Shown here: in pieces, positions 1 through 64,000 of the stretch
How positions within the stretch are numbered: position 1 is the first letter of the stretch
Layout of the letters: the number at the start of each line of letters is the position of its first letter
NCBI RefSeq assembly: GCF_001593005.1
Contig: NZ_LQZQ01000045.1
Location: 806,001-870,000, forward strand
DNA from: Roseivirga ehrenbergii
GTDB lineage: Bacteria > Bacteroidota > Bacteroidia > Cytophagales > Cyclobacteriaceae
Length of the DNA stretch: 64,000 nucleotides
Reading direction: 5' to 3'
Program-made: the position numbers and the translations under genes
Notes under the pieces: generated by a model
Database searches by the model: none
What the model saw: only the letters and a program-made list of their open reading frames with translations
Told to the model about the DNA's origin: nothing

Positions 1-930
1 AACCAGTTACATCTTCGCTAAAAGTGAAAGTTGCAATAAATGCACTGTTGATTGGATTAGCTGCTGTGCTTGTGATTGCCACGGTTGGACTGGTCAAGTC
101 AGCTGTAATACTAAATTGAGTAGCTGCTGTATTTTCGTTGGTTGCTGCGTCTTGAGCTACATTCGCGGATACATCCACAGTTACTGCACCGTCCGTAGTT
201 GGAGTAATTAATGCAGTATAAACCGTTGCACTAGTGGAAGCGAAGTTACTTGCCGTACCATTTGCAACCGTAATATCTCCTATGGCAAAACCAGTTACCG
301 CCTCGCTGAAGGTAAATGTCGTTGTAAATGCTCCATTGATTTGATTGGCTGCTGTGCTTGTAATTGCCACGGTTGGACTAGTTAAGTCAGCAGTAATACC
401 AAACTGAGCAGCAGCGGTGTTTCCATTCGTTGCTGCGTCTTGAGCCACATTCGCGGCTACATCCACCGTTACAGCACCATCCGTAGTTGGAGTAATTAAT
501 GCAGTATAAACCGTTGCGCTAGTGGAAACGAAGTTACTTGCCGTACCATTTGCAACCGTAATATCTCCTATGGCAAAACCCGTGACAGCTTCACTGAAAG
601 TAAATGTCGTTGTAAATGCTCCATCAATTGGGTCAGCTGCTGTGCTTGTAATTGCCACAGTTGGACTAGTTAAGTCAGCTGTAAGGCTAAACTGTGTGGC
701 AGCGGTGTTTCCATTCGTTGATGCATCTTGGGCTACATTTGTAGCTACATCCACCGTTACAGCACCATCCGTAGTTGGAGTAATTAATGCAGTGTAAACA
801 GAAGGACTTGTTGCATTGAAAGCACTTGCAGTGCCGTTGCCTACATTGATATCACCAACGGTAAACCCAGTCACATTTTCACTGAAGGTAATCGTTATAT
901 CAAAACCATTTGTCGGTGAGGTGGCTAGGC
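1..930 (-). repeat. 288-bp in-frame tandem repeats encoding 96-residue Ig-like domains
   Basis: The same sequence landmark (CTGCTGTGCTTG) recurs at 61, 349 and 637, exactly 288 bp apart, with only a few substitutions between units. A fourth unit near 790-930 is clearly diverged. The period equals 96 codons. The near identity of the inner copies suggests recent amplification or gene conversion, so copy number may vary between strains and assembly errors are possible here. Confidence 0.9.
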
Positions 931-3046
931 TGCTCAATGAAACTGTTGGAGCCACTGGACTTGAAATTACGGTAGTATTGGCGTCTGTGTCATTTCGTTC
1001 ACCATCACTCAGTTGAATAGTAAAAGTTGTTTTCTCAGTACTTCCTGAGGCAACCCTATTATCCGTTGGGTTAAATACCAAAGCTCTTAAACTGGCCTGT
1101 AAACTGGCAGCATCCGTGCTTGCTAAGGTATATGGCCCCGAACCCGTAAGACCTGTTCCTGACAAGACTCCTTTGGCATTGTCGTCTAAGGCTATGGTGG
1201 CTGAAACATTGTCTCCATTAGGGTCGGCTATTGTAATTGCAGAAAATGGACTAATTGTAGCATTATCGTTTACCGCTTGATTAGCAACAGCACCAGTAAT
1301 TACAGGGACAGCTAGGGAGTATTCGTTGATATCTTTTCCTTCAAAACCTAGTACAAACATTTTGGTACCATCAGAATTGAAAGTAACTGAATTAGGTTGA
1401 CCATCTTGTGAAGCTACAGAAAAACGTGCTGCATTACCTGCAAAAGCAGCAGTAGACAAATCAAAAGCAGTAGTTAGTGTGTATTGGTTAATATCATCAC
1501 CAGAGGAACCCATCAATAACAAATTGAAGCCGTTGTTCACAAACACAATGGACTGAGGAAACAATTCTTGCGTTCCTACGAGCAACCTTTTGCTGTAAGT
1601 AGCAGAAGAAACATCAAAGGCCTCTGAAAGTATATACTCATTCACTGCATCATTATCGCTGCCAGCCACATACATTTTAGTGCCATCATGATTGAATGTG
1701 AGCGATGTTGGATAGGTTTCTTGAGCTGCCACCGAAAAACGTTGTGCGTTTCCGGCAAAAACTGCCGTAGAAATGTCAAAAGCAGTGGAAAGATTATATT
1801 CATTAACATCGTCACCAATTGTTCCAATTACAAACATTTTGGAGCCATCATTATTGAAAGCAAAAGAGCGTGGATTAGTTTCTTCTAGAGCCACTGAAAA
1901 TCGCTCGGCATCCCCAGCATAAACTGATGAGGTAACATCATAAGCAACAGACAGATTGTATTCATTAATATCATCACCACTACTCCCCATTACGTACAAC
2001 TTTGTGCCATCCAGATTAAAAGCAATGGCTCTGGGCTCACTCTCTTGCGCAGCCACTGAAAATCGGTCTTCATTACCTTCAAAGATTGCTTTGGATATAT
2101 CAAAAGCACCTGATATAGTATTTACATAATTCGTTTTTGTGAGTGTTCTTGAGCAACCGTCAAGATCACTAACCGTCAGGCTTACATCGAAAGTACCAGA
2201 TGTAGTATAAGTATGTGTCGGGTTTTGTAAGTTAGAAGTTGAACCATCTCCGAAGTTCCAGCTCCAATTAACAATAGGAGAAGTTGAAGTTGATTGGTTT
2301 TGAAAAGTTATTGCGCCTGTGCCACCCAATATTGTGGTGCCAGTCGTACTAAATTTAACCATAGGGCCAATGACCTGAACGTAATTGGTTCTGGTTTTTT
2401 CATGAGTACACCCCCCAGAATCTGTAATTTTTAGTTTTACCGTATAGGCTCCAGATTTATCATAAACATGTGAAGGATTTTGACTTGTTGAGGTACTTCC
2501 ATCGCCAAAATCCCAAGCCCAGCCAACAATGGTATTAGCCCCTGAAATAGACGATGCATCTGTGAAATTTACCGTAAGTGGTCCGCAGCCAAAAAGTGAT
2601 GTACCTGTAAAGTCAGCTGTTGCTACCGAGATGGAAACTGTTTCAGTATAAGTATCTGTATAGCCAAAAATAGTATCTTGAACGGTCAGTCTAACAGTGA
2701 AGTTTCCAGTGGTTGTATAAGTATGACTTGGGTTTTTAACTCTTGATGTGCCCCCATCACCAAAATTCCATGACCAAGTATCGGGATTAACTGATTGATC
2801 CGTAAAGGAAACTATCTGTGGATTTGAGCAGCTCTGGGTTGGAGTAGCACTAAATTTCGCATCAAAGGTTTGAGCCTTAACCACTGTTACAAATGAGATC
2901 AATAGCAGCGTTAACATTGCGATTCTAGATACACCTGTCCAGCAACTTAATTTAGATACTAAATCACTCTTATAGAGTTGAAAAGAATTTGAAGTCTTAG
3001 CTATAGGCAAGCTTTGCGAGGTTAACTGATGTGGTTGAGCTTCCAT
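1..3046 (-). CDS. Giant PKD / propeller-repeat / Ig-like repeat surface protein, 3' end outside window
   Basis: The minus-strand frame stays open from an ATG at 3046 to the window edge (about 1015 codons, no stop). After an extended N-terminus, a hydrophobic signal segment (MLTLLLISFVTVVKAQ) is followed by three PKD domains with W-x-W-x-FGDG motifs (about residues 65-300), then five ~54-residue repeats of the type F-N-x-D-G-T-K-M-(F/Y)-V-x-G (about 305-575) that look like beta-propeller blades. Next comes a cadherin-like stretch (about 580-680) and 96-residue Ig-like repeats containing FSEnVTGF-x-(V/I)-GDI. This is probably a secreted or cell-surface adhesin-like protein; in this phylum such proteins usually end in a T9SS sorting domain, which is not visible here. 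The start could instead be the ATG at 2917, which would leave a short normal signal peptide, but a good -7 box just above 3046 favours the long form. Its own promoter carries the same palindrome as the response-regulator operon. Confidence 0.85.
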   Translation of the reverse strand, partial: MEAQPHQLTSQSLPIAKTSNSFQLYKSDLVSKLSCWTGVSRIAMLTLLLISFVTVVKAQTFDAKFSATPTQSCSNPQIVSFTDQSVNPDTWSWNFGDGGTSRVKNPSHTYTTTGNFTVRLTVQDTIFGYTDTYTETVSISVATADFTGTSLFGCGPLTVNFTDASSISGANTIVGWAWDFGDGSTSTSQNPSHVYDKSGAYTVKLKITDSGGCTHEKTRTNYVQVIGPMVKFSTTGTTILGGTGAITFQNQSTSTSPIVNWSWNFGDGSTSNLQNPTHTYTTSGTFDVSLTVSDLDGCSRTLTKTNYVNTISGAFDISKAIFEGNEDRFSVAAQESEPRAIAFNLDGTKLYVMGSSGDDINEYNLSVAYDVTSSVYAGDAERFSVALEETNPRSFAFNNDGSKMFVIGTIGDDVNEYNLSTAFDISTAVFAGNAQRFSVAAQETYPTSLTFNHDGTKMYVAGSDNDAVNEYILSEAFDVSSATYSKRLLVGTQELFPQSIVFVNNGFNLLLMGSSGDDINQYTLTTAFDLSTAAFAGNAARFSVASQDGQPNSVTFNSDGTKMFVLGFEGKDINEYSLAVPVITGAVANQAVNDNATISPFSAITIADPNGDNVSATIALDDNAKGVLSGTGLTGSGPYTLASTDAASLQASLRALVFNPTDNRVASGSTEKTTFTIQLSDGERNDTDANTTVISSPVAPTVSLSSLATSPTNGFDITITFSENVTGFTVGDINVGNGTASAFNATSPSVYTALITPTTDGAVTVDVATNVAQDASTNGNTAATQFSLTADLTSPTVAITSTAADPIDGAFTTTFTFSEAVTGFAIGDITVANGTASNFVSTSATVYTALITPTTDGAVTVDVAANVAQDAATNGNTAAAQFGITADLTSPTVAITSTAANQINGAFTTTFTFSEAVTGFAIGDITVANGTASNFASTSATVYTALITPTTDGAVTVDVSANVAQDAATNENTAATQFSITADLTSPTVAITSTAANPINSAFIATFTFSEDVTG
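1320..2130 (-). repeat. Five ~54-residue propeller-like repeats (153-162 bp period)
   Basis: Equivalent points lie at 1320, 1482, 1635, 1797 and 1959, spaced 162, 153, 162 and 162 bp. Each unit encodes F-N-x-D-G-T-K-M-x-V-x-G followed by D-x-(I/V)-N-E-Y-x-L-S and R-F-S-V-A-x-Q-E. Similar DGTKMYV repeats are known from bacterial and phage surface proteins and are predicted to form beta-propeller blades. Copies are more diverged than the 96-residue repeats further downstream in the same protein. Confidence 0.8.
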
Positions 3047-3063
3047 AATCACTTAGGTAAAGC

Positions 3064-3071
3064 CAAAGTTA
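3064..3071 (-). promoter_or_regulatory. -7 promoter box of the giant surface protein
   Basis: On the minus strand this reads TAACTTTG, a full match to the Bacteroidota -7 consensus TAnnTTTG. It lies 18 bp before the ATG at 3046. No -33 TTTG is seen at the usual distance; the palindrome at 3094-3111 occupies that place, which suggests activator-dependent transcription. Confidence 0.6.
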
Positions 3072-3093
3072 AAACCCAGAGTCGCGGTAAAAC

Positions 3094-3111
3094 ATACGTA
3101 GCGATACGTAT
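3094..3111. promoter_or_regulatory. Palindromic operator ATACGTA-N4-TACGTAT
   Basis: ATACGTA (3094-3100), four bases, then TACGTAT (3105-3111) form a perfect inverted repeat. The same core with the same 4-base spacer recurs at 6894-6911, upstream of the adjacent NarL-type response regulator. Both sites sit about 32 bp upstream of a -7-like box. The inferred role is a binding site for that response regulator. Confidence 0.6.
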
Positions 3112-3177
3112 TTTCACTAAAAGATTAGTAAATAATTCACTTTCGTGCTTTCAGAGAAGTAATGAATAAAACAGCTT

Positions 3178-6100
3178 TTATTTAGGGATTACCAGCGAAA
3201 TGATTGTTCCGGTACCTTTGGAGACAATGCTCAGTTTACCATTAAGCATGGCTATTCTTTCATTTAAGGTTTTGAGCCCTAAAGAAGTACCTGATTGTTG
3301 TTCCTGTTCTACAATAAAACCTCGACCATTGTCTTGAATATTGATTAAAACTTTGTGTTTTAGTCGCTCAATGGTAAGCTTAGCAGAAGCAGCATTAGCA
3401 TGCTTTACGATATTATTCAGGGCTTCTTGAATAATTCTATAGAGATTCAACTCTTCATCATCTGCAAAAATATCATCAATATTTTCAAGGTCGGTAGAAA
3501 AGAATATATCTGAATTCTCATCCAATTGACGAATCATTTCTTCCAATGCAGCGGTAAGCCCTAGCCTACTAAGTACTACGGGATGTAGGTTTCTAGTAAT
3601 GCTTCGTACTTCTTCCAGAGTATCACTTACATTCTTAACTAAAGCTTGGTTTTGAGTAGCATTTGCCTGGTTTTTGAGTAGTATCAACTGCTGACCAACA
3701 CTATCGTGCAAATCACGAGAAATTCTAATTCTTTCTTCTTCTTGAACTTTCAAAAGAGAGCGTGAATAATGCTGTTCTAAAGCTTTTTCCTTATTGGCCT
3801 GCCTTATGAAATAATAACTGACAGCTATCACAAATAATACACAAATTAGTGCGAACCATATGGTGCGATAAAAGAATTCTTTGGCATAAATATTCATTTC
3901 AAAAGCTTCACCAAAAGGCGCCCCTTCAGAATCTACCATTCTAACTTTTAAATGATATTTACCGGCAGCCAAATTATTGAACTGAATTTCTCCAGATTCC
4001 TTTATACCAAGCCATTCACCATTATTCAAGCTATATTCCATATCTAGTGTTGGTTGATGAAGCAAGTTTTTTGGTGCTACTTGAATTTTTAAGTACTTGT
4101 TCTCAGCCGGTAGGTATACTTCATTAACCTGTGCTAAATCGTTGAATGATACAACGCTTATATTGGTGCTTTCTTTAGTACTAAAGTAAGTAAGCCCGGT
4201 AAGCACAACCTTCCCTCCTCTTTCTAGCTTTCGCAGTTTATCTGTTTCAAAGTAGTTTAACCCCCTAACCGATCCTAAAAGGACCCCTCCTTCATTGACC
4301 TGATAAGTACTAAAGCGATTAAACTCATTATTACTAAAACCATCATCTTCCATATACCTTATTAGGGATTTGGTTTGTGGGTTGTACTTGATAAGTCCCG
4401 AAAATGTAGCAAACCATAAATTTGATTGCGCATCTTGAAAAACTGAAACAATTGGGCTTTTGAGTGGGTCTGTAAAAATCAATTCAGGTTTACTGTTTTC
4501 ATGTCTTAAGCGAAAAACCCTGCCATCAGTGGTGGTTACCATTAGACCATAGTCTTCTAAAACATCAAGCATCATCAACTTATTCGATTCCACCTGAATA
4601 TCTACAAAACCCTCTTTTCCTTGTTTAAAGGTAAAAAGGCCACTCTCGGTAGTAGCAAAAAAAGTTTCACCAAACCTAATTAGGTCAACCATGGTGAGCG
4701 AATCATTTTTTGACAGTGGCTGATTTCTTTTAGATACCTTATCGAATTCTATTAATGGATATTTAACCGAACCGTAGACCAATCTATCACCATCGTTAAC
4801 CATCGCCCTTATAGGGAAATGTCGAAAGCGTTCTACCTTATGCGTTTCTGGATCGATAAATAAAATCCCTTCATTGTAATTGGTCCAAATGCCATGTTTA
4901 TCAATAAACACTCCTCGTATTTCAGAAATAGGAAACGGTTTATTATTAAGATATAATGGAAATGGCTCCTCAGTCTTCTTGTCAATATCAATAAGGAAGA
5001 AACCACTATTTTCAGTTGTCACCAAGTAGTTATTCTTCTTCAAATTGACAATACTTCTAATACTATGGTCTCCTAAAAATGTCTCTACATTGTTGTTATT
5101 GAACATTACGTAGTAGAGTTTTCCTGAACCAGAAAAAAACAGTTCTTTCCTTAGGTTTTTGCTCACCATTATTTGGGCATCATCAACTGCAAAGTGCGCT
5201 GACTCCCCCTCAAATGTAGAGTTAAAAAAGAACCTCTTAATGGTTAATACGCCATCTCTTGACTCAAACCTTGCGGCATTCCCAAAATCATCATTTAGTG
5301 TACCTTTTCTTAAAGGTAAACTTGCGTTTAAAGAATTCACTCTATCAGAAGATTCAAAACTACTTCTAGCCCAACTCATTGTCTTGGAGTTGTATTTATA
5401 CATACTCGTTTCATTGTTCAAAACGAAATGATAATAGCCTTCAAAAAATAAAGGGGTATAAAGCGTAGGTACTTCCTGATTTTTAATACTACGTAAACCA
5501 AAATCCTCGTAATTGAACTTCTTTAGAACATCACCCTTAAGGCTATATGCAATAACCCCTGCTCGAGCTTCAGAAGTGAGAAAGTGATCATCGAAGAAAA
5601 TAACCTGACGAAAATAAGACTCAGTTTCACTTTGTAACTCGAACAGATCGCTATAAGACAGGTCGTCTTCTAAGCGAACTAGATAGGTAACTCCCCCTCT
5701 GTTATTAGCCACAAAGGCCTTTTCTCCTTGCACAAAAAAGCCTGTAATCTTATTCTGATCACTATGTTGGCCCAAAAAAAACTCTCTAAACTGAAATGTA
5801 TTGGGGTTGAAAAGGTAAAGTCTTTGACTCTCCAAAGAACTCATAATAAAGTAGAATTGCCCATCACTTCTCTTATGAAGCGATACATTGATGGGAGAAA
5901 AATCTGTGGGGATTGTAGGAATATTCACTGTATGAAAATTCAAACCATCAAACCATTGCAGTTTGGGCACATTATTCATAAAAAGACTGACTCCAAGTTC
6001 TGACTCAAGCCCACTTAACCAGAGCCAACCCTCCTGATCATATGCTAATGAATGAATATCACCTACCTCTAGCCCATCTCTTTCATCAAATATTTTGAAT

Positions 6101-6204
6101 GCTGAAGCAGTTCGGTCAAGGCTGTTTTGAGCAAATAGTGTAATGGTGGCTGAAAACAGCCATAAATAGAGGCAGGAGTTCAAGTAATGCTTTACAGATA
6201 ACAC
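3178..6204 (-). CDS. Propeller-type sensor histidine kinase (HisKA_3 / HATPase_c)
   Basis: Signal-transducing membrane kinase of 1008 residues. An N-terminal signal segment is followed by a large periplasmic part that looks like two-component-regulator propeller blades, then a Y_Y_Y-like domain (about 690-775), one transmembrane helix (about 780-800), and a cytoplasmic kinase. The dimerisation/phosphoacceptor motif is R-D-L-H-D-S-V-G-Q-Q with the histidine at about residue 833, typical of the NarX/LiaS HisKA_3 class; the N box (YRIIQEALNNIVKHA) and the G box DNGRGF follow. Translation starts at a GTG whose first base is the last base of the upstream response-regulator stop (TAGTG), so the two are translationally coupled and very likely form a cognate pair. 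The ligand cannot be inferred. Confidence 0.92.
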   Translation of the reverse strand: MLSVKHYLNSCLYLWLFSATITLFAQNSLDRTASAFKIFDERDGLEVGDIHSLAYDQEGWLWLSGLESELGVSLFMNNVPKLQWFDGLNFHTVNIPTIPTDFSPINVSLHKRSDGQFYFIMSSLESQRLYLFNPNTFQFREFFLGQHSDQNKITGFFVQGEKAFVANNRGGVTYLVRLEDDLSYSDLFELQSETESYFRQVIFFDDHFLTSEARAGVIAYSLKGDVLKKFNYEDFGLRSIKNQEVPTLYTPLFFEGYYHFVLNNETSMYKYNSKTMSWARSSFESSDRVNSLNASLPLRKGTLNDDFGNAARFESRDGVLTIKRFFFNSTFEGESAHFAVDDAQIMVSKNLRKELFFSGSGKLYYVMFNNNNVETFLGDHSIRSIVNLKKNNYLVTTENSGFFLIDIDKKTEEPFPLYLNNKPFPISEIRGVFIDKHGIWTNYNEGILFIDPETHKVERFRHFPIRAMVNDGDRLVYGSVKYPLIEFDKVSKRNQPLSKNDSLTMVDLIRFGETFFATTESGLFTFKQGKEGFVDIQVESNKLMMLDVLEDYGLMVTTTDGRVFRLRHENSKPELIFTDPLKSPIVSVFQDAQSNLWFATFSGLIKYNPQTKSLIRYMEDDGFSNNEFNRFSTYQVNEGGVLLGSVRGLNYFETDKLRKLERGGKVVLTGLTYFSTKESTNISVVSFNDLAQVNEVYLPAENKYLKIQVAPKNLLHQPTLDMEYSLNNGEWLGIKESGEIQFNNLAAGKYHLKVRMVDSEGAPFGEAFEMNIYAKEFFYRTIWFALICVLFVIAVSYYFIRQANKEKALEQHYSRSLLKVQEEERIRISRDLHDSVGQQLILLKNQANATQNQALVKNVSDTLEEVRSITRNLHPVVLSRLGLTAALEEMIRQLDENSDIFFSTDLENIDDIFADDEELNLYRIIQEALNNIVKHANAASAKLTIERLKHKVLINIQDNGRGFIVEQEQQSGTSLGLKTLNERIAMLNGKLSIVSKGTGTIISLVIPK

Positions 6205-6839
6205 TACTTTAACAAGTGTTTATTTTGCAAAACCCAAGTAGTTAACCCGTTAGGCTTACCTTCTAAGTCCAACTTTTGAATAACATTACTACGATGTTTT
6301 TCTACGGTTCTTTCCGAAATAAAAAGCTTATCGGCAATCTCTCGGGTAGATTGGCCTGCGGCTATAAGCTTAAGGATTTTTCGTTCAGAAGGAGTAAGTG
6401 CTTCTACCTTTTCTAAAGACGATTGAGCAAACTTTACGTCTTTTAACTGAAAAGCATTACTAAAGTATTGCCCTCCATTTGCTACTTCTCTGATACAAGC
6501 TTCTATTTCTTCCAAAGCATCTTCCTTTAACAAGTAACCTGATACGTTCAAGCTTTTTGCTCTAGCAATAAACTCTATTTCTTTATGATATGAAAGAATA
6601 ATAAACCTAGTTTCATAGCCTTTTCCCATACAATACTTGGCTACAGTAAGCCCATCCATTAGAGGCATTTCTATATCGAGAATAGCAATATCAGGATTGA
6701 ACTCTGTAATTAGTTTTAAAGCAGCACTTCCGTCACTGGCTGTTCCCAAAACATCGAAGCCTTTAGAGATTAGAGTAGACTCTAGCCCCTGTAATAATAA
6801 AGGGTGATCATCAGCTAAAACTAAGGTTATCCTATTCAT
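6204..6839 (-). CDS. NarL/LuxR-family response regulator
   Basis: 211 residues. An N-terminal receiver domain has the acidic pair near residues 10-11 (LADDHP) and phosphoacceptor Asp55 in A-I-L-D-I-E-M-P. The C-terminal LuxR-type helix-turn-helix (about 148-197) contains LTPSERKILKLIAAGQST and ISERTVEKHRSNV. It is a DNA-binding transcription factor controlled by phosphorylation from the kinase encoded directly downstream in the same transcript. An inverted repeat with 14-bp arms at 6887-6918 lies 48 bp upstream of the start, and a shorter copy lies upstream of the neighbouring giant surface protein, so autoregulation plus control of that protein is the simplest reading. Confidence 0.93.
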   Translation of the reverse strand: MNRITLVLADDHPLLLQGLESTLISKGFDVLGTASDGSAALKLITEFNPDIAILDIEMPLMDGLTVAKYCMGKGYETRFIILSYHKEIEFIARAKSLNVSGYLLKEDALEEIEACIREVANGGQYFSNAFQLKDVKFAQSSLEKVEALTPSERKILKLIAAGQSTREIADKLFISERTVEKHRSNVIQKLDLEGKPNGLTTWVLQNKHLLK

Positions 6840-6862
6840 TTAGAAATTGAGTATTTAGAACG

Positions 6863-6870
6863 TGAAGATA
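6863..6870 (-). promoter_or_regulatory. Putative weak -7 box of the response-regulator operon
   Basis: The minus strand reads TATCTTCA, which matches TAnnTTTG only in part. It is listed because its distance from the palindrome centre (about 32 bp) equals the distance seen at the surface-protein promoter. Confidence 0.35.
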
Positions 6871-6886
6871 GCCTTAATGAATAACA

Positions 6887-6918
6887 CCTAACAATACGTA
6901 GGGCTACGTATTGTTAGG
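6887..6918. promoter_or_regulatory. Perfect 14-bp-arm palindromic operator upstream of response regulator
   Basis: CCTAACAATACGTA (6887-6900), spacer GGGC, then its exact inverse TACGTATTGTTAGG (6905-6918). The central ATACGTA-N4-TACGTAT is shared with 3094-3111. A terminator role is less likely because it lies upstream of a gene start and has no T-run on the transcript strand. Confidence 0.6.
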
Positions 6919-6953
6919 TAAAGTGGGGTTTTAAAATGCCTATAGCTCAATCA

Positions 6954-9593
6954 TCACTCACTTCTTAATGCCTTTACAGGGTTACTTGTAGCGGTTTTCA
7001 CCGACTGAAAACCTACGGTAAGCCAAGCAATAACACTAACCAGCACTACAGGTACTACAAACAGTAAGGGATTATTAATATTAATTTGGTAGGCAAAAGT
7101 GGCCAACCAGTCTTGCATAATCCAATATCCGACCGGAATGGCTATTAACGCCCCAATTACTACTAGTTTAGTGAAATCCGACACCACAAGCATGGTTAAA
7201 CTTTTCACCGATGCACCGATTACTTTTCTTACCGCTATTTCTTTTCTTCTTCTTTCTAAAGTAAATGCTGCCAAAGCAAATAACCCCAAACAAGCAATGG
7301 CAATGGCCAAGCCTGAAGAAACGGTAAATAGCTTTCCAAATCTTCGTTCTTCTTCGTAAAGTGAGTTGAATGAATCATCGAGGAAAACAAAATCGAAGGG
7401 TTCGTCTTGCACCATGGCATTCCATTCTGACTCTACTTGTTTTACAGTTTCACCAAAATTACCCGTTACTTTAAGCGATAAGTAATTGCCTCCGTACCAG
7501 TCTGCTTCCATCCTTCCGTCTTCAAACATTCTTCTCAAGATTAAAGGCTCAATAGATCGTTTTAAACTCTCATAGTTAAAATCCTTAACCACACCAACTA
7601 TGGTATAATCCGCGCCATCTCCCCTAGAAACTTTTTTGCCAATCACATTTTCAAAGCCCAATTCCTTTTTGGCGCTTTCGTTAATTACTGCCACAGCGGA
7701 ATCTGATGCCAGATCATTTGAATAGAAACGGCCTTCCACCAATTCTAAACCCATGGTTTCCAAAAAGTCATCGGTGGTAAACATATTCATCAAATTGAAC
7801 GACCTAGGATTGTCTTCAACTGTTGAATAGCCCCAATCAGCTATTCTGCTCGACACATATTGATTTGTAAGTGTAAGTGATTCGATATTTGGTTTTTGAA
7901 GTAATTGATTTTTAAAAGCAGAGAGTTTTTCTCTTAAGAGCCCTGTGTTTTTCACGACCATAATTTGTTCTGGTTGAAAACCTAGCTTCTGCTGCCCCAT
8001 AAACCTTAGCTGAGAAAACACAATCATGGTGCTAATGATTAAGAAAATCGAAATGGCAAACTGAAATGCTACCAATCCCTTTCTCAAAAACACATTACCA
8101 CCACCTGCTTTGTTTTCTCCTTTTAATGCCCTAAGTGGATTGAAACCAGAAAGATAAAATGCTGGATAACTGCCTGCTAAAAGTCCAACAATGAGTACTA
8201 ACCCAAACAATAAAAACAGCGTGCTTGGTGCTAATAAATCCGTATAACTAAAATTTCGATTCGCCAATTCATTAAAACCACCAAGAACTAGGCTGGCCAA
8301 GCCCATGGACAGGATCATGGCTAAAACACTAATCATCATAGATTCCACCAAAAACTGATAAACCAATTGCGTACGTCTAGAACCCAACACCTTGCGCATA
8401 CCAACCTCCTTTGATCGTGCTGCAGAACGTGCTGTAGAAAGGTTCATAAAATTAATGCTGGCAATTAACAGAATGAAAACTGCCACAGCAGAAAATATGT
8501 ACACGTTATTGATGTTTCCTTGCGAACCTAAGGCCATATGAGGATAATACAAGTGAAGGTCTTTCATTGGTTTTAAGGTGAAAGTTCCTTGTCTGCCTCC
8601 TTCGGCTAAATACTCTTCATAGCTTGTATGCCCCGTATATTGCACTAAATCTGGACCGACATATTTGGCGACAAAATCTGGATACCTAGCTTCTACTGAT
8701 TCAGGTGTGGCACCCGCCACCAGTTTAGCATAGGTAAAGAAGTTATTTCCTGTCCAGTTGCCTACCGTAATCCAGCTTTCGTGTGGGAAAGATTCAATAA
8801 AATTATAATGAAAATGGGTGTTCTTTGGTGGATCGGCCACCACGCCTGTAACCTTAAGCGAGTTACCGCTTACGGTAATTAACTCACCGTATGCCTCTTT
8901 ATTAGGAAATAGCTTTACGGCTAACGACTCTGTAAGAACGATTGAATTAGGTTCAGTAAGTGCTTGGTCTGGATTACCTTCCAGAAATTGGACAGTGAAA
9001 ATTTTATGGAAAGTTGAATCTGCAGTAAAGCCTTCGCTTTCTTTAAATATCTGATTGTTGACCTTAAAAGTTTGATCATATGGGCCTGTCAATCGAACAA
9101 CCTCTTCTATTTCAGGAAACTCCATTTTGGATTGAGCACCAAGGCGAGCTGGTGTGTACTGACCGCTCTGATTATTGGCAATTCGATAAATACGATCTAC
9201 ATCTTTATGGAAATTATCGTAACTAAGCTCATTAGTAATGTAGAGCATAATGAGCAAACAGGCCGCTAAACCTAATGAAAGCCCTGAAATGTTGATTATG
9301 GAGTAGAACTTTTGGCGTACCAAACTTCTGACCGAGATTTTGAAATAGTTTTTGAACATGACAATGTTGTTTAATGAGTTAATATCTTCTAGACCTTTGA
9401 TATATTTTGGACGGAAGAACCGAAGTACATCCCACCCGAATTTGCGTTTTGCTACCTTTAAACCTTCTGTTTCGACCCTTTTATAAAACAGTTCATAGGC
9501 ATCTCCCTCTATGATTTCACGTACTCGTGGTTTACAGTAAAGCTGTAAAAACCAGAGTGCCCATTTCGGAGGCTCGTGATCAAATTGAGGCAT
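6954..9593 (-). CDS. FtsX/MacB-family ABC transporter permease with N-terminal permease-prefix domain
   Basis: 879 residues. About 90 N-terminal residues form the short helical prefix domain that Bacteroidota place in front of FtsX permeases lying next to PadR regulators. Then follow a first transmembrane helix (about 97-118), a MacB-like extracytoplasmic domain, three transmembrane helices (about 375-490), a second helix-plus-ectodomain unit, and a last three-helix FtsX domain ending VKALRSE, the usual C-terminus of these proteins. So it is a full-length double-unit permease. The ATP-binding subunit is not adjacent. It overlaps the 3' end of the upstream padR gene by 14 bp, so both are read from one message. 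The likely role is export or membrane mechanotransmission of an unknown substrate. Confidence 0.92.
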   Translation of the reverse strand: MPQFDHEPPKWALWFLQLYCKPRVREIIEGDAYELFYKRVETEGLKVAKRKFGWDVLRFFRPKYIKGLEDINSLNNIVMFKNYFKISVRSLVRQKFYSIINISGLSLGLAACLLIMLYITNELSYDNFHKDVDRIYRIANNQSGQYTPARLGAQSKMEFPEIEEVVRLTGPYDQTFKVNNQIFKESEGFTADSTFHKIFTVQFLEGNPDQALTEPNSIVLTESLAVKLFPNKEAYGELITVSGNSLKVTGVVADPPKNTHFHYNFIESFPHESWITVGNWTGNNFFTYAKLVAGATPESVEARYPDFVAKYVGPDLVQYTGHTSYEEYLAEGGRQGTFTLKPMKDLHLYYPHMALGSQGNINNVYIFSAVAVFILLIASINFMNLSTARSAARSKEVGMRKVLGSRRTQLVYQFLVESMMISVLAMILSMGLASLVLGGFNELANRNFSYTDLLAPSTLFLLFGLVLIVGLLAGSYPAFYLSGFNPLRALKGENKAGGGNVFLRKGLVAFQFAISIFLIISTMIVFSQLRFMGQQKLGFQPEQIMVVKNTGLLREKLSAFKNQLLQKPNIESLTLTNQYVSSRIADWGYSTVEDNPRSFNLMNMFTTDDFLETMGLELVEGRFYSNDLASDSAVAVINESAKKELGFENVIGKKVSRGDGADYTIVGVVKDFNYESLKRSIEPLILRRMFEDGRMEADWYGGNYLSLKVTGNFGETVKQVESEWNAMVQDEPFDFVFLDDSFNSLYEEERRFGKLFTVSSGLAIAIACLGLFALAAFTLERRRKEIAVRKVIGASVKSLTMLVVSDFTKLVVIGALIAIPVGYWIMQDWLATFAYQININNPLLFVVPVVLVSVIAWLTVGFQSVKTATSNPVKALRSE

Positions 9594-9927
9594 ATTGATT
9601 CAGACCAAAATCTATATTTGGTATTTGTTCGTGCAGTCGGTTGCGTTGTTCACGCACAAAATTGAGGGCCTTATTTCCTGCAACAGTAACTGTAAAAAAT
9701 CGCTTTCTCCTACCTCCTCTTTCATTAGTGGCTCCTCCAACTTCTGACTTCAGAAAGTCCTTACTTTCTAACCGATCTAAAGCTGAATGCACCGCACTAA
9801 TATTGACTTTCCGACCAGTTTGGTTTTCAATCTCTTCCATTACACTAATGCCATAGGCATTGTCGTTCAGAATGGCTACTATAAGTAGAACCAGTTCCTC
9901 AAACTCTCCCAGGTTAATTCTCTGCAT
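9580..9927 (-). CDS. PadR-family transcriptional regulator
   Basis: 115 residues, the usual size of the short PadR subfamily. The N-terminal winged helix shows GEFEELVLLIVAIL, YGISVMEEIE and the wing region SAVHSALDRLESKDFL, followed by a basic GGRRKRFFTVT strand and a helical C-terminus. PadR proteins generally repress their own operon; here the operon includes the overlapping FtsX permease gene. Two copies of TTTCAC-N10-TGAAAT directly upstream are the probable operators. Confidence 0.93.
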   Translation of the reverse strand: MQRINLGEFEELVLLIVAILNDNAYGISVMEEIENQTGRKVNISAVHSALDRLESKDFLKSEVGGATNERGGRRKRFFTVTVAGNKALNFVREQRNRLHEQIPNIDFGLNQYASI

Positions 9928-9940
9928 CTGTTTTTATTAG

Positions 9941-9989
9941 TTTCACAATAGTAAATGAAATACATATGTTTCACTATTGCAAATGAAAT
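9941..9989. promoter_or_regulatory. Tandem operator-like repeats upstream of padR
   Basis: TTTCACaatagtaaaTGAAAT at 9941-9961 and TTTCACtattgcaaaTGAAAT at 9969-9989 are direct repeats 28 bp apart. Each is itself an imperfect palindrome (TTTCA...TGAAA). The position just upstream of the padR start (9927) fits autoregulation. Confidence 0.55.
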
Positions 9990-10082
9990 AAACAATGGAT
10001 GAATTGAATCGCGAAATTAGCGGAGTGAATTGGGCGTTTGATATCAGTCAACAGTCAATTGACCATTGCCTAAAGTTAAAAT

Positions 10083-11018
10083 TCAGTATCCCCTATTCAG
10101 ATCGACTTGGTGCAACAATGGTGTTTCATTGACTAACCTTTCGATGTTTTCCTTCAGAAGGTTAAGGGCTGACTCGGGTGAAGTTACGCTGGCTACATGA
10201 GGAGTAACTGTTATCTTATCGTGCGCCCAAAATGGATGGTCATTTGGAAGTGGTTCTTGATGAAAAACATCTAACATAGCACCAGAAAGGTGGTTTTCAT
10301 CAATAAGTTTTAACAAATCACTATCTACTAAATGATTCCCACGCGCTACATTAATCAGATAACATCCTTTTGGCGTTTTGCTGAGCAGTTCACAATTCAA
10401 AATACCAACCGTTTTGGGAGTGATGGGCAGTAAATTGACCAAAACATCTAGTTCAGAAAGAAACGTATCCAGATGATTTTCATCATAACACTTCACTCCT
10501 TCGATCTGCTTTTGAGTTCTAGAATAGCCCGAAACCTCAAAACCAGCCGCATAAAGTTGTTTAGCCAAATGTCCCCCCAGTTCTCCAAGCCCCATTACCC
10601 CTACTCTGAGTTTATTGTAAGTAATGCGTTCCCACTGCGCCTTTTGCTGATTTTGTTGTAACAGCCTAAAACTTCTCTGATGCATGATTACGCCCATCAA
10701 CACGTAATTGGCCATGTCGGTAGTTAAATTCGGGTCTACAATTCGGGTGATGGGAATGTTTCTGGGAATTTGAGGATCCGTCATTAAATGATCTACCCCT
10801 GCCCCGAGCGAACTGATCCATTTTAAACTGGGTAGCTTTTCAATTACTCCTTCAGCCAAAGGCTTCCATACAAAAAGTGCTTCTACATTACTCAAGTCTT
10901 CTTCCGTAGGCCAAACATAAATTTTGCCTACCAATTCCGACTGACTTAATCCTTCGACCCATGCTTTTGGATCCCATACTGAAGTTGAAAGTAAAATATC
11001 TATTTTTTGCTTACCCAT
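10083..11018 (-). CDS. D-2-hydroxyacid dehydrogenase (GhrA-like)
   Basis: 311 residues. NAD(P)-dependent reductase of 2-oxoacids such as glyoxylate or hydroxypyruvate, cytoplasmic. The Rossmann motif GVMGLGELGG lies near residues 139-148. The catalytic Arg is in NVARGNH, the Glu in HQEPLP and the His in TPHVAS, the order expected for the D-isomer-specific family. The short length and substrate half resemble GhrA rather than phosphoglycerate dehydrogenase. Its start overlaps the end of the upstream glycosylase gene by 19 bp, so the two are probably cotranscribed although functionally unrelated. Substrate specificity cannot be read from the sequence. Confidence 0.88.
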   Translation of the reverse strand: MGKQKIDILLSTSVWDPKAWVEGLSQSELVGKIYVWPTEEDLSNVEALFVWKPLAEGVIEKLPSLKWISSLGAGVDHLMTDPQIPRNIPITRIVDPNLTTDMANYVLMGVIMHQRSFRLLQQNQQKAQWERITYNKLRVGVMGLGELGGHLAKQLYAAGFEVSGYSRTQKQIEGVKCYDENHLDTFLSELDVLVNLLPITPKTVGILNCELLSKTPKGCYLINVARGNHLVDSDLLKLIDENHLSGAMLDVFHQEPLPNDHPFWAHDKITVTPHVASVTSPESALNLLKENIERLVNETPLLHQVDLNRGY

Positions 11019-11596
11019 TTTGAATCTTTAATGTAAAATCGCCAAGGTTTCAATGCATCTTCTTCGGCATAATCCACCCCTATTCGTGTAGTTGAAATTA
11101 TTTGCTCTTCGGAAACTTCGGCTTGGTCTTCAATCCATATTTCATTTTCCAAAAGGCTAAGTCCATTATGTCTTTTAGTATTTAATCCTAAGGCCTTACC
11201 TACATTTCCTGGGCCCGAAGTTAATGCTTTGGTCAACTTATCAAACCCTCTTCTTTCAAGCATTGTATCAATTCCTATTATAGGCTCAATTGCCCTAATT
11301 AAAACTGCATCGGCTTGCCCTTCTACATTAGTTACAATATTGATCATGTGATGAATTCCATAGCATAGATAAACATAAGCATAACCTCCAGCTCCATACA
11401 TCACTTCTGTTCTTAAAGTTCGAAGTCCGTTATTTGCATGGCAGGCTTTGTCGTTTCTGCCAGAGTAAGCTTCAACCTCAGTAATTATCCCCGCTGTGAC
11501 AGCTCCATTAAAATTTGTAACCAATTTTTTACCCAAAAGCTTTTTAGCTAAAACCTCTACATTATTCTGTTCGTAAAAACTTCTCGTTAATTGCAT
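11000..11596 (-). CDS. DNA-3-methyladenine glycosylase (AAG/MPG family)
   Basis: 198 residues, the normal size for the bacterial AAG family. It removes alkylated and deaminated purines as the first step of base-excision repair. Seen in the sequence: ITEVEAYSGRNDKACHA, where the Glu of EVEAY is the catalytic base, then the DNA-intercalating region VYLCYGIHHMINIVTN and the conserved AVLIRAIEP. It is the first gene of a two-gene minus-strand unit with the hydroxyacid dehydrogenase. Confidence 0.92.
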   Translation of the reverse strand: MQLTRSFYEQNNVEVLAKKLLGKKLVTNFNGAVTAGIITEVEAYSGRNDKACHANNGLRTLRTEVMYGAGGYAYVYLCYGIHHMINIVTNVEGQADAVLIRAIEPIIGIDTMLERRGFDKLTKALTSGPGNVGKALGLNTKRHNGLSLLENEIWIEDQAEVSEEQIISTTRIGVDYAEEDALKPWRFYIKDSKWVSKK

Positions 11597-11730
11597 TGAA
11601 TGAAATCTAAATGACCAAACTCAATTAAACCCTTTGTCCAAATCAATTATAATAAACCTAAAACAAGAAATTCAGTTTACTTTGTTGAATCAAAATTCCA
11701 CTTTAAAAATTAAGCACTAAATTTATACTC

Positions 11731-12270
11731 ATGAAAAGAACACTGACACTAATTGTAATGCTTGGCCTTTTTGTTTTTACTCAAAACGCCTTTGCTCAAA
11801 GAGTAGCTGCTAGCCCATTGGTTACAGTAAAACAAATGATTGGCACCACAGAAATGGAGTTGGTATACAGTCGCCCTAGCCTTGATGGCAGAGATGTCAA
11901 CAAAATGGTAAATAGCCTTAACAAAGGAGTGTGGAGAACTGGAGCGGACACAAACACCATTATCGGATTTGATAAAGATGTAACCTTAGGTGGAAAAGCA
12001 TTGAAAGCAGGCCGCTATTCATTATGGACAGTACCTGGTGACAAAGAATGGAAAGTTATCATAAACTCAATAACAGATAAATGGGGAACAGCATATGACA
12101 ACACCGGTGATGTTTTAAGCTTTATGGCTCCAGTTACTAAAACTTCTAACAACGTTGAGACATTTGTGATTAACCTTACTGATTTCGATAAAAACTCTAA
12201 AGACAAAGGAAATATCGAATTAGCTTGGGGAAATCTTTCTGTGAAATTCCCGGTAAAAGTGAACAACTAA
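11731..12270 (+). CDS. Secreted DUF2911 protein
   Basis: 179 residues with a cleavable signal peptide (KRTLTLIVMLGLFVFTQNAFAQ). The mature part is a single DUF2911 domain: MELVYSRPSLDGRDV, GVWRTGADTNT and the LKAGRYSLWTVPGD strand are the recognisable family blocks. The function of DUF2911 is unknown; it is common in Bacteroidota envelopes. A second DUF2911 gene follows in the same orientation, but a terminator hairpin at 12295-12326 separates them, so they are probably independent units. Confidence 0.88.
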   Translation: MKRTLTLIVMLGLFVFTQNAFAQRVAASPLVTVKQMIGTTEMELVYSRPSLDGRDVNKMVNSLNKGVWRTGADTNTIIGFDKDVTLGGKALKAGRYSLWTVPGDKEWKVIINSITDKWGTAYDNTGDVLSFMAPVTKTSNNVETFVINLTDFDKNSKDKGNIELAWGNLSVKFPVKVNN

Positions 12271-12294
12271 TTCGCAATAAAAAAAGTATAAGAT

Positions 12295-12330
12295 AAGGTC
12301 GACCAAAATGGTTCGGCCTTTTTTTATACC
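12295..12330 (+). terminator. Intrinsic terminator after first DUF2911 gene
   Basis: AAGGTCGACCA / TGGTTCGGCCTT pair with one bulge around an AAA loop, followed by a run of seven T. Confidence 0.8.
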
Positions 12331-12385
12331 CTGTTGAACTTAATTAAGGGAAAACGGATTGCTCAACTGTTATAGAGTAATCCTT

Positions 12386-12393
12386 TATATTTG
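12386..12393 (+). promoter_or_regulatory. -7 box (TATATTTG) of second DUF2911 gene
   Basis: Matches TAnnTTTG and lies 22 bp before the ATG at 12416. No convincing -33 box was found. Confidence 0.45.
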
Positions 12394-12415
12394 AACCGCA
12401 CAAACACAAAACAAC

Positions 12416-13261
12416 ATGAGAAAATATTCATTTGTACTAACTGCACTATTAATTGGTGTAATGGCCATAGCCCAAATTAAAATGCCTCCTGCTAGCCCAA
12501 CTTTTGAGTTGAAAGGCACTGTAGGATTGGCAGATGTAAAAGTAGTCTATTCTAGACCCAGCGCCCGTGGCCGACAAGTGGCAGGTGCATTGATTCCTTA
12601 CAATGAAGTATGGAGAACAGGTGCTAATGCTTCAACAAAAATTACTTTTAGTGAAAACGTAAAATTAAATGGCAACCCTGTGCCTGCTGGCACCTATGCT
12701 CTTTATACAATATTTACAGAAGAAGTAGCTACTATTATTTTGAGCAAAAACCTTACATGGTGGGGTGCTATTGGTTACGATAAAAAAGATGATCTCTTAA
12801 GATTTGATGTACCCGTAAAACACCCAAGCAGCATGTACGAGACCTTTACTATTAGTTTTTCAGACTTTACTTTGAACTCTGCCAACTTTAACATGAAGTG
12901 GGAACATACTAAAGCAATGTTTACGATCGAATCAGATGTGGACAGCAAAGTAATGGCAGATATCAAAGCCCAAGTAATTGACAAAAAACCTTCTGATGCT
13001 GGTGTATACTTCCAAGCTGCGGGTTATTATTACGATACAAACCGTGATCCTCAATTGGCTTTAGAGTGGGTAAACAAAGCCATAGCAGGAAGTACTGATG
13101 AGCAATACTGGGTAATTCACCTCAAAGCCAAATTACAAGCCAGATTAGGAATGAATAAAGAAGCCATTGCTTCAGCACAAAAATCAATGGCACTGGCCAA
13201 AACAGGTGGAAACCCTGATTATGTAAGGTTGAATGAGAAGTTAATTGCTTCGTTAAAATAA
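12416..13261 (+). CDS. DUF2911 protein with C-terminal TPR-like extension
   Basis: 281 residues. A signal peptide (residues 1-19, ending in AIAQ) is followed by a DUF2911 domain (about 25-165) with VVYSRPSARGR, VWRTGANASTKI and VPAGTYALYTI. About 100 further residues form helical repeats of TPR type (AAGYYYDTNRDPQLALEWVNK; YWVIHLKAKLQARLGMNKEA). It is a paralogue of the gene just upstream, extended by a protein-interaction module, and is likely periplasmic or outer-surface. The molecular function is unknown. It ends shortly before a terminator hairpin. Confidence 0.87.
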   Translation: MRKYSFVLTALLIGVMAIAQIKMPPASPTFELKGTVGLADVKVVYSRPSARGRQVAGALIPYNEVWRTGANASTKITFSENVKLNGNPVPAGTYALYTIFTEEVATIILSKNLTWWGAIGYDKKDDLLRFDVPVKHPSSMYETFTISFSDFTLNSANFNMKWEHTKAMFTIESDVDSKVMADIKAQVIDKKPSDAGVYFQAAGYYYDTNRDPQLALEWVNKAIAGSTDEQYWVIHLKAKLQARLGMNKEAIASAQKSMALAKTGGNPDYVRLNEKLIASLK

Positions 13262-13285
13262 GATTACAATAGCTAAAAAATACAG

Positions 13286-13320
13286 AAAGAGGTTGCCAAA
13301 ACGGTACCCTCTTTTTTCTT
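13286..13320 (+). terminator. Intrinsic terminator after DUF2911-TPR gene
   Basis: GAGGTTGCC / CGGTACCCTC stem with one mismatch around AAAA, followed by a T-rich tract. Confidence 0.75.
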
Positions 13321-13366
13321 TTTATGGGCTTGAATTGAAATAAGAAATCAGTCAAATTATTCCGCA

Positions 13367-13485
13367 CCTGACAGTACGGCTTACCTTTCAATCCACTTGG
13401 TAAAAGAAAGCCTGACAAAATTATAAGGTTGTCATTCTCTGAATGCGCTATTTGAAATAAACAACTGACAAGAACCTGACAAAAC
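13367..13485. promoter_or_regulatory. Cluster of TGACA motifs upstream of groES
   Basis: CCTGACA or TGACAA occurs at 13367, 13411, 13466 and 13475, and inverted (TTGTCA) at 13429-13434; the 13413-13434 pair forms a TGACAA-N10-TTGTCA palindrome. The spacing and distance (about 15-135 bp upstream of the sigma-54-like element) would suit an enhancer-binding activator. No CIRCE element is present in this gap. Confidence 0.4.
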
Positions 13486-13499
13486 TTCACATTTAGCGA

Positions 13500-13515
13500 T
13501 TGGCACATTTAATGC
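13500..13515 (+). promoter_or_regulatory. Sigma-54-like -24/-12 promoter of groESL
   Basis: TTGGCACATTTAATGC matches the -24/-12 consensus TTGGCACG-N4-TTGC closely, with the diagnostic GG-N10-GC spacing exact (GG 13502-13503, GC 13514-13515). The predicted start site would be about 13527, giving a leader of about 37 nt before groES. Confidence 0.5.
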
Positions 13516-13563
13516 AAATGGGCTCCTCGACAAATTGTTTTAACACTTAACTATTTATAGAAA

Positions 13564-13842
13564 ATGTCAAAAGTAAACATCACTCCATTAGCCGACAGAG
13601 TTCTAGTAGAACCTGCCGCTGCTGAAGAAAAAACTGCTTCTGGTTTAATCATTCCTGACACTGCGAAAGAAAAACCACAAAAAGGTATTGTAGTAGCAGC
13701 TGGAGCTGGAAAAAAAGATGAGCCTTTAACTGTAAAGGTTGGCGACACTGTATTGTACGGTAAATATGCTGGCACTGAAATTTCAGTAGAAGGTAAAGAC
13801 TACTTAATCATGAGAGAGTCTGACATTTTTGCAATTGTTTAA
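13564..13842 (+). CDS. groES: GroES co-chaperonin
   Basis: 92 residues, full length. It forms the heptameric lid of the GroEL folding chamber. [12 protein letters not shown] at the N-terminus, the mobile loop region around residues 18-32 ([19 protein letters not shown]), [14 protein letters not shown] and the C-terminal [13 protein letters not shown] are all typical. It is the first gene of the groESL operon, 30 bp before groEL. A sigma-54-like promoter lies directly upstream instead of a CIRCE repeat. Confidence 0.97.
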
Positions 13843-13866
13843 CCAAATCAGAAATTAAAAATCTAA

Positions 13867-15507
<1,641 letters not shown>

Positions 15508-15549
15508 TCTGCTTCGCTTAGTACCTAGTACTTAGAAATATAGAAAGAG

Positions 15550-15577
15550 CCTGATTCGAAAGAGTCAGGTTTTTTTG
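15550..15577 (+). terminator. Intrinsic terminator of groESL
   Basis: CCTGATTC-GAAA-GAGTCAGG hairpin followed by TTTTTTT. Confidence 0.85.
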
Positions 15578-15618
15578 TGTTTGGTTTGATTTTTTTGAAG
15601 CTTCTCTTTACAAAAATA

Positions 15619-15836
15619 CCACTGTCGCAGGTTCTCCGAACCTGTGACCATCAATTAATAAAGGACTCTGTTCTTGAAGTTCATTGAAAGCTATGCCGCT
15701 TTGTAGACCCTTCGTTACCTCAAGGAAAAAAAATCAACGGCACATTTTTAATAACATTCCCTGTTGAGGAAATCACCGCTTCTGTACCTCTGAAAAAGAT
15801 CCCTACGGGATGACGGAAAAGCAAACATAGCTGCTA
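15619..15836. repeat. 218-bp intergenic repeat, copy 1
   Basis: Begins with the hairpin GTCGCAGGTTC-TCC-GAACCTGTGAC (15624-15648) and ends past TCCCTACGGGA to GCTGCTA. It shares most bases with 16031-16247, the offset being 411-412 bp throughout. No transposase or ORF is inside. It is probably a non-autonomous, MITE- or REP-like element. Confidence 0.75.
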
Positions 15837-16030
15837 AAGCTCAATCAGCAGTACAAACTTCAATTTAAGTCATGCTGTAAGCATCCTTTCTCGTCATTCA
15901 AGGCTCACTAGTTCAAATTTGTAAAGTGCATTTTCTTCTCTTGCAGGTATTCTTAATCATCCACATATTTACTACATTAGTCTGTTATTAACACTCTCCT
16001 TTTTATCCTGAGTGGCAGCGAAGGAACTAG

Positions 16031-16247
16031 CCACTGTCGCAGGTTCTCAGAACCTGTGACTAAGTATTTATAAAGGACTCTGTCCTTGAAGTTCATTGAA
16101 AGCTATGCCGCTTTTTAGACCCTTCGTTACCTCAGGGAAAGAAAATCAGCAGCGCACTTTTAATTACTTCCGTGTTGGAGAAATCACCGCTTCTGTATTA
16201 CTGAAAAAGATCCCTACGGGATGACTAGAAAGCAAACATAGCTGCTA
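16031..16247. repeat. 218-bp intergenic repeat, copy 2
   Basis: Same orientation as copy 1. It opens with a GTCGCAGGTTC...GAACCTGTGAC hairpin, continues through the shared TTGAAGTTCATTGAAAGC block and ends at GCTGCTA. Differences from copy 1 are scattered substitutions and small indels. Confidence 0.75.
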
Positions 16248-16264
16248 GCAGCTAAGCCCTACTA

Positions 16265-16320
16265 ATTCTCGTTTACAACTAGAATATTAAACTCACTAAT
16301 CTTCTTTTGCAACGAAGATT
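16265..16320. repeat. Two short palindromes of the GTTTnCAAC family
   Basis: ATTCTCGTTTACAACTAGAAT (16265-16285) and AATCTTC...GAAGATT (16298-16320) are small hairpins whose centres read GTTTACAAC and TTTTGCAAC. The same centre recurs at 28494-28508, 28548-28570, 57820-57836 and 59900-59916, suggesting a dispersed REP-like family. Confidence 0.55.
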
Positions 16321-16511
16321 TAATGCAAAGCCCTTTAAAGATTCAATTATCTTAAATGTATACTACACTGTGCAATTGAGCAAGTAGGCGGGTTTAGAAA
16401 CCACACTCTTCTGCATTAAATAGGCGCGAGTTGCATAATTGCTAATTTCAGTAAATAGAATTTGCAGCATTTACTATTGAGTAATGGAAATAAGTCAGTA
16501 AATTCCATTAA

Positions 16512-19500
16512 ATGCAAATATTCATGAGTATCCCCACTAAGAAAACTACAAGTTTTATTACCCTTATAAGCCTATTTGTTATCGTATTAGGCGTGGCCGT
16601 AATTGTGGGGTGGATATTCGATATTGAAATATTAAAGAGCATAATACCAAGCTACACTACAATGAAATTCAATACCGCATTAGGTATGGTCTTATCTGGT
16701 TTTGCTCTGTATTTAATGGTTAGAGGAAAGACAAGAGTACACTCAATCCTTTCCAACATTTTTGCTTTATCTGTATTTGTTATTGGAGGACTAACCCTTC
16801 TTGAATGGCTTTTCGACCTTGATTTTGGTATTGATCAACTATTAGTGAGGGACTTAGACTCCATAGCTAGCAATCACCCTGTTCTTGGCAGAATGTCACA
16901 ATTGTCTGCCACTTGTTTTGTTCTTTTAAGCACTAGTTTTTTTCTTATCCAACGGAAAAACACAACGGCAAAAATCCTCGGTCAAATCTTATTAGACATT
17001 ATTGCCCTGCTTTCATTCATAGCTATCATGAGCTATTTGTACAATGTACAAACATTCAACAGACTTTCCTTCCTTACATCAACCGCCCTGCACACCGCTT
17101 GGAGTTTTTTAGTTTTATCTACTGCCTCTTCTTTAAAAAACCCTTCATTGGGAATAATTGGTCTTTTCTCTGGAAAGAAATTAGGAAATAAGATGGCCAT
17201 TACGCTTTTTTCACAATTGACCATCATCATTCTGGCTCTAACCTACATACGTCTTCAAAGCTATAGAAGTCAAGCAATTACCGAAGATTTAGGAATATTA
17301 ATATTTGCACTTGCCTTTATTCTCACAAGTCTTTTTTTAATATGGAGGACATCGCAAATGCTGAACCGCCTAGAAGCAAATAAATATGAGACGGAAAACA
17401 ACTTACTAAAAGTAAGTTCATTCTTGAATGCTACCCCCGACCCTATTGTCATTATAAATGAAAACGGGCTTATTCAAGTAGTGAATGATCAAACAGAAAC
17501 GGTTTTTGGCTACACAAAAGAAGAACTAATCAATCAACCTGTTGAAATACTCTTGCCAGAACGATTTCAAGGAGGTCATATGAACCATCGGAAAGATTTT
17601 ATTAAAACCCCAAAGGCTAGAAGTATGGGGTCTGGCATGAGTTTGTTTGCACAGAAAAAAGACGGCTCAGAAATACCCGTGGAGATATCGCTAAACCCTG
17701 TAAAGGTGCAACATAGGGTCTGGGTTTCTGCTGCTATCCGCGATATATCGGAACGAAAGAAAGAAGAAATCCAGATCAATAGATTAGCGAGCATTATAAA
17801 AACCTCTGGTGATGCCATCATCAGTAAAAGCATTGACGGCACCATACTTACTTGGAACAAGGCCGCGGAAGCAACATTTGGATACTCTACCGATGAAATT
17901 GTAGGCCAGCATATTTCCATCCTTTTCCCTCTTGAACTGAAGGATGAAGAAGTCACTCTTATTGGTAAAATAAAAAAGGGTGAAACCATTGAAAATTATG
18001 AGACTGAGAGAATAAAAAAAGACGGGGGAAGAATTAAGGTATCTATTACACTCTCTCCTATTCAAGATCGTGAGGGAAATATTATAGGAGCTTCGAAAAT
18101 ATTAAGGGACATTACCGAGCATCATTTGCTCCAAGATGAGATAAAAAAGTCTCGTGAACAGTTCATGACTTTTTTCAATATGAGTCCAGTTGCCTCAAAC
18201 ATTGTCACTTTTCATGATGGTAAGATTTGGTACGTAAATAATGCATTTTATGAGTTGCTTCACTATGACGAAAGTATAATTGGTAAAACGGGCGATGAGA
18301 TTAATATAATGAACTCAAAAGACCTAGAGGAAATGAAAGCCCTATTGGAAAAAAATAACATGAGACATAAAGGGTTTGAGACAAGGCTTAATGATAAATA
18401 TGGTAGACCTAGAAACGTTATTATTTCCGTTGAGAAAGCTGAGATTGTTGGAAAAGAATACCTTATCTCCTCTATACTTGATATGACGGAACGAAATGCG
18501 GCTGAGGCAAAATTTAAAGAGATATCAAACCGCTTAAAACTAGCCACCAATAATTCATTAATAGGAATTTGGGACTATGATCTAGTTAACAACACTTTGA
18601 TATGGGATGATATTATGTTCAAAGTGTTTGGAGTAGAAAAAGATATGTTCTCTGCTGATTTAGACGCATGGGAAAGTGTCGTTCATCCAGACGATATAGA
18701 ACAAGCCAAAAGTGAAATGCAGATGGCAGTCAGAGGTGAAAAAGAATTTGATACTGAATTCCGTATTATCTGGCCGTCAGATAAATCCACTCACTTTATT
18801 CGAGCCAAAGGCCAAGTCTATTATGATGACTCAGGAAAACCCGTTCGAATGCTAGGTACTAATTGGGATGTTACGGCTCAAAAAATTGCCCAGCAGGCAA
18901 TTGAAAGAAGTAATCAACGAAACCAAATTTTCATAGAACAAGCTCCTAGCGCCATAGCTATGTTTGATAAAAACATGTGCTATATGGCTGCATCTAAGCA
19001 ATGGATTGAAGATTATAATATTACTGAAAACGAGATAATTGGAAAATCTCATTATCAAATATTTCCTGAGATTGGTGATGACTGGAAGAAAATACATCAA
19101 GAATGCCTACTTGGTGCAATAAACCAATGTGATGAAGCTTACTTCGAACGTGAAGACGGAAGCATACAATGGATCACTTGGGATATCCGCCCATGGTATA
19201 TTACCAAAGGCACCATTGGCGGCTTGATTATTTACACTGCGGATATTACGAACATAAAACAAAAAGAGGTAGAAAGAGGCAGAATTGAAGAGATCCTAGA
19301 CAAAACCAATGAAGTAGCTAGAATTGGAACATGGGAGGTAGACTTAGTTGCCAACACTGTTTCATGGAGTAGAATTACTAAGGAAATTCACGAAGTCCCT
19401 TCCGATTATGAACCAAACCTCACTACCGCAATTGACTTCTTTAAACCAGGAGAAAACCAAGAAAAAATACAAACCGCAGTTTCACAAGCTATAGAAAAAG

Positions 19501-20756
19501 GGATTCCTTACGATATAGAAGTAGAACTAATTACAGCTAAAGGAAACCCTATGTGGACTCGCGCTATTGGACAAGCCGAATTCAAAGAAGGGAAATGTAT
19601 AAGGCTGTATGGGGTTTTTCAAGACATTAATAAAATTAAAATTGCCGAAAGCACGCTAAACAAAGCTAACGAAGAACTAAAGGCCATATTTAATACCCAA
19701 TCTGTTTCAATTATTGGAACGGATTTAAAGGGAACTATTACGCATTTCAATAAAGGAGCAGAACAATTCCTGCAATATTCTGCAGAGGAAATGATAGGAA
19801 AACATACCCCTGCAATTATTCACATTGAAGATGAGATAGTGAAACGGGGTCAAGAGCTCACAGCTGAATTAGGACACGAAATATCGGGTTTCGATGTATT
19901 TGTTGAAATGGCAAAAAAAGGCCATACCGAAGCAAGAGAATGGACCTACAAACGAAAAAACGGCAGCACATATTCTGTCCTGCTTTCCGTAACTGCCATT
20001 ACTGAAAATGATAAAATCGTTGGTTTTTTAGGTGTCGGTGCCGATATCAGTAGAATAAAATCAATCCAAAAAGAATTAGCCAATAAGAATGAAGAATTAG
20101 AACAGTTTGCTTACGTAGCTGCTCATGATTTACAAGAACCACTTAGATCAATCTCAAGCTTTCTGTCATTACTGGAAAAAAAATATGAAAATCAGCTCGA
20201 TGACCAAGCAAAACAATTCATTCAATTTTCTGTTGACGGTGCTTTAAGGATGAAAAGACTAATTAATGATATTCTTAATTATTCTCGAACAGAAGCTATT
20301 AATAGTGAAGAAGTTAATCTAACCACACTAGTGCAGCAAATTACAGACTCATTTAAAAATAACAAAAAACATCAAGATGCTCAGTTCAAGCTACACCCCC
20401 TACCAACCGTAAAGGCTGATCTTACCACGATGACTCAGCTATTTACAAACCTTATTAGTAACGGGTTAAAATATCAACCTTTAGGCAATAACCCGGTAAT
20501 AGAAGTGGATGCCGAAGAAGACAATGATCATTGGGTTTTTAGTATTTCAGATAATGGGTTAGGTATTGACCCAGTTTATTATCAGAAAGTATTTGCCGTC
20601 TTTAAAAGGCTTCACTCTAATTCAGAATATTCTGGAACAGGTATTGGGTTAGCTACGTGTAAAAAAATAGTGAACAAATACGGTGGCGAAATATGGATTG
20701 AGCCGAATAAGGATGGAGGCTCAATTTTTAAATTTACTTTAAAAAAACAACAGTAA
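16512..20756 (+). CDS. Membrane-bound seven-PAS sensor histidine kinase
   Basis: 1414 residues. The first ~290 residues hold about eight predicted transmembrane helices. They are followed by roughly seven consecutive PAS/PAC domains (about 300 to 1180) with repeated FGYTKEEL/FGYSTDEI, KKDG and DITE/DISE motifs. The C-terminal kinase has the phosphoacceptor in AHDLQEPLR (His at about residue 1205), the phytochrome-like HisKA class, then the N box LFTNLISNGLKYQ, the G1 box SDNGLGID and the G2 box TGIGLATCKK. A single-domain response regulator follows after 33 bp and is the probable partner. The start could equally be the ATG four codons downstream (16524). No haem or flavin site is evident by eye, so the signal is unknown. 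Confidence 0.92.
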   Translation: MQIFMSIPTKKTTSFITLISLFVIVLGVAVIVGWIFDIEILKSIIPSYTTMKFNTALGMVLSGFALYLMVRGKTRVHSILSNIFALSVFVIGGLTLLEWLFDLDFGIDQLLVRDLDSIASNHPVLGRMSQLSATCFVLLSTSFFLIQRKNTTAKILGQILLDIIALLSFIAIMSYLYNVQTFNRLSFLTSTALHTAWSFLVLSTASSLKNPSLGIIGLFSGKKLGNKMAITLFSQLTIIILALTYIRLQSYRSQAITEDLGILIFALAFILTSLFLIWRTSQMLNRLEANKYETENNLLKVSSFLNATPDPIVIINENGLIQVVNDQTETVFGYTKEELINQPVEILLPERFQGGHMNHRKDFIKTPKARSMGSGMSLFAQKKDGSEIPVEISLNPVKVQHRVWVSAAIRDISERKKEEIQINRLASIIKTSGDAIISKSIDGTILTWNKAAEATFGYSTDEIVGQHISILFPLELKDEEVTLIGKIKKGETIENYETERIKKDGGRIKVSITLSPIQDREGNIIGASKILRDITEHHLLQDEIKKSREQFMTFFNMSPVASNIVTFHDGKIWYVNNAFYELLHYDESIIGKTGDEINIMNSKDLEEMKALLEKNNMRHKGFETRLNDKYGRPRNVIISVEKAEIVGKEYLISSILDMTERNAAEAKFKEISNRLKLATNNSLIGIWDYDLVNNTLIWDDIMFKVFGVEKDMFSADLDAWESVVHPDDIEQAKSEMQMAVRGEKEFDTEFRIIWPSDKSTHFIRAKGQVYYDDSGKPVRMLGTNWDVTAQKIAQQAIERSNQRNQIFIEQAPSAIAMFDKNMCYMAASKQWIEDYNITENEIIGKSHYQIFPEIGDDWKKIHQECLLGAINQCDEAYFEREDGSIQWITWDIRPWYITKGTIGGLIIYTADITNIKQKEVERGRIEEILDKTNEVARIGTWEVDLVANTVSWSRITKEIHEVPSDYEPNLTTAIDFFKPGENQEKIQTAVSQAIEKGIPYDIEVELITAKGNPMWTRAIGQAEFKEGKCIRLYGVFQDINKIKIAESTLNKANEELKAIFNTQSVSIIGTDLKGTITHFNKGAEQFLQYSAEEMIGKHTPAIIHIEDEIVKRGQELTAELGHEISGFDVFVEMAKKGHTEAREWTYKRKNGSTYSVLLSVTAITENDKIVGFLGVGADISRIKSIQKELANKNEELEQFAYVAAHDLQEPLRSISSFLSLLEKKYENQLDDQAKQFIQFSVDGALRMKRLINDILNYSRTEAINSEEVNLTTLVQQITDSFKNNKKHQDAQFKLHPLPTVKADLTTMTQLFTNLISNGLKYQPLGNNPVIEVDAEEDNDHWVFSISDNGLGIDPVYYQKVFAVFKRLHSNSEYSGTGIGLATCKKIVNKYGGEIWIEPNKDGGSIFKFTLKKQQ

Positions 20757-20789
20757 TTTTGTATTCTAGCAACATGAAAACCAGGTTAG

Positions 20790-21218
20790 ATGAAAAGCTT
20801 AAATATACTCTTAGTTGAAGACAATGAGTCTGACATCATATTAGTCAAGGAAGCACTCAAAGGTGTTGAAGTAGTGAAGTCTATTATAGATTTAAGGAAT
20901 GGAAAGGAAGCGGTAAGTTATTTAAAAAAACTTCCTCCCTACGAGAATGCTACCTTACCAGATCTAATTCTACTCGACATTAATATGCCCATAATGGATG
21001 GTTTAGAAGCTTTAGCGCAAATCAAAGTGGATGAAAAAATAAAGCACATTCCTGTGATCATACTCACCACTTCATCTAGAAAAGAGGATATTTTTAAGGC
21101 ATATTCTGAGCATTCCAACTCCTACATTATCAAGCCAAATGACTATACTGAACTTGAGAAAGTAGCGGAGGTCATTAGAGACTACTGGCAGAACACAGTA
21201 AAATTACCTAAGGACTAA
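20790..21218 (+). CDS. Single-domain response regulator (Rcp1-like CheY family)
   Basis: 142 residues, receiver domain only. The acidic pocket is in LLVEDNESD, phosphoacceptor Asp63 in LILLDINMPIMDG, the conserved Thr in VIILTTSS and the Lys in SYIIKPNDYTEL. The two-residue-longer beta4-alpha4 and the KPND motif are typical of the Rcp1 class that pairs with HDLQEPLR-type kinases. With no output domain it must act by protein contact or as a phosphate relay. It lies immediately downstream of the seven-PAS kinase in the same orientation, so they likely form an operon. Confidence 0.93.
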   Translation: MKSLNILLVEDNESDIILVKEALKGVEVVKSIIDLRNGKEAVSYLKKLPPYENATLPDLILLDINMPIMDGLEALAQIKVDEKIKHIPVIILTTSSRKEDIFKAYSEHSNSYIIKPNDYTELEKVAEVIRDYWQNTVKLPKD

Positions 21219-21398
21219 TATACAATTGCTAATAGATCTGATATCTTCTTAATAGGTTTCTGTGTCTCTAACCCCTTCTAGGTATAATTCATAACCCCTC
21301 TTTTATGGTAGTGATATACATCATTTTAAGCTCATATTTGACCACCCGTTACTACACAACATATTTGAAGCATTATAACTTAACCTAAACCTCAAGCC

Positions 21399-21896
21399 AT
21401 GTCATTAACCACAGACACAATCATAACCACGCCTAATAATCAAGCTGTTTCTATTCAAAACATACAAATTGGAGACACAATAGAAACCTTTAACTATTCC
21501 CCTCAAGACGGACTCTCCAAAGGTTCACCATTAAAAGTTGAATTCTCTAATGTGACGAGTAGCGCTCCAGTTTCTCAACATATAATCACCATTACACTCG
21601 AAAATAATACACGCCTTATAAGTTCTCCTGATCAGAAAATATTAACAGAGGGTGGTAAGCTAAAAAAGGCTAACGAAATAACCCTTTTAGATCTCTTATT
21701 TCTAGCCGATGGGTCAACTACTAAAATTGCTTCGATTTTTATAGAGCATTTTAAAGGAATAACTCATAATATCTCCACTTCACTTACCCCTACTACCTCT
21801 CTAACACATGGCAATCTATTCTCAGCCAACGGTATGGTTGTAGCCGACTATGTACTAAACATAGGAGAATCGGGTTATGGAGCCCCCCTTGGATGA
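21399..21896 (+). CDS. Small stand-alone Hint (Hedgehog/intein)-like protein, apparently lacking catalytic residues
   Basis: 165 residues with no signal peptide or flanking domain. The pattern fits a Hint fold: an opening block TIITTPNNQAVSIQNIQIGDT, a middle block TLENNTRLISSPDQKILTEG followed by KKANEI and a DGS strand, and the closing block NLFSANGMVVADYV, equivalent to the usual F-x-A-N-G-x-x-V-H-N end. The residues used for autoprocessing are absent: no Cys or Ser at the expected start, no T-x-x-H in block B (it reads SSPDQ), and no terminal His-Asn. If the assignment holds it is a catalytically dead, free-standing Hint domain. It may belong with the upstream kinase/regulator pair, but a 180-bp gap separates them. 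The function is unknown. Confidence 0.6.
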   Translation: MSLTTDTIITTPNNQAVSIQNIQIGDTIETFNYSPQDGLSKGSPLKVEFSNVTSSAPVSQHIITITLENNTRLISSPDQKILTEGGKLKKANEITLLDLLFLADGSTTKIASIFIEHFKGITHNISTSLTPTTSLTHGNLFSANGMVVADYVLNIGESGYGAPLG

Positions 21897-21980
21897 TATC
21901 CTGAGTAGTCAATAAGTACTGTATTGGTAATTCTAACCAATCCCTGTAATCAATGATTACTTTTTAATTTTCAAATCAAC

Positions 21981-21988
21981 TATTTTTG
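21981..21988 (+). promoter_or_regulatory. -7 box (TATTTTTG) of mnmA
   Basis: Full match to TAnnTTTG, 36 bp upstream of the mnmA ATG. Confidence 0.5.
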
Positions 21989-22024
21989 CAGAATTGGTGT
22001 TAGCCTAATTCAGAATTCAAATTA

Positions 22025-23227
22025 ATGGCGAAAAGAGTAGTTGTTGGCCTTTCGGGCGGTGTAGATTCAAGCGTTACAGCACATTTGTTGATAGAGCAAG
22101 GTTATGAGGTAATCGGCATGTTTATGCGCAATTGGGTAGACGATTCGGTGATTATTTCAGAAGAATGCCCTTGGGTAGAAGACAGTAATGATGCTTTGGC
22201 CGTAGCCGAAAAGCTCGGAATTCCTTTCCATGTAATCGATTTGAGTGAGCAATACAAAGAACGTATTGTAGATTATATGTTTGCTGAATACGAAAAAGGC
22301 CGCACTCCCAACCCAGACATTCTTTGCAACCGCGAAGTGAAATTCGACATTTTCTTAAAAGCTGCCATGAAGCTTAAGGCAGATTTTGTAGCTACTGGAC
22401 ATTACTGTCAAAAGGAAACCATTGTTGAAAATGGAAAAGAAATTCATCGCCTTTTAGCTGGCGCAGACACTAATAAAGATCAGTCGTATTTCTTATGTCA
22501 ACTCAACCAAGATCAATTGGCCAAGGCCCTCTTCCCTATCGGACATTTACAAAAACCCGAGGTGAGAGCTATTGCCAAAGAGGCAGACTTAATTACGGCC
22601 GACAAGAAAGATTCTCAAGGTCTTTGCTTTATTGGCAAGGTAAGATTACCTGATTTTCTGCAGCAGCAACTGGCTCCTAAAAAAGGTGAAATACGTGAAT
22701 TAGAAGCAGATGCGGTTAATTTCAGTTCCTTTCTTGAAAAAGATGTGTTTCATTTTGATACAAAACTAGAAGAACTCAAACACCACACTAAACCTTACGA
22801 ATACCAGCCAACAGACGGTAAAAAAATAGGCGAACACAATGGGGCTCATTATTTTACTATCGGTCAGCGCAAAGGTTTAGCTGTTGGCGGAACACCGGAG
22901 CCACTCTTTGTAATTCATAAAGACACCAAGCAAAATGTTATCTATACTGGTCAAGGAGAAAACCATCCTGGTTTATTAAGAAAGGGGTTATTCGTTCCAG
23001 CTAACGCAGTGCATTGGGTACGTCCAGACATGGCTTTGAAAACAGGTGAATCGAAAGTTTATGATGCCAGAATCAGATATAGACAGCCCTTAGAAAAGGC
23101 AGAGTTGTATATGGAGACTGATGGGCTTTATATCATTTTTGAAGAGTATCAGAAAGGAATTGCATCGGGTCAGTTTGTAGCTTGGTATGACAAGAATGAG
23201 TTAATAGGCTCTGGCGAGATTCAGTAG
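22025..23227 (+). CDS. mnmA: tRNA-specific 2-thiouridylase MnmA
   Basis: 400 residues, slightly longer than the ~370 usual. It catalyses 2-thiolation of wobble U34 in tRNAs for Lys, Glu and Gln, using ATP and a persulfide relay. The PP-loop is SGGVDSSV near the N-terminus; the catalytic Cys is in [12 protein letters not shown] and the persulfide Cys in [21 protein letters not shown] and RYRQP mark the central and C-terminal domains. It is a single-gene unit, convergent with gyrB and sharing a bidirectional terminator with it. Confidence 0.96.
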
Positions 23228-23320
23228 TTTTATGTTAGATTTTAGATTTTAGACACTAGACATTAGATATTAAACGATAAGCACGAAACTGCTAAGAATT
23301 AAGGTATAATCGGCCAAAAT

Positions 23321-23354
23321 AAAACCCCATTCAACTTTCGTTCAATGGGGTTTT
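23321..23354. terminator. Bidirectional terminator between mnmA and gyrB
   Basis: AAAACCCCATT ... AATGGGGTTTT, an 11-bp perfect stem with a 12-nt loop, with A-tract on one side and T-tract on the other, between convergent genes. Confidence 0.8.
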
Positions 23355-23375
23355 GTATTTCTAGCTTAGGAAGCC

Positions 23376-25346
<1,971 letters not shown>

Positions 25347-25435
25347 TTAAAAAAGGAGGTTACGGTCGGTTTCAGAATTAAATCCAAAGGACAATAGACC
25401 GCCCTCATACAACGTACGAAGATACGTAAAATAAC

Positions 25436-25801
25436 TTAGAAATTGCCCACAGAAAGCATCACTAAAGTACAGGCTTCTTCACAAATTATACCTTGGGCTT
25501 CGGCCAGCTTTTTAAGTTCCTGATTTTCAGTTCCAGGATTGAAAATTATGCGTTTTGGCTTTAATGAAAGGATATAATCATACCACTCAATTTGGCGTTG
25601 TGGATTGATGTAAAGCGTAACGGTATCTACCTCTTCTATTTTAGGTTCATCACGAATATTCAAAATTGATTTACCCAAAACTTGCCCCTCGCTAATACCT
25701 ATAGGAATAAATTCATGACCGTGGTTTTTAAGCCTTTCCGCTGCCATGAATGCGTAATTGTTCGTTTTTGGGTTGCTTCCAATGATTACTGTTTTTTTCA
25801 C
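25436..25801 (-). CDS. CoA-binding (CoA_binding_2 / YccU-like) protein
   Basis: 121 residues, a single Rossmann-type domain. Recognisable are the N-terminal TVIIGSNPKTNNYAFMAAE loop, VDTVTLYINPQRQIEWYDYI and KRIIFNPGTENQELKKLA. The family binds CoA and related nucleotides; its physiological role is not settled. The gene lies just upstream of gyrB on the same strand, 104 bp away, and diverges from a thioredoxin-fold gene. Confidence 0.87.
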   Translation of the reverse strand: MKKTVIIGSNPKTNNYAFMAAERLKNHGHEFIPIGISEGQVLGKSILNIRDEPKIEEVDTVTLYINPQRQIEWYDYILSLKPKRIIFNPGTENQELKKLAEAQGIICEEACTLVMLSVGNF

Positions 25802-25838
25802 TTAACTATAATTAACGATTGACATGAAACTAAATGAA

Positions 25839-25846
25839 TAACTTTG
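25839..25846 (+). promoter_or_regulatory. -7 box (TAACTTTG) of thioredoxin-fold gene
   Basis: Full match to TAnnTTTG. The implied start site near 25853 leaves only about 4 nt before the GTG at 25857, which argues for initiation at the ATG at 25902. Confidence 0.55.
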
Positions 25847-25901
25847 CGATTGCAATGTGAGTATAGCATACTTGTTTAGGCTTCGAACATCCAAAAGATT
25901 T

Positions 25902-27110
25902 ATGAGAGTTCCATTAGTAGTAATATCAATATTTATTTCCTCCCTCACTTTCGCTAGTGATTCACTTTTGTTCAACGAAATTAAGAATGAAAAAGATTGG
26001 CAAAAGGTAGTTGAATTGGCGAAAGCGCAAAACAAACTTTTGTTTGTAGATGCTTATGCCGACTGGTGTGCATACTGTCATCAATTAGATGAAGAAGTAT
26101 ACACTAATAATCAGATAATCAAATACTTCAATGATAACTTCATTAACGTAAAATTTGATACGGAATCTGAATATGGTGCTCAATTAGCCAATATTTTTGG
26201 CGTGTCAAGCTTACCTACATTATTCTTTATTACCGAAGATCAAGAAATCTTTGACACGATTTTGGGTTTTGTTCCTGCTCCTGCTCTTATGGCCTATGGG
26301 CAAAGGGCTGTAGATGATTTCGCTCAACTTCCCATTCTAGAAAAGAAATATGACGACTTAATTGCTACCAATGAAGAAAAGCTTGATCTGATCAGAATTC
26401 TGGAAAATAAAGACTTTGAGCGTGCTGCCGAAGTAGCAAAAGACTACATCAGTCAATTGAAACTGGAAGACTTACTAGAGAATGTAGAAAACCTATGGTT
26501 GGTGTCTAGATTTGAAAACCACTTAAGTTCTGCCCCCTATCGCTACATGACAACCCATAAGAGTGAGATTATTGAAGCGCATGGTATAGACGAATATGAA
26601 GACTACTTTAAAACAATCTACAACGACAACCTTCAGCTTGCCATAAAATACGGTGATGAAAACCTGCTGTATCAGTTGATTCGCGAAGTATTGCCTGAAT
26701 TTCTTCCAGAAGTAGAAATTCCTGAAGCAGCCTTCATTACTAAAAAACTATACTTTGGGCAGCGTAGAAATTATCAAAAATATCAGTTTGAAGTAAACAG
26801 TTATATGAATAATCATGTGGCTGAAGATTCAAAAGTAGATTTTCTATTTAGTAATGGACTCGAAATTATCGAAGATCAAGAAGGTGTGGCTATGCTTCAG
26901 TTTGCGGCCAATTTACTTACCCAAGCCACGGCAATAAACCCTACTCACTTTGAAGCCGCTGCCCTATTGGGTTACGCTAAAGGTTTATTGGGTGATTATG
27001 ATGTAGCCATTGCGCAAATTGAAAAAGCCAAAACCATTGCTCAAAATGACGAACAAAGAGAAATGGCAGATAGCCTAATTCTTGCCGTACAGCAGATGAA
27101 GGGAAGTTAA
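25902..27110 (+). CDS. Secreted thioredoxin-fold protein with C-terminal helical repeats
   Basis: 402 residues from the ATG at 25902; an in-frame GTG at 25857 would add 15 residues ahead of the signal peptide and is less likely. The signal peptide is RVPLVVISIFISSLTFA. A thioredoxin domain (about 25-140) carries the active site W-C-A-Y-C and the cis-Pro in SSLPTLFF. The remaining ~260 residues are helical, with a TPR-like end (FEAAALLGYAKGLLGDYDVAIAQIEKA). It is probably a periplasmic disulfide reductase or isomerase of the thioredoxin_7 type. It stands alone as a plus-strand unit, divergent from the CoA-binding gene. Confidence 0.85.
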   Translation: MRVPLVVISIFISSLTFASDSLLFNEIKNEKDWQKVVELAKAQNKLLFVDAYADWCAYCHQLDEEVYTNNQIIKYFNDNFINVKFDTESEYGAQLANIFGVSSLPTLFFITEDQEIFDTILGFVPAPALMAYGQRAVDDFAQLPILEKKYDDLIATNEEKLDLIRILENKDFERAAEVAKDYISQLKLEDLLENVENLWLVSRFENHLSSAPYRYMTTHKSEIIEAHGIDEYEDYFKTIYNDNLQLAIKYGDENLLYQLIREVLPEFLPEVEIPEAAFITKKLYFGQRRNYQKYQFEVNSYMNNHVAEDSKVDFLFSNGLEIIEDQEGVAMLQFAANLLTQATAINPTHFEAAALLGYAKGLLGDYDVAIAQIEKAKTIAQNDEQREMADSLILAVQQMKGS

Positions 27111-27208
27111 GACCGGAATATTAAGAGGTTAAATTTGCCAAGTAATAGCTTTTTTTATCTAATAGAAAAACTCAAATTACTCCTAGTTATTAATTTTATC
27201 TGATTGAT

Positions 27209-27616
27209 ATGACCTTGGAAATTTGGGTTGCAATTGCAGGGGGAATACTAATCCCATTACTACTTTATCTTCTTTCACTTGAGAACAGAAGTAAAAAGAA
27301 ATATTTCTTGATGAAATTTCAAGAGAATAAAAGCAAAATTGAGAAGTTCATAAAGGATTTGGAACATCTCTTGAATGTAAATAATTCATTCCAATCAAAG
27401 GCATTCACTGATAGTGAGATAACCTATATTGAATGTTTAACATTAATGAAGTCAAGGTTTCATCTCGAGTACTCTGATGAACAATATAAGGCACTTCAGA
27501 AAAGACGACTGAAGAAATTGGAACTGAATGAGTACATAGAGAAACTCAAGGTGCAGGAAGATAATTTAAATATACTGCGAGTCGATTTAGACTACAAAAT
27601 GATGAAATACACATAA
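27209..27616 (+). CDS. Small membrane-anchored coiled-coil protein, unknown function
   Basis: 135 residues. One N-terminal transmembrane helix (about 4-24, VAIAGGILIPLLLYLLSL) is followed by a charged, Lys/Glu-rich helical region likely to form a coiled coil in the cytoplasm. No family recognised. It sits between a thioredoxin-fold gene and an Asp/Glu racemase-like gene on the same strand with gaps of about 98 and 62 bp. Its composition is somewhat more A+T- and Lys-rich than its neighbours. The reading frame is plausible but the gene is supported only by length, start context and the membrane segment. Confidence 0.6.
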   Translation: MTLEIWVAIAGGILIPLLLYLLSLENRSKKKYFLMKFQENKSKIEKFIKDLEHLLNVNNSFQSKAFTDSEITYIECLTLMKSRFHLEYSDEQYKALQKRRLKKLELNEYIEKLKVQEDNLNILRVDLDYKMMKYT

Positions 27617-27678
27617 ACACATGCTCCACAAATATCCATTCCGATAATCCTCTCCAAACGAAAATATTAAACTACAAA

Positions 27679-28377
27679 ATGAAAACAATAGGCTTAATCG
27701 GGGGAACCTCTTGGCATTCCACATTAGAGTATTACCGAGATATTAATCAGGCGGTAAACGAGCACTTTGAAGATAATACCAACCCACCTTTGGTGCTTTA
27801 CAATCTGAATCAATCTTTAATTCACCAATACCAACGAGAAGGAAACTGGGCAGCAATTGCTGATATGATTATTGATGCAGGCAAACGACTTCAACTCGCA
27901 GGGGCAGAAGCGCTTATGTGCTGCGCAAACACACCTCATAAAGTATTCGATACAGTAAACGAAATCCTAGAAGCCCCAATGCTGCATATTGCTGATGCCA
28001 CAGCTCAAGCCATCAAAAGAAAAGGCATTAACAAGGTCTGTTTTATTGGTACAAAGTTCACCATGGAAGCCGATTTTATTACGGGTAGAATTGGGCAGTC
28101 TGGTATTGAAGTACTCGTTCCTGAAATACCAGAAGTGATTGAAGAACTGCATCGGATTATCCAGAAAGAACTGACTTTTGGTCGGGTCGAGGAATCGTCT
28201 AAACAATATGTATTGAACACCATCAATAAAATGATTTCGCAGGGTGCTGAGGGTGTTATTCTAGGTTGTACAGAATTTCCCCTAATGATTTCTGAAAGTG
28301 ATCTAAACGTCCCTATTTTCAATACTACCCATATCCACTCTCAGGCCGCTGTAGATTTTATCTTAGGAAAAGATTGA
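27679..28377 (+). CDS. Aspartate/glutamate racemase family protein
   Basis: 232 residues, standard length. Cofactor-independent amino-acid racemase fold using two cysteines: Cys82 in MCCANTPHK and Cys197 in ILGCTEFPLM are both present, so it should be active. The N-terminal IGLIGGTSWHST substrate loop is typical of the YgeA/aspartate racemase branch. The likely substrate is aspartate or another small amino acid. It is followed by a cluster of palindromic repeats. Confidence 0.9.
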   Translation: MKTIGLIGGTSWHSTLEYYRDINQAVNEHFEDNTNPPLVLYNLNQSLIHQYQREGNWAAIADMIIDAGKRLQLAGAEALMCCANTPHKVFDTVNEILEAPMLHIADATAQAIKRKGINKVCFIGTKFTMEADFITGRIGQSGIEVLVPEIPEVIEELHRIIQKELTFGRVEESSKQYVLNTINKMISQGAEGVILGCTEFPLMISESDLNVPIFNTTHIHSQAAVDFILGKD

Positions 28378-28399
28378 TCATAGCTCTATTTAATTAGCC

Positions 28400-28480
28400 A
28401 ACCCTCCAAAAGTTCTCATTCATAGTTCAGGGGGGGTAATTAATTATTGATGAAATAGAATCTTCAACTTTTGGAGGGTT
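28400..28480. repeat. 81-bp inverted-repeat element
   Basis: AACCCTCCAAAAGTT (28400-28414) and its exact inverse AACTTTTGGAGGGTT (28466-28480) flank 51 bp containing a G7 run. 15-bp perfect arms without a coding region suggest a miniature transposable or REP-type element; a long hairpin terminator for the racemase gene is an alternative. Confidence 0.6.
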
Positions 28481-28493
28481 ATACCAACTAATA

Positions 28494-28570
28494 TTCGTTT
28501 GCAACGAAGATTTAAGTAAAACCATCTAATCTCCCAACTAACCATCTAATCCTCGTTTACAACGAGGATT
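28494..28570. repeat. Two palindromes of the GTTTnCAAC family
   Basis: TTCGTT-TGC-AACGAA (28494-28508) and AATCCTCGTT-TAC-AACGAGGATT (28548-28570, 10-bp perfect stem). Both are preceded by CTAAT, like the pair at 16265-16320. Confidence 0.6.
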
Positions 28571-28603
28571 TTAGCCAATCTCAAGTTTACCTCTACTGAT
28601 TCT

Positions 28604-30181
28604 TTACTTTCTTTTCAAACTAGCAATTAGACTTTCGGCACATTTCTCTCCATCCATAGCAGCAGAAACAATACCTCCAGCAAAACCTGCTCCTTCCCCA
28701 CAAGGAAATAAGCCTTTGATTTCCACATGCTCTAAGCTGTCTTTATCCCTTGGAATTCTTACAGGTGAAGAAGTTCGGCTCTCTACTCCCACTATTTGGG
28801 CTTCGTTAGTGTAATAGCCCTTCATTTTCTTGGCGTAGCCTTTAAAAGCGTCTCTCAATCTCAAATGAATCGACTCTGGCAACACTTCGCGCATATCTAC
28901 AGAAAGTAAGCCCGGCCGATAGGAAGTGTCATTCAAAGAAGATGAAACTTTGCCATTGACAAAGTCAGTCATGCGCTGCGCAGGAGCCGCTTGAGTGCCC
29001 CCAGCAATCTGGCAAGCACGTTGTTCAATTTCTCTCTGAAACTCCATTCCAGCCAAAGCACCAAATTTGGAATACGCGGTAAGGTCTTCTAATTCAACTG
29101 CCGAAACAATACCAGAATTAGCGAAGGCTGAATCCCTTCTTGAAGGACTCATTCCGTTTACAACCACTTCGCCCGGAGCGGTAGCCGCAGGCACAATAAA
29201 ACCTCCCGGACACATACAGAAGCTAAATACACCTCTTTGTTTGCCTTCATGATAAGTCTGATGAACGAGTGCGTAAGAGGATGCTGGCAAAAACTCACCC
29301 CTATCAGTATCGCAATGGTATTGAATCTTGTCGATCAGTGATTGCGGATGCTCAATTCTTACACCCAAAGCGAAAGGTTTCGCTTCAATCAATACCTCAT
29401 TCCTCTGTAGTAAATGGAAAATATCTCGAGCGGAATGGCCAGTAGCTAAAATTACACCCAAGCCTTCTACTTTAGAGCCATCTGCCAAAACCACTCCCCT
29501 CATTCTTTTTTCCTTGATAATAAAGTCAGCCACTTTGGTATCGAAATGAATTTCACCACCAGCATTCATAATGCTCTGTCTGATTTCTTGCACCACTTTG
29601 GGCAACTTGTTGGTGCCAATGTGCGGATGTGCATCTACCAATATATCTTCAGTAGCACCATGGGCGACTAAAATCTCAAGGGTTCTGAGAATGTCGCCAC
29701 GCTTTTTTGAACGGGTATAAAGCTTACCGTCAGAAAAAGTACCTGCTCCTCCTTCTCCAAAACAATAATTGGATTCAGGATTTACCACATGATCTTTGTT
29801 GATGGCAGCAAGATCGCGTCTCCTTTTTTGCACATCACTGCCACGTTCAATAACAATGGGTTTGTAACCCAATTCGATTAATCGCAATGCGGCAAACATT
29901 CCAGCAGGCCCAAAACCTACAATTATAACCGGTTCGGCATTGGTGACTACTGGATAATCTCTTTTGTAGGAAATTACAGGTGGAAGTTCCTCATTAATAT
30001 AAACTTGCGCTTCAATATTCACCTTTACATTTCGAGAACGTGCATCGATGGAACGTTTCAAAGCCCGCACCTGAGCACTTTTAGGGTTGGTAATATTGGC
30101 TCTTTTCAGGATGATGGCCTCAAATAATTCTGGAGTGAAGGCTTCTTCGGGACGAAGCGTAGTTTTTATGGTCTTTTGCAT
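28604..30181 (-). CDS. FAD-dependent oxidoreductase of the COG2509 type
   Basis: 525 residues. An N-terminal ~90-residue cap is followed by the dinucleotide-binding motif VGFGPAGMFAALRLIELG (about residue 92), the CFGEGGAGTFSDGKLYTR block, the second Gly motif VILATGHSARDI, and the C-terminal FAD-contacting GEGAGFAGGIVSAAMDG. This is the uncharacterised but widespread COG2509 flavoprotein group; the substrate is unknown. It is divergent from the propeller lipoprotein gene. Complete and apparently intact. Confidence 0.85.
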   Translation of the reverse strand: MQKTIKTTLRPEEAFTPELFEAIILKRANITNPKSAQVRALKRSIDARSRNVKVNIEAQVYINEELPPVISYKRDYPVVTNAEPVIIVGFGPAGMFAALRLIELGYKPIVIERGSDVQKRRRDLAAINKDHVVNPESNYCFGEGGAGTFSDGKLYTRSKKRGDILRTLEILVAHGATEDILVDAHPHIGTNKLPKVVQEIRQSIMNAGGEIHFDTKVADFIIKEKRMRGVVLADGSKVEGLGVILATGHSARDIFHLLQRNEVLIEAKPFALGVRIEHPQSLIDKIQYHCDTDRGEFLPASSYALVHQTYHEGKQRGVFSFCMCPGGFIVPAATAPGEVVVNGMSPSRRDSAFANSGIVSAVELEDLTAYSKFGALAGMEFQREIEQRACQIAGGTQAAPAQRMTDFVNGKVSSSLNDTSYRPGLLSVDMREVLPESIHLRLRDAFKGYAKKMKGYYTNEAQIVGVESRTSSPVRIPRDKDSLEHVEIKGLFPCGEGAGFAGGIVSAAMDGEKCAESLIASLKRK

Positions 30182-30327
30182 GGCGTAGAGTATTTATCTC
30201 TAAAGTGAATGTTCTTTTATTTCCTGCAAATTTAGATTCAAAACATCAACAAACCTATTGCCCCACAACATGGGGAGCGACACTGATTTGGGTAGAACAC
30301 AAAAATATATTTGTTAAGTTTATATTT

Positions 30328-31524
30328 ATGAAATCAACCAAGGAAGCACTTCTAATTTCAGGATTAATCATTACAGTTATTTTTCTCACATCATCCTGTG
30401 GGTCTAATTCTGAAAACCAGACCTCCATTGCTACTTCAGAAGGTGTTGAGGTGATTGCTATTGACAAAATTACGCCAAGTAAACTGTCCGATGTAGTTGA
30501 TGACATTGGCTATACTGCGTTGAAATATCATCCAGAACATCGTGCCTACCGAATTGACAAGGTTATTATCGAAGATGACTTGATTTATATCTTTGATTAC
30601 TACTCCGGTCGATCGCTTTCCGTTTATGATTTAAAAGGCAGCTTTCAATTTGCCATTACTAAACCGGGGCAAGGACCCGACCAATACTTGGAAGTGCAAG
30701 ACTTTTTAATAGATAAGGGTAAAATTGAGGTGCTGGATGCCAGAGGAAAGTTGATGTTTTTTAATGAAAACGGTGTTTTTGAAAGAAGTGAGAAGCTAAC
30801 TTTTGTGGCTCAAGCATTTAGCAAAGTTGAGGGTAATTATTTATTTCAAACAGGTAAAATACCAAATGAACTAGGTGAAAATGGCAAGCCTTGTGAAGTG
30901 GTTCAATATAATTTGGAAACAAAAAAAACAGACTGTCTGCTCGAAATACATAATGGAAAAAACCCACACTCTTTTAGGGAGAGAAATATTCTGAAAAACA
31001 TAGATGGTAAAACTTATTATGGCACTTATTTTAATGACACAATCTATAAGCAACAGGAAGTAAATTTTGTTCCAGAATTTATCCTTGACTTCTCTCCTGA
31101 CGCTTTACCTCCTGAAATGTTTGAACCTAATTCCCCATATGGCGACTACATTGGCTACTTGAACAAAAATAAGGATAAAGCTTATCATACTCCGAGTTTA
31201 CAAGGGAACGCTAACTTCTCAATAACACAGTTTTCGAAGAGTGGTAGTCACCATTTGATTTATGATATTAAGGATGGAGCTAAAATTGTCTTAAAAACCA
31301 CTACTGAAAATGATGTTGATGGTGGCATACCCCTTTATTGGGCTCATACAATTAATGATCATGATATCATTATGATCTTTGATTCTGAAAACGTTCTTGC
31401 GAAGGCCGGTAAATTGCAAAAAGAAAAAAGTCAGTTCAATGAAAAAGAACAGGCCTTTTTGGATTTCGCTAGCAAGTTCGATACAAACGATCCTTTGGTG
31501 ATGATTGCATACCACCTCAAGTAA
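30328..31524 (+). CDS. 6-bladed beta-propeller lipoprotein
   Basis: 398 residues from the ATG at 30328; an upstream in-frame ATG at 30205 would place 41 unrelated residues before the signal peptide. Lipobox Cys in FLTSSCGSN near residue 24, so a lipid-anchored envelope protein. The body has short propeller-like strands: YRIDKVIIEDDLIYIFD, GQGPDQYLEVQDF and IEVLDARGKLMFFN, as in the Bacteroidota 6-bladed beta-propeller (BF3886-like) family. These are of unknown function. It ends 3 bp from the convergent ppk2 gene. Confidence 0.82.
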   Translation: MKSTKEALLISGLIITVIFLTSSCGSNSENQTSIATSEGVEVIAIDKITPSKLSDVVDDIGYTALKYHPEHRAYRIDKVIIEDDLIYIFDYYSGRSLSVYDLKGSFQFAITKPGQGPDQYLEVQDFLIDKGKIEVLDARGKLMFFNENGVFERSEKLTFVAQAFSKVEGNYLFQTGKIPNELGENGKPCEVVQYNLETKKTDCLLEIHNGKNPHSFRERNILKNIDGKTYYGTYFNDTIYKQQEVNFVPEFILDFSPDALPPEMFEPNSPYGDYIGYLNKNKDKAYHTPSLQGNANFSITQFSKSGSHHLIYDIKDGAKIVLKTTTENDVDGGIPLYWAHTINDHDIIMIFDSENVLAKAGKLQKEKSQFNEKEQAFLDFASKFDTNDPLVMIAYHLK

Positions 31525-31527
31525 GGG

Positions 31528-32310
31528 CTATTTATATGGCACCTTCTCTAAAATATGTCTAATAACCTGAATTCTTGCTGAAGTCTTTTTATTCGCTTTC
31601 AACACAATCCAAGGGTTGTTTTTTGTATTTGTTTCTGCAAACATTCTCACTCTATACTCTGTGTAAGAATCCCATAGTTCTTGCGCCATTTCATCTACTG
31701 GCGACATCTTCCAGCGCTTTAGTGGGTTTTCCAGAATAGCCTTAAACCTAGCCGCTTGTTCTTTCTTTGTAATCGAGAAATAGAACTTTAACAAAATGAT
31801 TCCGTCATTGGTCAACATAGTCTCAAAGTTATTGACCTCGCGCATAAATCGTTCATATTCTTCATTAGTGCAGAAACCGTTAACTGGCTCTACCACAGCC
31901 CTATTATACCAACTTCTGTCGAAAAACACAATTTCTCCTGGGTTTGGTAAACGGGAAATATAACGTTGAAAATACCACTGTCCACGCTCTTCTTCAGTAG
32001 GCTTTGGTAAGGCTACTACACGGTAATTTCTTGGGTTCAAATGGTGAGTTACCCTTCTAATCGCCCCACCCTTTCCTGCGGAATCCCTTCCTTCAAACAG
32101 CAAACAAATTCGCTTTCCTTCATTAATGGCCCATTGCTGAAGTTTAATAAGTTCTACCTGAAACTCTTCAAGGCGTTTTTCATACTTAACATAGCGTAAC
32201 ACCTTTTCGGGATTGATGTTATTCTTGTCTTTTAGCAATAGCTTAATTGCCTTATTGCTATTCAAGAGCTTCAACTCCTTATCTGTAAAGTTGTATTTTA
32301 ATTCAGACAT
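31528..32310 (-). CDS. ppk2: Polyphosphate kinase 2 family protein (second of tandem pair)
   Basis: 260 residues. Transfers phosphate between polyphosphate and nucleotides. Walker A-type loop GRDSAGKGG at residues 74-82, lid/base region HLNPRNYRVVALPKPT, and Walker B FFDRSWYNRAVVEPV are present. The KRWKMSPVDEMAQELWDSYTEY-like C-terminal block is intact. Its ATG shares one base with the TAA of the upstream ppk2 paralogue (TAATG), so they are translationally coupled. The nucleotide preference (ADP or AMP, GDP) cannot be assigned from sequence alone. Confidence 0.92.
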   Translation of the reverse strand: MSELKYNFTDKELKLLNSNKAIKLLLKDKNNINPEKVLRYVKYEKRLEEFQVELIKLQQWAINEGKRICLLFEGRDSAGKGGAIRRVTHHLNPRNYRVVALPKPTEEERGQWYFQRYISRLPNPGEIVFFDRSWYNRAVVEPVNGFCTNEEYERFMREVNNFETMLTNDGIILLKFYFSITKKEQAARFKAILENPLKRWKMSPVDEMAQELWDSYTEYRVRMFAETNTKNNPWIVLKANKKTSARIQVIRHILEKVPYK

Positions 32311-33209
32311 TATATCAAATGATAAATTGATCGGTGGAAACGCATTACAATGTTCGGGTCGGGCAATACCACAACATCTGCCTCTTTTTTACCAGGGTAC
32401 TCAAACTTAGAAAGTACATGGCGGATGCTTTCTAAACGGGCTTGTTTTTTAGTGTTAGTTTTTATGATAACCCAAGGGCTGAAGCTGTTATGCGTTTGGG
32501 CAAACATTTGCTCTTTGTAATAGGTATATCTTTCCCACATTTCTTGTCCCTTTTCATCTACAGGACTTAGTTTCCATTGTTTCAAAGGGTTAGCTCGTCT
32601 ATCATTAAAGCGCTTGACTTGCTCATCTTTGCCTATTGAAAACCAAAATTTTATTATATGAACCCCATCTTCAAAAAGCATGTGCTCAAACTCTGGAACC
32701 TGACGCATAAAACGTTGATACTGATCTTCGTCACAAAACCCCATAACAGGCTCTACCACAGCCCTGTTATACCAACTACGATCGAAAAACACCATTTCAC
32801 CAGCATAAGGAAGTTCCTTAATGTATCTTCTAAAATACCATTGCCCCTTTTCTAAATCTGTAGGCTTGTTCAAAGCTACTACGCGCATAGATCGCGGGTT
32901 TAGGTGCTCGGTAAATCGCTTTATGGTTCCACCCTTTCCTGCCGCATCGCGCCCTTCAAAAATTACTGCGACTCTTTGTTTAGTTTCGGCAATCCAGTGC
33001 TGAAGTTTAACCAACTCTATCTGGAGCTTTTCAAGCTGTCTTTCATATTCGAGGTTATACAAAGCTTTTGAGTAATCCCTACCCTTTTCTTGAAGTAAAC
33101 GCTCTAAATCAGCTCCGTTCTTAATATTCGAGAAATCTCGATTATCAAGCATTTGGTCTTTGGTTAACTTATTTTGAACAGAATCATCTGTTATTAAAAA
33201 TTCGCTCAT
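32310..33209 (-). CDS. ppk2: Polyphosphate kinase 2 family protein (first of tandem pair)
   Basis: 299 residues. Catalytic features match its downstream neighbour: GRDAAGKGG at residues 86-94, HLNPRSMRVVALNKPT, FFDRSWYNRAVVEPV and KQWKLSPVDEKGQEMW. It differs by an N-terminal extension of about 12 residues and a C-terminal tail ending RFHRSIYHLI. The two proteins are clearly paralogous but well diverged, so they may form a hetero-oligomer or have different nucleotide specificities. They form a two-gene operon with stop-start overlap. Confidence 0.92.
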   Translation of the reverse strand: MSEFLITDDSVQNKLTKDQMLDNRDFSNIKNGADLERLLQEKGRDYSKALYNLEYERQLEKLQIELVKLQHWIAETKQRVAVIFEGRDAAGKGGTIKRFTEHLNPRSMRVVALNKPTDLEKGQWYFRRYIKELPYAGEMVFFDRSWYNRAVVEPVMGFCDEDQYQRFMRQVPEFEHMLFEDGVHIIKFWFSIGKDEQVKRFNDRRANPLKQWKLSPVDEKGQEMWERYTYYKEQMFAQTHNSFSPWVIIKTNTKKQARLESIRHVLSKFEYPGKKEADVVVLPDPNIVMRFHRSIYHLI

Positions 33210-33304
33210 AATTCGAATTGATTTCTGGCGTTAAAATAATCAAAATGGTTACACCCTTTGCATTAAGCGGCATCAATTCTGTGGAATTAAAAAAAAATAT
33301 GCCC

Positions 33305-33312
33305 TACCTTCG
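33305..33312 (+). promoter_or_regulatory. -7 box (TACCTTCG) of 33331 gene
   Basis: One mismatch to TAnnTTTG, 19 bp before the ATG. Confidence 0.4.
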
Positions 33313-33330
33313 CAAACACAATAAATCTAT

Positions 33331-34116
33331 ATGAAACGCTACTTATCAATTTTCACACTGTTACTTCTTTCATTTTCAGTTGCTGGTCAAGACATTCTTA
33401 CAAAGCATTCTGGCGAAACCTTAACTGGCGATGTTCAATTATTATCTAATTCTGATGGAATGCCTTACGCTGTTGTAAAGAATGGTAAGGACAAGGAGAC
33501 AATTAAGCTTTTCGACATCTCGAACATTTCAATGGAAGAATTTGGGTTGATCAAACCTATGAAAATTGGTGAGCAATATCATTTTGGATTACTTGTTTCT
33601 GAAGACTACTTAAGCGTTTACAAATACTCTAATTCCAATAGAATGGATGATTTTGGAATGGTGGCTTTACAGAAATTTGGAGCACCAGCATTTGCACTAC
33701 CTGGTATAATGGGTTTCAGAAAATTAATGGCAGATTACCTTTCAGACTGTGAAGAAGTATCTGATAAAATTGAGGAGAAAGAATTTACTAGAAAGGATAT
33801 AGATCAAATTGTTGCGGATTATAATGGCTGCATTGCGTTAAAAAACTCAATCAATGAACAACCCGCTTCTTACTACCAGTCTGCTGCTCCTAAAATAGCA
33901 GCCTCTAAACAAAGTATGTTAGAAGACTTTGAAACATTACTTAAGTATTCTGAAAAAGTGGAGAATAAAGAAAGTGCCACAGAGATGTTTTCGGATTTGA
34001 GCTCTAAACTTAAAAAGGGAGAAAAAGTACCTGACTACCTAATTAATGCATTAAAAGGTGCCATCAAAAATGACAGTAAACTGGTTGAGTTGCTGAACAA
34101 AATTATAGAGGAATAG
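33331..34116 (+). CDS. Secreted protein of unknown function
   Basis: 261 residues with a signal peptide (KRYLSIFTLLLLSFSVAGQ). The mature N-terminus (DILTKHSGETLTGDVQLL) is a short beta-rich block often seen in uncharacterised Bacteroidota exported proteins, followed by a mostly helical, Lys/Glu-rich C-terminal half (about 140-261) without recognisable motifs. Two cysteines (about 139 and 169) could form a disulfide. It ends 5 bp before the convergent DUF1573 gene. No family name is offered. Confidence 0.75.
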   Translation: MKRYLSIFTLLLLSFSVAGQDILTKHSGETLTGDVQLLSNSDGMPYAVVKNGKDKETIKLFDISNISMEEFGLIKPMKIGEQYHFGLLVSEDYLSVYKYSNSNRMDDFGMVALQKFGAPAFALPGIMGFRKLMADYLSDCEEVSDKIEEKEFTRKDIDQIVADYNGCIALKNSINEQPASYYQSAAPKIAASKQSMLEDFETLLKYSEKVENKESATEMFSDLSSKLKKGEKVPDYLINALKGAIKNDSKLVELLNKIIEE

Positions 34117-34121
34117 CGGTA

Positions 34122-35156
34122 TTATTTCACATGAGCTCTAAAAGTAATGACCGCAGTAGGTTTTCTGGGGTCGTTACTAAAAATAGCTAGTGTTTTTCTT
34201 TCGAAGCCTAATCTGTCAGTCGCATCAAAGGTAACTTGCATTTCTACAGATTCACCAGGAGCTATAGCAGCCCTTTTCACATCATACAACAAGCAAGAAC
34301 AATTGCTTTCTATTTTTAAAAGCTCCAATGGCTCATTCCCTCGATTTGAAAGTGTAATGGTAGCGGACTTTTTAGTGTTTGGCGCCATCACTTTAAAGTC
34401 ATGATCTAAATCACTTATTGCCAAATATGGCGAGTCGGCAGTGTAGTCCGATGGTTTCTGTTCAAGGGTAAATTGCACTGGAATTGAAAATATCAGTGAA
34501 TCATTCTTGTCTTTTACTTGAACAATCTCCTTTGTAAAGCCTGGCACTAATAAAGAATCTGTTTTTAAAACAATATTCATTTTAGTAAAACTGTTGTGAG
34601 GCGCTTCATTAGGTTGAAAACTTACATCGTAATAAGATGAAATGCTGGTTGCTCTCAAATCCAATGGCTCACCTCCGAAATTGTACAGGATCATTTCCGC
34701 ATTTAAGTCATCTCCAATAAAGCCAGACTTGAAATTAACTACCTGATATTTAGATCGAAATGGCCAAAATACATTACGATAAGCTTTAAATACATCTATC
34801 ACTGGGGTTAAAATTCTCCCTTGAAAAACGTATTCTTTTATAATAATTTCAGCTGAGTCTAAAACTCTCACCCCTATTTCAAAACCTCCTACATAGCCTT
34901 CTGTGAGGATGGTATAAGGAATATCTACGGTTTCTCTTGGGTGCACTTTCAAGTTCTCATTTTCCAGTTTTAACCTTTCAGCTCCAGACCAAAACCTAAT
35001 CAACACTGTATCCTCAGAGGTGTTTTCCCAATTAAAACTACCATAAAAAGTCCCGACTTCTCCATCAATCACCCCAACGTTGACTAACTCAGGCTTTTGA
35101 GCAAAAACTATGGGAGTAATACAAACAAAAAAAAGGAAGCTGAAGAATTTAGTCAT
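34122..35156 (-). CDS. Secreted DUF1573 domain protein
   Basis: 344 residues. Signal peptide (TKFFSFLFFVCITPIVFAQ). The C-terminal ~100 residues form an Ig-like DUF1573 domain: LSNRGNEPLELLKIESNCSC, IAPGESVEMQVTFDAT and LAIFSNDPRKPTAVITF are the typical strands, with the characteristic C-S-C. The N-terminal 200 residues are beta-rich and probably hold further Ig-like folds. The family is abundant in Bacteroidota envelopes and of unknown role. Divergent from trpS. Confidence 0.82.
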   Translation of the reverse strand: MTKFFSFLFFVCITPIVFAQKPELVNVGVIDGEVGTFYGSFNWENTSEDTVLIRFWSGAERLKLENENLKVHPRETVDIPYTILTEGYVGGFEIGVRVLDSAEIIIKEYVFQGRILTPVIDVFKAYRNVFWPFRSKYQVVNFKSGFIGDDLNAEMILYNFGGEPLDLRATSISSYYDVSFQPNEAPHNSFTKMNIVLKTDSLLVPGFTKEIVQVKDKNDSLIFSIPVQFTLEQKPSDYTADSPYLAISDLDHDFKVMAPNTKKSATITLSNRGNEPLELLKIESNCSCLLYDVKRAAIAPGESVEMQVTFDATDRLGFERKTLAIFSNDPRKPTAVITFRAHVK

Positions 35157-35268
35157 AAGCTATTGACGACAGGAATGAGTTTTTAATATATGTTGAGCAG
35201 CAAAAATAACAAGCCAATGCTTGAATCGACCAGTCAATAATCATTTATTTGTGACAAATATTAAATCC

Positions 35269-36237
35269 ATGGCAAGAATCTTAACTGGCATACAAAGTTC
35301 AGGCAAACCACACTTGGGAAATTTATTGGGTGCAATTATTCCAGCAATCGAATTATCAAAGGATCCTAAAAACGATTCGTTCTTCTTTATTGCTGATTTA
35401 CACTCACTTACCACAATTAAAGACCCACAAACAAGAATAGACAACACCAATGCTGTGGCAGCCGCGTGGTTGGCTTTTGGTTTCGATACAGACAAAAACA
35501 CCTTCTACCGTCAATCAAGAGTGCCAGAAGTTTGCGAACTTACATGGTACTTAAGCTGCATGACGCCCTACCCTATGCTGGCCAATGCACATTCATTTAA
35601 AGATAAATCGGACAGACTTTCAGATGTAAACGCTGGGCTTTTCACTTACCCTGTATTAATGGCCTGCGATATTTTACTTTACGATGCCGCTTATGTTCCT
35701 GTAGGGAAAGACCAAAGACAGCACTTGGAAATGGCACGCGACATGGCCAATACTTTCAATAATCAATACGGAGAAATATTTAAAATTCCGGAAGCCAAGA
35801 TTAACGAAAAAGTAATGACCATTCCGGGTACGGATGGCCAAAAAATGAGTAAATCTTACGGAAACACCATTGATATTTTTCAGACCGACAAGGCACTGAA
35901 AAAGAATATTATGCAAATCGTTACCGATAGTGCTCCGCTTGAGGCTCCTAAAAACCCCGACACTGACAACACATTTGCCATCTATTCATTAATAGCCTCT
36001 GAAGCTCAAACCCAAGAAATGAGGGCGAATTATGAAGGCGGAAATTATGGCTATGGACATGCGAAAATTGCGCTTTACGAGCTTATTTTAGAAAAGTACG
36101 CCAAGGAAAGAGAAATCTTCAATTACTACATGAATAACCTTGACGAGCTGAACAAGAAATTAGAAGCGGGTGAAGAAAAAGCCAGAGTAGTAGCTAGAGA
36201 AGTTCTTGCTAGGGCTAAGAAAGCCATTGGTTTTTGA
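35269..36237 (+). CDS. trpS: Tryptophanyl-tRNA synthetase
   Basis: 322 residues from the ATG at 35269, which directly precedes the conserved ARILTGIQSSGKPHLGN; an upstream in-frame TTG at 35221 gives an unlikely 16-residue extension. Class I aminoacyl-tRNA synthetase charging tRNA-Trp. The HIGH equivalent is PHLGN and the KMSKS loop is GQKMSKSYGN. PVGKDQRQHLEMARDMA matches the Trp-specific pocket region. Single-gene unit. Confidence 0.96.
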   Translation: MARILTGIQSSGKPHLGNLLGAIIPAIELSKDPKNDSFFFIADLHSLTTIKDPQTRIDNTNAVAAAWLAFGFDTDKNTFYRQSRVPEVCELTWYLSCMTPYPMLANAHSFKDKSDRLSDVNAGLFTYPVLMACDILLYDAAYVPVGKDQRQHLEMARDMANTFNNQYGEIFKIPEAKINEKVMTIPGTDGQKMSKSYGNTIDIFQTDKALKKNIMQIVTDSAPLEAPKNPDTDNTFAIYSLIASEAQTQEMRANYEGGNYGYGHAKIALYELILEKYAKEREIFNYYMNNLDELNKKLEAGEEKARVVAREVLARAKKAIGF

Positions 36238-36317
36238 ACCAAATGATAAAATTCTTGCTTAATTAAAGACCAAAGTCAGTCACTTGTCGTTAAGTTAATT
36301 GGTTAAAAATAAGGATT

Positions 36318-36860
36318 ATGAAAAAGGCATTTCTACCTAGTTTGATTTTATTCACTCTTTTGTTCATCAGCTCCTGCAATGATTCTGGAAATGAACTTTC
36401 CGAATTTACGGGTAATCAAATGGAAATGGCCTTAATTCCAGGTTCTGTTGAAGGCAATACGACCTCGGGCACTTTATCAATAAGAGAACGAAATGATGGA
36501 AAAGCTCAAATAGAGATTACTCTAAACGATGTGATTTCAGGTGCTGAACATCCAGTGCATCTCCATTTTGGTAGCCTAAGTGATAATGGAGATGTAGCCA
36601 CTTATCTGACCACTTTAAAAGAGGTGAATGGAATTGGTAAAAGTGTTACCATTTTGGAATCGCTGGATAACAACACTACCATTGACTATAATGACCTTTT
36701 GGAATTCAATGGTAGCATTAAAATTCATTTTGAAGCTTCAGGACCGTTGGAAGACGAAATTTTGGGCTCAACTAACATTGGACTAAATGTAGATCAAAAT
36801 CAAGCCTATTTAAACGGAACTAAAAGTATAACCGTTTGTAATTCTAACTTCGGAAACTAA
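36318..36860 (+). CDS. Small CHRD-like lipoprotein
   Basis: 180 residues. Lipobox Cys in LFISSCND near residue 20 marks a lipid anchor. The mature part is a beta-sandwich-like domain with LSIRERNDGKAQIEITL, the H-P-V-H-L-H-F-G motif and a following DNGDVATYLTTL strand. The paired histidines resemble the HxH of CHRD and Cu/Zn-SOD-like proteins, so metal binding is possible but unproven. Ends 13 bp from the convergent T9SS gene. Confidence 0.65.
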   Translation: MKKAFLPSLILFTLLFISSCNDSGNELSEFTGNQMEMALIPGSVEGNTTSGTLSIRERNDGKAQIEITLNDVISGAEHPVHLHFGSLSDNGDVATYLTTLKEVNGIGKSVTILESLDNNTTIDYNDLLEFNGSIKIHFEASGPLEDEILGSTNIGLNVDQNQAYLNGTKSITVCNSNFGN

Positions 36861-36873
36861 ACTACTATTCCGT

Positions 36874-39800
36874 TTATCTAATTATAAACTTCTTTGTTTC
36901 CACCTTACCTAAATGACTAACTGTTAGGAAATAAATCCCAGCCGATAGCAAGCTAGTCTCTTCTACTTCTCCCTGTTCAGGTGAAAGCGTTTTATTTAAA
37001 AGTATTTCTCCTTTAATATCTCTAATCATTAGTTTAGGAAGCTCTAAGGCATTCTGTGACCAAACTCTAAGTTTTTCACCTGTAGTAATTACATTTCCTT
37101 TCAGTCCAAAACTGAAAGTATGAACTCCTTCATAAACCACACTGATAACTTCTGAATACTCAAATTGTCCATTGAAGTCAGTTTGCTTAAGCCTATAGTA
37201 TGATCTCCCCAAAACCGGATTCAAATCTGATATGCTGTATGACCTTGTAGCGGTGGTTGTGCCTGCTCCTTCTACAAATAAAACTGGCGTAAATTCTTTT
37301 CCGTCTGCAGATCGCTCAATAGTGAAAAGTTGATTGTTTTCTTCAATGGCAGTTACCCATTTCAAATTGATAGAGCCTTTTGATGGATAGGCATTGAAAG
37401 AGAGCAATACAATTGGCAAACGTTCGGTGGTATTATCCATTGCATATAAATCACCAAAGCCTGCTACATCGCTCACCGTTACCGTATTGTTGGTTGGGTT
37501 TACAGTTCCGCCTACAAACCAGTCTAGAGTGCCTCCTGCAATTGTTCGGTAGGCTACTCCAACCATATTACTCTCTGAGGTTTGTGTAAAGTCTGATGCA
37601 TCGTAAATAAAACTAGCATTGTATACTGGACTGGTAATGTTATTACCTGAAACTGTCCAATACAAGTCTATATAGTCTGTTGCCGCAGTACCATCATCAT
37701 CACCCGCTGGTGAATCGCCAGTATTATCTCTATCACGGTTAGGATGTGCTGAATCTGTTATACTAAAATCAATCGAAGCACCACCGCCTATTGTTGCAGA
37801 TGTTAGTGTAAGGGTTATGGGGGAATACTGATCGCCTCCAATTGGAACGAAAAATGTACCTAAAGCTGAAAGGCCATACCTAAGTACTCCACCTGCATTA
37901 TCTTGTATATAACTGATTGAATTTCCTCCAGTAATTGTCGCCCCTGGAGACATAATTATATTCTGACCTCCCATAATAATATCACCTGCTGTCATAGTCA
38001 ACCGATTGTCGATAGTGATGTCTGCAGTAGTTGTAACATCCTGTCCATCAGCCTTATTTATAACCAAATTGTAATAATTATTTCCTGCGTCTGTGGTTTG
38101 TTGAATCTCCTGATTGCTCACAGTACGATTGTAGGTAACCGTATTGCCCACAGCCGAAGCTGTAAAAGAGCTTATGGTAAAGTTTGCATTTGAACCACCA
38201 TAAAGCATCGATCCATTCGCACCATTGATAAATGCCCCTGTTCCACCGAGTGCATCAGATATATCTACTCCTCCAGAGTTTGTATTGGTGTAAGATGCAG
38301 GTGTGTTTATTAAAAAATCGGACATGGTATTCATTGCTCCCGTTCCAGAAATAGTTCCAGTAGCACTTGTCAGGGTGTACTCACAACCTGCTCCGTTACA
38401 GCCTGTAAAAGTGCCGTCATTTGATAAGTTACCCGAAACTGTAGGAGAATAGGCAGCGGTTACCAGCCAAGATCCATTTGAGTTTACATCAATATCATTG
38501 AAGTTGTAAGTTCCCGCAGCTCCATCAATAGTAAAACTACCATTGTCTACAGTAATTGTGCCCGTAGAAGTAATAGAAGTATTGGCCAAAGTCATTGCTC
38601 CACCTGTAGCAATATCCATATTTACGAAGGTCAAAGTACCTGTATTAGAATCAACAGTTCCTCCATTTATATCAAAGTCTCCAGCAATACTGACGGTTGT
38701 TCCAAGTTGATTAAATGCACCACTATTCACGGTTAATCCTCCAGCAGCATTTGTAAGGGTTAAGGTTCCTGCTCTTAAGTCAACAGTGCCTGTTGCCAAG
38801 GTCATATCAGTGGCATCTATGGTCGAAGCAGTTGTTTCATTCAAATCCATAGCCCCACCTGTAATGGTAATATCACCTGAAATATTCATATCACCATCAT
38901 TATGGTCATACTCACCTGATGACATAAGTAAATCGCCTGAAATATTAATTGTAGCTGTATTATCATTAAACAACAATTCACCACCAGCAATTGTCAAATC
39001 ATTAGTTACATTCAGCGTATTAGCTCCGTTCATTACAAGCCTTCCTGAATTTACAATTATTCCACCCGTAGCATTTGTAACATTCATTGTACCAGCCCTT
39101 AACTGAACATCTCCCGTAGCGATAGCCATGTCTGTGGCATCCAAGGTTCCTCCATCTAAAAAAGCCGACCCATTGGTTAAATTGAAATCGCCTGATACGT
39201 TTACGTCACCATCATTTTGATCATAAATACCAGTTGATGAAGTGGTTATATCGCCAGTAACATCTAGTACAACGGTTGCATCATTTGGTCTAAAAATCCC
39301 TCCAGAAATCGCTATCGAACCTGCAGAAACATCGGCTCCAGAATTAAGAATTGTAGTGCCACTTTGTACGGCAATTTGACCTGCAACATCTAATGTACTT
39401 AATATAGCTACGTTGTTCGCATCACTATCTATGGTCAATCCGCCAGCTGCGTTAGAAATTGTCATTGTACCGCTGCTAAGCGTTACTGCAGCATCAGTAA
39501 TGGTCATATCTGTGGCGTCTAATGTAGAGGTCCCTGATTCAGAAATAATCATTGTTCCACTCGTCAGAATAATATCTCCAGTTACATTTACATCCCCTTC
39601 ATTTTGGTCGTAGTTACCATCTGACATCAAGAGGTTTCCTCCAATATTTACCGTATTATTGGTTGAGAAAGGCGACAATTCAGCATTAGCACCAGCAATA
39701 CTTAAATTACCTGTAACGGCCAGGATTCTATTATCTCGCACCCTCATTTCTCCAGAGTTTATGGTCAGGTTATTTTCAACCGACACATCGTTATTTAGTA

Positions 39801-40746
39801 CTTGAAGCAAAACGCCATTATCCATGTTGACTATTAAGTCATAAAAAGGAAAAGTAATATCAAGTGTTTCATTGGTGGTTCCTTGGTAGGTAAATGAACT
39901 TCCTGGATTATTTAGATCCCAGTTATCCAATGTGAAATTTGCCCCACCGGCATGGGTATTTACTGTAATAGAGCCATCATTAATCAAAGTACCCGAGCCT
40001 ACTATGTCATCGTTCACAACCAAAGTACCTTCATTAGTCATGGTTACGGGACCATTAATTACAACCCTGGTCAACGTATTTGTACCTGTACCACCAATAC
40101 TCTCTCCATCTCCATTAAGAACATAGTTACAACCATCTACGGTTGAGCATGGTGTCATAGTATTTCCGCTATTATTCAAAATAGAACCGTTAAATGTAAA
40201 GTTTTGGGTAGAATTATTAGTCCATGTACCGCTTCCGTTAATAGTTAAATCAGTATAAACATTATTTGAAGCTTGGGCCGTGGTGAACTCTAACAGGCCA
40301 CTGAGTACCGTTGGCCCATTCGCTGTAATTCTGACGGCAATTACTTCGAGGTGACTAGAAGCATTTACGGTGGAACTACCAGTTATTACGATACGATGAT
40401 TATTGGAGGAGCCAGATAATCTAGCACGAGTGCCAACCGTTGAATTGGCCACAAAATTACCTCTAACATTTAGTCTGCTAGGGTTAGCTGTAAAAGCTAG
40501 AGTACCTCTATCAATAGTAAGATTATTACAATTTTGAGTGGTGGTGGAAGCAATGTTTATGGTGTGCCCAGTTTGAATGGTAACATTGTCGTCATTATCA
40601 GGAATACCATCAGCGTCTGATCCACTCACTAAAAGCCAACTTCCAGGAGCAGTCCAGTTGCCAGAAGCAACATTGCTCTGAAAATTAGCTTGAGCACTAC
40701 AGAGAACAGTACACACAAATAATGTGAATGCAAAAATAAACTTCAC
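36874..40746 (-). CDS. T9SS-exported repeat protein (type A sorting domain), 1290 residues
   Basis: A signal peptide (KFIFAFTLFVCTVLCSAQ) is initiated at a GTG. After an N-terminal block GSWTAPGSWLLVSGSDADGI come roughly 900 residues of Gly/Thr/Asn/Asp-rich short repeats (LTI-x-x-G, ISGD-(I/L)-x-x-(S/T)-x-G) that should form a beta-solenoid. Near the end are RLPIVLLSFNAYPSKGSI and YYRLKQTDFNGQFEYSE, a T9SS-associated Ig/FN3-like domain, and a C-terminal sorting domain ending in VETKKFIIR. The probable role is a secreted or surface-attached adhesin or matrix protein. The next gene upstream is a paralogue with the same architecture. Confidence 0.88.
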   Translation of the reverse strand: MKFIFAFTLFVCTVLCSAQANFQSNVASGNWTAPGSWLLVSGSDADGIPDNDDNVTIQTGHTINIASTTTQNCNNLTIDRGTLAFTANPSRLNVRGNFVANSTVGTRARLSGSSNNHRIVITGSSTVNASSHLEVIAVRITANGPTVLSGLLEFTTAQASNNVYTDLTINGSGTWTNNSTQNFTFNGSILNNSGNTMTPCSTVDGCNYVLNGDGESIGGTGTNTLTRVVINGPVTMTNEGTLVVNDDIVGSGTLINDGSITVNTHAGGANFTLDNWDLNNPGSSFTYQGTTNETLDITFPFYDLIVNMDNGVLLQVLNNDVSVENNLTINSGEMRVRDNRILAVTGNLSIAGANAELSPFSTNNTVNIGGNLLMSDGNYDQNEGDVNVTGDIILTSGTMIISESGTSTLDATDMTITDAAVTLSSGTMTISNAAGGLTIDSDANNVAILSTLDVAGQIAVQSGTTILNSGADVSAGSIAISGGIFRPNDATVVLDVTGDITTSSTGIYDQNDGDVNVSGDFNLTNGSAFLDGGTLDATDMAIATGDVQLRAGTMNVTNATGGIIVNSGRLVMNGANTLNVTNDLTIAGGELLFNDNTATINISGDLLMSSGEYDHNDGDMNISGDITITGGAMDLNETTASTIDATDMTLATGTVDLRAGTLTLTNAAGGLTVNSGAFNQLGTTVSIAGDFDINGGTVDSNTGTLTFVNMDIATGGAMTLANTSITSTGTITVDNGSFTIDGAAGTYNFNDIDVNSNGSWLVTAAYSPTVSGNLSNDGTFTGCNGAGCEYTLTSATGTISGTGAMNTMSDFLINTPASYTNTNSGGVDISDALGGTGAFINGANGSMLYGGSNANFTISSFTASAVGNTVTYNRTVSNQEIQQTTDAGNNYYNLVINKADGQDVTTTADITIDNRLTMTAGDIIMGGQNIIMSPGATITGGNSISYIQDNAGGVLRYGLSALGTFFVPIGGDQYSPITLTLTSATIGGGASIDFSITDSAHPNRDRDNTGDSPAGDDDGTAATDYIDLYWTVSGNNITSPVYNASFIYDASDFTQTSESNMVGVAYRTIAGGTLDWFVGGTVNPTNNTVTVSDVAGFGDLYAMDNTTERLPIVLLSFNAYPSKGSINLKWVTAIEENNQLFTIERSADGKEFTPVLFVEGAGTTTATRSYSISDLNPVLGRSYYRLKQTDFNGQFEYSEVISVVYEGVHTFSFGLKGNVITTGEKLRVWSQNALELPKLMIRDIKGEILLNKTLSPEQGEVEETSLLSAGIYFLTVSHLGKVETKKFIIR
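38620..39560 (-). repeat. Internal beta-solenoid repeats within T9SS protein
   Basis: The block encoding NISGDITIT-x-G, then (L/S)-x-A-T-D-M-T-x-A-T-G-T-V-x-L-R-A-G-T, then a NAxGGLTVNSG-type segment recurs about four times with a period of roughly 330-370 bp, and copies remain similar at the DNA level. Unit boundaries are approximate, read by eye. Confidence 0.55.
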
Positions 40747-40952
40747 AGCAGTTTCGGTATTTAATCTAAATGGTTAATTCAGCACTAGTGCTAGGAATAA
40801 TAGTCGACTAATAAGCTCAAAAGTGAGTAGTGCGGTGAAAGACGCATTGAGCTTACTAAGACAATCGAGGTTCTCTGCGTAAAAGAACAAAAAATATTCG
40901 GACTTTCTAAATATAGAATTACCAAAAAAGTTAGCTTAAAGACCTGCGTCAA

Positions 40953-43900
40953 CTACTTAATAAACACCTTCAACGACTCTGTGAAGTTTCCGTTTATTAC
41001 TTTCAAGATATAGACTCCTGATTTTAAAGCAGTTGGAATTTGTAATTTCACAAGACCATCATCACCCTTCTCAGTGATTTCGAGAATTTCAGAAGAGTTA
41101 AGAGATATCAATTTTAGGATAACGTTTTCATTGCCGATTTGTGCATGTTGAATATTAAGGTAATTTCCTCGATAAACAGCATTAGGATATACCTTAAGAT
41201 TAGAATTCTTTTCAAAGACAGTGGCATTCATTACACTAATCACCTCTGATAATTCAAAAGCCCCATTAAAATCTGTCTGTTTTAATCGATAGTAATTTCT
41301 ACCTAAAATTGGTGAATCATCAAATGCTGTGTAAGTGTTGGTTTCTTCACTTGACCCTTTACCCGACACAAATAGGATAGGCTCAAAATCAAGTCCATTT
41401 TGAGAACGCTCTATGGTAAAGAAATCATTGTCCAATTCTGAAGCAGTAGACCATGACAATTGAACCTTAGCCTTTTTTACTTCGGCAGTAAATGAAAGCA
41501 ATACAATTGGCAAACGACTATCGGTATTGTCCATCGCATACATGTCGCCAAACCCGTCTCCACTGTTTAACGATACAGTATTGGTTGTAGGGTTTACTGT
41601 TCCAGCCTCCTTCCAATCTAAAACTGGTCCCATTCCACCAATTCTTGTCCGTCTGAGTGCTGCCACCATATCCGATTCTGTACCCGTTACGTCCGCATCT
41701 ACATATTGATATGTGGCGCTAAAGGATGGGTCTGTAATGTCATTTCCAGTCACGGTCCAGTATCTACTTAAATAGGATACTGCTGCTGTTCCGTCATCGT
41801 CTCCTCCAGAAGCAGTATTGTCTGTGTTTCTATTTGGATGGTTGGCATCTGTGACGCTAAAATTTACATAAGGGTTAGCACCAAGTGTACCCCCATTTAA
41901 GGTAAAATTAGTAATAGGTGAGAAATCGTTGTCATCTCCCATAGGAAGGGATACTGATTGACCCGTTGCGGAAAAATATTTTCTGATAACACCCGAGCTA
42001 TTTTGTCTAATATATTCAGTAGCATTTCCACCAGTAACGTTTGCTCCAGAGGCTAATTCTAGGTTGTAAGTATTCAACACCGGATCGCCCGCAATGATAT
42101 TTAAAGTGCCATTTACACGTACATTATTTACCAACTGAAGTCGCTGATAGTCTCCCGTTCCGGTAAAATCTAAAGTCACATTATAGTAATCATTATTAGC
42201 GCTGCTTGTTGCCCTCCATCTCTGGCTCGATGAAGCAGTACCATATACCACTGTGTTTCCAGTAGCTGAGGCCGTGAAATTTGAAATGGTGAAATTTGAG
42301 CCAGAACTATTATCACCCTGATACCTCAAAGTAGCTCCTGCCCCATTAATAAATGTTCCAGTACCATTTAAAGTACCCGCTACCGTTAAATCCGTATTGT
42401 TTGTGTAACTGGCCGGGCTGTTAATTAGAATATCTCGAAGTGAAAGATTTCCAGAACCGTTTAAACTACCTGAAGTGCTTGTCAATGTGTAAATACTACT
42501 TCCATAACTTGGGCTAGTAAACGATCCATTGTTGGTTATGTTCCCTGAAACCGTAAAGTTATTGGGTTGAGTAACTGCCCAAGAGCCACCAGAATTCACC
42601 AAAATTGTATTGAAATTCTTAGAGCTGCCTGATGAATTAAAAGTTATCGTACCATTTATGGTAGTTGTTCCTGTTACGCTAGTTGGAATATTGCCAAGTA
42701 CAAGCTCTTTACCTTCTGCAACGTTAATTGACCCTGCTGAAAAATCACCTCGACTAAGGTTTGTAGTTCCACTCACCAAAGAAAACTCGCCCCCAACAGC
42801 TAGCGTGGCTGCTGCATTATTGACAATCAAGTTACTTGTTCCGTTCAGGGTGAAATTCCCTGTTGTAGTAATAGTACCGCTACTAAAAGTAATGGCTGCA
42901 TTATTCATGGTGAAAGAGCCTGCATCTAAGGTAGAAGAAGCACCACTGAACAAAAAGTCTGAACCAGAGATGTTTACATTACCTGTTACATTTACATCTC
43001 CGTTATTGTGATCATATTCACCCCCAGTGCCAATAAAGTCTCCACTTATGTTCACAACTGCAGAGGCATTATCAGGAGTAAACTCGCCATCCTCTAAGAT
43101 TAAGTCATTCCCTATATTTAAAGTAACGGCATTAACCTGTAGTATACCGTCTTGAATAGTAAGGTCATTTAAAACAGACAAACTACTACCAAAGCTTAAG
43201 CTACCGCTCGATTTATTAAGAACAAGGTTATAATAGTTACCTGAGAACGATGTAGGATTTCCATAGCCTGTATACGTTATAGTATTGCCAGTTGCAGAAG
43301 CGTTGAATGTGCTTACTGTAAAAGGCCCGCTATTTTGTAATTCTAAATTACCTCCCGCACCATTAGTAAAACTTCCAGTACCTGACATATCATTCCTAAC
43401 CGCCAAATTCCCATTATTTGTATAGTTCGCTGGAGAGTTAAAAACCACCTTATACATGCTCATTGGATTTGCTCCCCCAATCGTACCTGTGGCACTTACA
43501 AACCGGAACTCGGTTTGGTCGTTGGCGGTAAAGGTTCCATTGTTTGTAACATTGCCGCTAAAAGTATAGAGGTCTTGACCACCTACTGTCATCGTAGCAC
43601 CACTATTAATGATAAGGTTCCCAAAGTTTCGCGGTTTGGCACCATAACCAGAAATGGCTAAGGTTCCATTAACCGTAGTTGTGCCAGCTATTGTAAAGTT
43701 ATTTGCGCCAACATTTAAAGTAATACCGTTGTTGATATTCAAGTTACCCAAAACATTAAACACATGGTTGTTAGAGTATCCTGCTACGGTTGAATTGGCA
43801 ATTACGCTTACGTTTCCATTAATGGTAACGGTATTATTGCTGGAAAAACTTATCGTACCGTTGTTAAAGGTAAGATTGTTGCAGGCCTGTGTGGCCGAAA

Positions 43901-44096
43901 TAGAAATATTATACCCCGATTGAATCGTAACATTATCATTACTATCGGGAATGCCATCTGCGTCTGAACCACTAATCAAAGTCCATCTAGATGCAGAGTT
44001 CCAAGAACCACCACTAGCTGACACAAAGACACCTTGTGAAAAAGCAGTAATTTGACAATAAAGTAAAAGGGTGAAGGCGAAAGTAAAAAACCTCAT
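40953..44096 (-). CDS. T9SS-exported repeat protein (type A sorting domain), 1047 residues
   Basis: Signal peptide (RFFTFAFTLLLYCQITAFSQ), then GSWNSASRWTLISGSDADGI, nearly the same opening block as the downstream paralogue. About 700 residues of solenoid-type repeats (LNINNGITLNVG; NDLTIQDGIL) follow, then the shared RLPIVLLSF...RSQNGLDFEPILFVSGKG and YYRLKQTDFNGAFELSE domain and a sorting domain with KVYPNAV near its start and ESLKVFIK at the end. It is paralogous to the 1290-residue neighbour but with a shorter repeat region. A 206-bp gap separates the pair, so they may have separate promoters. Confidence 0.88.
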   Translation of the reverse strand: MRFFTFAFTLLLYCQITAFSQGVFVSASGGSWNSASRWTLISGSDADGIPDSNDNVTIQSGYNISISATQACNNLTFNNGTISFSSNNTVTINGNVSVIANSTVAGYSNNHVFNVLGNLNINNGITLNVGANNFTIAGTTTVNGTLAISGYGAKPRNFGNLIINSGATMTVGGQDLYTFSGNVTNNGTFTANDQTEFRFVSATGTIGGANPMSMYKVVFNSPANYTNNGNLAVRNDMSGTGSFTNGAGGNLELQNSGPFTVSTFNASATGNTITYTGYGNPTSFSGNYYNLVLNKSSGSLSFGSSLSVLNDLTIQDGILQVNAVTLNIGNDLILEDGEFTPDNASAVVNISGDFIGTGGEYDHNNGDVNVTGNVNISGSDFLFSGASSTLDAGSFTMNNAAITFSSGTITTTGNFTLNGTSNLIVNNAAATLAVGGEFSLVSGTTNLSRGDFSAGSINVAEGKELVLGNIPTSVTGTTTINGTITFNSSGSSKNFNTILVNSGGSWAVTQPNNFTVSGNITNNGSFTSPSYGSSIYTLTSTSGSLNGSGNLSLRDILINSPASYTNNTDLTVAGTLNGTGTFINGAGATLRYQGDNSSGSNFTISNFTASATGNTVVYGTASSSQRWRATSSANNDYYNVTLDFTGTGDYQRLQLVNNVRVNGTLNIIAGDPVLNTYNLELASGANVTGGNATEYIRQNSSGVIRKYFSATGQSVSLPMGDDNDFSPITNFTLNGGTLGANPYVNFSVTDANHPNRNTDNTASGGDDDGTAAVSYLSRYWTVTGNDITDPSFSATYQYVDADVTGTESDMVAALRRTRIGGMGPVLDWKEAGTVNPTTNTVSLNSGDGFGDMYAMDNTDSRLPIVLLSFTAEVKKAKVQLSWSTASELDNDFFTIERSQNGLDFEPILFVSGKGSSEETNTYTAFDDSPILGRNYYRLKQTDFNGAFELSEVISVMNATVFEKNSNLKVYPNAVYRGNYLNIQHAQIGNENVILKLISLNSSEILEITEKGDDGLVKLQIPTALKSGVYILKVINGNFTESLKVFIK

Positions 44097-44484
44097 TAAA
44101 GATAATCAGTTAGCGTTTTAAGGTTTCAGATACGGATAAAGCATAGGGTTTGGATTTCGAGCAATTAATTTTTTATATCTGTGAAACGCATTTTTCAATC
44201 TATGTAATACCGAAATACTCTTGAAATAGTTCGCACCCTACCATTTATTTTTGCTTCATTTTTCAGCATGAAAACATGTGAGAAAAAGCACACTGACAAT
44301 AGCAACACATAATTCAACTCAGTGAACAAAGCAGAAAATATTCATTGCAAAAAAACATTATTCACAGGCCGAAATACAATTCTTAACCTCGATCAATTCC
44401 CTTAAAACTTTTTAGAGAATAAGAAACCGCTTCTATTATGAGTTGGTTAATATTGCAGTGTTCAAACAGATAAAAAGATTTCAG
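44097..44484. other. Divergent intergenic region between T9SS gene and M3 peptidase
   Basis: 388 bp, A+T-rich. It contains TATTTTTG (44246-44253), a match to the -7 consensus on the plus strand, with a TTG 22 bp upstream at 44221, a possible promoter of the peptidase gene about 230 bp away. No structured RNA or repeat was recognised. Confidence 0.5.
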
Positions 44485-46518
44485 ATGAATCCCCTAATTG
44501 AAAAAAACAACAGCCCGTTTCAAACTCCATATTTTTCACGAATCAAAAACGAACATTATCAGCCCGCTATTGAAACCTTGATTAATCAAGCAAAGGTTGG
44601 AATTGAGAACATTAATAAACTGAGTGAAACGCCTAATTTTAAGAATACGGTAGAAACCCTAGAGTTTTCGGGAAAGCAGTTGGATAGAGCTTCTTCTATA
44701 TTTTTCAACTTGAATTCTGCTGAAACCAATGAAGAAATGCAGGCAATTGCCAGAGAAGTTTCTCCGCTGCTTACTGAATTTTCTAACGACATCCTTTTAA
44801 ATGAGGAGCTCTTCAAAAAAGTAAAGTTTGTTTATGAAAATGAAGACAGAACAAAACTTACTGCGGAACAAAACACCTTGCTTGATAAAACTTATAAGGG
44901 GTTTGTAAGAAACGGAGCTTTATTGAATGATGATCAAAAACAAAAGCTTCGCAATATTGATGTAGAACTTTCTAAACTTTCCTTACAGTTTGGTGACCAT
45001 GTATTGGCCGAAACCAACAAATATGCTTTGGTAATTGATAACGAAAGCGACCTTAAAGGTTTACCAGATTACGCCATTGAACAAGCCGCTCAAGATGCGA
45101 TTGACAAGGGGCATGAAGGCAAATGGGTGATTACGCTTGATTACCCAAGTTATGTTCCATTTATGACTTACGCTGCAAACCGAGCACTGCGAAAAGAGTT
45201 GAGCATAGCATTTTCATCAAAAGCCTTTAAAGGCGATGAGCTAGATAACCAAGAAACCGTAAAGGCAATTGTAAAACTCAGAAACGAACGTGCTAAACTG
45301 CTTGGTTATAAAACTCATGCCGATTTTGTATTGGAAGAGCGCATGGCTGAGTCGCCTAAAAAGGTGCTCGATTTCTTAGATGAAATTCAGAAACATGGAA
45401 TTGAAGCGGCTAAGAAAGATGTAAAAGAAGTAGAAGCTTTTGCCAAGAAACTAGATGGCATAGATAAATTAGAACGCTGGGATTTCGGTTACTATTCCGA
45501 AAAGCTCAAAATGGAAAAATACAGCATTGATGATGAAATGCTAAAGCCATACTTCAAACTTGAAAATGTAGTAGATGGAGTTTTCCAAACTGCCCAAAAA
45601 CTCTATGGCTTGACATTCAAGAAGAATGATGAAATTGAAGTATACCACCCTGATGTTACAGCCTATGAAGTAAAAAACGAAAAGGGTGAGCACATGGCAA
45701 TTTTCTATGCCGATTTCTTCCCACGGCCTGGCAAACGCGCTGGCGCTTGGATGACACTTTTCGCGGGGCAATACAAAGATGAAAAAGGAGATCACCGCCC
45801 ATTGGTTTCAAACGTTTGCAACTTTACTAAGCCAGGAAAAAGTAAACCTTCACTCCTCACTTTTAACGAAGTAACTACGCTTTTCCATGAATTTGGTCAT
45901 GCTTTGCATGGAATGCTTTCCAATGTTCAATATGAAAGCCTATCAGGACCAAGCGTTTACTGGGACTTCGTTGAGCTTCCTTCTCAAATCCTAGAAAACT
46001 GGTGTTATGAAAAAGAATGCTTAGACCTTTTCGCGAAGCATTACGAAACAGGAGAAACCATTCCTGAGTCACTGGTTGAAAAAATTAAGGAAAGCGCAAA
46101 TTTCTTGGAAGGATACCAAACCATGCGTCAGTTAGGTTTTGGTAAACTAGATATGGCTTGGCACGGGCAAGATAATTCTAGCATTACCAGTGTATCTGAT
46201 TTTGAAAGAGATATTCTAAAAAATACCGAAGTGCTCGCTCCTATTGACGGGACTAATATGAGCTGCTCGTTCTCTCATATTTTCCAAGGCGGGTATTCGG
46301 CTGGGTATTACAGTTATAAATGGGCCGAAGTTTTGGATGCAGATGCTTTTGAGTATTTCAAAGAGAATGGAATTTTCAATAAAGAAATAGCCAACAAGTT
46401 TAAGGACAACATTTTATCCAAGGGAGGTTCGGAGCACCCAATGACTCTGTACAAAAGATTCAGAGGCCAAGAGCCAGATGTAAAAGCATTGTTAAGAAGA
46501 GCCGGTTTATTAAAATAA
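44485..46518 (+). CDS. M3-family zinc metallopeptidase (oligopeptidase A / Dcp type)
   Basis: 677 residues from the ATG at 44485; an in-frame TTG at 44443 would add 14 poorly fitting residues. Zinc site H-E-F-G-H in TLFHEFGHALHGM, with the downstream Glu in YWDFVELPSQILENW. FYADFFPRPGKRAGAWM and the C-terminal YSYKWAEVLDADAFEYF are the usual M3A blocks. No signal peptide, so cytoplasmic degradation of short peptides is likely. Full family length. A strong terminator follows. Confidence 0.93.
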   Translation: MNPLIEKNNSPFQTPYFSRIKNEHYQPAIETLINQAKVGIENINKLSETPNFKNTVETLEFSGKQLDRASSIFFNLNSAETNEEMQAIAREVSPLLTEFSNDILLNEELFKKVKFVYENEDRTKLTAEQNTLLDKTYKGFVRNGALLNDDQKQKLRNIDVELSKLSLQFGDHVLAETNKYALVIDNESDLKGLPDYAIEQAAQDAIDKGHEGKWVITLDYPSYVPFMTYAANRALRKELSIAFSSKAFKGDELDNQETVKAIVKLRNERAKLLGYKTHADFVLEERMAESPKKVLDFLDEIQKHGIEAAKKDVKEVEAFAKKLDGIDKLERWDFGYYSEKLKMEKYSIDDEMLKPYFKLENVVDGVFQTAQKLYGLTFKKNDEIEVYHPDVTAYEVKNEKGEHMAIFYADFFPRPGKRAGAWMTLFAGQYKDEKGDHRPLVSNVCNFTKPGKSKPSLLTFNEVTTLFHEFGHALHGMLSNVQYESLSGPSVYWDFVELPSQILENWCYEKECLDLFAKHYETGETIPESLVEKIKESANFLEGYQTMRQLGFGKLDMAWHGQDNSSITSVSDFERDILKNTEVLAPIDGTNMSCSFSHIFQGGYSAGYYSYKWAEVLDADAFEYFKENGIFNKEIANKFKDNILSKGGSEHPMTLYKRFRGQEPDVKALLRRAGLLK

Positions 46519-46546
46519 GCCCCACTCTTATTCTATAATTTTTGAG

Positions 46547-46583
46547 AAAATAGGCACCTGAAAATTAGGTGCCTATTTTTTTT
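46547..46583 (+). terminator. Intrinsic terminator after M3 peptidase
   Basis: AAAATAGGCACCT ... AGGTGCCTATTTT, 13-bp perfect stem with a 7-nt loop, followed by further T. Confidence 0.88.
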
Positions 46584-46641
46584 GAAGTCACTTTATTTAG
46601 ATGACCGATTTTCCATAAATTAGACACCTAAATTGTCCACT

Positions 46642-47436
46642 ATGCAACGCCTAATCACAACACTAGTTTTTCTAACACTGACCTATACTTATGTAGATGC
46701 TCAAGTGAATTTTACAATGAGAAGAGCCGACAATGACGAAACAGTAGAGCTTGTCAGCCTAATATCAGACGGAGAAGGAGGTGCAAATCCAACTTTTCTG
46801 ATTACCTGGAGTGGAAAATGGTGTACTCCATGTATGGATGTCATAAAATCTTTAGGCGCAGCTGCAAAATCGGGTAAAGTTCAGGTTTTGGCCCTTAATG
46901 TTGATGAAGATTGGAAAGCCATGAAAGCCAATAATTACCATAACAACTACTGGAGCAATGTTACTAACCTTTACTTAGACACTGATTTATTCAATTCATT
47001 TGATACGTATTTCACTACTTCTCAAGCTCCGGTAATTCTATTTTTTGATGAAGTAGGTCATATTCAATACATGGACGCAAGTTATAGCTTGAGGTCGTAC
47101 ATGTTCGTGGATTATTTTGGAAAAGAGTTTATTTGGGAAGATTCGGAAGGTCTTAATTCTTACGCTTGGAACTATTATTTAGAACATGAAGATGACAATA
47201 AAGTAATTCCCGAAACAGATGAAGAAATGGCAAAGGCATTAGAGTTTGTGAAACGATCTATCAGCTTAGACGCCAACTACAATAATACTGACACATACGC
47301 TGCCCTCCTATATCTATCGGGTCAATATACCGAAGCACTAAAAAAGGCCAAAGAAGCCATCGATCTTGCCAAAGAAAGTGATACGGATTATGAAACTACA
47401 AATGAGTTAATTCAGAAGATTATCGAGAAGATGTAA
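46642..47436 (+). CDS. Secreted thioredoxin-like protein
   Basis: 264 residues from the ATG at 46642 (an in-frame TTG lies three codons upstream). Signal peptide (QRLITTLVFLTLTYTYVDAQ). The thioredoxin-fold domain has the active site W-C-T-P-C (about residue 52-56) and the cis-Pro region SQAPVILFF. A C-terminal ~70-residue helical part resembles one or two TPRs (YAALLYLSGQYTEALKKAKEAI). Like the 25902 gene it combines a periplasmic thiol-redox domain with helical repeats, but the two are only distantly alike. Substrate unknown. Confidence 0.83.
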   Translation: MQRLITTLVFLTLTYTYVDAQVNFTMRRADNDETVELVSLISDGEGGANPTFLITWSGKWCTPCMDVIKSLGAAAKSGKVQVLALNVDEDWKAMKANNYHNNYWSNVTNLYLDTDLFNSFDTYFTTSQAPVILFFDEVGHIQYMDASYSLRSYMFVDYFGKEFIWEDSEGLNSYAWNYYLEHEDDNKVIPETDEEMAKALEFVKRSISLDANYNNTDTYAALLYLSGQYTEALKKAKEAIDLAKESDTDYETTNELIQKIIEKM

Positions 47437-47497
47437 CCTCTATTTTAGTAAATCAATGTTTACTAAGTAACTTTACACCAACCGAACTCCATCTATT

Positions 47498-48685
47498 TTG
47501 ACTTTAAGCGTTCCCAAAAGGGTATTACCCACCATTGTGTTTGCTCAATTTGCGGGAACCTCTCTTTGGTTTGCAGGAAATGCCATTCTAAAAGAACTTC
47601 AATCAGAATGGGTTTTGCCTGAAGATGCCTTGGCCGCTGTCACTTCATCGGTGCAATTAGGCTTCATCTTCGGTACTTTTATTTTCGCTCTGCTCTCGAT
47701 TGCCGACAGATTTAAACCCTCAAGGGTTTTTCTGCTCTGCGCACTCACTGGCAGCGCCTTGAATGTCTCATTAATTATCTTACCCCCTAGCTACTTTGTA
47801 TTGCTTTCTGCACGCTTTTTAACAGGGATTTTCATTGCTGGAATTTACCCTGTCGGAATGAAAATAGCCTCTGATTGGTTTGAAGGTAAACTAGGTAAAG
47901 CATTAGGCTATTTAGTGGGCGCTTTGGTTTTAGGTTCTGCTTTCCCTCATTTATTGAACTATACCGGCAGCAGCCTTTCTTGGAAATTCGTTTTAATTGG
48001 CACTTCCGCTTTGGCCGTTATAGGTGGTTTAGCCATGCTATTCTTTGTGGGAGAAGGCCCACACCGCAGAAAGGGTTCTAAATTCAACCCCGCTAAGATT
48101 TTTGAAGTGTTTAAAGTTAAAGAGTTCAGGTCTGCGGCTTTTGGCTATTTTGGACATATGTGGGAATTATACACCTTTTGGGCTTTTCTGCCTGTGATGC
48201 TGGTGTATTATAATGAAACGCAAGGAACATCCCTTCCCCCAAGCCTTTTCACCTTTATTATCATGGCGATTGGTGCTATTGGTTGTGTTTTGGGGGGCTT
48301 TATTTCAGTAAAAAAAGGCAGTGCAAAAGTGGCTTATTCCTTCCTGATGATTTCTGGAATACTCTGTTTGGTTTCGCCTCTTATTTTCAATTTAAACGAA
48401 ACATTTTTCATTGCCACGCTCCTAGTTTGGGGCTTTGCTGTCATTGGCGATTCAGCTCAATTTTCTTCATTAACTGCAAAAACAGCACCCAAAGAATCGG
48501 TTGGTACGGCCATTACAATTGTAGTGAGTATCGGCTTTTTATTGACCATTCCAAGCATTCAGCTTTTAGGATACTTGGCCACGGTAATCGATACCAAATG
48601 GCTAATGTTTAGCTTGTTTATAGGACCTTTATTTGGTTTAGTGCATACCAAAAAGTTGATCAAGGAAAATATTACGAAAGCTTAA
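47498..48685 (+). CDS. Major facilitator superfamily transporter
   Basis: 395 residues with about 12 predicted transmembrane helices, complete MFS length. The TTG start at 47498 is accepted because no ATG precedes the first helix (VLPTIVFAQFAGTSLWFAG). The loop 2-3 region DRFKPSRVFL and helix 4 ARFLTGIFIAGIYPVGMKIASDW follow the MFS pattern. The substrate cannot be predicted. The following SRPBCC gene is 43 bp away on the same strand. Confidence 0.87.
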   Translation: MTLSVPKRVLPTIVFAQFAGTSLWFAGNAILKELQSEWVLPEDALAAVTSSVQLGFIFGTFIFALLSIADRFKPSRVFLLCALTGSALNVSLIILPPSYFVLLSARFLTGIFIAGIYPVGMKIASDWFEGKLGKALGYLVGALVLGSAFPHLLNYTGSSLSWKFVLIGTSALAVIGGLAMLFFVGEGPHRRKGSKFNPAKIFEVFKVKEFRSAAFGYFGHMWELYTFWAFLPVMLVYYNETQGTSLPPSLFTFIIMAIGAIGCVLGGFISVKKGSAKVAYSFLMISGILCLVSPLIFNLNETFFIATLLVWGFAVIGDSAQFSSLTAKTAPKESVGTAITIVVSIGFLLTIPSIQLLGYLATVIDTKWLMFSLFIGPLFGLVHTKKLIKENITKA

Positions 48686-48728
48686 AACACTTGGCTAACA
48701 AAAACAGTTGATAACCAAATTTGAAACA

Positions 48729-49232
48729 ATGGTATCACTGAAAAGTCATTCTGGTATTTACACCCTCAAAACTGTACAAGAGCTTCCAATAGACATTAAA
48801 ACAGCTTGGGCTTTCTTTTCTTCCCCTAAGAATTTAGAGAAAATAACACCAAAGTATATGGGTTTTAAAATCACTTCTGAAGAAGCCAAAACCATGTATG
48901 CAGGCCAAATCATCACCTATAAGGTTTCGCCCTTCCCCGGTATTAAATCTAACTGGGTAACGGAAATAACTCATGTAGATCACCTCAATTCATTCGTAGA
49001 TGAGCAGCGGTTTGGCCCTTATGCCATGTGGCACCACGAACACATTTTCGAAACTTCTTTGGCTGGAGTTAGAATGATAGACAAGGTATCATATAAACTT
49101 CCTTTTGGCATTTTAGGACGTATGATTCACCCAATTTTAGTAAGAGGAAAGCTCTTGCAGATTTTCACTCACCGTTACAAAGTGTTAGAAGAGATGTTTC
49201 CAGCTAAACTGAAAAATCCTTCTAAAAGGTGA
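48729..49232 (+). CDS. SRPBCC-family ligand-binding protein
   Basis: 167 residues from the ATG at 48729 (an in-frame TTG at 48708 is the alternative). Helix-grip fold markers: LPIDIKTAWAFFSSPKNLEKITP at the N-terminus, ITHVDHLNSFVDEQRFGPY in the middle and a C-terminal helix ending FTHRYKVLEEMF. Proteins of this type bind hydrophobic ligands or act on lipids and pigments; they are commonly found beside light-response genes, but none is seen here. Possibly cotranscribed with the MFS gene. Confidence 0.85.
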   Translation: MVSLKSHSGIYTLKTVQELPIDIKTAWAFFSSPKNLEKITPKYMGFKITSEEAKTMYAGQIITYKVSPFPGIKSNWVTEITHVDHLNSFVDEQRFGPYAMWHHEHIFETSLAGVRMIDKVSYKLPFGILGRMIHPILVRGKLLQIFTHRYKVLEEMFPAKLKNPSKR

Positions 49233-49329
49233 TGCAATTATATCAGCTGTGTTAAATCACTTTATTTAAAATCAGAATGAAAAACGTTGGAAGGTTCTAC
49301 CTACTCAAAAGGTCAAGCCTAAGTAAGAT

Positions 49330-49917
49330 TTACTGCCCTTTTGATGGCATGGTATACCCTTCTGCTTCAATTTGAGCGGCCGTCATTTGTATAACACTGA
49401 CATCTAACTTAATAGGAACCAAAGGCGCATTGGTTGAATCCTTTTCTACCTTAACTATTTGATCAACCACATCCATTCCTTTAAACACCTGTCCATAAAT
49501 CGTGTAATCCCCATCTAAACGCGGTAAACCCTTTTTATTCTGTACAATATAGAATTGACAGGCAGCCGAAACTTTATCTGGGTTATCATCTCGCCCAGCA
49601 CCAAAAGCTCCATACACATGCTTAGCAATAGGGTCAAATTCGGGCTCTAATAGATGAGTAGAATAGGCAAAACCTTCGGGGGTATCTGGGCAACCGCCTT
49701 GGGCTACAAAATTTTCAATCACTCGGTTAAACGTATAATCGTTCCAATATCCTTCTTCGGCCAATTCAATAAAGGCCTCTTTATGTTTTGGAGTTTCATC
49801 ATAAAGCCAAATCAGAATTTCTCCTTTATCGGTTTTAATTTGCCCCACAGGGTAAGTTGTTTCTGGTGTGCAACTTGAAATCAGGCCAATAACAAGTAAC
49901 AGAAATAGGTTCTTCAT
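49330..49917 (-). CDS. Cyclophilin-type peptidyl-prolyl isomerase lipoprotein
   Basis: 195 residues from the ATG at 49917, which directly precedes the signal sequence KNLFLLLVIGLISSC with a lipobox Cys; an upstream in-frame ATG at 49962 is less likely. The cyclophilin domain shows YTFNRVIENFVAQGG, FGAGRDDNPDKVSAACQFYI and YTIYGQVFKGMDVVDQI. The loop catalytic residues are partly non-standard (N-R-V-I-E-N-F instead of F-H-R-V-I), so activity may be reduced. Envelope-anchored folding catalyst. Confidence 0.88.
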   Translation of the reverse strand: MKNLFLLLVIGLISSCTPETTYPVGQIKTDKGEILIWLYDETPKHKEAFIELAEEGYWNDYTFNRVIENFVAQGGCPDTPEGFAYSTHLLEPEFDPIAKHVYGAFGAGRDDNPDKVSAACQFYIVQNKKGLPRLDGDYTIYGQVFKGMDVVDQIVKVEKDSTNAPLVPIKLDVSVIQMTAAQIEAEGYTMPSKGQ

Positions 49918-50066
49918 ACTCTCTTTTTTTCTTGAAAGTAGAAAAAATGAACGTGTGATCATAATAGAATAATGGCAGTAATCTCATCAAACAGGTCTGA
50001 CAATTTTTCGAATATTTTTCGTAGTTTGTAAAGACCAACTGTCAACCATATTTAACTTTCTGAACC

Positions 50067-50900
50067 ATGATTATCAATAAATTCCCTGGAACGCACATCA
50101 CGGCAGAATTACTCAACCCAAAGCACTCCAATTTTTGTGAAGTGTTTTATGAAAGCCCACCGCTTCAACCAGAAGTAGTAATGGGCTCAGTAAACGCTGG
50201 AACTTCTTATACAGGTTCTTTATTCGAAATGGGACAGGAAGGTATGACAGGAGCTTTTTATGGCATTCTCAGTGTTCAACAAAATTTTGTAGGAAAGCAC
50301 CCTTATCAGAAAATTCACAAAACATTACATCGCCTAGCAGAAAACAAAGAAACAGCCTATATCGATAATTTTGACAGTGATTTTGGAGTACAGTTTGCGC
50401 TTGTTCAAAAGCCTCCGGTAGACACGGCTTGTATTGATTTTGACGGAACTGTGTTCGTTGATATTTTCAAAGATCATCTGCGCCCTTATCAAATAGATGC
50501 CAATTATGCCATGATTTATGTAGTGCCTCCCTTGGCCGATTTGTACAGCACCCCAAACGATTTTTTGAATGCTATTGAAGATACTGCCGAAAACATTATC
50601 AGGGCTGTAATGTACTACAACAAAAATTTCACCTTAGAGAAAAGTCCTAACAGCCTAAACCTAAAACCCATCAATACCATTCGGGTGTGTTTATTCAGCG
50701 CTGGTTATTTCAACACTTTCCAGATGTCGCACGACCAAATTGCATCATACATTTATCACGGAATTGCCAGTCAATTGCATAGCGCAGAAACTTATATCAC
50801 CAACGTTCAGTTTGAAAACAATTATCACGAGGTAATGGCTACCGGTTTGAAATCAGAAACTCAAGACTTCAATATTTTAAGAAAATTGATGGCAGAATAA
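50067..50900 (+). CDS. Conserved-looking protein of unknown function, weak macro-domain resemblance
   Basis: 277 residues, no signal peptide and no membrane segment. I do not recognise a family with confidence. The block VMGSVNAGTSYTGS followed by a Gly-rich loop, and the later NTIRVCLFSAGYF followed by a long helix, recall in order and spacing the V-N-A-A-N and I-S-T-G motifs of ADP-ribose-binding macro domains, but the key Asp/Asn and the Gly loop are not convincing. The stop lies 1 bp from the stop of the convergent DEAD-box helicase gene. The frame is long, ordered and codon-like, so the gene itself is probably real. Confidence 0.7.
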   Translation: MIINKFPGTHITAELLNPKHSNFCEVFYESPPLQPEVVMGSVNAGTSYTGSLFEMGQEGMTGAFYGILSVQQNFVGKHPYQKIHKTLHRLAENKETAYIDNFDSDFGVQFALVQKPPVDTACIDFDGTVFVDIFKDHLRPYQIDANYAMIYVVPPLADLYSTPNDFLNAIEDTAENIIRAVMYYNKNFTLEKSPNSLNLKPINTIRVCLFSAGYFNTFQMSHDQIASYIYHGIASQLHSAETYITNVQFENNYHEVMATGLKSETQDFNILRKLMAE

Positions 50901-50901
50901 A

Positions 50902-52014
50902 CTAGCTCAATACCTTAATTTTAATTTTCAACTCCTTTTCAATTTCGAAAATCTTAGATTTTTCTTTTTCAGAAATGAATAAGATCGAAGTTCCTTTCAA
51001 TCCTGCACGCCCCGTTCTGCCACTACGGTGAGTGTAATACTCAATTTGCTGCGGAAGTTGATAGTGCAATACAAAGCTTAAACCTTTTACATCGATACCA
51101 CGGGCTGCAATATCGGTAGCTACCAAAAGGTCGATTTTCTCGCTCTTAAACATACGCATTACCTTATCGCGGTCGCGTTGACCCATATCGCCTTCAATTA
51201 CATCTACAGCAATATTCTTGGCTAAAAGCTGCTTGGTGAGAATTCTTGCAGCGTTTTTAGTTTGGCAGAAAATCATTCCGCGCTCGTCTTTATGATACGA
51301 CAAGAAATGATTGATTTCCTGTACCTTATCTTTTGATTGGCAAACTACATATTCGTGGCTAATATTGGCATTTACACCCGCACTTCTACCTACTTCTATT
51401 TTCTGAGCATTATTTCTTAAGAATTTCAAAATGATCTCTCTGATGCCATCAGGCATGGTAGCCGAAAACAACCAAATGGTACGTTCGGCAGGAACAAAGT
51501 CCAGAATACTGTGCATATCCTGCTTAAATCCCATACTCAACATTTCGTCCGCCTCATCTAAAACCACATACTTCACTTGAGAGATATCAATCACTTCTCT
51601 TTTGATCAAATCCATTAAGCGACCAGGAGTAGCCACTACAATATGAGTTGGCCTTTGTAGGCGCTGAATTTGAACTTGCATATCGGCACCACCATATACC
51701 GCTTCGATAAAAATCTTGTCAGTATACTTGGTGAATTTAAATAGCTGCTTCGCGATTTGTTGACATAATTCACGTGTTGGTGCTAAAATCAAACCTTGAA
51801 TGGACTCTTTCTTTGCATCAATTTTCTGAAGCAAAGGCAAGCCAAAAGCTGCGGTTTTGCCCGTTCCCGTTTGTGCCTGACCAATAAAATCGGTGTTTTG
51901 TTGAAGGAGAATTGGGATGGAAAGCGATTGAACCTCAGAAGGTTCTAGAATATTCATTTCGCTTAAGCCTTTGATTAAATCTTTGGATATGCCGAGTTCG
52001 GAAAATGTAGTCAC
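50902..52014 (-). CDS. DEAD-box RNA helicase (RhlE/DeaD-like core)
   Basis: 370 residues from a GTG at 52014; a TTG nine codons upstream (52041) is the other option. All helicase motifs are present in order: Q motif FSELGISKDLIKGL, Walker A AQTGTGKTAAFGLP, PTRELC, TPGRLMD, DEAD in VLDEADEML, SAT, ATDIAARGIDV and the arginine-rich HRSGRTGRAG. It ends soon after the helicase core, lacking the basic C-terminal tail common in RhlE. Probable role in ribosome assembly or RNA turnover. Confidence 0.93.
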   Translation of the reverse strand: MTTFSELGISKDLIKGLSEMNILEPSEVQSLSIPILLQQNTDFIGQAQTGTGKTAAFGLPLLQKIDAKKESIQGLILAPTRELCQQIAKQLFKFTKYTDKIFIEAVYGGADMQVQIQRLQRPTHIVVATPGRLMDLIKREVIDISQVKYVVLDEADEMLSMGFKQDMHSILDFVPAERTIWLFSATMPDGIREIILKFLRNNAQKIEVGRSAGVNANISHEYVVCQSKDKVQEINHFLSYHKDERGMIFCQTKNAARILTKQLLAKNIAVDVIEGDMGQRDRDKVMRMFKSEKIDLLVATDIAARGIDVKGLSFVLHYQLPQQIEYYTHRSGRTGRAGLKGTSILFISEKEKSKIFEIEKELKIKIKVLS

Positions 52015-52116
52015 TGTGTCTTTTATTTTTTGCAACTGCAAAGGTAGAACGAATACTTCGCATTAAAGCATTGGATTCTTCTTTCAACCTGACTTATTTG
52101 CATCAAAATAAGGAAC

Positions 52117-52644
52117 ATGGAAGTTAAAATAGGAATAATTACAGTATCAGATCGAGCCAGTAAAGGAACCTACGAAGATCTTTCTGGCCCTGCCATTATC
52201 GACACTCTTAACGAATACCTCCTTTCTACATGGGAACCCGTGTATCATGTGATTCCAGATGAACAACATTTAATAGAGAGTACAATTAAACAAATGGCAG
52301 ATAAAGAACGCTGTTGTTTAATCGTTACCACAGGCGGAACAGGGCCTGCTCCTCGCGATGTAACCCCAGAGGCCACCGAGTCCGTCTGCCATAAAATGCT
52401 GCCAGGTTTTGGCGAACTAATGCGCCAAGAAAGTTTGAAATACGTACCTACCGCCATTTTATCACGACAAACAGCAGGAATTAGGGGAAAGTCACTCATA
52501 GTGAATTTACCAGGGAAACCTAAGTCGATAAGAGAATGCCTCGATGTCGTATTCCCTGCTATCCCCTACTGTATCGATTTGATTGGCGGGCCGTTTATTG
52601 AAACCAAGCCCGAAGTAATGCAGGTTTTCAGGCCAAAACAGTAG
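52117..52644 (+). CDS. mog: Molybdopterin adenylyltransferase (Mog/MoaB family)
   Basis: 175 residues. Adenylates molybdopterin before molybdenum insertion. VSDRASKGTYEDLSGPAI near the N-terminus, the binding loop TTGGTGPAPRDVTPEAT and VNLPGKPKSIRECLD near the C-terminus are diagnostic. No other molybdenum cofactor gene lies in the window. Mog and MoaB are hard to separate by eye; the PAPRDVTPEAT motif favours Mog-type activity. Confidence 0.9.
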   Translation: MEVKIGIITVSDRASKGTYEDLSGPAIIDTLNEYLLSTWEPVYHVIPDEQHLIESTIKQMADKERCCLIVTTGGTGPAPRDVTPEATESVCHKMLPGFGELMRQESLKYVPTAILSRQTAGIRGKSLIVNLPGKPKSIRECLDVVFPAIPYCIDLIGGPFIETKPEVMQVFRPKQ

Positions 52645-52758
52645 TTGGAAAGGAATAGTAAACGTGTTTTGAACTACCTAAGGCAATGCCGTGTTTAAGG
52701 GCTGCATTGTGCATTAATCATTTTTGAAATCACGTTTCAAAAGCCAGTCAATTAATTG

Positions 52759-52766
52759 TACTTTTG
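52759..52766 (+). promoter_or_regulatory. -7 box (TACTTTTG) of the folE-cysS-dcd operon
   Basis: Full match to TAnnTTTG, about 57 bp before the folE ATG. Confidence 0.45.
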
Positions 52767-52823
52767 CACAACTTTTCTGCTTATGGGCAGTATAAACGAT
52801 TCATTGTTTTAGGTAACCAATAA

Positions 52824-53516
52824 ATGAAAAACAAAAACGGTAAAAGTTCAGAGGATTTGTTGAAGCAAATTGAAGAGATGGGTGACGATCACGTGATGTC
52901 CTCTATTGAAACACCGATGCGCGAAGGTGCTTTTGACTTATCAGACGAAGAGAAAATCGCTATTATTCAAGGCCACTTCGAAAAAATCATGCACACTTTA
53001 GGTTTAGACCTAACCGATGATAGTTTAAGTGGAACGCCAAAGCGAGTGGCCAAGCTTTATGTAAAGGAGCTTTTTAAAGGCTTAAAACCTGAGAATAAGC
53101 CATCGCTTTCTACTTTTCAGAACAAGTATGAATACAGTGAAATGCTCGTTGAAAAGAACATTACACTATACTCAAACTGTGAGCATCACTTCCTACCTAT
53201 TGTGGGTAAAGCCCATGTGGCGTACATTCCAAACGGAAACGTAATAGGCCTTTCTAAAATCAATAGAATTGTAGATTATTACTCAAGAAGACCTCAAGTA
53301 CAAGAGCGTTTGGCTTTGCAAATTCTCGATGAAATGAAACGTGCTTTAAATACTGAAGATGTAGCGGTATATATTGATGCTGAACACATGTGTGTAAGCT
53401 CCAGAGGTGTATCAGACCAATCTTCATCTACGGTTACGGTAGAATACAGCGGTAAATTCAAAGAAGAAGAAACCAAAAGAGAATTTTTAACTTACGTGAA
53501 CGACAAGCTTAAATGA
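52824..53516 (+). CDS. folE: GTP cyclohydrolase I
   Basis: 230 residues. Converts GTP to dihydroneopterin triphosphate, first step of tetrahydrofolate synthesis. Zinc-site residues lie in SNCEHHFLPIVGKAHVAYIP (Cys and His) and MCVSSRGV (second Cys); GTPKRVAKLYVKELF and GLSKINRIVDYYSRRPQVQE are typical substrate-pocket blocks. Its stop overlaps the cysS start by 4 bp (ATGA), so the two are coupled. Confidence 0.97.
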   Translation: MKNKNGKSSEDLLKQIEEMGDDHVMSSIETPMREGAFDLSDEEKIAIIQGHFEKIMHTLGLDLTDDSLSGTPKRVAKLYVKELFKGLKPENKPSLSTFQNKYEYSEMLVEKNITLYSNCEHHFLPIVGKAHVAYIPNGNVIGLSKINRIVDYYSRRPQVQERLALQILDEMKRALNTEDVAVYIDAEHMCVSSRGVSDQSSSTVTVEYSGKFKEEETKREFLTYVNDKLK

Positions 53517-55024
53517 GCCTGATTGAACAATATCCAATTTCAGTATACAACTCTCTCACAAAACAAAAAGAGGCTTTCAAGCCACTAGTAGAAGGCCGAG
53601 TGGGCATGTATGTGTGTGGACCCACCGTGTATAGCGATGTCCATTTGGGTAATGTTCGCACCTTTCTTTCTTTCGATATTGTTTTTAGGTACCTCAAGTT
53701 TTTGGGCTACAAAGTGCGTTATGTGCGTAACATCACCGATGTGGGTCACCTTGTAGGCGATGCCGATGAAGGAGAAGATAAAATTGCTAAGAAAGCTCGT
53801 TTAGAAGAAATCGAACCTATGGAAGTGGTGCAGAAATACACCAATGGCTTCCATGATGTAATGCAAATTTTCAATATTCAAGCGCCTTCTATTGAACCTA
53901 CGGCCACCGGCCATTTAATAGAGCAAATTGAATTTATTAAGAAGATCATTGAAAATGGGTTTGCCTATGAAAAAGATGGCTCAGTCTACTTCAATGTAAG
54001 AAAATACAACAAAGCACACGAATACGGAGAGCTTTCGGGCAGAAACGTAGACGATATGCTTTCGAATACTCGTGCTTTGGCTGGCCAAGACCAAAAAGCT
54101 GATCCATTGGATTTCGCTTTATGGAAAAAAGCCGAAGCAGGACACTTAATGCACTGGCCATCGCCTTGGAGCGAAGGTTTTCCAGGTTGGCATTTGGAAT
54201 GCTCTGCCATGAGCACAAAATACTTGGGTCAGTCTTTCGATATTCACGGAGGAGGAATGGATTTAAAATTCCCTCACCACGAAGCTGAGATTGCCCAAAA
54301 CAAAGGTTGTCACCATACTGGAGGCGCCAATTATTGGATTCATGCCAACATGCTTACCGTAAACGGTCGCAAAATGGCAAAAAGTGAAGGCAATGGTTTT
54401 ACGCCAGAAGAACTGATTACAGGAAATCATAAGCTTTTGGAGCGTGGTTATAGCCCAATGACGGTGCGTTTCTTTATGCTTCAAAGTCATTATGCCAGCA
54501 CGCTAGACTTCAGTAACGAAGCCTTGCAAGCAGCAGAAAAAGGCTTTAAGCGTTTAATGGCCAGCGTTCAATTGATCGATAAATTGCCAGCTGCTGGAAC
54601 TGGAAAGGTTTCTAAAGAGAAATCTGAAGAGCTGAAAGGTTTTATCGACCAAGCCATGCAAAACTTGAGCGATGACTTCAATACAGCAAAAGCGATTGCT
54701 TCTTTGTTTGATGTAAGTTCTAAAGTTAACACCTACTACCAGAACCCTTCGGAACTGGCGGAAATTGATGCGGAAGCTTTTGACTTTGTGACAACTAAAT
54801 TCAAGGCCATTATTAACGATGTGCTAGGCCTAGTTTCCGAAACCGAAAATGCAGCCCAAAATAATGTTTTAGAGGGTGCAATGGAGGTTTTGATCAACCT
54901 AAGAAAAGAAGCTAAGTTTTCTAAAAACTATGCGCTTTCAGATAAAATTAGGGATGATCTCAAAAATGTAGGCATTCAATTAAAAGACGAAAAAGGAGGC
55001 GAAACCTCTTTTACCATAGACTAA
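53513..55024 (+). CDS. cysS: Cysteinyl-tRNA synthetase
   Basis: 503 residues, full length. Class I synthetase charging tRNA-Cys. HIGH equivalent in CGPTVYSDVHLGN; the zinc ligands are the Cys of YVCGPT, the Cys of GWHLECSAMS and the His pair of FPHHEAEIAQ; the KMSKS loop reads KMAKSEGN. The start overlaps folE by 4 bp and the dcd gene follows 4 bp after the stop, giving a tight three-gene operon. Confidence 0.97.
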   Translation: MSLIEQYPISVYNSLTKQKEAFKPLVEGRVGMYVCGPTVYSDVHLGNVRTFLSFDIVFRYLKFLGYKVRYVRNITDVGHLVGDADEGEDKIAKKARLEEIEPMEVVQKYTNGFHDVMQIFNIQAPSIEPTATGHLIEQIEFIKKIIENGFAYEKDGSVYFNVRKYNKAHEYGELSGRNVDDMLSNTRALAGQDQKADPLDFALWKKAEAGHLMHWPSPWSEGFPGWHLECSAMSTKYLGQSFDIHGGGMDLKFPHHEAEIAQNKGCHHTGGANYWIHANMLTVNGRKMAKSEGNGFTPEELITGNHKLLERGYSPMTVRFFMLQSHYASTLDFSNEALQAAEKGFKRLMASVQLIDKLPAAGTGKVSKEKSEELKGFIDQAMQNLSDDFNTAKAIASLFDVSSKVNTYYQNPSELAEIDAEAFDFVTTKFKAIINDVLGLVSETENAAQNNVLEGAMEVLINLRKEAKFSKNYALSDKIRDDLKNVGIQLKDEKGGETSFTID

Positions 55025-55028
55025 TCAT

Positions 55029-55556
55029 ATGATTCTTTCAGGAAGGGAAATTCAAAGAGAAATGGGCAAAGGCATCAATATAGAGCCTTTTAATCCATCT
55101 CAGCTTAACCCAAATAGCTATAACCTAAAGTTACATCACGAGCTGCTTACGTATTCCAACAACGAGTTGGACATGAAGCAACCCAACCCAACTGAAAAAC
55201 TGATTATTCCTGAAGAAGGATTGCTTTTAGAAACCAACAAGCTTTACTTGGGCCGTACTGTGGAGCACACTGAAACTTCTAAGTTTGTGCCTATGCTGGA
55301 AGGTCGTTCTTCTATTGGGCGCTTAGGTTTGTTTATACATGTTACTGCTGGATTTGGCGATGTGGGTTTCAATGGTTTTTGGACCTTAGAAATATTCTGT
55401 GTGCAGCCCATCAGAATTTACGCTGGGGTAGAAATTTGTCAGATTTTCTATCATACCATTGAAGGCGATTACGACATGTATAAAGAAGGCAAATACCAGA
55501 ACAACCAAGGCATTCAGCCGAGTTTACTTTATAAGGATTTCGAAAGAAAAGCTTAA
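55029..55556 (+). CDS. dcd: dCTP deaminase
   Basis: 175 residues. Converts dCTP to dUTP for thymidylate synthesis. The trimeric dUTPase-like fold is indicated by LNPNSYNLKLH, the strongly conserved EGRSSIGRLGLFIHVTAGFG (with the catalytic Glu further on, in the FWTLEIF strand) and IYAGVEICQIFYH. Last gene of the folE-cysS-dcd operon. A dual dCTP deaminase/dUTPase activity is possible but not decided by the sequence. Confidence 0.92.
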   Translation: MILSGREIQREMGKGINIEPFNPSQLNPNSYNLKLHHELLTYSNNELDMKQPNPTEKLIIPEEGLLLETNKLYLGRTVEHTETSKFVPMLEGRSSIGRLGLFIHVTAGFGDVGFNGFWTLEIFCVQPIRIYAGVEICQIFYHTIEGDYDMYKEGKYQNNQGIQPSLLYKDFERKA

Positions 55557-55651
55557 TATTTTTTATTAATCTTGATTATCCCAATCCCTAATTTAAATAG
55601 CGAGGCATAAAAAAGTAAATATATAGGTTACATTAAGTCCGTTTCAGTCCT

Positions 55652-56386
55652 ATGTTTAGACATCAGGGTAAAAGAAGAACGTTTAAGAACAACTTACGAA
55701 TCGCTATCGTGCTTTCTTTTGTGGCTGGAATTGTAAACTTAGCTGGATTTTTGGCTATACATCAGCTTACCACCAACGTTACTGGACATTTCGCTTTGTT
55801 CATCAATGATATTTTAGAACTTGAATTCTCTAAAGGCTTAGCCTACTTTCTCTATATCCTTTCCTTTCTTATAGGGTCTTTCACCTCAAGCCTGCTTATT
55901 GAATGGACGATGCGGACTAAAAAACTCAATATTTTCATTTTACCCACATTACTTGAATCTGCCATTCTACTACTTGTTGTTATACTAACAGATTTAACTA
56001 CCCTTCAATCGCCAAACACAATTGCCTGCATGCTACTTTTTGCTATGGGCGTGCAAAACTCATTCGTGACTAAAATATCGAATGCCATAGTAAGAACAAC
56101 CCACCTCACAGGGCTTTTTACTGATTTAGGCATCGAACTGTCACAGCTATTTTTTCTTAAAAAAGAACCCAATAACAAAAGCATCATTTCAACTATTAAG
56201 TTGAGAATCTACATCATCACCTTTTTCTTTTTAGGGGGAATATTTGGAGGCTTTCTTTATATGAAAATCCAGTTGAATGTACTGATCATAGCGGCCTCAA
56301 TTCTATTAGCTGGCCTGATTTACGATGATATGAGACATAGATTTTTACTGGCCAAACGCAAGTACCGCCACAAAAAGATGGCCTGA
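55652..56386 (+). CDS. DUF1275 (YoaK-like) membrane protein
   Basis: 244 residues with about six predicted transmembrane helices. The N-terminal GIVNLAGFLAIHQLTTNVTGHF block, a GSFTSSLLIEW segment in helix 2-3 and FAMGVQNSFVTKISNAIVRTTHLTG match the DUF1275/YoaK family. The function of this family is unknown. The C-terminus is basic (KRKYRHKKMA). It lies about 95 bp after dcd and probably has its own promoter. Confidence 0.88.
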   Translation: MFRHQGKRRTFKNNLRIAIVLSFVAGIVNLAGFLAIHQLTTNVTGHFALFINDILELEFSKGLAYFLYILSFLIGSFTSSLLIEWTMRTKKLNIFILPTLLESAILLLVVILTDLTTLQSPNTIACMLLFAMGVQNSFVTKISNAIVRTTHLTGLFTDLGIELSQLFFLKKEPNNKSIISTIKLRIYIITFFFLGGIFGGFLYMKIQLNVLIIAASILLAGLIYDDMRHRFLLAKRKYRHKKMA

Positions 56387-56748
56387 TACATACATGCTTC
56401 TAATTCGCGTTAAGTGCACAACAAAATAGGTGCTCGGCAAAGGCTTGCTTGATGCTAGGCAGGCAAGCACCTTTACCGCAGTGGGCAATTGAGCGCCAGA
56501 GGGTAATCTAACAGCAAGATAAACCAAAAGCAAAATGACCCCAAGTTCCGTCTAACAAAACCACCTAAAGAGAAAATCTCAACAAAGTGTCAATCAATAT
56601 TAGTGACCTGCGGATTTAAGGTGCAATTGCGAACTAATTAGTTTTTAAGATTCCTTTTTTTTTAAAAATGTTATCCTTAAAATTCCAAGGCTAATTTTCT
56701 GTTCCTATCGAGTTATTTTTGCTTTAGAAATCAAACATATTAATCGAA
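56387..56748. other. 362-bp gap with imperfect inverted repeat
   Basis: No ORF is supported. AGGTGCT (56428-56434) and AGCACCT (56466-56472) enclose further partial pairing (GCTTGC/GCAAGC); this stretch is richer in G+C than its surroundings. TATTTTTG at 56714-56721 is a -7 match for the small gene at 56749. Confidence 0.45.
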
Positions 56749-56970
56749 ATGGAAGAAATGTCCGATAGGGAAATGCTAGAATTTGTTTATAGCTCACAGG
56801 TCGTACTGATGGGAATGATTCAAAGAATTGAAAATCACTTGAGCAAAGACGATGAAGAGGGGTATCGTAAATCCGATACTCGTTCTCATCTGGAGGTTCA
56901 TGATTATCTTAAAATCAAAGTAGATCAGGTACAAACAGAGCTAAATATTAGGGCAATTCAAGAAGGGTGA
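56749..56970 (+). CDS. Small acidic protein of unknown function
   Basis: 73 residues, no signal or membrane segment, mostly helical and charged (for example RIENHLSKDDEEGYRKSD). No family recognised. In favour of a real gene are the TAnnTTTG box about 28 bp upstream, a compact frame with ordinary codon use, and the absence of overlap with any other gene. It sits at the left flank of the toxin-antitoxin region but shows no resemblance to known antitoxins. Confidence 0.5.
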   Translation: MEEMSDREMLEFVYSSQVVLMGMIQRIENHLSKDDEEGYRKSDTRSHLEVHDYLKIKVDQVQTELNIRAIQEG

Positions 56971-57043
56971 GTAATTTGATATTTACTCATTTTCATTAGT
57001 CTTTGATTCCATGAAGGAAAATAATATCTCTTTAAGAGGGAAA

Positions 57044-57538
57044 CTATTCTAGTTCTTTCTTTTTAAAGGGGTTCCTTACCTTTCTGGTAGAGTACTTCAC
57101 TTTTCTGTCAAGCTGATTTTTCCTGTAGTTTTCACTGGTAGACATTAAGTTCTTTTTCCATATCATGTTGACGATATAGATAGGTGCCCCAATGAAAATT
57201 GGTAATGAGAGTCCAGAAAGAGAAAGTTCTGGCGTTAGGTAATAACTTAAATTGAAGAATTGACCAAACGTACTACCAACTATAGCAATAAACAGTATCA
57301 GTGAATTACTTATGGTTAGATAGTGAGTGAATTTTGCTTTAGGATTCGCTTGGAAATAATTAAACTTTCGTATGTTTTGAATGATAAGAACCCCAATAAT
57401 TACCATCCAATAAATCCAAAATAACCAAATTCTTATCCCCCAAGGTTTATATTTTAATGCTTCAATATTTAGGAAAAGAATTATTACGGATAGACCAAGT
57501 AAGAAAATCGTTAAAAAAATTGTTCTTATCGTTTTCAA
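57044..57538 (-). CDS. Four-helix membrane protein of unknown function
   Basis: 164 residues. Four hydrophobic segments (approximately 7-27, 37-54, 72-92 and 105-125) are followed by a basic cytoplasmic tail rich in Lys and Arg (RKVKYSTRKVRNPFKKKE). No family recognised. The first segment could also act as a signal anchor. It stands alone between the small acidic gene and the repeat-flanked toxin-antitoxin locus; A+T content is high like that of the locus. Confidence 0.6.
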   Translation of the reverse strand: MKTIRTIFLTIFLLGLSVIILFLNIEALKYKPWGIRIWLFWIYWMVIIGVLIIQNIRKFNYFQANPKAKFTHYLTISNSLILFIAIVGSTFGQFFNLSYYLTPELSLSGLSLPIFIGAPIYIVNMIWKKNLMSTSENYRKNQLDRKVKYSTRKVRNPFKKKELE

Positions 57539-57786
57539 GAGAAAGAATGTATGTATAGTTATGGTTGATGATTCCGAAGTTAGTACTTTTTAGTAACTTA
57601 TTCTTTTCTTGGCGAGTATGTATCTTTTCATGCACATGTTATACTAATTACACCTGAGTATTAAGATCAGTCCGCACTGCAACTTTAAATCCGCATATCT
57701 GCAAATAATTAATCCGTAAAAAACTGATATATAGCCTTTTACGGCCTTGGTATTTTCGCCAAATTAGGTGTGCTAACAAATCCCAT

Positions 57787-57958
57787 CTCCTACCCGATTG
57801 TATCACAAAGGAACTACAAATCGGTTTCCAACCGATAGTTCCGTACTTAGTGAAAAACACCTTCAGGGGCACAGAACCAAAAAAGGCTCATCCGCAATTG
57901 CAAATGAGCCTTTTTAATGAATTTTCTTTCAGCTTATCTTAAACCACTTGGGTCAACC
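57787..57958. repeat. Left ~171-bp direct repeat flanking the AbiE locus (with 3' end of an M28 gene)
   Basis: Aligned with 59867-60037 at a constant offset of 2080 (2079 after one 1-bp gap), about 90% identical by eye. It holds, in order, a partly degraded CCTACCCGAT...palindrome, ATCGGTT-TCC-AACCGAT (57820-57836), a terminator hairpin AAAAAGGCTCAT...ATGAGCCTTTTT (57880-57915), and on the minus strand the codons E-V-D-P-S-G-L-R-stop, equal to the C-terminus of the M28 peptidase gene encoded 2 kb away. Identity ends abruptly at GTCAAC. Confidence 0.85.
57880..57915. terminator. Terminator hairpin in left repeat
   Basis: 12-bp stem AAAAAGGCTCAT / ATGAGCCTTTTT with a 12-nt loop; duplicate of the terminator serving the M28 peptidase gene. 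Confidence 0.7.
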
Positions 57959-57970
57959 TCTGGCTTTTAT

Positions 57971-57999
57971 TGTCACAAATTATTTATATTTTTGTGACA
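57971..57999. promoter_or_regulatory. Operator of the abiE operon
   Basis: TGTCACAAA (57971-57979) and TTTGTGACA (57991-57999) are perfect 9-bp arms around an A+T spacer. A -7-like TATTTTTG (57987-57994) lies inside, so a bound protein would block the promoter. AbiEi antitoxins are known to repress their own operons by binding inverted repeats; the site is 21 bp before the ATG. Confidence 0.65.
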
Positions 58000-58019
58000 G
58001 AAAACCAAGCAGCATACTG

Positions 58020-58613
58020 ATGCAAAGTGTCGAACAAAAAATAGAAAAACTAATCAAATCAAAACAAAGAGGCACTCTACTCTTTGCGGATGACTTTTTT
58101 GAATACGGTTCTTCAGATGCAATACGCCAAGCATTGGTAAGATTAGCGAATAAAGAAATAATCAGACGAGTCGCACAGGGAATTTATGTACGCCCTGTTG
58201 TTAGTAGTTATATCGGTGAAGTTATGCCAACTGCTGAACAGGTTGCTCTCGGAATTGCTAAGCGAGACAAAATAAAAATTGTTCCAACAGGGTCTCATGC
58301 TCTAAACAAATTAGGTCTTAGTACTCAAATACCTCTAAAGCTTGTGTATTTAACAGATGGTACTCCCCGAGAAATTCAAATAGGTAAAAGAACTATCAAA
58401 CTAAAAAAAACAACCCCAAAAAACTTAATGGCAAAAGGCAAGATTAGCAGTTTAGCTATTCAAGCATTAAAAGCGGTTGGACAAAAAGAATTAACAGAAG
58501 GTTTTGAAAAAAAAATCATTCAGCTTCTAAAAAAGGAAGAACAAAAAGAGTTAGAACATGATATTCCTCTAGCCCCTGTATGGATTAGAAAAATTATGCA
58601 AAAGGCACTATGA
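58020..58613 (+). CDS. abiEi: Type IV antitoxin, AbiEi family (DUF6088-like)
   Basis: 197 residues from the ATG at 58020; an in-frame TTG at 57948 would start inside the left repeat and is unlikely. The N-terminal winged-helix has LFADDFFEYGSSDAIRQALV and NKEIIRRVAQGIYVRP, and the C-terminal antitoxin part has PTGSHALNKLGLSTQ and LVYLTDGTPREIQIGKR, as in DUF6088/AbiEi proteins. It represses the operon and counteracts the AbiEii nucleotidyltransferase, whose gene overlaps it by 4 bp. Lys-rich and A+T-rich compared with the surrounding housekeeping genes, consistent with acquisition. Confidence 0.9.
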   Translation: MQSVEQKIEKLIKSKQRGTLLFADDFFEYGSSDAIRQALVRLANKEIIRRVAQGIYVRPVVSSYIGEVMPTAEQVALGIAKRDKIKIVPTGSHALNKLGLSTQIPLKLVYLTDGTPREIQIGKRTIKLKKTTPKNLMAKGKISSLAIQALKAVGQKELTEGFEKKIIQLLKKEEQKELEHDIPLAPVWIRKIMQKAL

Positions 58614-59602
58614 TCAAGTTTTTACAAATACCAGATAATGAAAAGAAAAAAATTTATCAAGATGTCTCTAACGAAATAGGGGTACCACCTCAAGCCGTTG
58701 AAAAAGACGTTTGGGTAACGCTCGCCCTCAAGATGATCTTCTCATCAGGTTTAGCTCCTCACTTTATTTTTAAAGGAGGAACATCATTGAACAAAGCTTT
58801 CGACTTGATAAACCGTTTCTCAGAAGATATAGACCTTGGGATTGATAGAAAATATCTTGGTTTTGAAGGCGATTTAAGCAAAGGGAAAATTCGGAAACTA
58901 AGACGAGCTTGTCACACTTTCGTTTCTGGTGAATTGATAGAATTATTAAAGGAACAACTAGACAAGCATGAAGTGGATAAAAGCTTGTACGAATTAGTTG
59001 TAGAAAACACAGAAATTTCAGACCAAGACCCAGAGACCATTTTGGTGAACTACAAATCACTTTATGAAACGAATGAAATTCTGTATCTACAACCAAAAGT
59101 AAAAATAGAAGTCAGTGCTAGATCATTAATAGAACCTTACCAAGACGTTGAAATCCAATCTTGGATAAACGAGCAATACCCAAGTGCCTTATTCTCAGAT
59201 GGTGGATTTTCTGTAAGTGCCACCGATCCTCAAAAGACATTTTTGGAAAAACTGATGTTACTACATGAAGAGTTTCAAAAACCAACGGAAAAAATCAGAC
59301 ACTTTAGAATGTCTAGACATTTTTATGATATTGGACAAATTCTAAAAACAGAGCATGGAAAATTGGCATTGGAAAATCACGAACTTTTCGAAAGCATCCT
59401 TGCCCATAGAAAAGTATTAACGCCAATGAAAACAACCAACTACGACACGCTTACTTTAGAATCCATTAACATTGTTCCTCCAAAAGAACACTTGGCTAAC
59501 TTTAAAGCAGATTATAAAGAAATGATGGCTACCATGATTCAAGGGGAATCTGAAGAATTTGAGGCGTTATTGAATAAGATATTAAAGAAATTGAACGGTT
59601 AA
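58610..59602 (+). CDS. abiEii: Type IV toxin, AbiEii/AbiGii nucleotidyltransferase
   Basis: 330 residues. Minimal nucleotidyltransferase of the DNA polymerase beta-like superfamily that, when unopposed, halts growth as phage defence by nucleotide transfer to cell RNA targets. Motif I is FKGGTSLNKAF, the catalytic D-x-D is in FSEDIDLGI, motif II is KIEVSARS, and the conserved Lys-containing helix is KTFLEKLMLLHEEF. All are intact, so it should be active. It is coupled to the antitoxin gene by an ATGA overlap and is followed 4 bp later by a broken hsdM remnant. Confidence 0.93.
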   Translation: MIKFLQIPDNEKKKIYQDVSNEIGVPPQAVEKDVWVTLALKMIFSSGLAPHFIFKGGTSLNKAFDLINRFSEDIDLGIDRKYLGFEGDLSKGKIRKLRRACHTFVSGELIELLKEQLDKHEVDKSLYELVVENTEISDQDPETILVNYKSLYETNEILYLQPKVKIEVSARSLIEPYQDVEIQSWINEQYPSALFSDGGFSVSATDPQKTFLEKLMLLHEEFQKPTEKIRHFRMSRHFYDIGQILKTEHGKLALENHELFESILAHRKVLTPMKTTNYDTLTLESINIVPPKEHLANFKADYKEMMATMIQGESEEFEALLNKILKKLNG

Positions 59603-59606
59603 TCAA

Positions 59607-59861
59607 ATGACTAAAGAGGAGCGATGAATGCCGATGCATTCCGTGATTATATGCGTTCATTTTTGTTTCTCAGATACTTATCTCATAACTACGAGGAATC
59701 AGCGAAAAAAGAATTGGGTAGAGACTATCCTAAAAGTCCTTCAAAAGATGATAGGCCTGACTTTGTAGTTCCTCCACCATTAGAAATATGGTTTCAAAAA
59801 AAACGAAGGTGATATCGTTGAATTCGAGAAGCAAATGCGAAAAAAGTGCATTACGTAATCA
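59607..59861 (+). pseudogene. Truncated, frameshifted type I restriction-modification hsdM remnant
   Basis: The readable part NADAFRDYMRSFLFLRYLS then ELGRDYP then LEIWFQ matches the N-terminus of type I DNA methyltransferase subunits. Several lesions are visible. The ATG at 59607 gives only MTKEER before a stop, as if about 20 codons were lost before AMNADAF; an A8 run at 59795-59802 is one base too long; the A6 run at 59839-59844 is one base too short, after which VHYVI becomes readable again; and the homology stops where the right-hand direct repeat begins (about 59862). A protein of 62 residues could still be made from 59624 but would lack the whole methyltransferase domain. It marks a former restriction-modification locus beside abiE. 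Confidence 0.75.
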
Positions 59862-59866
59862 ACCAA

Positions 59867-60037
59867 CTCCTACTCGATTGTATCGAGTAGGAACTACAAA
59901 TCGGTTTCCAACCGATAGCTCCGTACTTAGTGAAAAACACCTTCAGGGCATAGAACCAAAAAAGGCTCATCCGCAATTGCGAATGAGCCCTTTTAATAAG
60001 TTTACACTCTGTTTACCTTAAACCACTTGGGTCAACT
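59867..60037. repeat. Right ~171-bp direct repeat flanking the AbiE locus (3' end of M28 gene)
   Basis: Counterpart of 57787-57958. It contains the perfect palindrome CCTACTCGAT-TGT-ATCGAGTAGG (59869-59891), ATCGGTT-TCC-AACCGAT (59900-59916), the terminator at 59958-59994 and the last codons of the intact M28 peptidase gene. The first palindrome is intact here and degraded in the left copy. Confidence 0.85.
59958..59994 (-). terminator. Terminator of M28 peptidase gene
   Basis: AAAAAAGGCTCAT ... ATGAGCCCTTTT hairpin just downstream of the peptidase stop; the minus-strand transcript ends in a U-run. Confidence 0.75.
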
Positions 60038-61320
60038 CTTGTTGGCGTTTGTGCGCCAGAGATCATTCCTTCTGCAGCTTTAGCAATGGCTTTGATGGTG
60101 TTGGTCATATGTGCCATATCCAAAGTACTTACTTCATCAGTAGCTTTGTGATAGTCCTGATCAATATCGATTTGCGTAGTACTGATTGAGTGTGCAGGAA
60201 CGCCTAATCTAGCCAATGTAGCATTGTCAGATCTGTAGAATAAGTTCTGAGTTGGGTAAGGATCTGGGTAGAAAGTATATTCCGTTCCTTCCACCGCATC
60301 TTGTAATAATTTACCAAAGCTAGACTTCTCAAACCCCGTAATCCAAGCGGTGTTTGGTCCTTCTTTCGCTCCTTTTCCAATCATTTCAATATTGAACATG
60401 GCTACAATTTCATCTGGATTCAATTGCTCAGAGAAATGTCTTGAACCGTATCCGCCACTTTCTTCAGCTGTAAAGGCTACAAAAACAATGGTTCTTTCTG
60501 GCTTCTTGCCCGATGCGGCAAAGTATTTCGCCAATTCAATTACTGCTGTAGTTCCAGAAGCATCGTCATTAGCACCGTTGAAAAGGTTATCGCCTTCCAT
60601 ACCTTCACGAACACCTAAGTGATCATAATGTGCTCCAAAAAGAACGATTTCGTTGGCCCTGTTCCCTGTAATTTTTCCTGTTACGTTAGAAAGACTTTGT
60701 GCGGTTACCGCATTTTGCACTTCAATATCAACAGCTGTCACTGCTGTTAAATCAGATATTACCATTACCGTAGCATTGTCTGGGTCTAAAGCAACCACTC
60801 TGCTTCCACGTGATGAAAAGCCTTTGTAACGATTGAATAAATCTTTGTGTGCAGGATTTACCAATACCAAATTCTTGCCTGTTCCTCTTCTAATTTCATT
60901 GTAAGCGCTCTGAAAATTATCATCAGCACCGATAGTTCTTACATTCAGGTCGGCAACATTTGTCCAATCAAAGCCTTCTGAATTCGACATGGCCATCATA
61001 TCTGCTGCGTCAACAGCTTTTCCATTCAATGTAGCCGCCATGCTTTCAGGAGCAATCGAGTAAATATTAAACTGCTGATTGTAGCTGTCCATTCCTTCCA
61101 AGTACTCTAAACCTGCCTTTTTAAATTCTTCCTGAATAAATTGAGAGGCTTTTTCAATTCCTGGGGTAAAAATCATTCGACCTTCCATTTCATCGGAAGC
61201 CAAGGTGGTAACAACTCTTGTCACTTCATCCTGAGTGATCTCATAAGGCGTTTGGCAACTCGTAAAGCTTAGCGAGGAAACGATAAAAAATGTGATAAGC
61301 GATAAAATGGGCTTTTTCAT
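60013..61320 (-). CDS. M28-family zinc peptidase lipoprotein
   Basis: 435 residues from the ATG at 61320, immediately before the signal sequence KKPILSLITFFIVSSLSFTSC with a lipobox Cys; an ATG at 61371 would add 17 residues. A PA-like insert (about 100-215) precedes the catalytic domain. Metal ligands appear in order: GAHYDHLG, NGANDDASGT, FTAEESGGYG, NIEMIG and, near the end, DYHKATDE. The fourth ligand is Glu where many members have Asp. It is an aminopeptidase or related exopeptidase on the periplasmic face. Its last codons and terminator are duplicated on the far side of the abiE locus. Confidence 0.92.
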   Translation of the reverse strand: MKKPILSLITFFIVSSLSFTSCQTPYEITQDEVTRVVTTLASDEMEGRMIFTPGIEKASQFIQEEFKKAGLEYLEGMDSYNQQFNIYSIAPESMAATLNGKAVDAADMMAMSNSEGFDWTNVADLNVRTIGADDNFQSAYNEIRRGTGKNLVLVNPAHKDLFNRYKGFSSRGSRVVALDPDNATVMVISDLTAVTAVDIEVQNAVTAQSLSNVTGKITGNRANEIVLFGAHYDHLGVREGMEGDNLFNGANDDASGTTAVIELAKYFAASGKKPERTIVFVAFTAEESGGYGSRHFSEQLNPDEIVAMFNIEMIGKGAKEGPNTAWITGFEKSSFGKLLQDAVEGTEYTFYPDPYPTQNLFYRSDNATLARLGVPAHSISTTQIDIDQDYHKATDEVSTLDMAHMTNTIKAIAKAAEGMISGAQTPTRVDPSGLR

Positions 61321-61438
61321 GGTGTAATAATCAATTTGTTTACGGGGTGAATTTAGGATAATTTTCATCAATCCTTGCTACCGCTGATGTCATTCAAAGC
61401 TTTTGCTTCAAAGGGTTTTAAGCTAAATAAAAGCAGCT

Positions 61439-61446
61439 TAATTTTG
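61439..61446 (+). promoter_or_regulatory. -7 box (TAATTTTG) of hrpB
   Basis: Full match to TAnnTTTG, 32 bp upstream of the proposed TTG start. Confidence 0.45.
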
Positions 61447-61477
61447 TTCACTCAACTCATCTAAAACTAATCAAGCT

Positions 61478-63961
61478 TTGTCATTCGATCCGCATTCCGT
61501 TCAGCTTCCAGTTACCGAAATTATTGAGGATGTGCGCCAGCACCTGAGCAAAGGAAATACGCTGATCGTAAATGCACCTCCGGGAGCTGGAAAAAGCACG
61601 CTTCTTCCCCTCGCCTTGCTGAATGAGCCGTGGCTAGAAGGAAAGAAGATATTGATGCTGGAACCTCGAAGATTGGCGGCTAGAACCATTGCAGAACGCC
61701 TCTCCTATTTTTTAGAAGAGCCTGTCGGAAAAACAGTCGGTTTTCGAATTCGGTTTGAAAACAGAACTTCTGAACACACTAAAATAGAAGTACTTACGGA
61801 AGGAATTCTCACCCGAATGATCCAAAGTGATAATGCTTTGGAGAATGTGGGCTTGGTTATTTTTGATGAATTTCACGAACGCAGCATCCATGCAGATGTA
61901 GCCTTGGCACTCTGCCGCGAAGCCCAACAAGTTTTGCGTAGCGATTTGAGGATTATGGTCATGTCGGCCACGCTGAATATGCCGCAATTAACTTCGCTAT
62001 TGAAAGCTCCTGCCATAGTCAGTAAAGGCAAGCAATATCCAGTTGAAGTGCGTTACGAAAACGATATTGATGAATTTTCAATGGCCGAGCTTTGTGCCAG
62101 AACAGTAATTAAAGCCGCAAAAGCCCATGAAGGTGACATTCTGGTTTTCTTGCCCGGCCAGCGGGAAATCCATACCGCCAACGAAATTTTAAGGAGAGAA
62201 CTACGTGGATTTTCTATTCACATGCTCTACGGTTCGCTGCCCCAAAGGCAACAAGCCGCAGCCATTTTACCAGATAGAAATGGAAATCGAAAAGTAGTTT
62301 TAGCCACTTCCATTGCCGAAACCAGTTTGACCATTGAAGGTATTAAAGTAGTGGTCGATAGCGGTTTTGGACGCACCTCTAAATTCGACCCTAACTCTGG
62401 CTTGTCTCGACTAGAAACGGTTCGTATTTCAAGAGATTCAGCCGACCAACGGGCAGGAAGAGCTGGCCGATTAAGTTCAGGCGTTTGTTATCGCATGTGG
62501 TCTACGGTAACCCAACAACGATTAACCGAGCACATTACCCCCGAAATTCTTGAAGCGGACTTGGCCTCTTTGGTACTTGACATGTCGCAATGGGGCATAA
62601 CGGATGTGCAGCAAATGACTTGGCTTACGCCTCCTCCGAAAGGCCCTTTAGCGCAAGCCACCGATTTGTTGCATCAATTAGAAGCATTAGAAAACGGCAG
62701 AATCACAGCGCATGGCAAGAAGATGCTCCGTTTGCCTTGTCATCCACGAATTGCGCACATGCTGCTGATGGCTGAAGAAGATGATCAATTGGAATTAGCC
62801 ACTGACATTGCCGCTTTATTAGAGGAAAGAGATCCGCTGGGTCGAGAGGCAGGCATTGACATCAACACCCGAATTGAGGCGCTGAGAATCCACAGGCGAG
62901 AACAACGAGACAATCGTAAAATGGGGAGGATTGAGAAAATTGCGGAGCAGTATCGTAGTCTTTTCAATATTGAACCCGACAATAGCAGTGTTGATCCATT
63001 TGAAACGGGCGTACTCATTACCCGTGCTTACCCCGAAAGAATCGCCTTTGCGCGCCCTGGCAACAATGCCCAATTCCAACTTTCCAACGGCCGCTATGCC
63101 ATGGCAGGCCACCGAGAAGACTTGGCAAATGAACCTTGGTTGGCCATTTGCCATATTGACGCCCGTGAAGGTATGGGCAAAATTTTTATGGCTTCACCTT
63201 TGAACCCACGCGATTTATCGCCTTTGGTAAAAGAAACGGAAGTTATTACTTGGGATACCAGTGAAGGTGGCCTAATTGCCACCAAAGATTTACGCATTGG
63301 CAGCATAGTATTGCAAAGCAAACCTCTGCCATCACCAGATGAAAGTCATAAAGTAGCTGCCATTTCCGAAGCATTAAAAAAGGAAGGTGAACAACTTTTA
63401 GATTTTAACGAAGATGTTCAGCAATGGCAAAATAGAATTCTTAGTTTGAGGAAGTGGAATCCGCAAGAACAATGGCCAGAAGTAAGTGCATCTAGCCTCT
63501 TGCAAACCAATGCAGAATGGTTGAGTCCTTACTTGGCCAATGTAAAAAGGCCAGAGGATTTAAAGAAAATCAACTTAAAAGAAGTGTTGCAACACAGCCT
63601 CACTTTTGAACAACAACAAAAATTAGATAAGCAGGCTCCAACGCATTTGACCGTACCGAGTGGTTCTAAAATTAAGCTGATGTACCGCGACAATGCTGAG
63701 CCGCCTGTATTGGCCGTTCGCATTCAGGAAGTATTTGGTTTGGCGGAAACACCAAAGGTGAATGAAGGCAAGCAGTCTATTTTACTGCACCTGCTGTCCC
63801 CCGGCTTTAAGCCTGTTCAAATCACTTCGGATCTAAAAAGCTTTTGGTCAGATGCTTATTTTGAAGTGAAGAAAGAACTGAAAAGACGTTACCCTAAACA
63901 CGTTTGGCCCGATGACCCTTGGAACGAACCTGCGATTAAGGGAGTAAAAAGGAAAAAATAA
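61478..63961 (+). CDS. hrpB: ATP-dependent helicase HrpB
   Basis: 827 residues, family length. DEAH/RHA-type helicase. Walker A PPGAGKSTLLPLALL, DEFHERS as the DEAH box variant (D-E-F-H), motif III MSATLN, motif V ATSIAETSLTIEGI and motif VI QRAGRAGR are all in order. The C-terminal HrpB domain is marked by KWNPQEQWPEVS and by the closing KELKRRYPKHVWPDDPW. The start is a TTG at 61478, since no ATG lies upstream of the conserved core. Its role in the cell is poorly defined; it is divergent from the M28 gene. Confidence 0.95.
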   Translation: MSFDPHSVQLPVTEIIEDVRQHLSKGNTLIVNAPPGAGKSTLLPLALLNEPWLEGKKILMLEPRRLAARTIAERLSYFLEEPVGKTVGFRIRFENRTSEHTKIEVLTEGILTRMIQSDNALENVGLVIFDEFHERSIHADVALALCREAQQVLRSDLRIMVMSATLNMPQLTSLLKAPAIVSKGKQYPVEVRYENDIDEFSMAELCARTVIKAAKAHEGDILVFLPGQREIHTANEILRRELRGFSIHMLYGSLPQRQQAAAILPDRNGNRKVVLATSIAETSLTIEGIKVVVDSGFGRTSKFDPNSGLSRLETVRISRDSADQRAGRAGRLSSGVCYRMWSTVTQQRLTEHITPEILEADLASLVLDMSQWGITDVQQMTWLTPPPKGPLAQATDLLHQLEALENGRITAHGKKMLRLPCHPRIAHMLLMAEEDDQLELATDIAALLEERDPLGREAGIDINTRIEALRIHRREQRDNRKMGRIEKIAEQYRSLFNIEPDNSSVDPFETGVLITRAYPERIAFARPGNNAQFQLSNGRYAMAGHREDLANEPWLAICHIDAREGMGKIFMASPLNPRDLSPLVKETEVITWDTSEGGLIATKDLRIGSIVLQSKPLPSPDESHKVAAISEALKKEGEQLLDFNEDVQQWQNRILSLRKWNPQEQWPEVSASSLLQTNAEWLSPYLANVKRPEDLKKINLKEVLQHSLTFEQQQKLDKQAPTHLTVPSGSKIKLMYRDNAEPPVLAVRIQEVFGLAETPKVNEGKQSILLHLLSPGFKPVQITSDLKSFWSDAYFEVKKELKRRYPKHVWPDDPWNEPAIKGVKRKK

Positions 63962-64000
63962 ACGTCCAATGTTTATTCACTCCTCTCCTACTATCCATTT

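Follow-up and report, generated by a model that had tools for sequence, protein, structure and literature searches.

An abiE pair and a broken hsdM gene in the marine bacterium Roseivirga ehrenbergii lie between two direct repeats, each of which contains the 3' end and terminator of the neighbouring M28 peptidase gene. Our preferred reading, which we hold as a whole at a probability of about 0.5, is that incoming DNA with an M28 end brought along attached itself to the resident gene and displaced the old end outward, and that the interval between the DUF1275 and M28 genes is a small defence-gene hotspot. Homology-assisted capture at such a hotspot is likelier than the insertion of an integrase island. 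The window referred to throughout is the whole 64,000-nucleotide stretch analysed, positions 806,001 to 870,000 of contig NZ_LQZQ01000045.1 (assembly GCF_001593005.1), and positions are counted from its first letter.

Repeats and cargo beside the 3' end of M28

Repeat finding and a whole-genome search aligned the two repeats, R1 and R2 (Table 1), over 175 bases at 89% identity (E = 3.5e-60). This confirmed the first-pass annotation, which had described direct repeats of about 171 bp and about 90% identity framing abiE and a broken hsdM and had placed them correctly to within 4 bases. R1 and R2 were the only long copies among seven matches to the repeat in the 4.24 Mb genome. The remaining five were two inverted terminator hairpins at the same place and three matches to the palindromic head of the repeat on contig C49, of 54 bases each at 76% identity. 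Read on the plus strand, each repeat consists of a 60-base two-hairpin palindromic element, a spacer of 35–36 bases, a terminator hairpin and the end of M28, whose last seven codons and stop (V-D-P-S-G-L-R-stop) are encoded on the minus strand. The minus-strand fold of 59860–60037 (178 bases) had an energy of -64.5 kcal/mol (z = -5.4), and the main terminator, which the terminator scan missed, was clear in it; fold and sequence comparison together bore out the earlier description of palindromes, a terminator and the last peptidase codons in each repeat. The M28 gene is intact, with its working end supplied by R2. R1 stops after the same M28 codons, and the predicted abiE operator starts 13 bases beyond.

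Table 1. Positions of the repeats, their parts, the cargo and the flanking genes in the window
Feature	Position	Strand	Basis and remarks
DUF1275 gene, left flank of variable interval	55652..56386	+	ORF and profile searches, relatives
R1, outer repeat copy	57783..57958		Repeat finding, genome search, alignments; read as displaced native M28 end
Two-hairpin palindromic element in R1	57783..57842	+	First hairpin has the same decay as the G005 copy
Terminator hairpin in R1	57879..57915	-	A- and T-runs on both sides; possibly bidirectional
Displaced last seven codons and stop of M28 (VDPSGLR*)	57934..57957	-	Sequence comparison
Inverted repeat TGTCACAAA-N11-TTTGTGACA upstream of abiEi; predicted AbiEi operator	57971..57999	+	Sequence only
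abiEi, DUF6088-type antitoxin, predicted repressor, 197 aa	58020..58613	+	ORF and profile searches
abiEii, nucleotidyltransferase toxin, 330 aa	58610..59602	+	ORF and profile searches
hsdM remnant	59607..59860	+	Keeps a start; internal loss and shifts of frame; ends two bases short of R2
R2, inner repeat copy with working M28 end	59863..60037		Repeat finding, alignments; read as imported
M28 terminator hairpin in R2	59958..59994	-	Repeat finding, fold
M28 peptidase gene	60013..61371	-	Longest frame; probable start 61321
hrpB helicase gene, right flank	61478..63961	+	ORF and profile searches, relatives

The abiEi product matched PF19570 (DUF6088, E = 6.3e-73) and PADLOC AbiEi (E = 5.5e-69) and scored below the cut-offs of Pfam AbiEi_3_N (21.5 bits vs 26) and NCBIfam TAA_AbiEi (25.5 vs 150). 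For abiEii, matches were found to PF08843 (E = 1.5e-38, 133.5 bits vs a cut-off of 22.5) and PADLOC AbiEii (E = 4.8e-95). The two genes form one operon with abiEi upstream and a four-base overlap. In studied AbiE systems, AbiEi represses and neutralises and AbiEii causes growth arrest (PMC3985639, PMC7319586); by analogy, the window AbiEi would repress and neutralise, and AbiEii would stop growth, possibly limiting phage. A DNA counterpart of 57972–59595 at 73% identity was found in a genome of another family (G544), without hsdM and with an abiEii that changes frame near its end. Because this counterpart begins at the operator, the abiE unit is considered complete in the window, and the operator and the two genes together appear to travel as a single unit.

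The hsdM remnant aligned, with broken frames, to approximately residues 21 to 96 of a 542-residue HsdM (L207); the alignment was printed from residue 6 onward, but its opening positions correspond to the abiEii end and were discounted. At 59607, in a different frame from the remaining remnant, lies a start codon opening the HsdM N-terminal sequence MTKE. Since hsdM is cut off two bases before R2, some cargo has been lost. The G+C content was 35.2% for the cargo, 40.7% for M28 and 37.1% for DUF1275. A fixed partnership of abiE and hsdM was not seen: a 62-residue HsdM piece matched none of 25 AbiEii loci (each with no more than about 1.5 kb of flank), and the AbiE unit nearest to that of the window (L251) had no match to full HsdM within the 19.5 kb examined. 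Phage and plasmid origins of the cassette were likewise rejected: no phage record matched 57650–60040, and the seven plasmid records that did so matched over about 100–117 bases, in hsdM only. No AbiEii relatives were found among viral contigs in a search seeded by exact peptides, which detects close kin only, and the other 18 genus genomes gave three weak AbiEii matches and no close one. Sequence searches of solved structures returned nothing for AbiEii or AbiEi, and a promoter scan found four sigma-70-like sites vs 7.1 expected.

The M28 site in relatives and the two repeat copies

A search of 19 genus genomes with R1 gave matches in four, namely the window's own genome, G005 (a single copy at 84% identity), G014 (a single copy at 94%, truncated to 80 bases, with the palindromic element absent at the site) and G003 (a 47-base terminator-like piece). 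The unit of terminator and gene end was found at the M28 locus among these 19 genomes; further matches were the G003 piece and, elsewhere in the G012 genome, a match with two mismatches to the 20-base gene end. M28 itself was present in 57 of 59 genomes at the family level. Its surroundings were read in ten genus relatives (by eye in the eight besides G005 and G014), and M28 was adjacent to DUF1275 in only two of these, G005 and G014, which are the nearest species compared and lack this abiE. The G005 interval contained hsdM, hsdS, a Schlafen/RecG-C-like gene and an EcoAI-like hsdR (791 bits vs a cut-off of 550), followed by one repeat and M28, whereas in G014 a REP-associated tyrosine transposase was followed by the cut repeat and M28. 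Three species thus had three different contents between DUF1275 and M28.

These observations agree with the expectation of the first-pass annotation that relatives without abiE should hold a single repeat copy, which was the case at both comparable sites (2/2), though both hold other insertions. The contrary pattern it had named, both copies in a relative without abiE, was seen in neither (0/2), and the full type I restriction–modification system it had suggested looking for at the same spot is present in G005. Its proposal of a larger, collapsed island fared less evenly: the end of hsdM at R2 indicates some collapse, but the HsdM of the G005 restriction genes differs from the window's remnant, so the window is not simply a collapsed G005-type island. 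On the outer side, 56431–57782 was mostly without a genus counterpart, with matches limited to short repeat-like pieces; since nothing long in the genus corresponds to the sequence left of R1, the native place of R1 could not be checked there.

To determine which repeat copy is the newcomer, R1 and R2 were compared with the copies in G005 and G014. Over the 80 bases shared by the four sequences, R1 agreed with G014 at 75 positions and with G005 at 74, and R2 at 69 and 70 respectively; R1 and R2 agreed with each other at 69, and G005 with G014 at 73. Where R1 and R2 differ, G014 sided with R1 at eight sites and with R2 at two, and G005 at seven and three; over the first 60 bases G005 sided with R1 at six such sites and with R2 at one. 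Private changes numbered seven in R2 vs one in R1 (two-sided p = 0.07). Those of the window lineage numbered 8/80 up to 60037 vs 14/613 beyond (p = 0.002), and their excess relative to the two other lineages gave p = 0.016; seven gap columns at the alignment end were excluded from the counting of private changes. Non-coding DNA evolves faster anyway, which is allowed for in the p = 0.016 test, unlike the p = 0.002 test. The tests were chosen after seeing the data and use few sites and two relatives with the repeat.

Because R1 resembles the relatives' gene end better, it is probably the displaced inherited M28 end, with R2 the imported one. A decaying spare copy would show the opposite pattern, as it is R2, still ending M28, that is the more diverged. 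The replacement gene end proposed in the earlier annotation gains support in that the sequence signal marks the M28-attached copy as the newcomer. The join probably lies near the last codons of M28, where R1 stops. Beyond 60110, identity to both relatives was ordinary; no long M28 piece therefore came along, and transfer of such a piece with the cargo is unsupported.

Origin of the locus

In the sequence of events that we favour, the incoming DNA would have carried abiE, a segment with hsdM and a version of the M28 gene end slightly different from the resident one. One of its ends would have joined the resident M28 at or beside the last codons; at the other, immediately before the abiE promoter, the junction would have formed with no long stretch of homology. 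Instead of being replaced, the original M28 end would have moved to the outer side of the cargo, surviving there as R1, and M28 would henceforth have ended in the imported R2. The restriction part would later have disappeared as far as R2, while abiE, which has a promoter of its own, remained. The newness of the copy, the joining of the ends and the order of events are what we infer; no donor of the incoming DNA was found.

The first 60 bases of each repeat are a member of a dispersed, low-copy palindrome family. The core CTCGATTGTATCGAG occurred exactly 4, 4, 2 and 3 times in four of the 19 genomes (13 in all), and its reversed control not at all. When all 13 sites were aligned in register by eye the first hairpin was common to them, while the second was variable and in some imperfect. 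Contig C49 of the window genome has a ParE-type pair and a NACHT gene interspersed with element copies, and at the equivalent place in G005 an AbiJ-type gene (PADLOC PDC-S32, E = 2.5e-106) replaces the NACHT gene. Eight other element sites had mostly ordinary neighbours, with one near a pair resembling a PIN-type toxin–antitoxin. The palindromic element is a general intergenic element that is also found at the borders of two variable defence regions. Four Y1 transposase matches were present in the genome (three over the cut-off), none within 20 kb of the listed element copies; G014 has a transposase at the site, yet the repeat there is without the palindrome. An integron-like cassette array at C49 was considered and is probably not present, the repeats there being two separate hairpins, unlike attC. 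The REP-like part of the boundary described in the first-pass annotation is a dispersed but low-copy element, with the terminator and gene end located at M28. The high-copy intergenic element that this annotation had named as contrary evidence was rejected for the repeat as a whole, since there are two long copies in the genome, a single corresponding site in G005 and a truncated copy in G014.

The join is placed to within some 20 bases of the M28 end, more tightly than homologous exchange ordinarily requires, and so speaks for an integrase island that used the M28 end as its attachment site and carried a replacement end, with R1 and R2 as attachment sites, a core of 20 identical bases (CTTAAACCACTTGGGTCAAC), and later deletion of the integrase and most of the cargo. 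A join at the last M28 codons is better explained in this way than by the capture that we prefer, and the exact flanking of the cargo, the intact M28, the single-copy sites of the relatives and the distribution of the core (at M28 in 4 of 19 genus genomes, twice in the window's own, and elsewhere only as the two-mismatch match in G012) would all fit. Yet no integrase or recombinase gene lies between R1 and R2, the three PF00589 matches in the genome lie either on other contigs or, in the nearest case, at a distance of 153 kb, and the repeat greatly exceeds the usual length of a core. Among the identified genes of the G005 and G014 cargo there is likewise no integrase, and a second repeat is missing at both of those insertions. 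The integrase-type island put forward in the first-pass annotation is accordingly considered unlikely.

A prior tandem duplication of the gene end, by slippage or unequal exchange, with cargo inserted between the copies later, would account for direct repeats sharing the same left edge, and direct repeats with such palindromes do exist elsewhere in the genome. However, the 11% divergence between R1 and R2 is as large as that of the region between species, R2 is the more diverged although needed to end M28 (the reverse of a decaying spare copy), and relatives with two copies and no cargo numbered 0/2, which makes this order of events distinctly unlikely. The least probable of the explanations weighed here is that the palindromic element itself drives the variation, exchange between its copies shuffling short cassettes so that abiE came and hsdM went. 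The stop of hsdM two bases before the element would be consistent with this, as would C49, where the ParE-type toxin–antitoxin pair lies between element copies in 335-base direct repeats (97%) and the neighbouring gene is the one that differs in G005. Exchange confined to the palindromic heads would nonetheless not duplicate the terminator and M28 codons, and the element is absent from the G014 site and also stands beside ordinary genes at the eight further places read by eye.

If capture with displacement of the resident M28 end is right, the locus is a readable fossil of a defence module entering a chromosome without its own integrase, in which the old gene end left behind marks the native side. 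The module would be tolerable, as the peptidase keeps an intact end and the toxin–antitoxin pair brings its own promoter behind a terminator. A broader conjecture, which we regard as quite doubtful, is that the last M28 codons, terminator and palindrome form a standing entry point for integrase-free defence cassettes, newcomers bringing their own gene end and leaving the old one as a countable scar, with the dispersed palindrome marking cassette borders at several Roseivirga places.

Predicted AbiEi operators and comparison with known systems

Operator-type inverted repeats recur across the phylum with other arms. A GTCnnA inverted pair was assigned by script to 35 of 57 distinct AbiEi, the other 22 having another arm or none; in shuffled upstream regions the script assigned a mean of 0.06 of 57, and at most 2. 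One study names the third helix as the AbiEi recognition helix (PMC3985639), and the placement predicted here for DUF6088 proteins is carried over from AbiEi. At one position of this predicted helix, GTCAC arms were accompanied by arginine (10/10), GTCCC arms by lysine (9/9), GTCAG arms by aspartate (3/3) and GTCGC arms by a small residue (12/12; N 5, S 4, G 2, A 1), and one further assigned AbiEi had GTCAA arms with alanine. The four arm classes thus matched residue type in 34/34, compared to a mean of 9.8 and at most 19 under residue shuffles, which ignore kinship. Fifteen of these 34 came from loci fetched after the pattern was noticed, with five arginines and one lysine as expected; the nine later-fetched GTCGC loci comprised six with the N or S already known from the first set and three with G or A, the small-residue class being widened afterwards to take in the latter.

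Arginine also pairs with GTAAC arms (L212, L214, L222 and L243; hand-assigned), so the correspondence falls short of a one-letter code. When the helix columns were left out of tree building, 12 changes were required to account for the arm types, including those assigned by hand; the independent pairs on well-supported branches numbered only 2, 1 and 2, all in agreement and too few for a test, the clearest being L218 (R, GTCAC) beside L215 (S, GTCGC) with support of 87. The helix residue appears to track the operator arms, in a correlation partly confounded by kinship. Among the search matches listed, no title or abstract opening concerned an AbiEi residue–operator correspondence. This lead lies outside the original finding and is the most interesting one to come from the locus; if confirmed, it would predict the operators and cross-talk of many AbiE-type systems from sequence.

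The window pair resembles the AbiE type IV toxin–antitoxin system (PMC3985639, PMC7319586) in its overlapping abiEi and abiEii, helix-turn-helix antitoxin, nucleotidyltransferase toxin and promoter inverted repeat. It differs in that its antitoxin is DUF6088-type, under the AbiEi_3_N and TAA_AbiEi cut-offs, and in that its operator is one inverted repeat with arms 11 bases apart, whereas the Streptococcus promoter is described with 11-base arms 27 apart.

As regards the mode of entry, displaced 3' ends are described at T6SS and rhs loci, where homology-facilitated illegitimate recombination has been proposed (PMC5361080). There, as here, new DNA joins a conserved gene on one side and the old end is pushed outward, but the displaced piece at those loci is a toxin or immunity gene under selection, compared to seven codons and a terminator in the window. 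Cargo at a protein-gene end, repeats and a gene kept intact are shared with SGI1 at the trmE 3' end, and dusA elements also supply a new gene end; elements of both types carry integrases (PMC8409611), unlike the window cargo. The small E. coli H47 genomic island likewise lies between direct repeats without its own recombinase, and is reported to have been shown to excise (PMC5426353). Hotspots without mobility genes, 27% of the hotspots in one survey (PMC5635113), also have differing defence cargo between the same core genes, and the identified genes of the window and of G005 likewise include neither an integrase nor an IS; the comparison here differs in covering three species, one with a REP-associated transposase. 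The locus is no new type of system, and illustrates an instructive, though not unprecedented, way in which defence genes probably enter a genome.

Content of the DUF1275–M28 interval and its neighbourhood

The 1.35 kb between DUF1275 and R1, the first of the direct repeats framing abiE in the window, contains two small frames that matched no known family. This stretch is bounded by two palindromes forming an inverted pair, and its matches in the rest of the genus were short repeat-like pieces only. In G014, one of the two nearest related genomes, the DUF1275–M28 interval holds a gene for a REP-associated tyrosine transposase, flanked on each side by a GTTCGCACTTGCAGTGCGGA-type repeat. In G005, the other of these genomes, dcd and DUF1275 are separated by a histidine kinase and its paired response regulator, and the window lacks this pair at that position. 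The same genome carries a Schlafen/AlbA_2 plus RecG-C-like gene within its type I restriction operon at the DUF1275–M28 interval, with hsdS on one side and hsdR on the other.

Coordinates of the features described
Feature	Location
DUF1275–R1 stretch	window 56431-57782
Inverted palindrome pair	window 56609-56638, 57666-57695
Inverted repeat 5' of abiEi	window 57971-57999
Transposase gene	G014 L039 5600-6450
Kinase–regulator pair	G005 L050 6399-7860
Schlafen/AlbA_2 plus RecG-C-like gene	G005 L050 707-2152
Second variable region	L048, G000 C49:180000-199000; L200, G005 C33:333000-349000

A second variable region

A second variable region follows a conserved gene of 1231 residues. Its content differs by species, with a NACHT protein in the window's own genome (G000) and an AbiJ-type PDC-S32 protein in G005, while a ParE-type toxin–antitoxin pair is common to both. 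Repeated modules between its genes contain the palindromic element that also heads R1 and R2.

Operator arms and the AbiEi helix

Across the window and the AbiEi loci L158-L182 and L208-L250, the arms of the inverted repeat 5' of abiEi correlate with one residue of the predicted recognition helix. The 57 distinct AbiEi comprised 34 in four arm classes, 1 singleton and 22 with another arm or none. Within the four classes, arm and residue agreed in 34/34: the residue was R for GTCAC arms, K for GTCCC, one of N/S/G/A for GTCGC and D for GTCAG.
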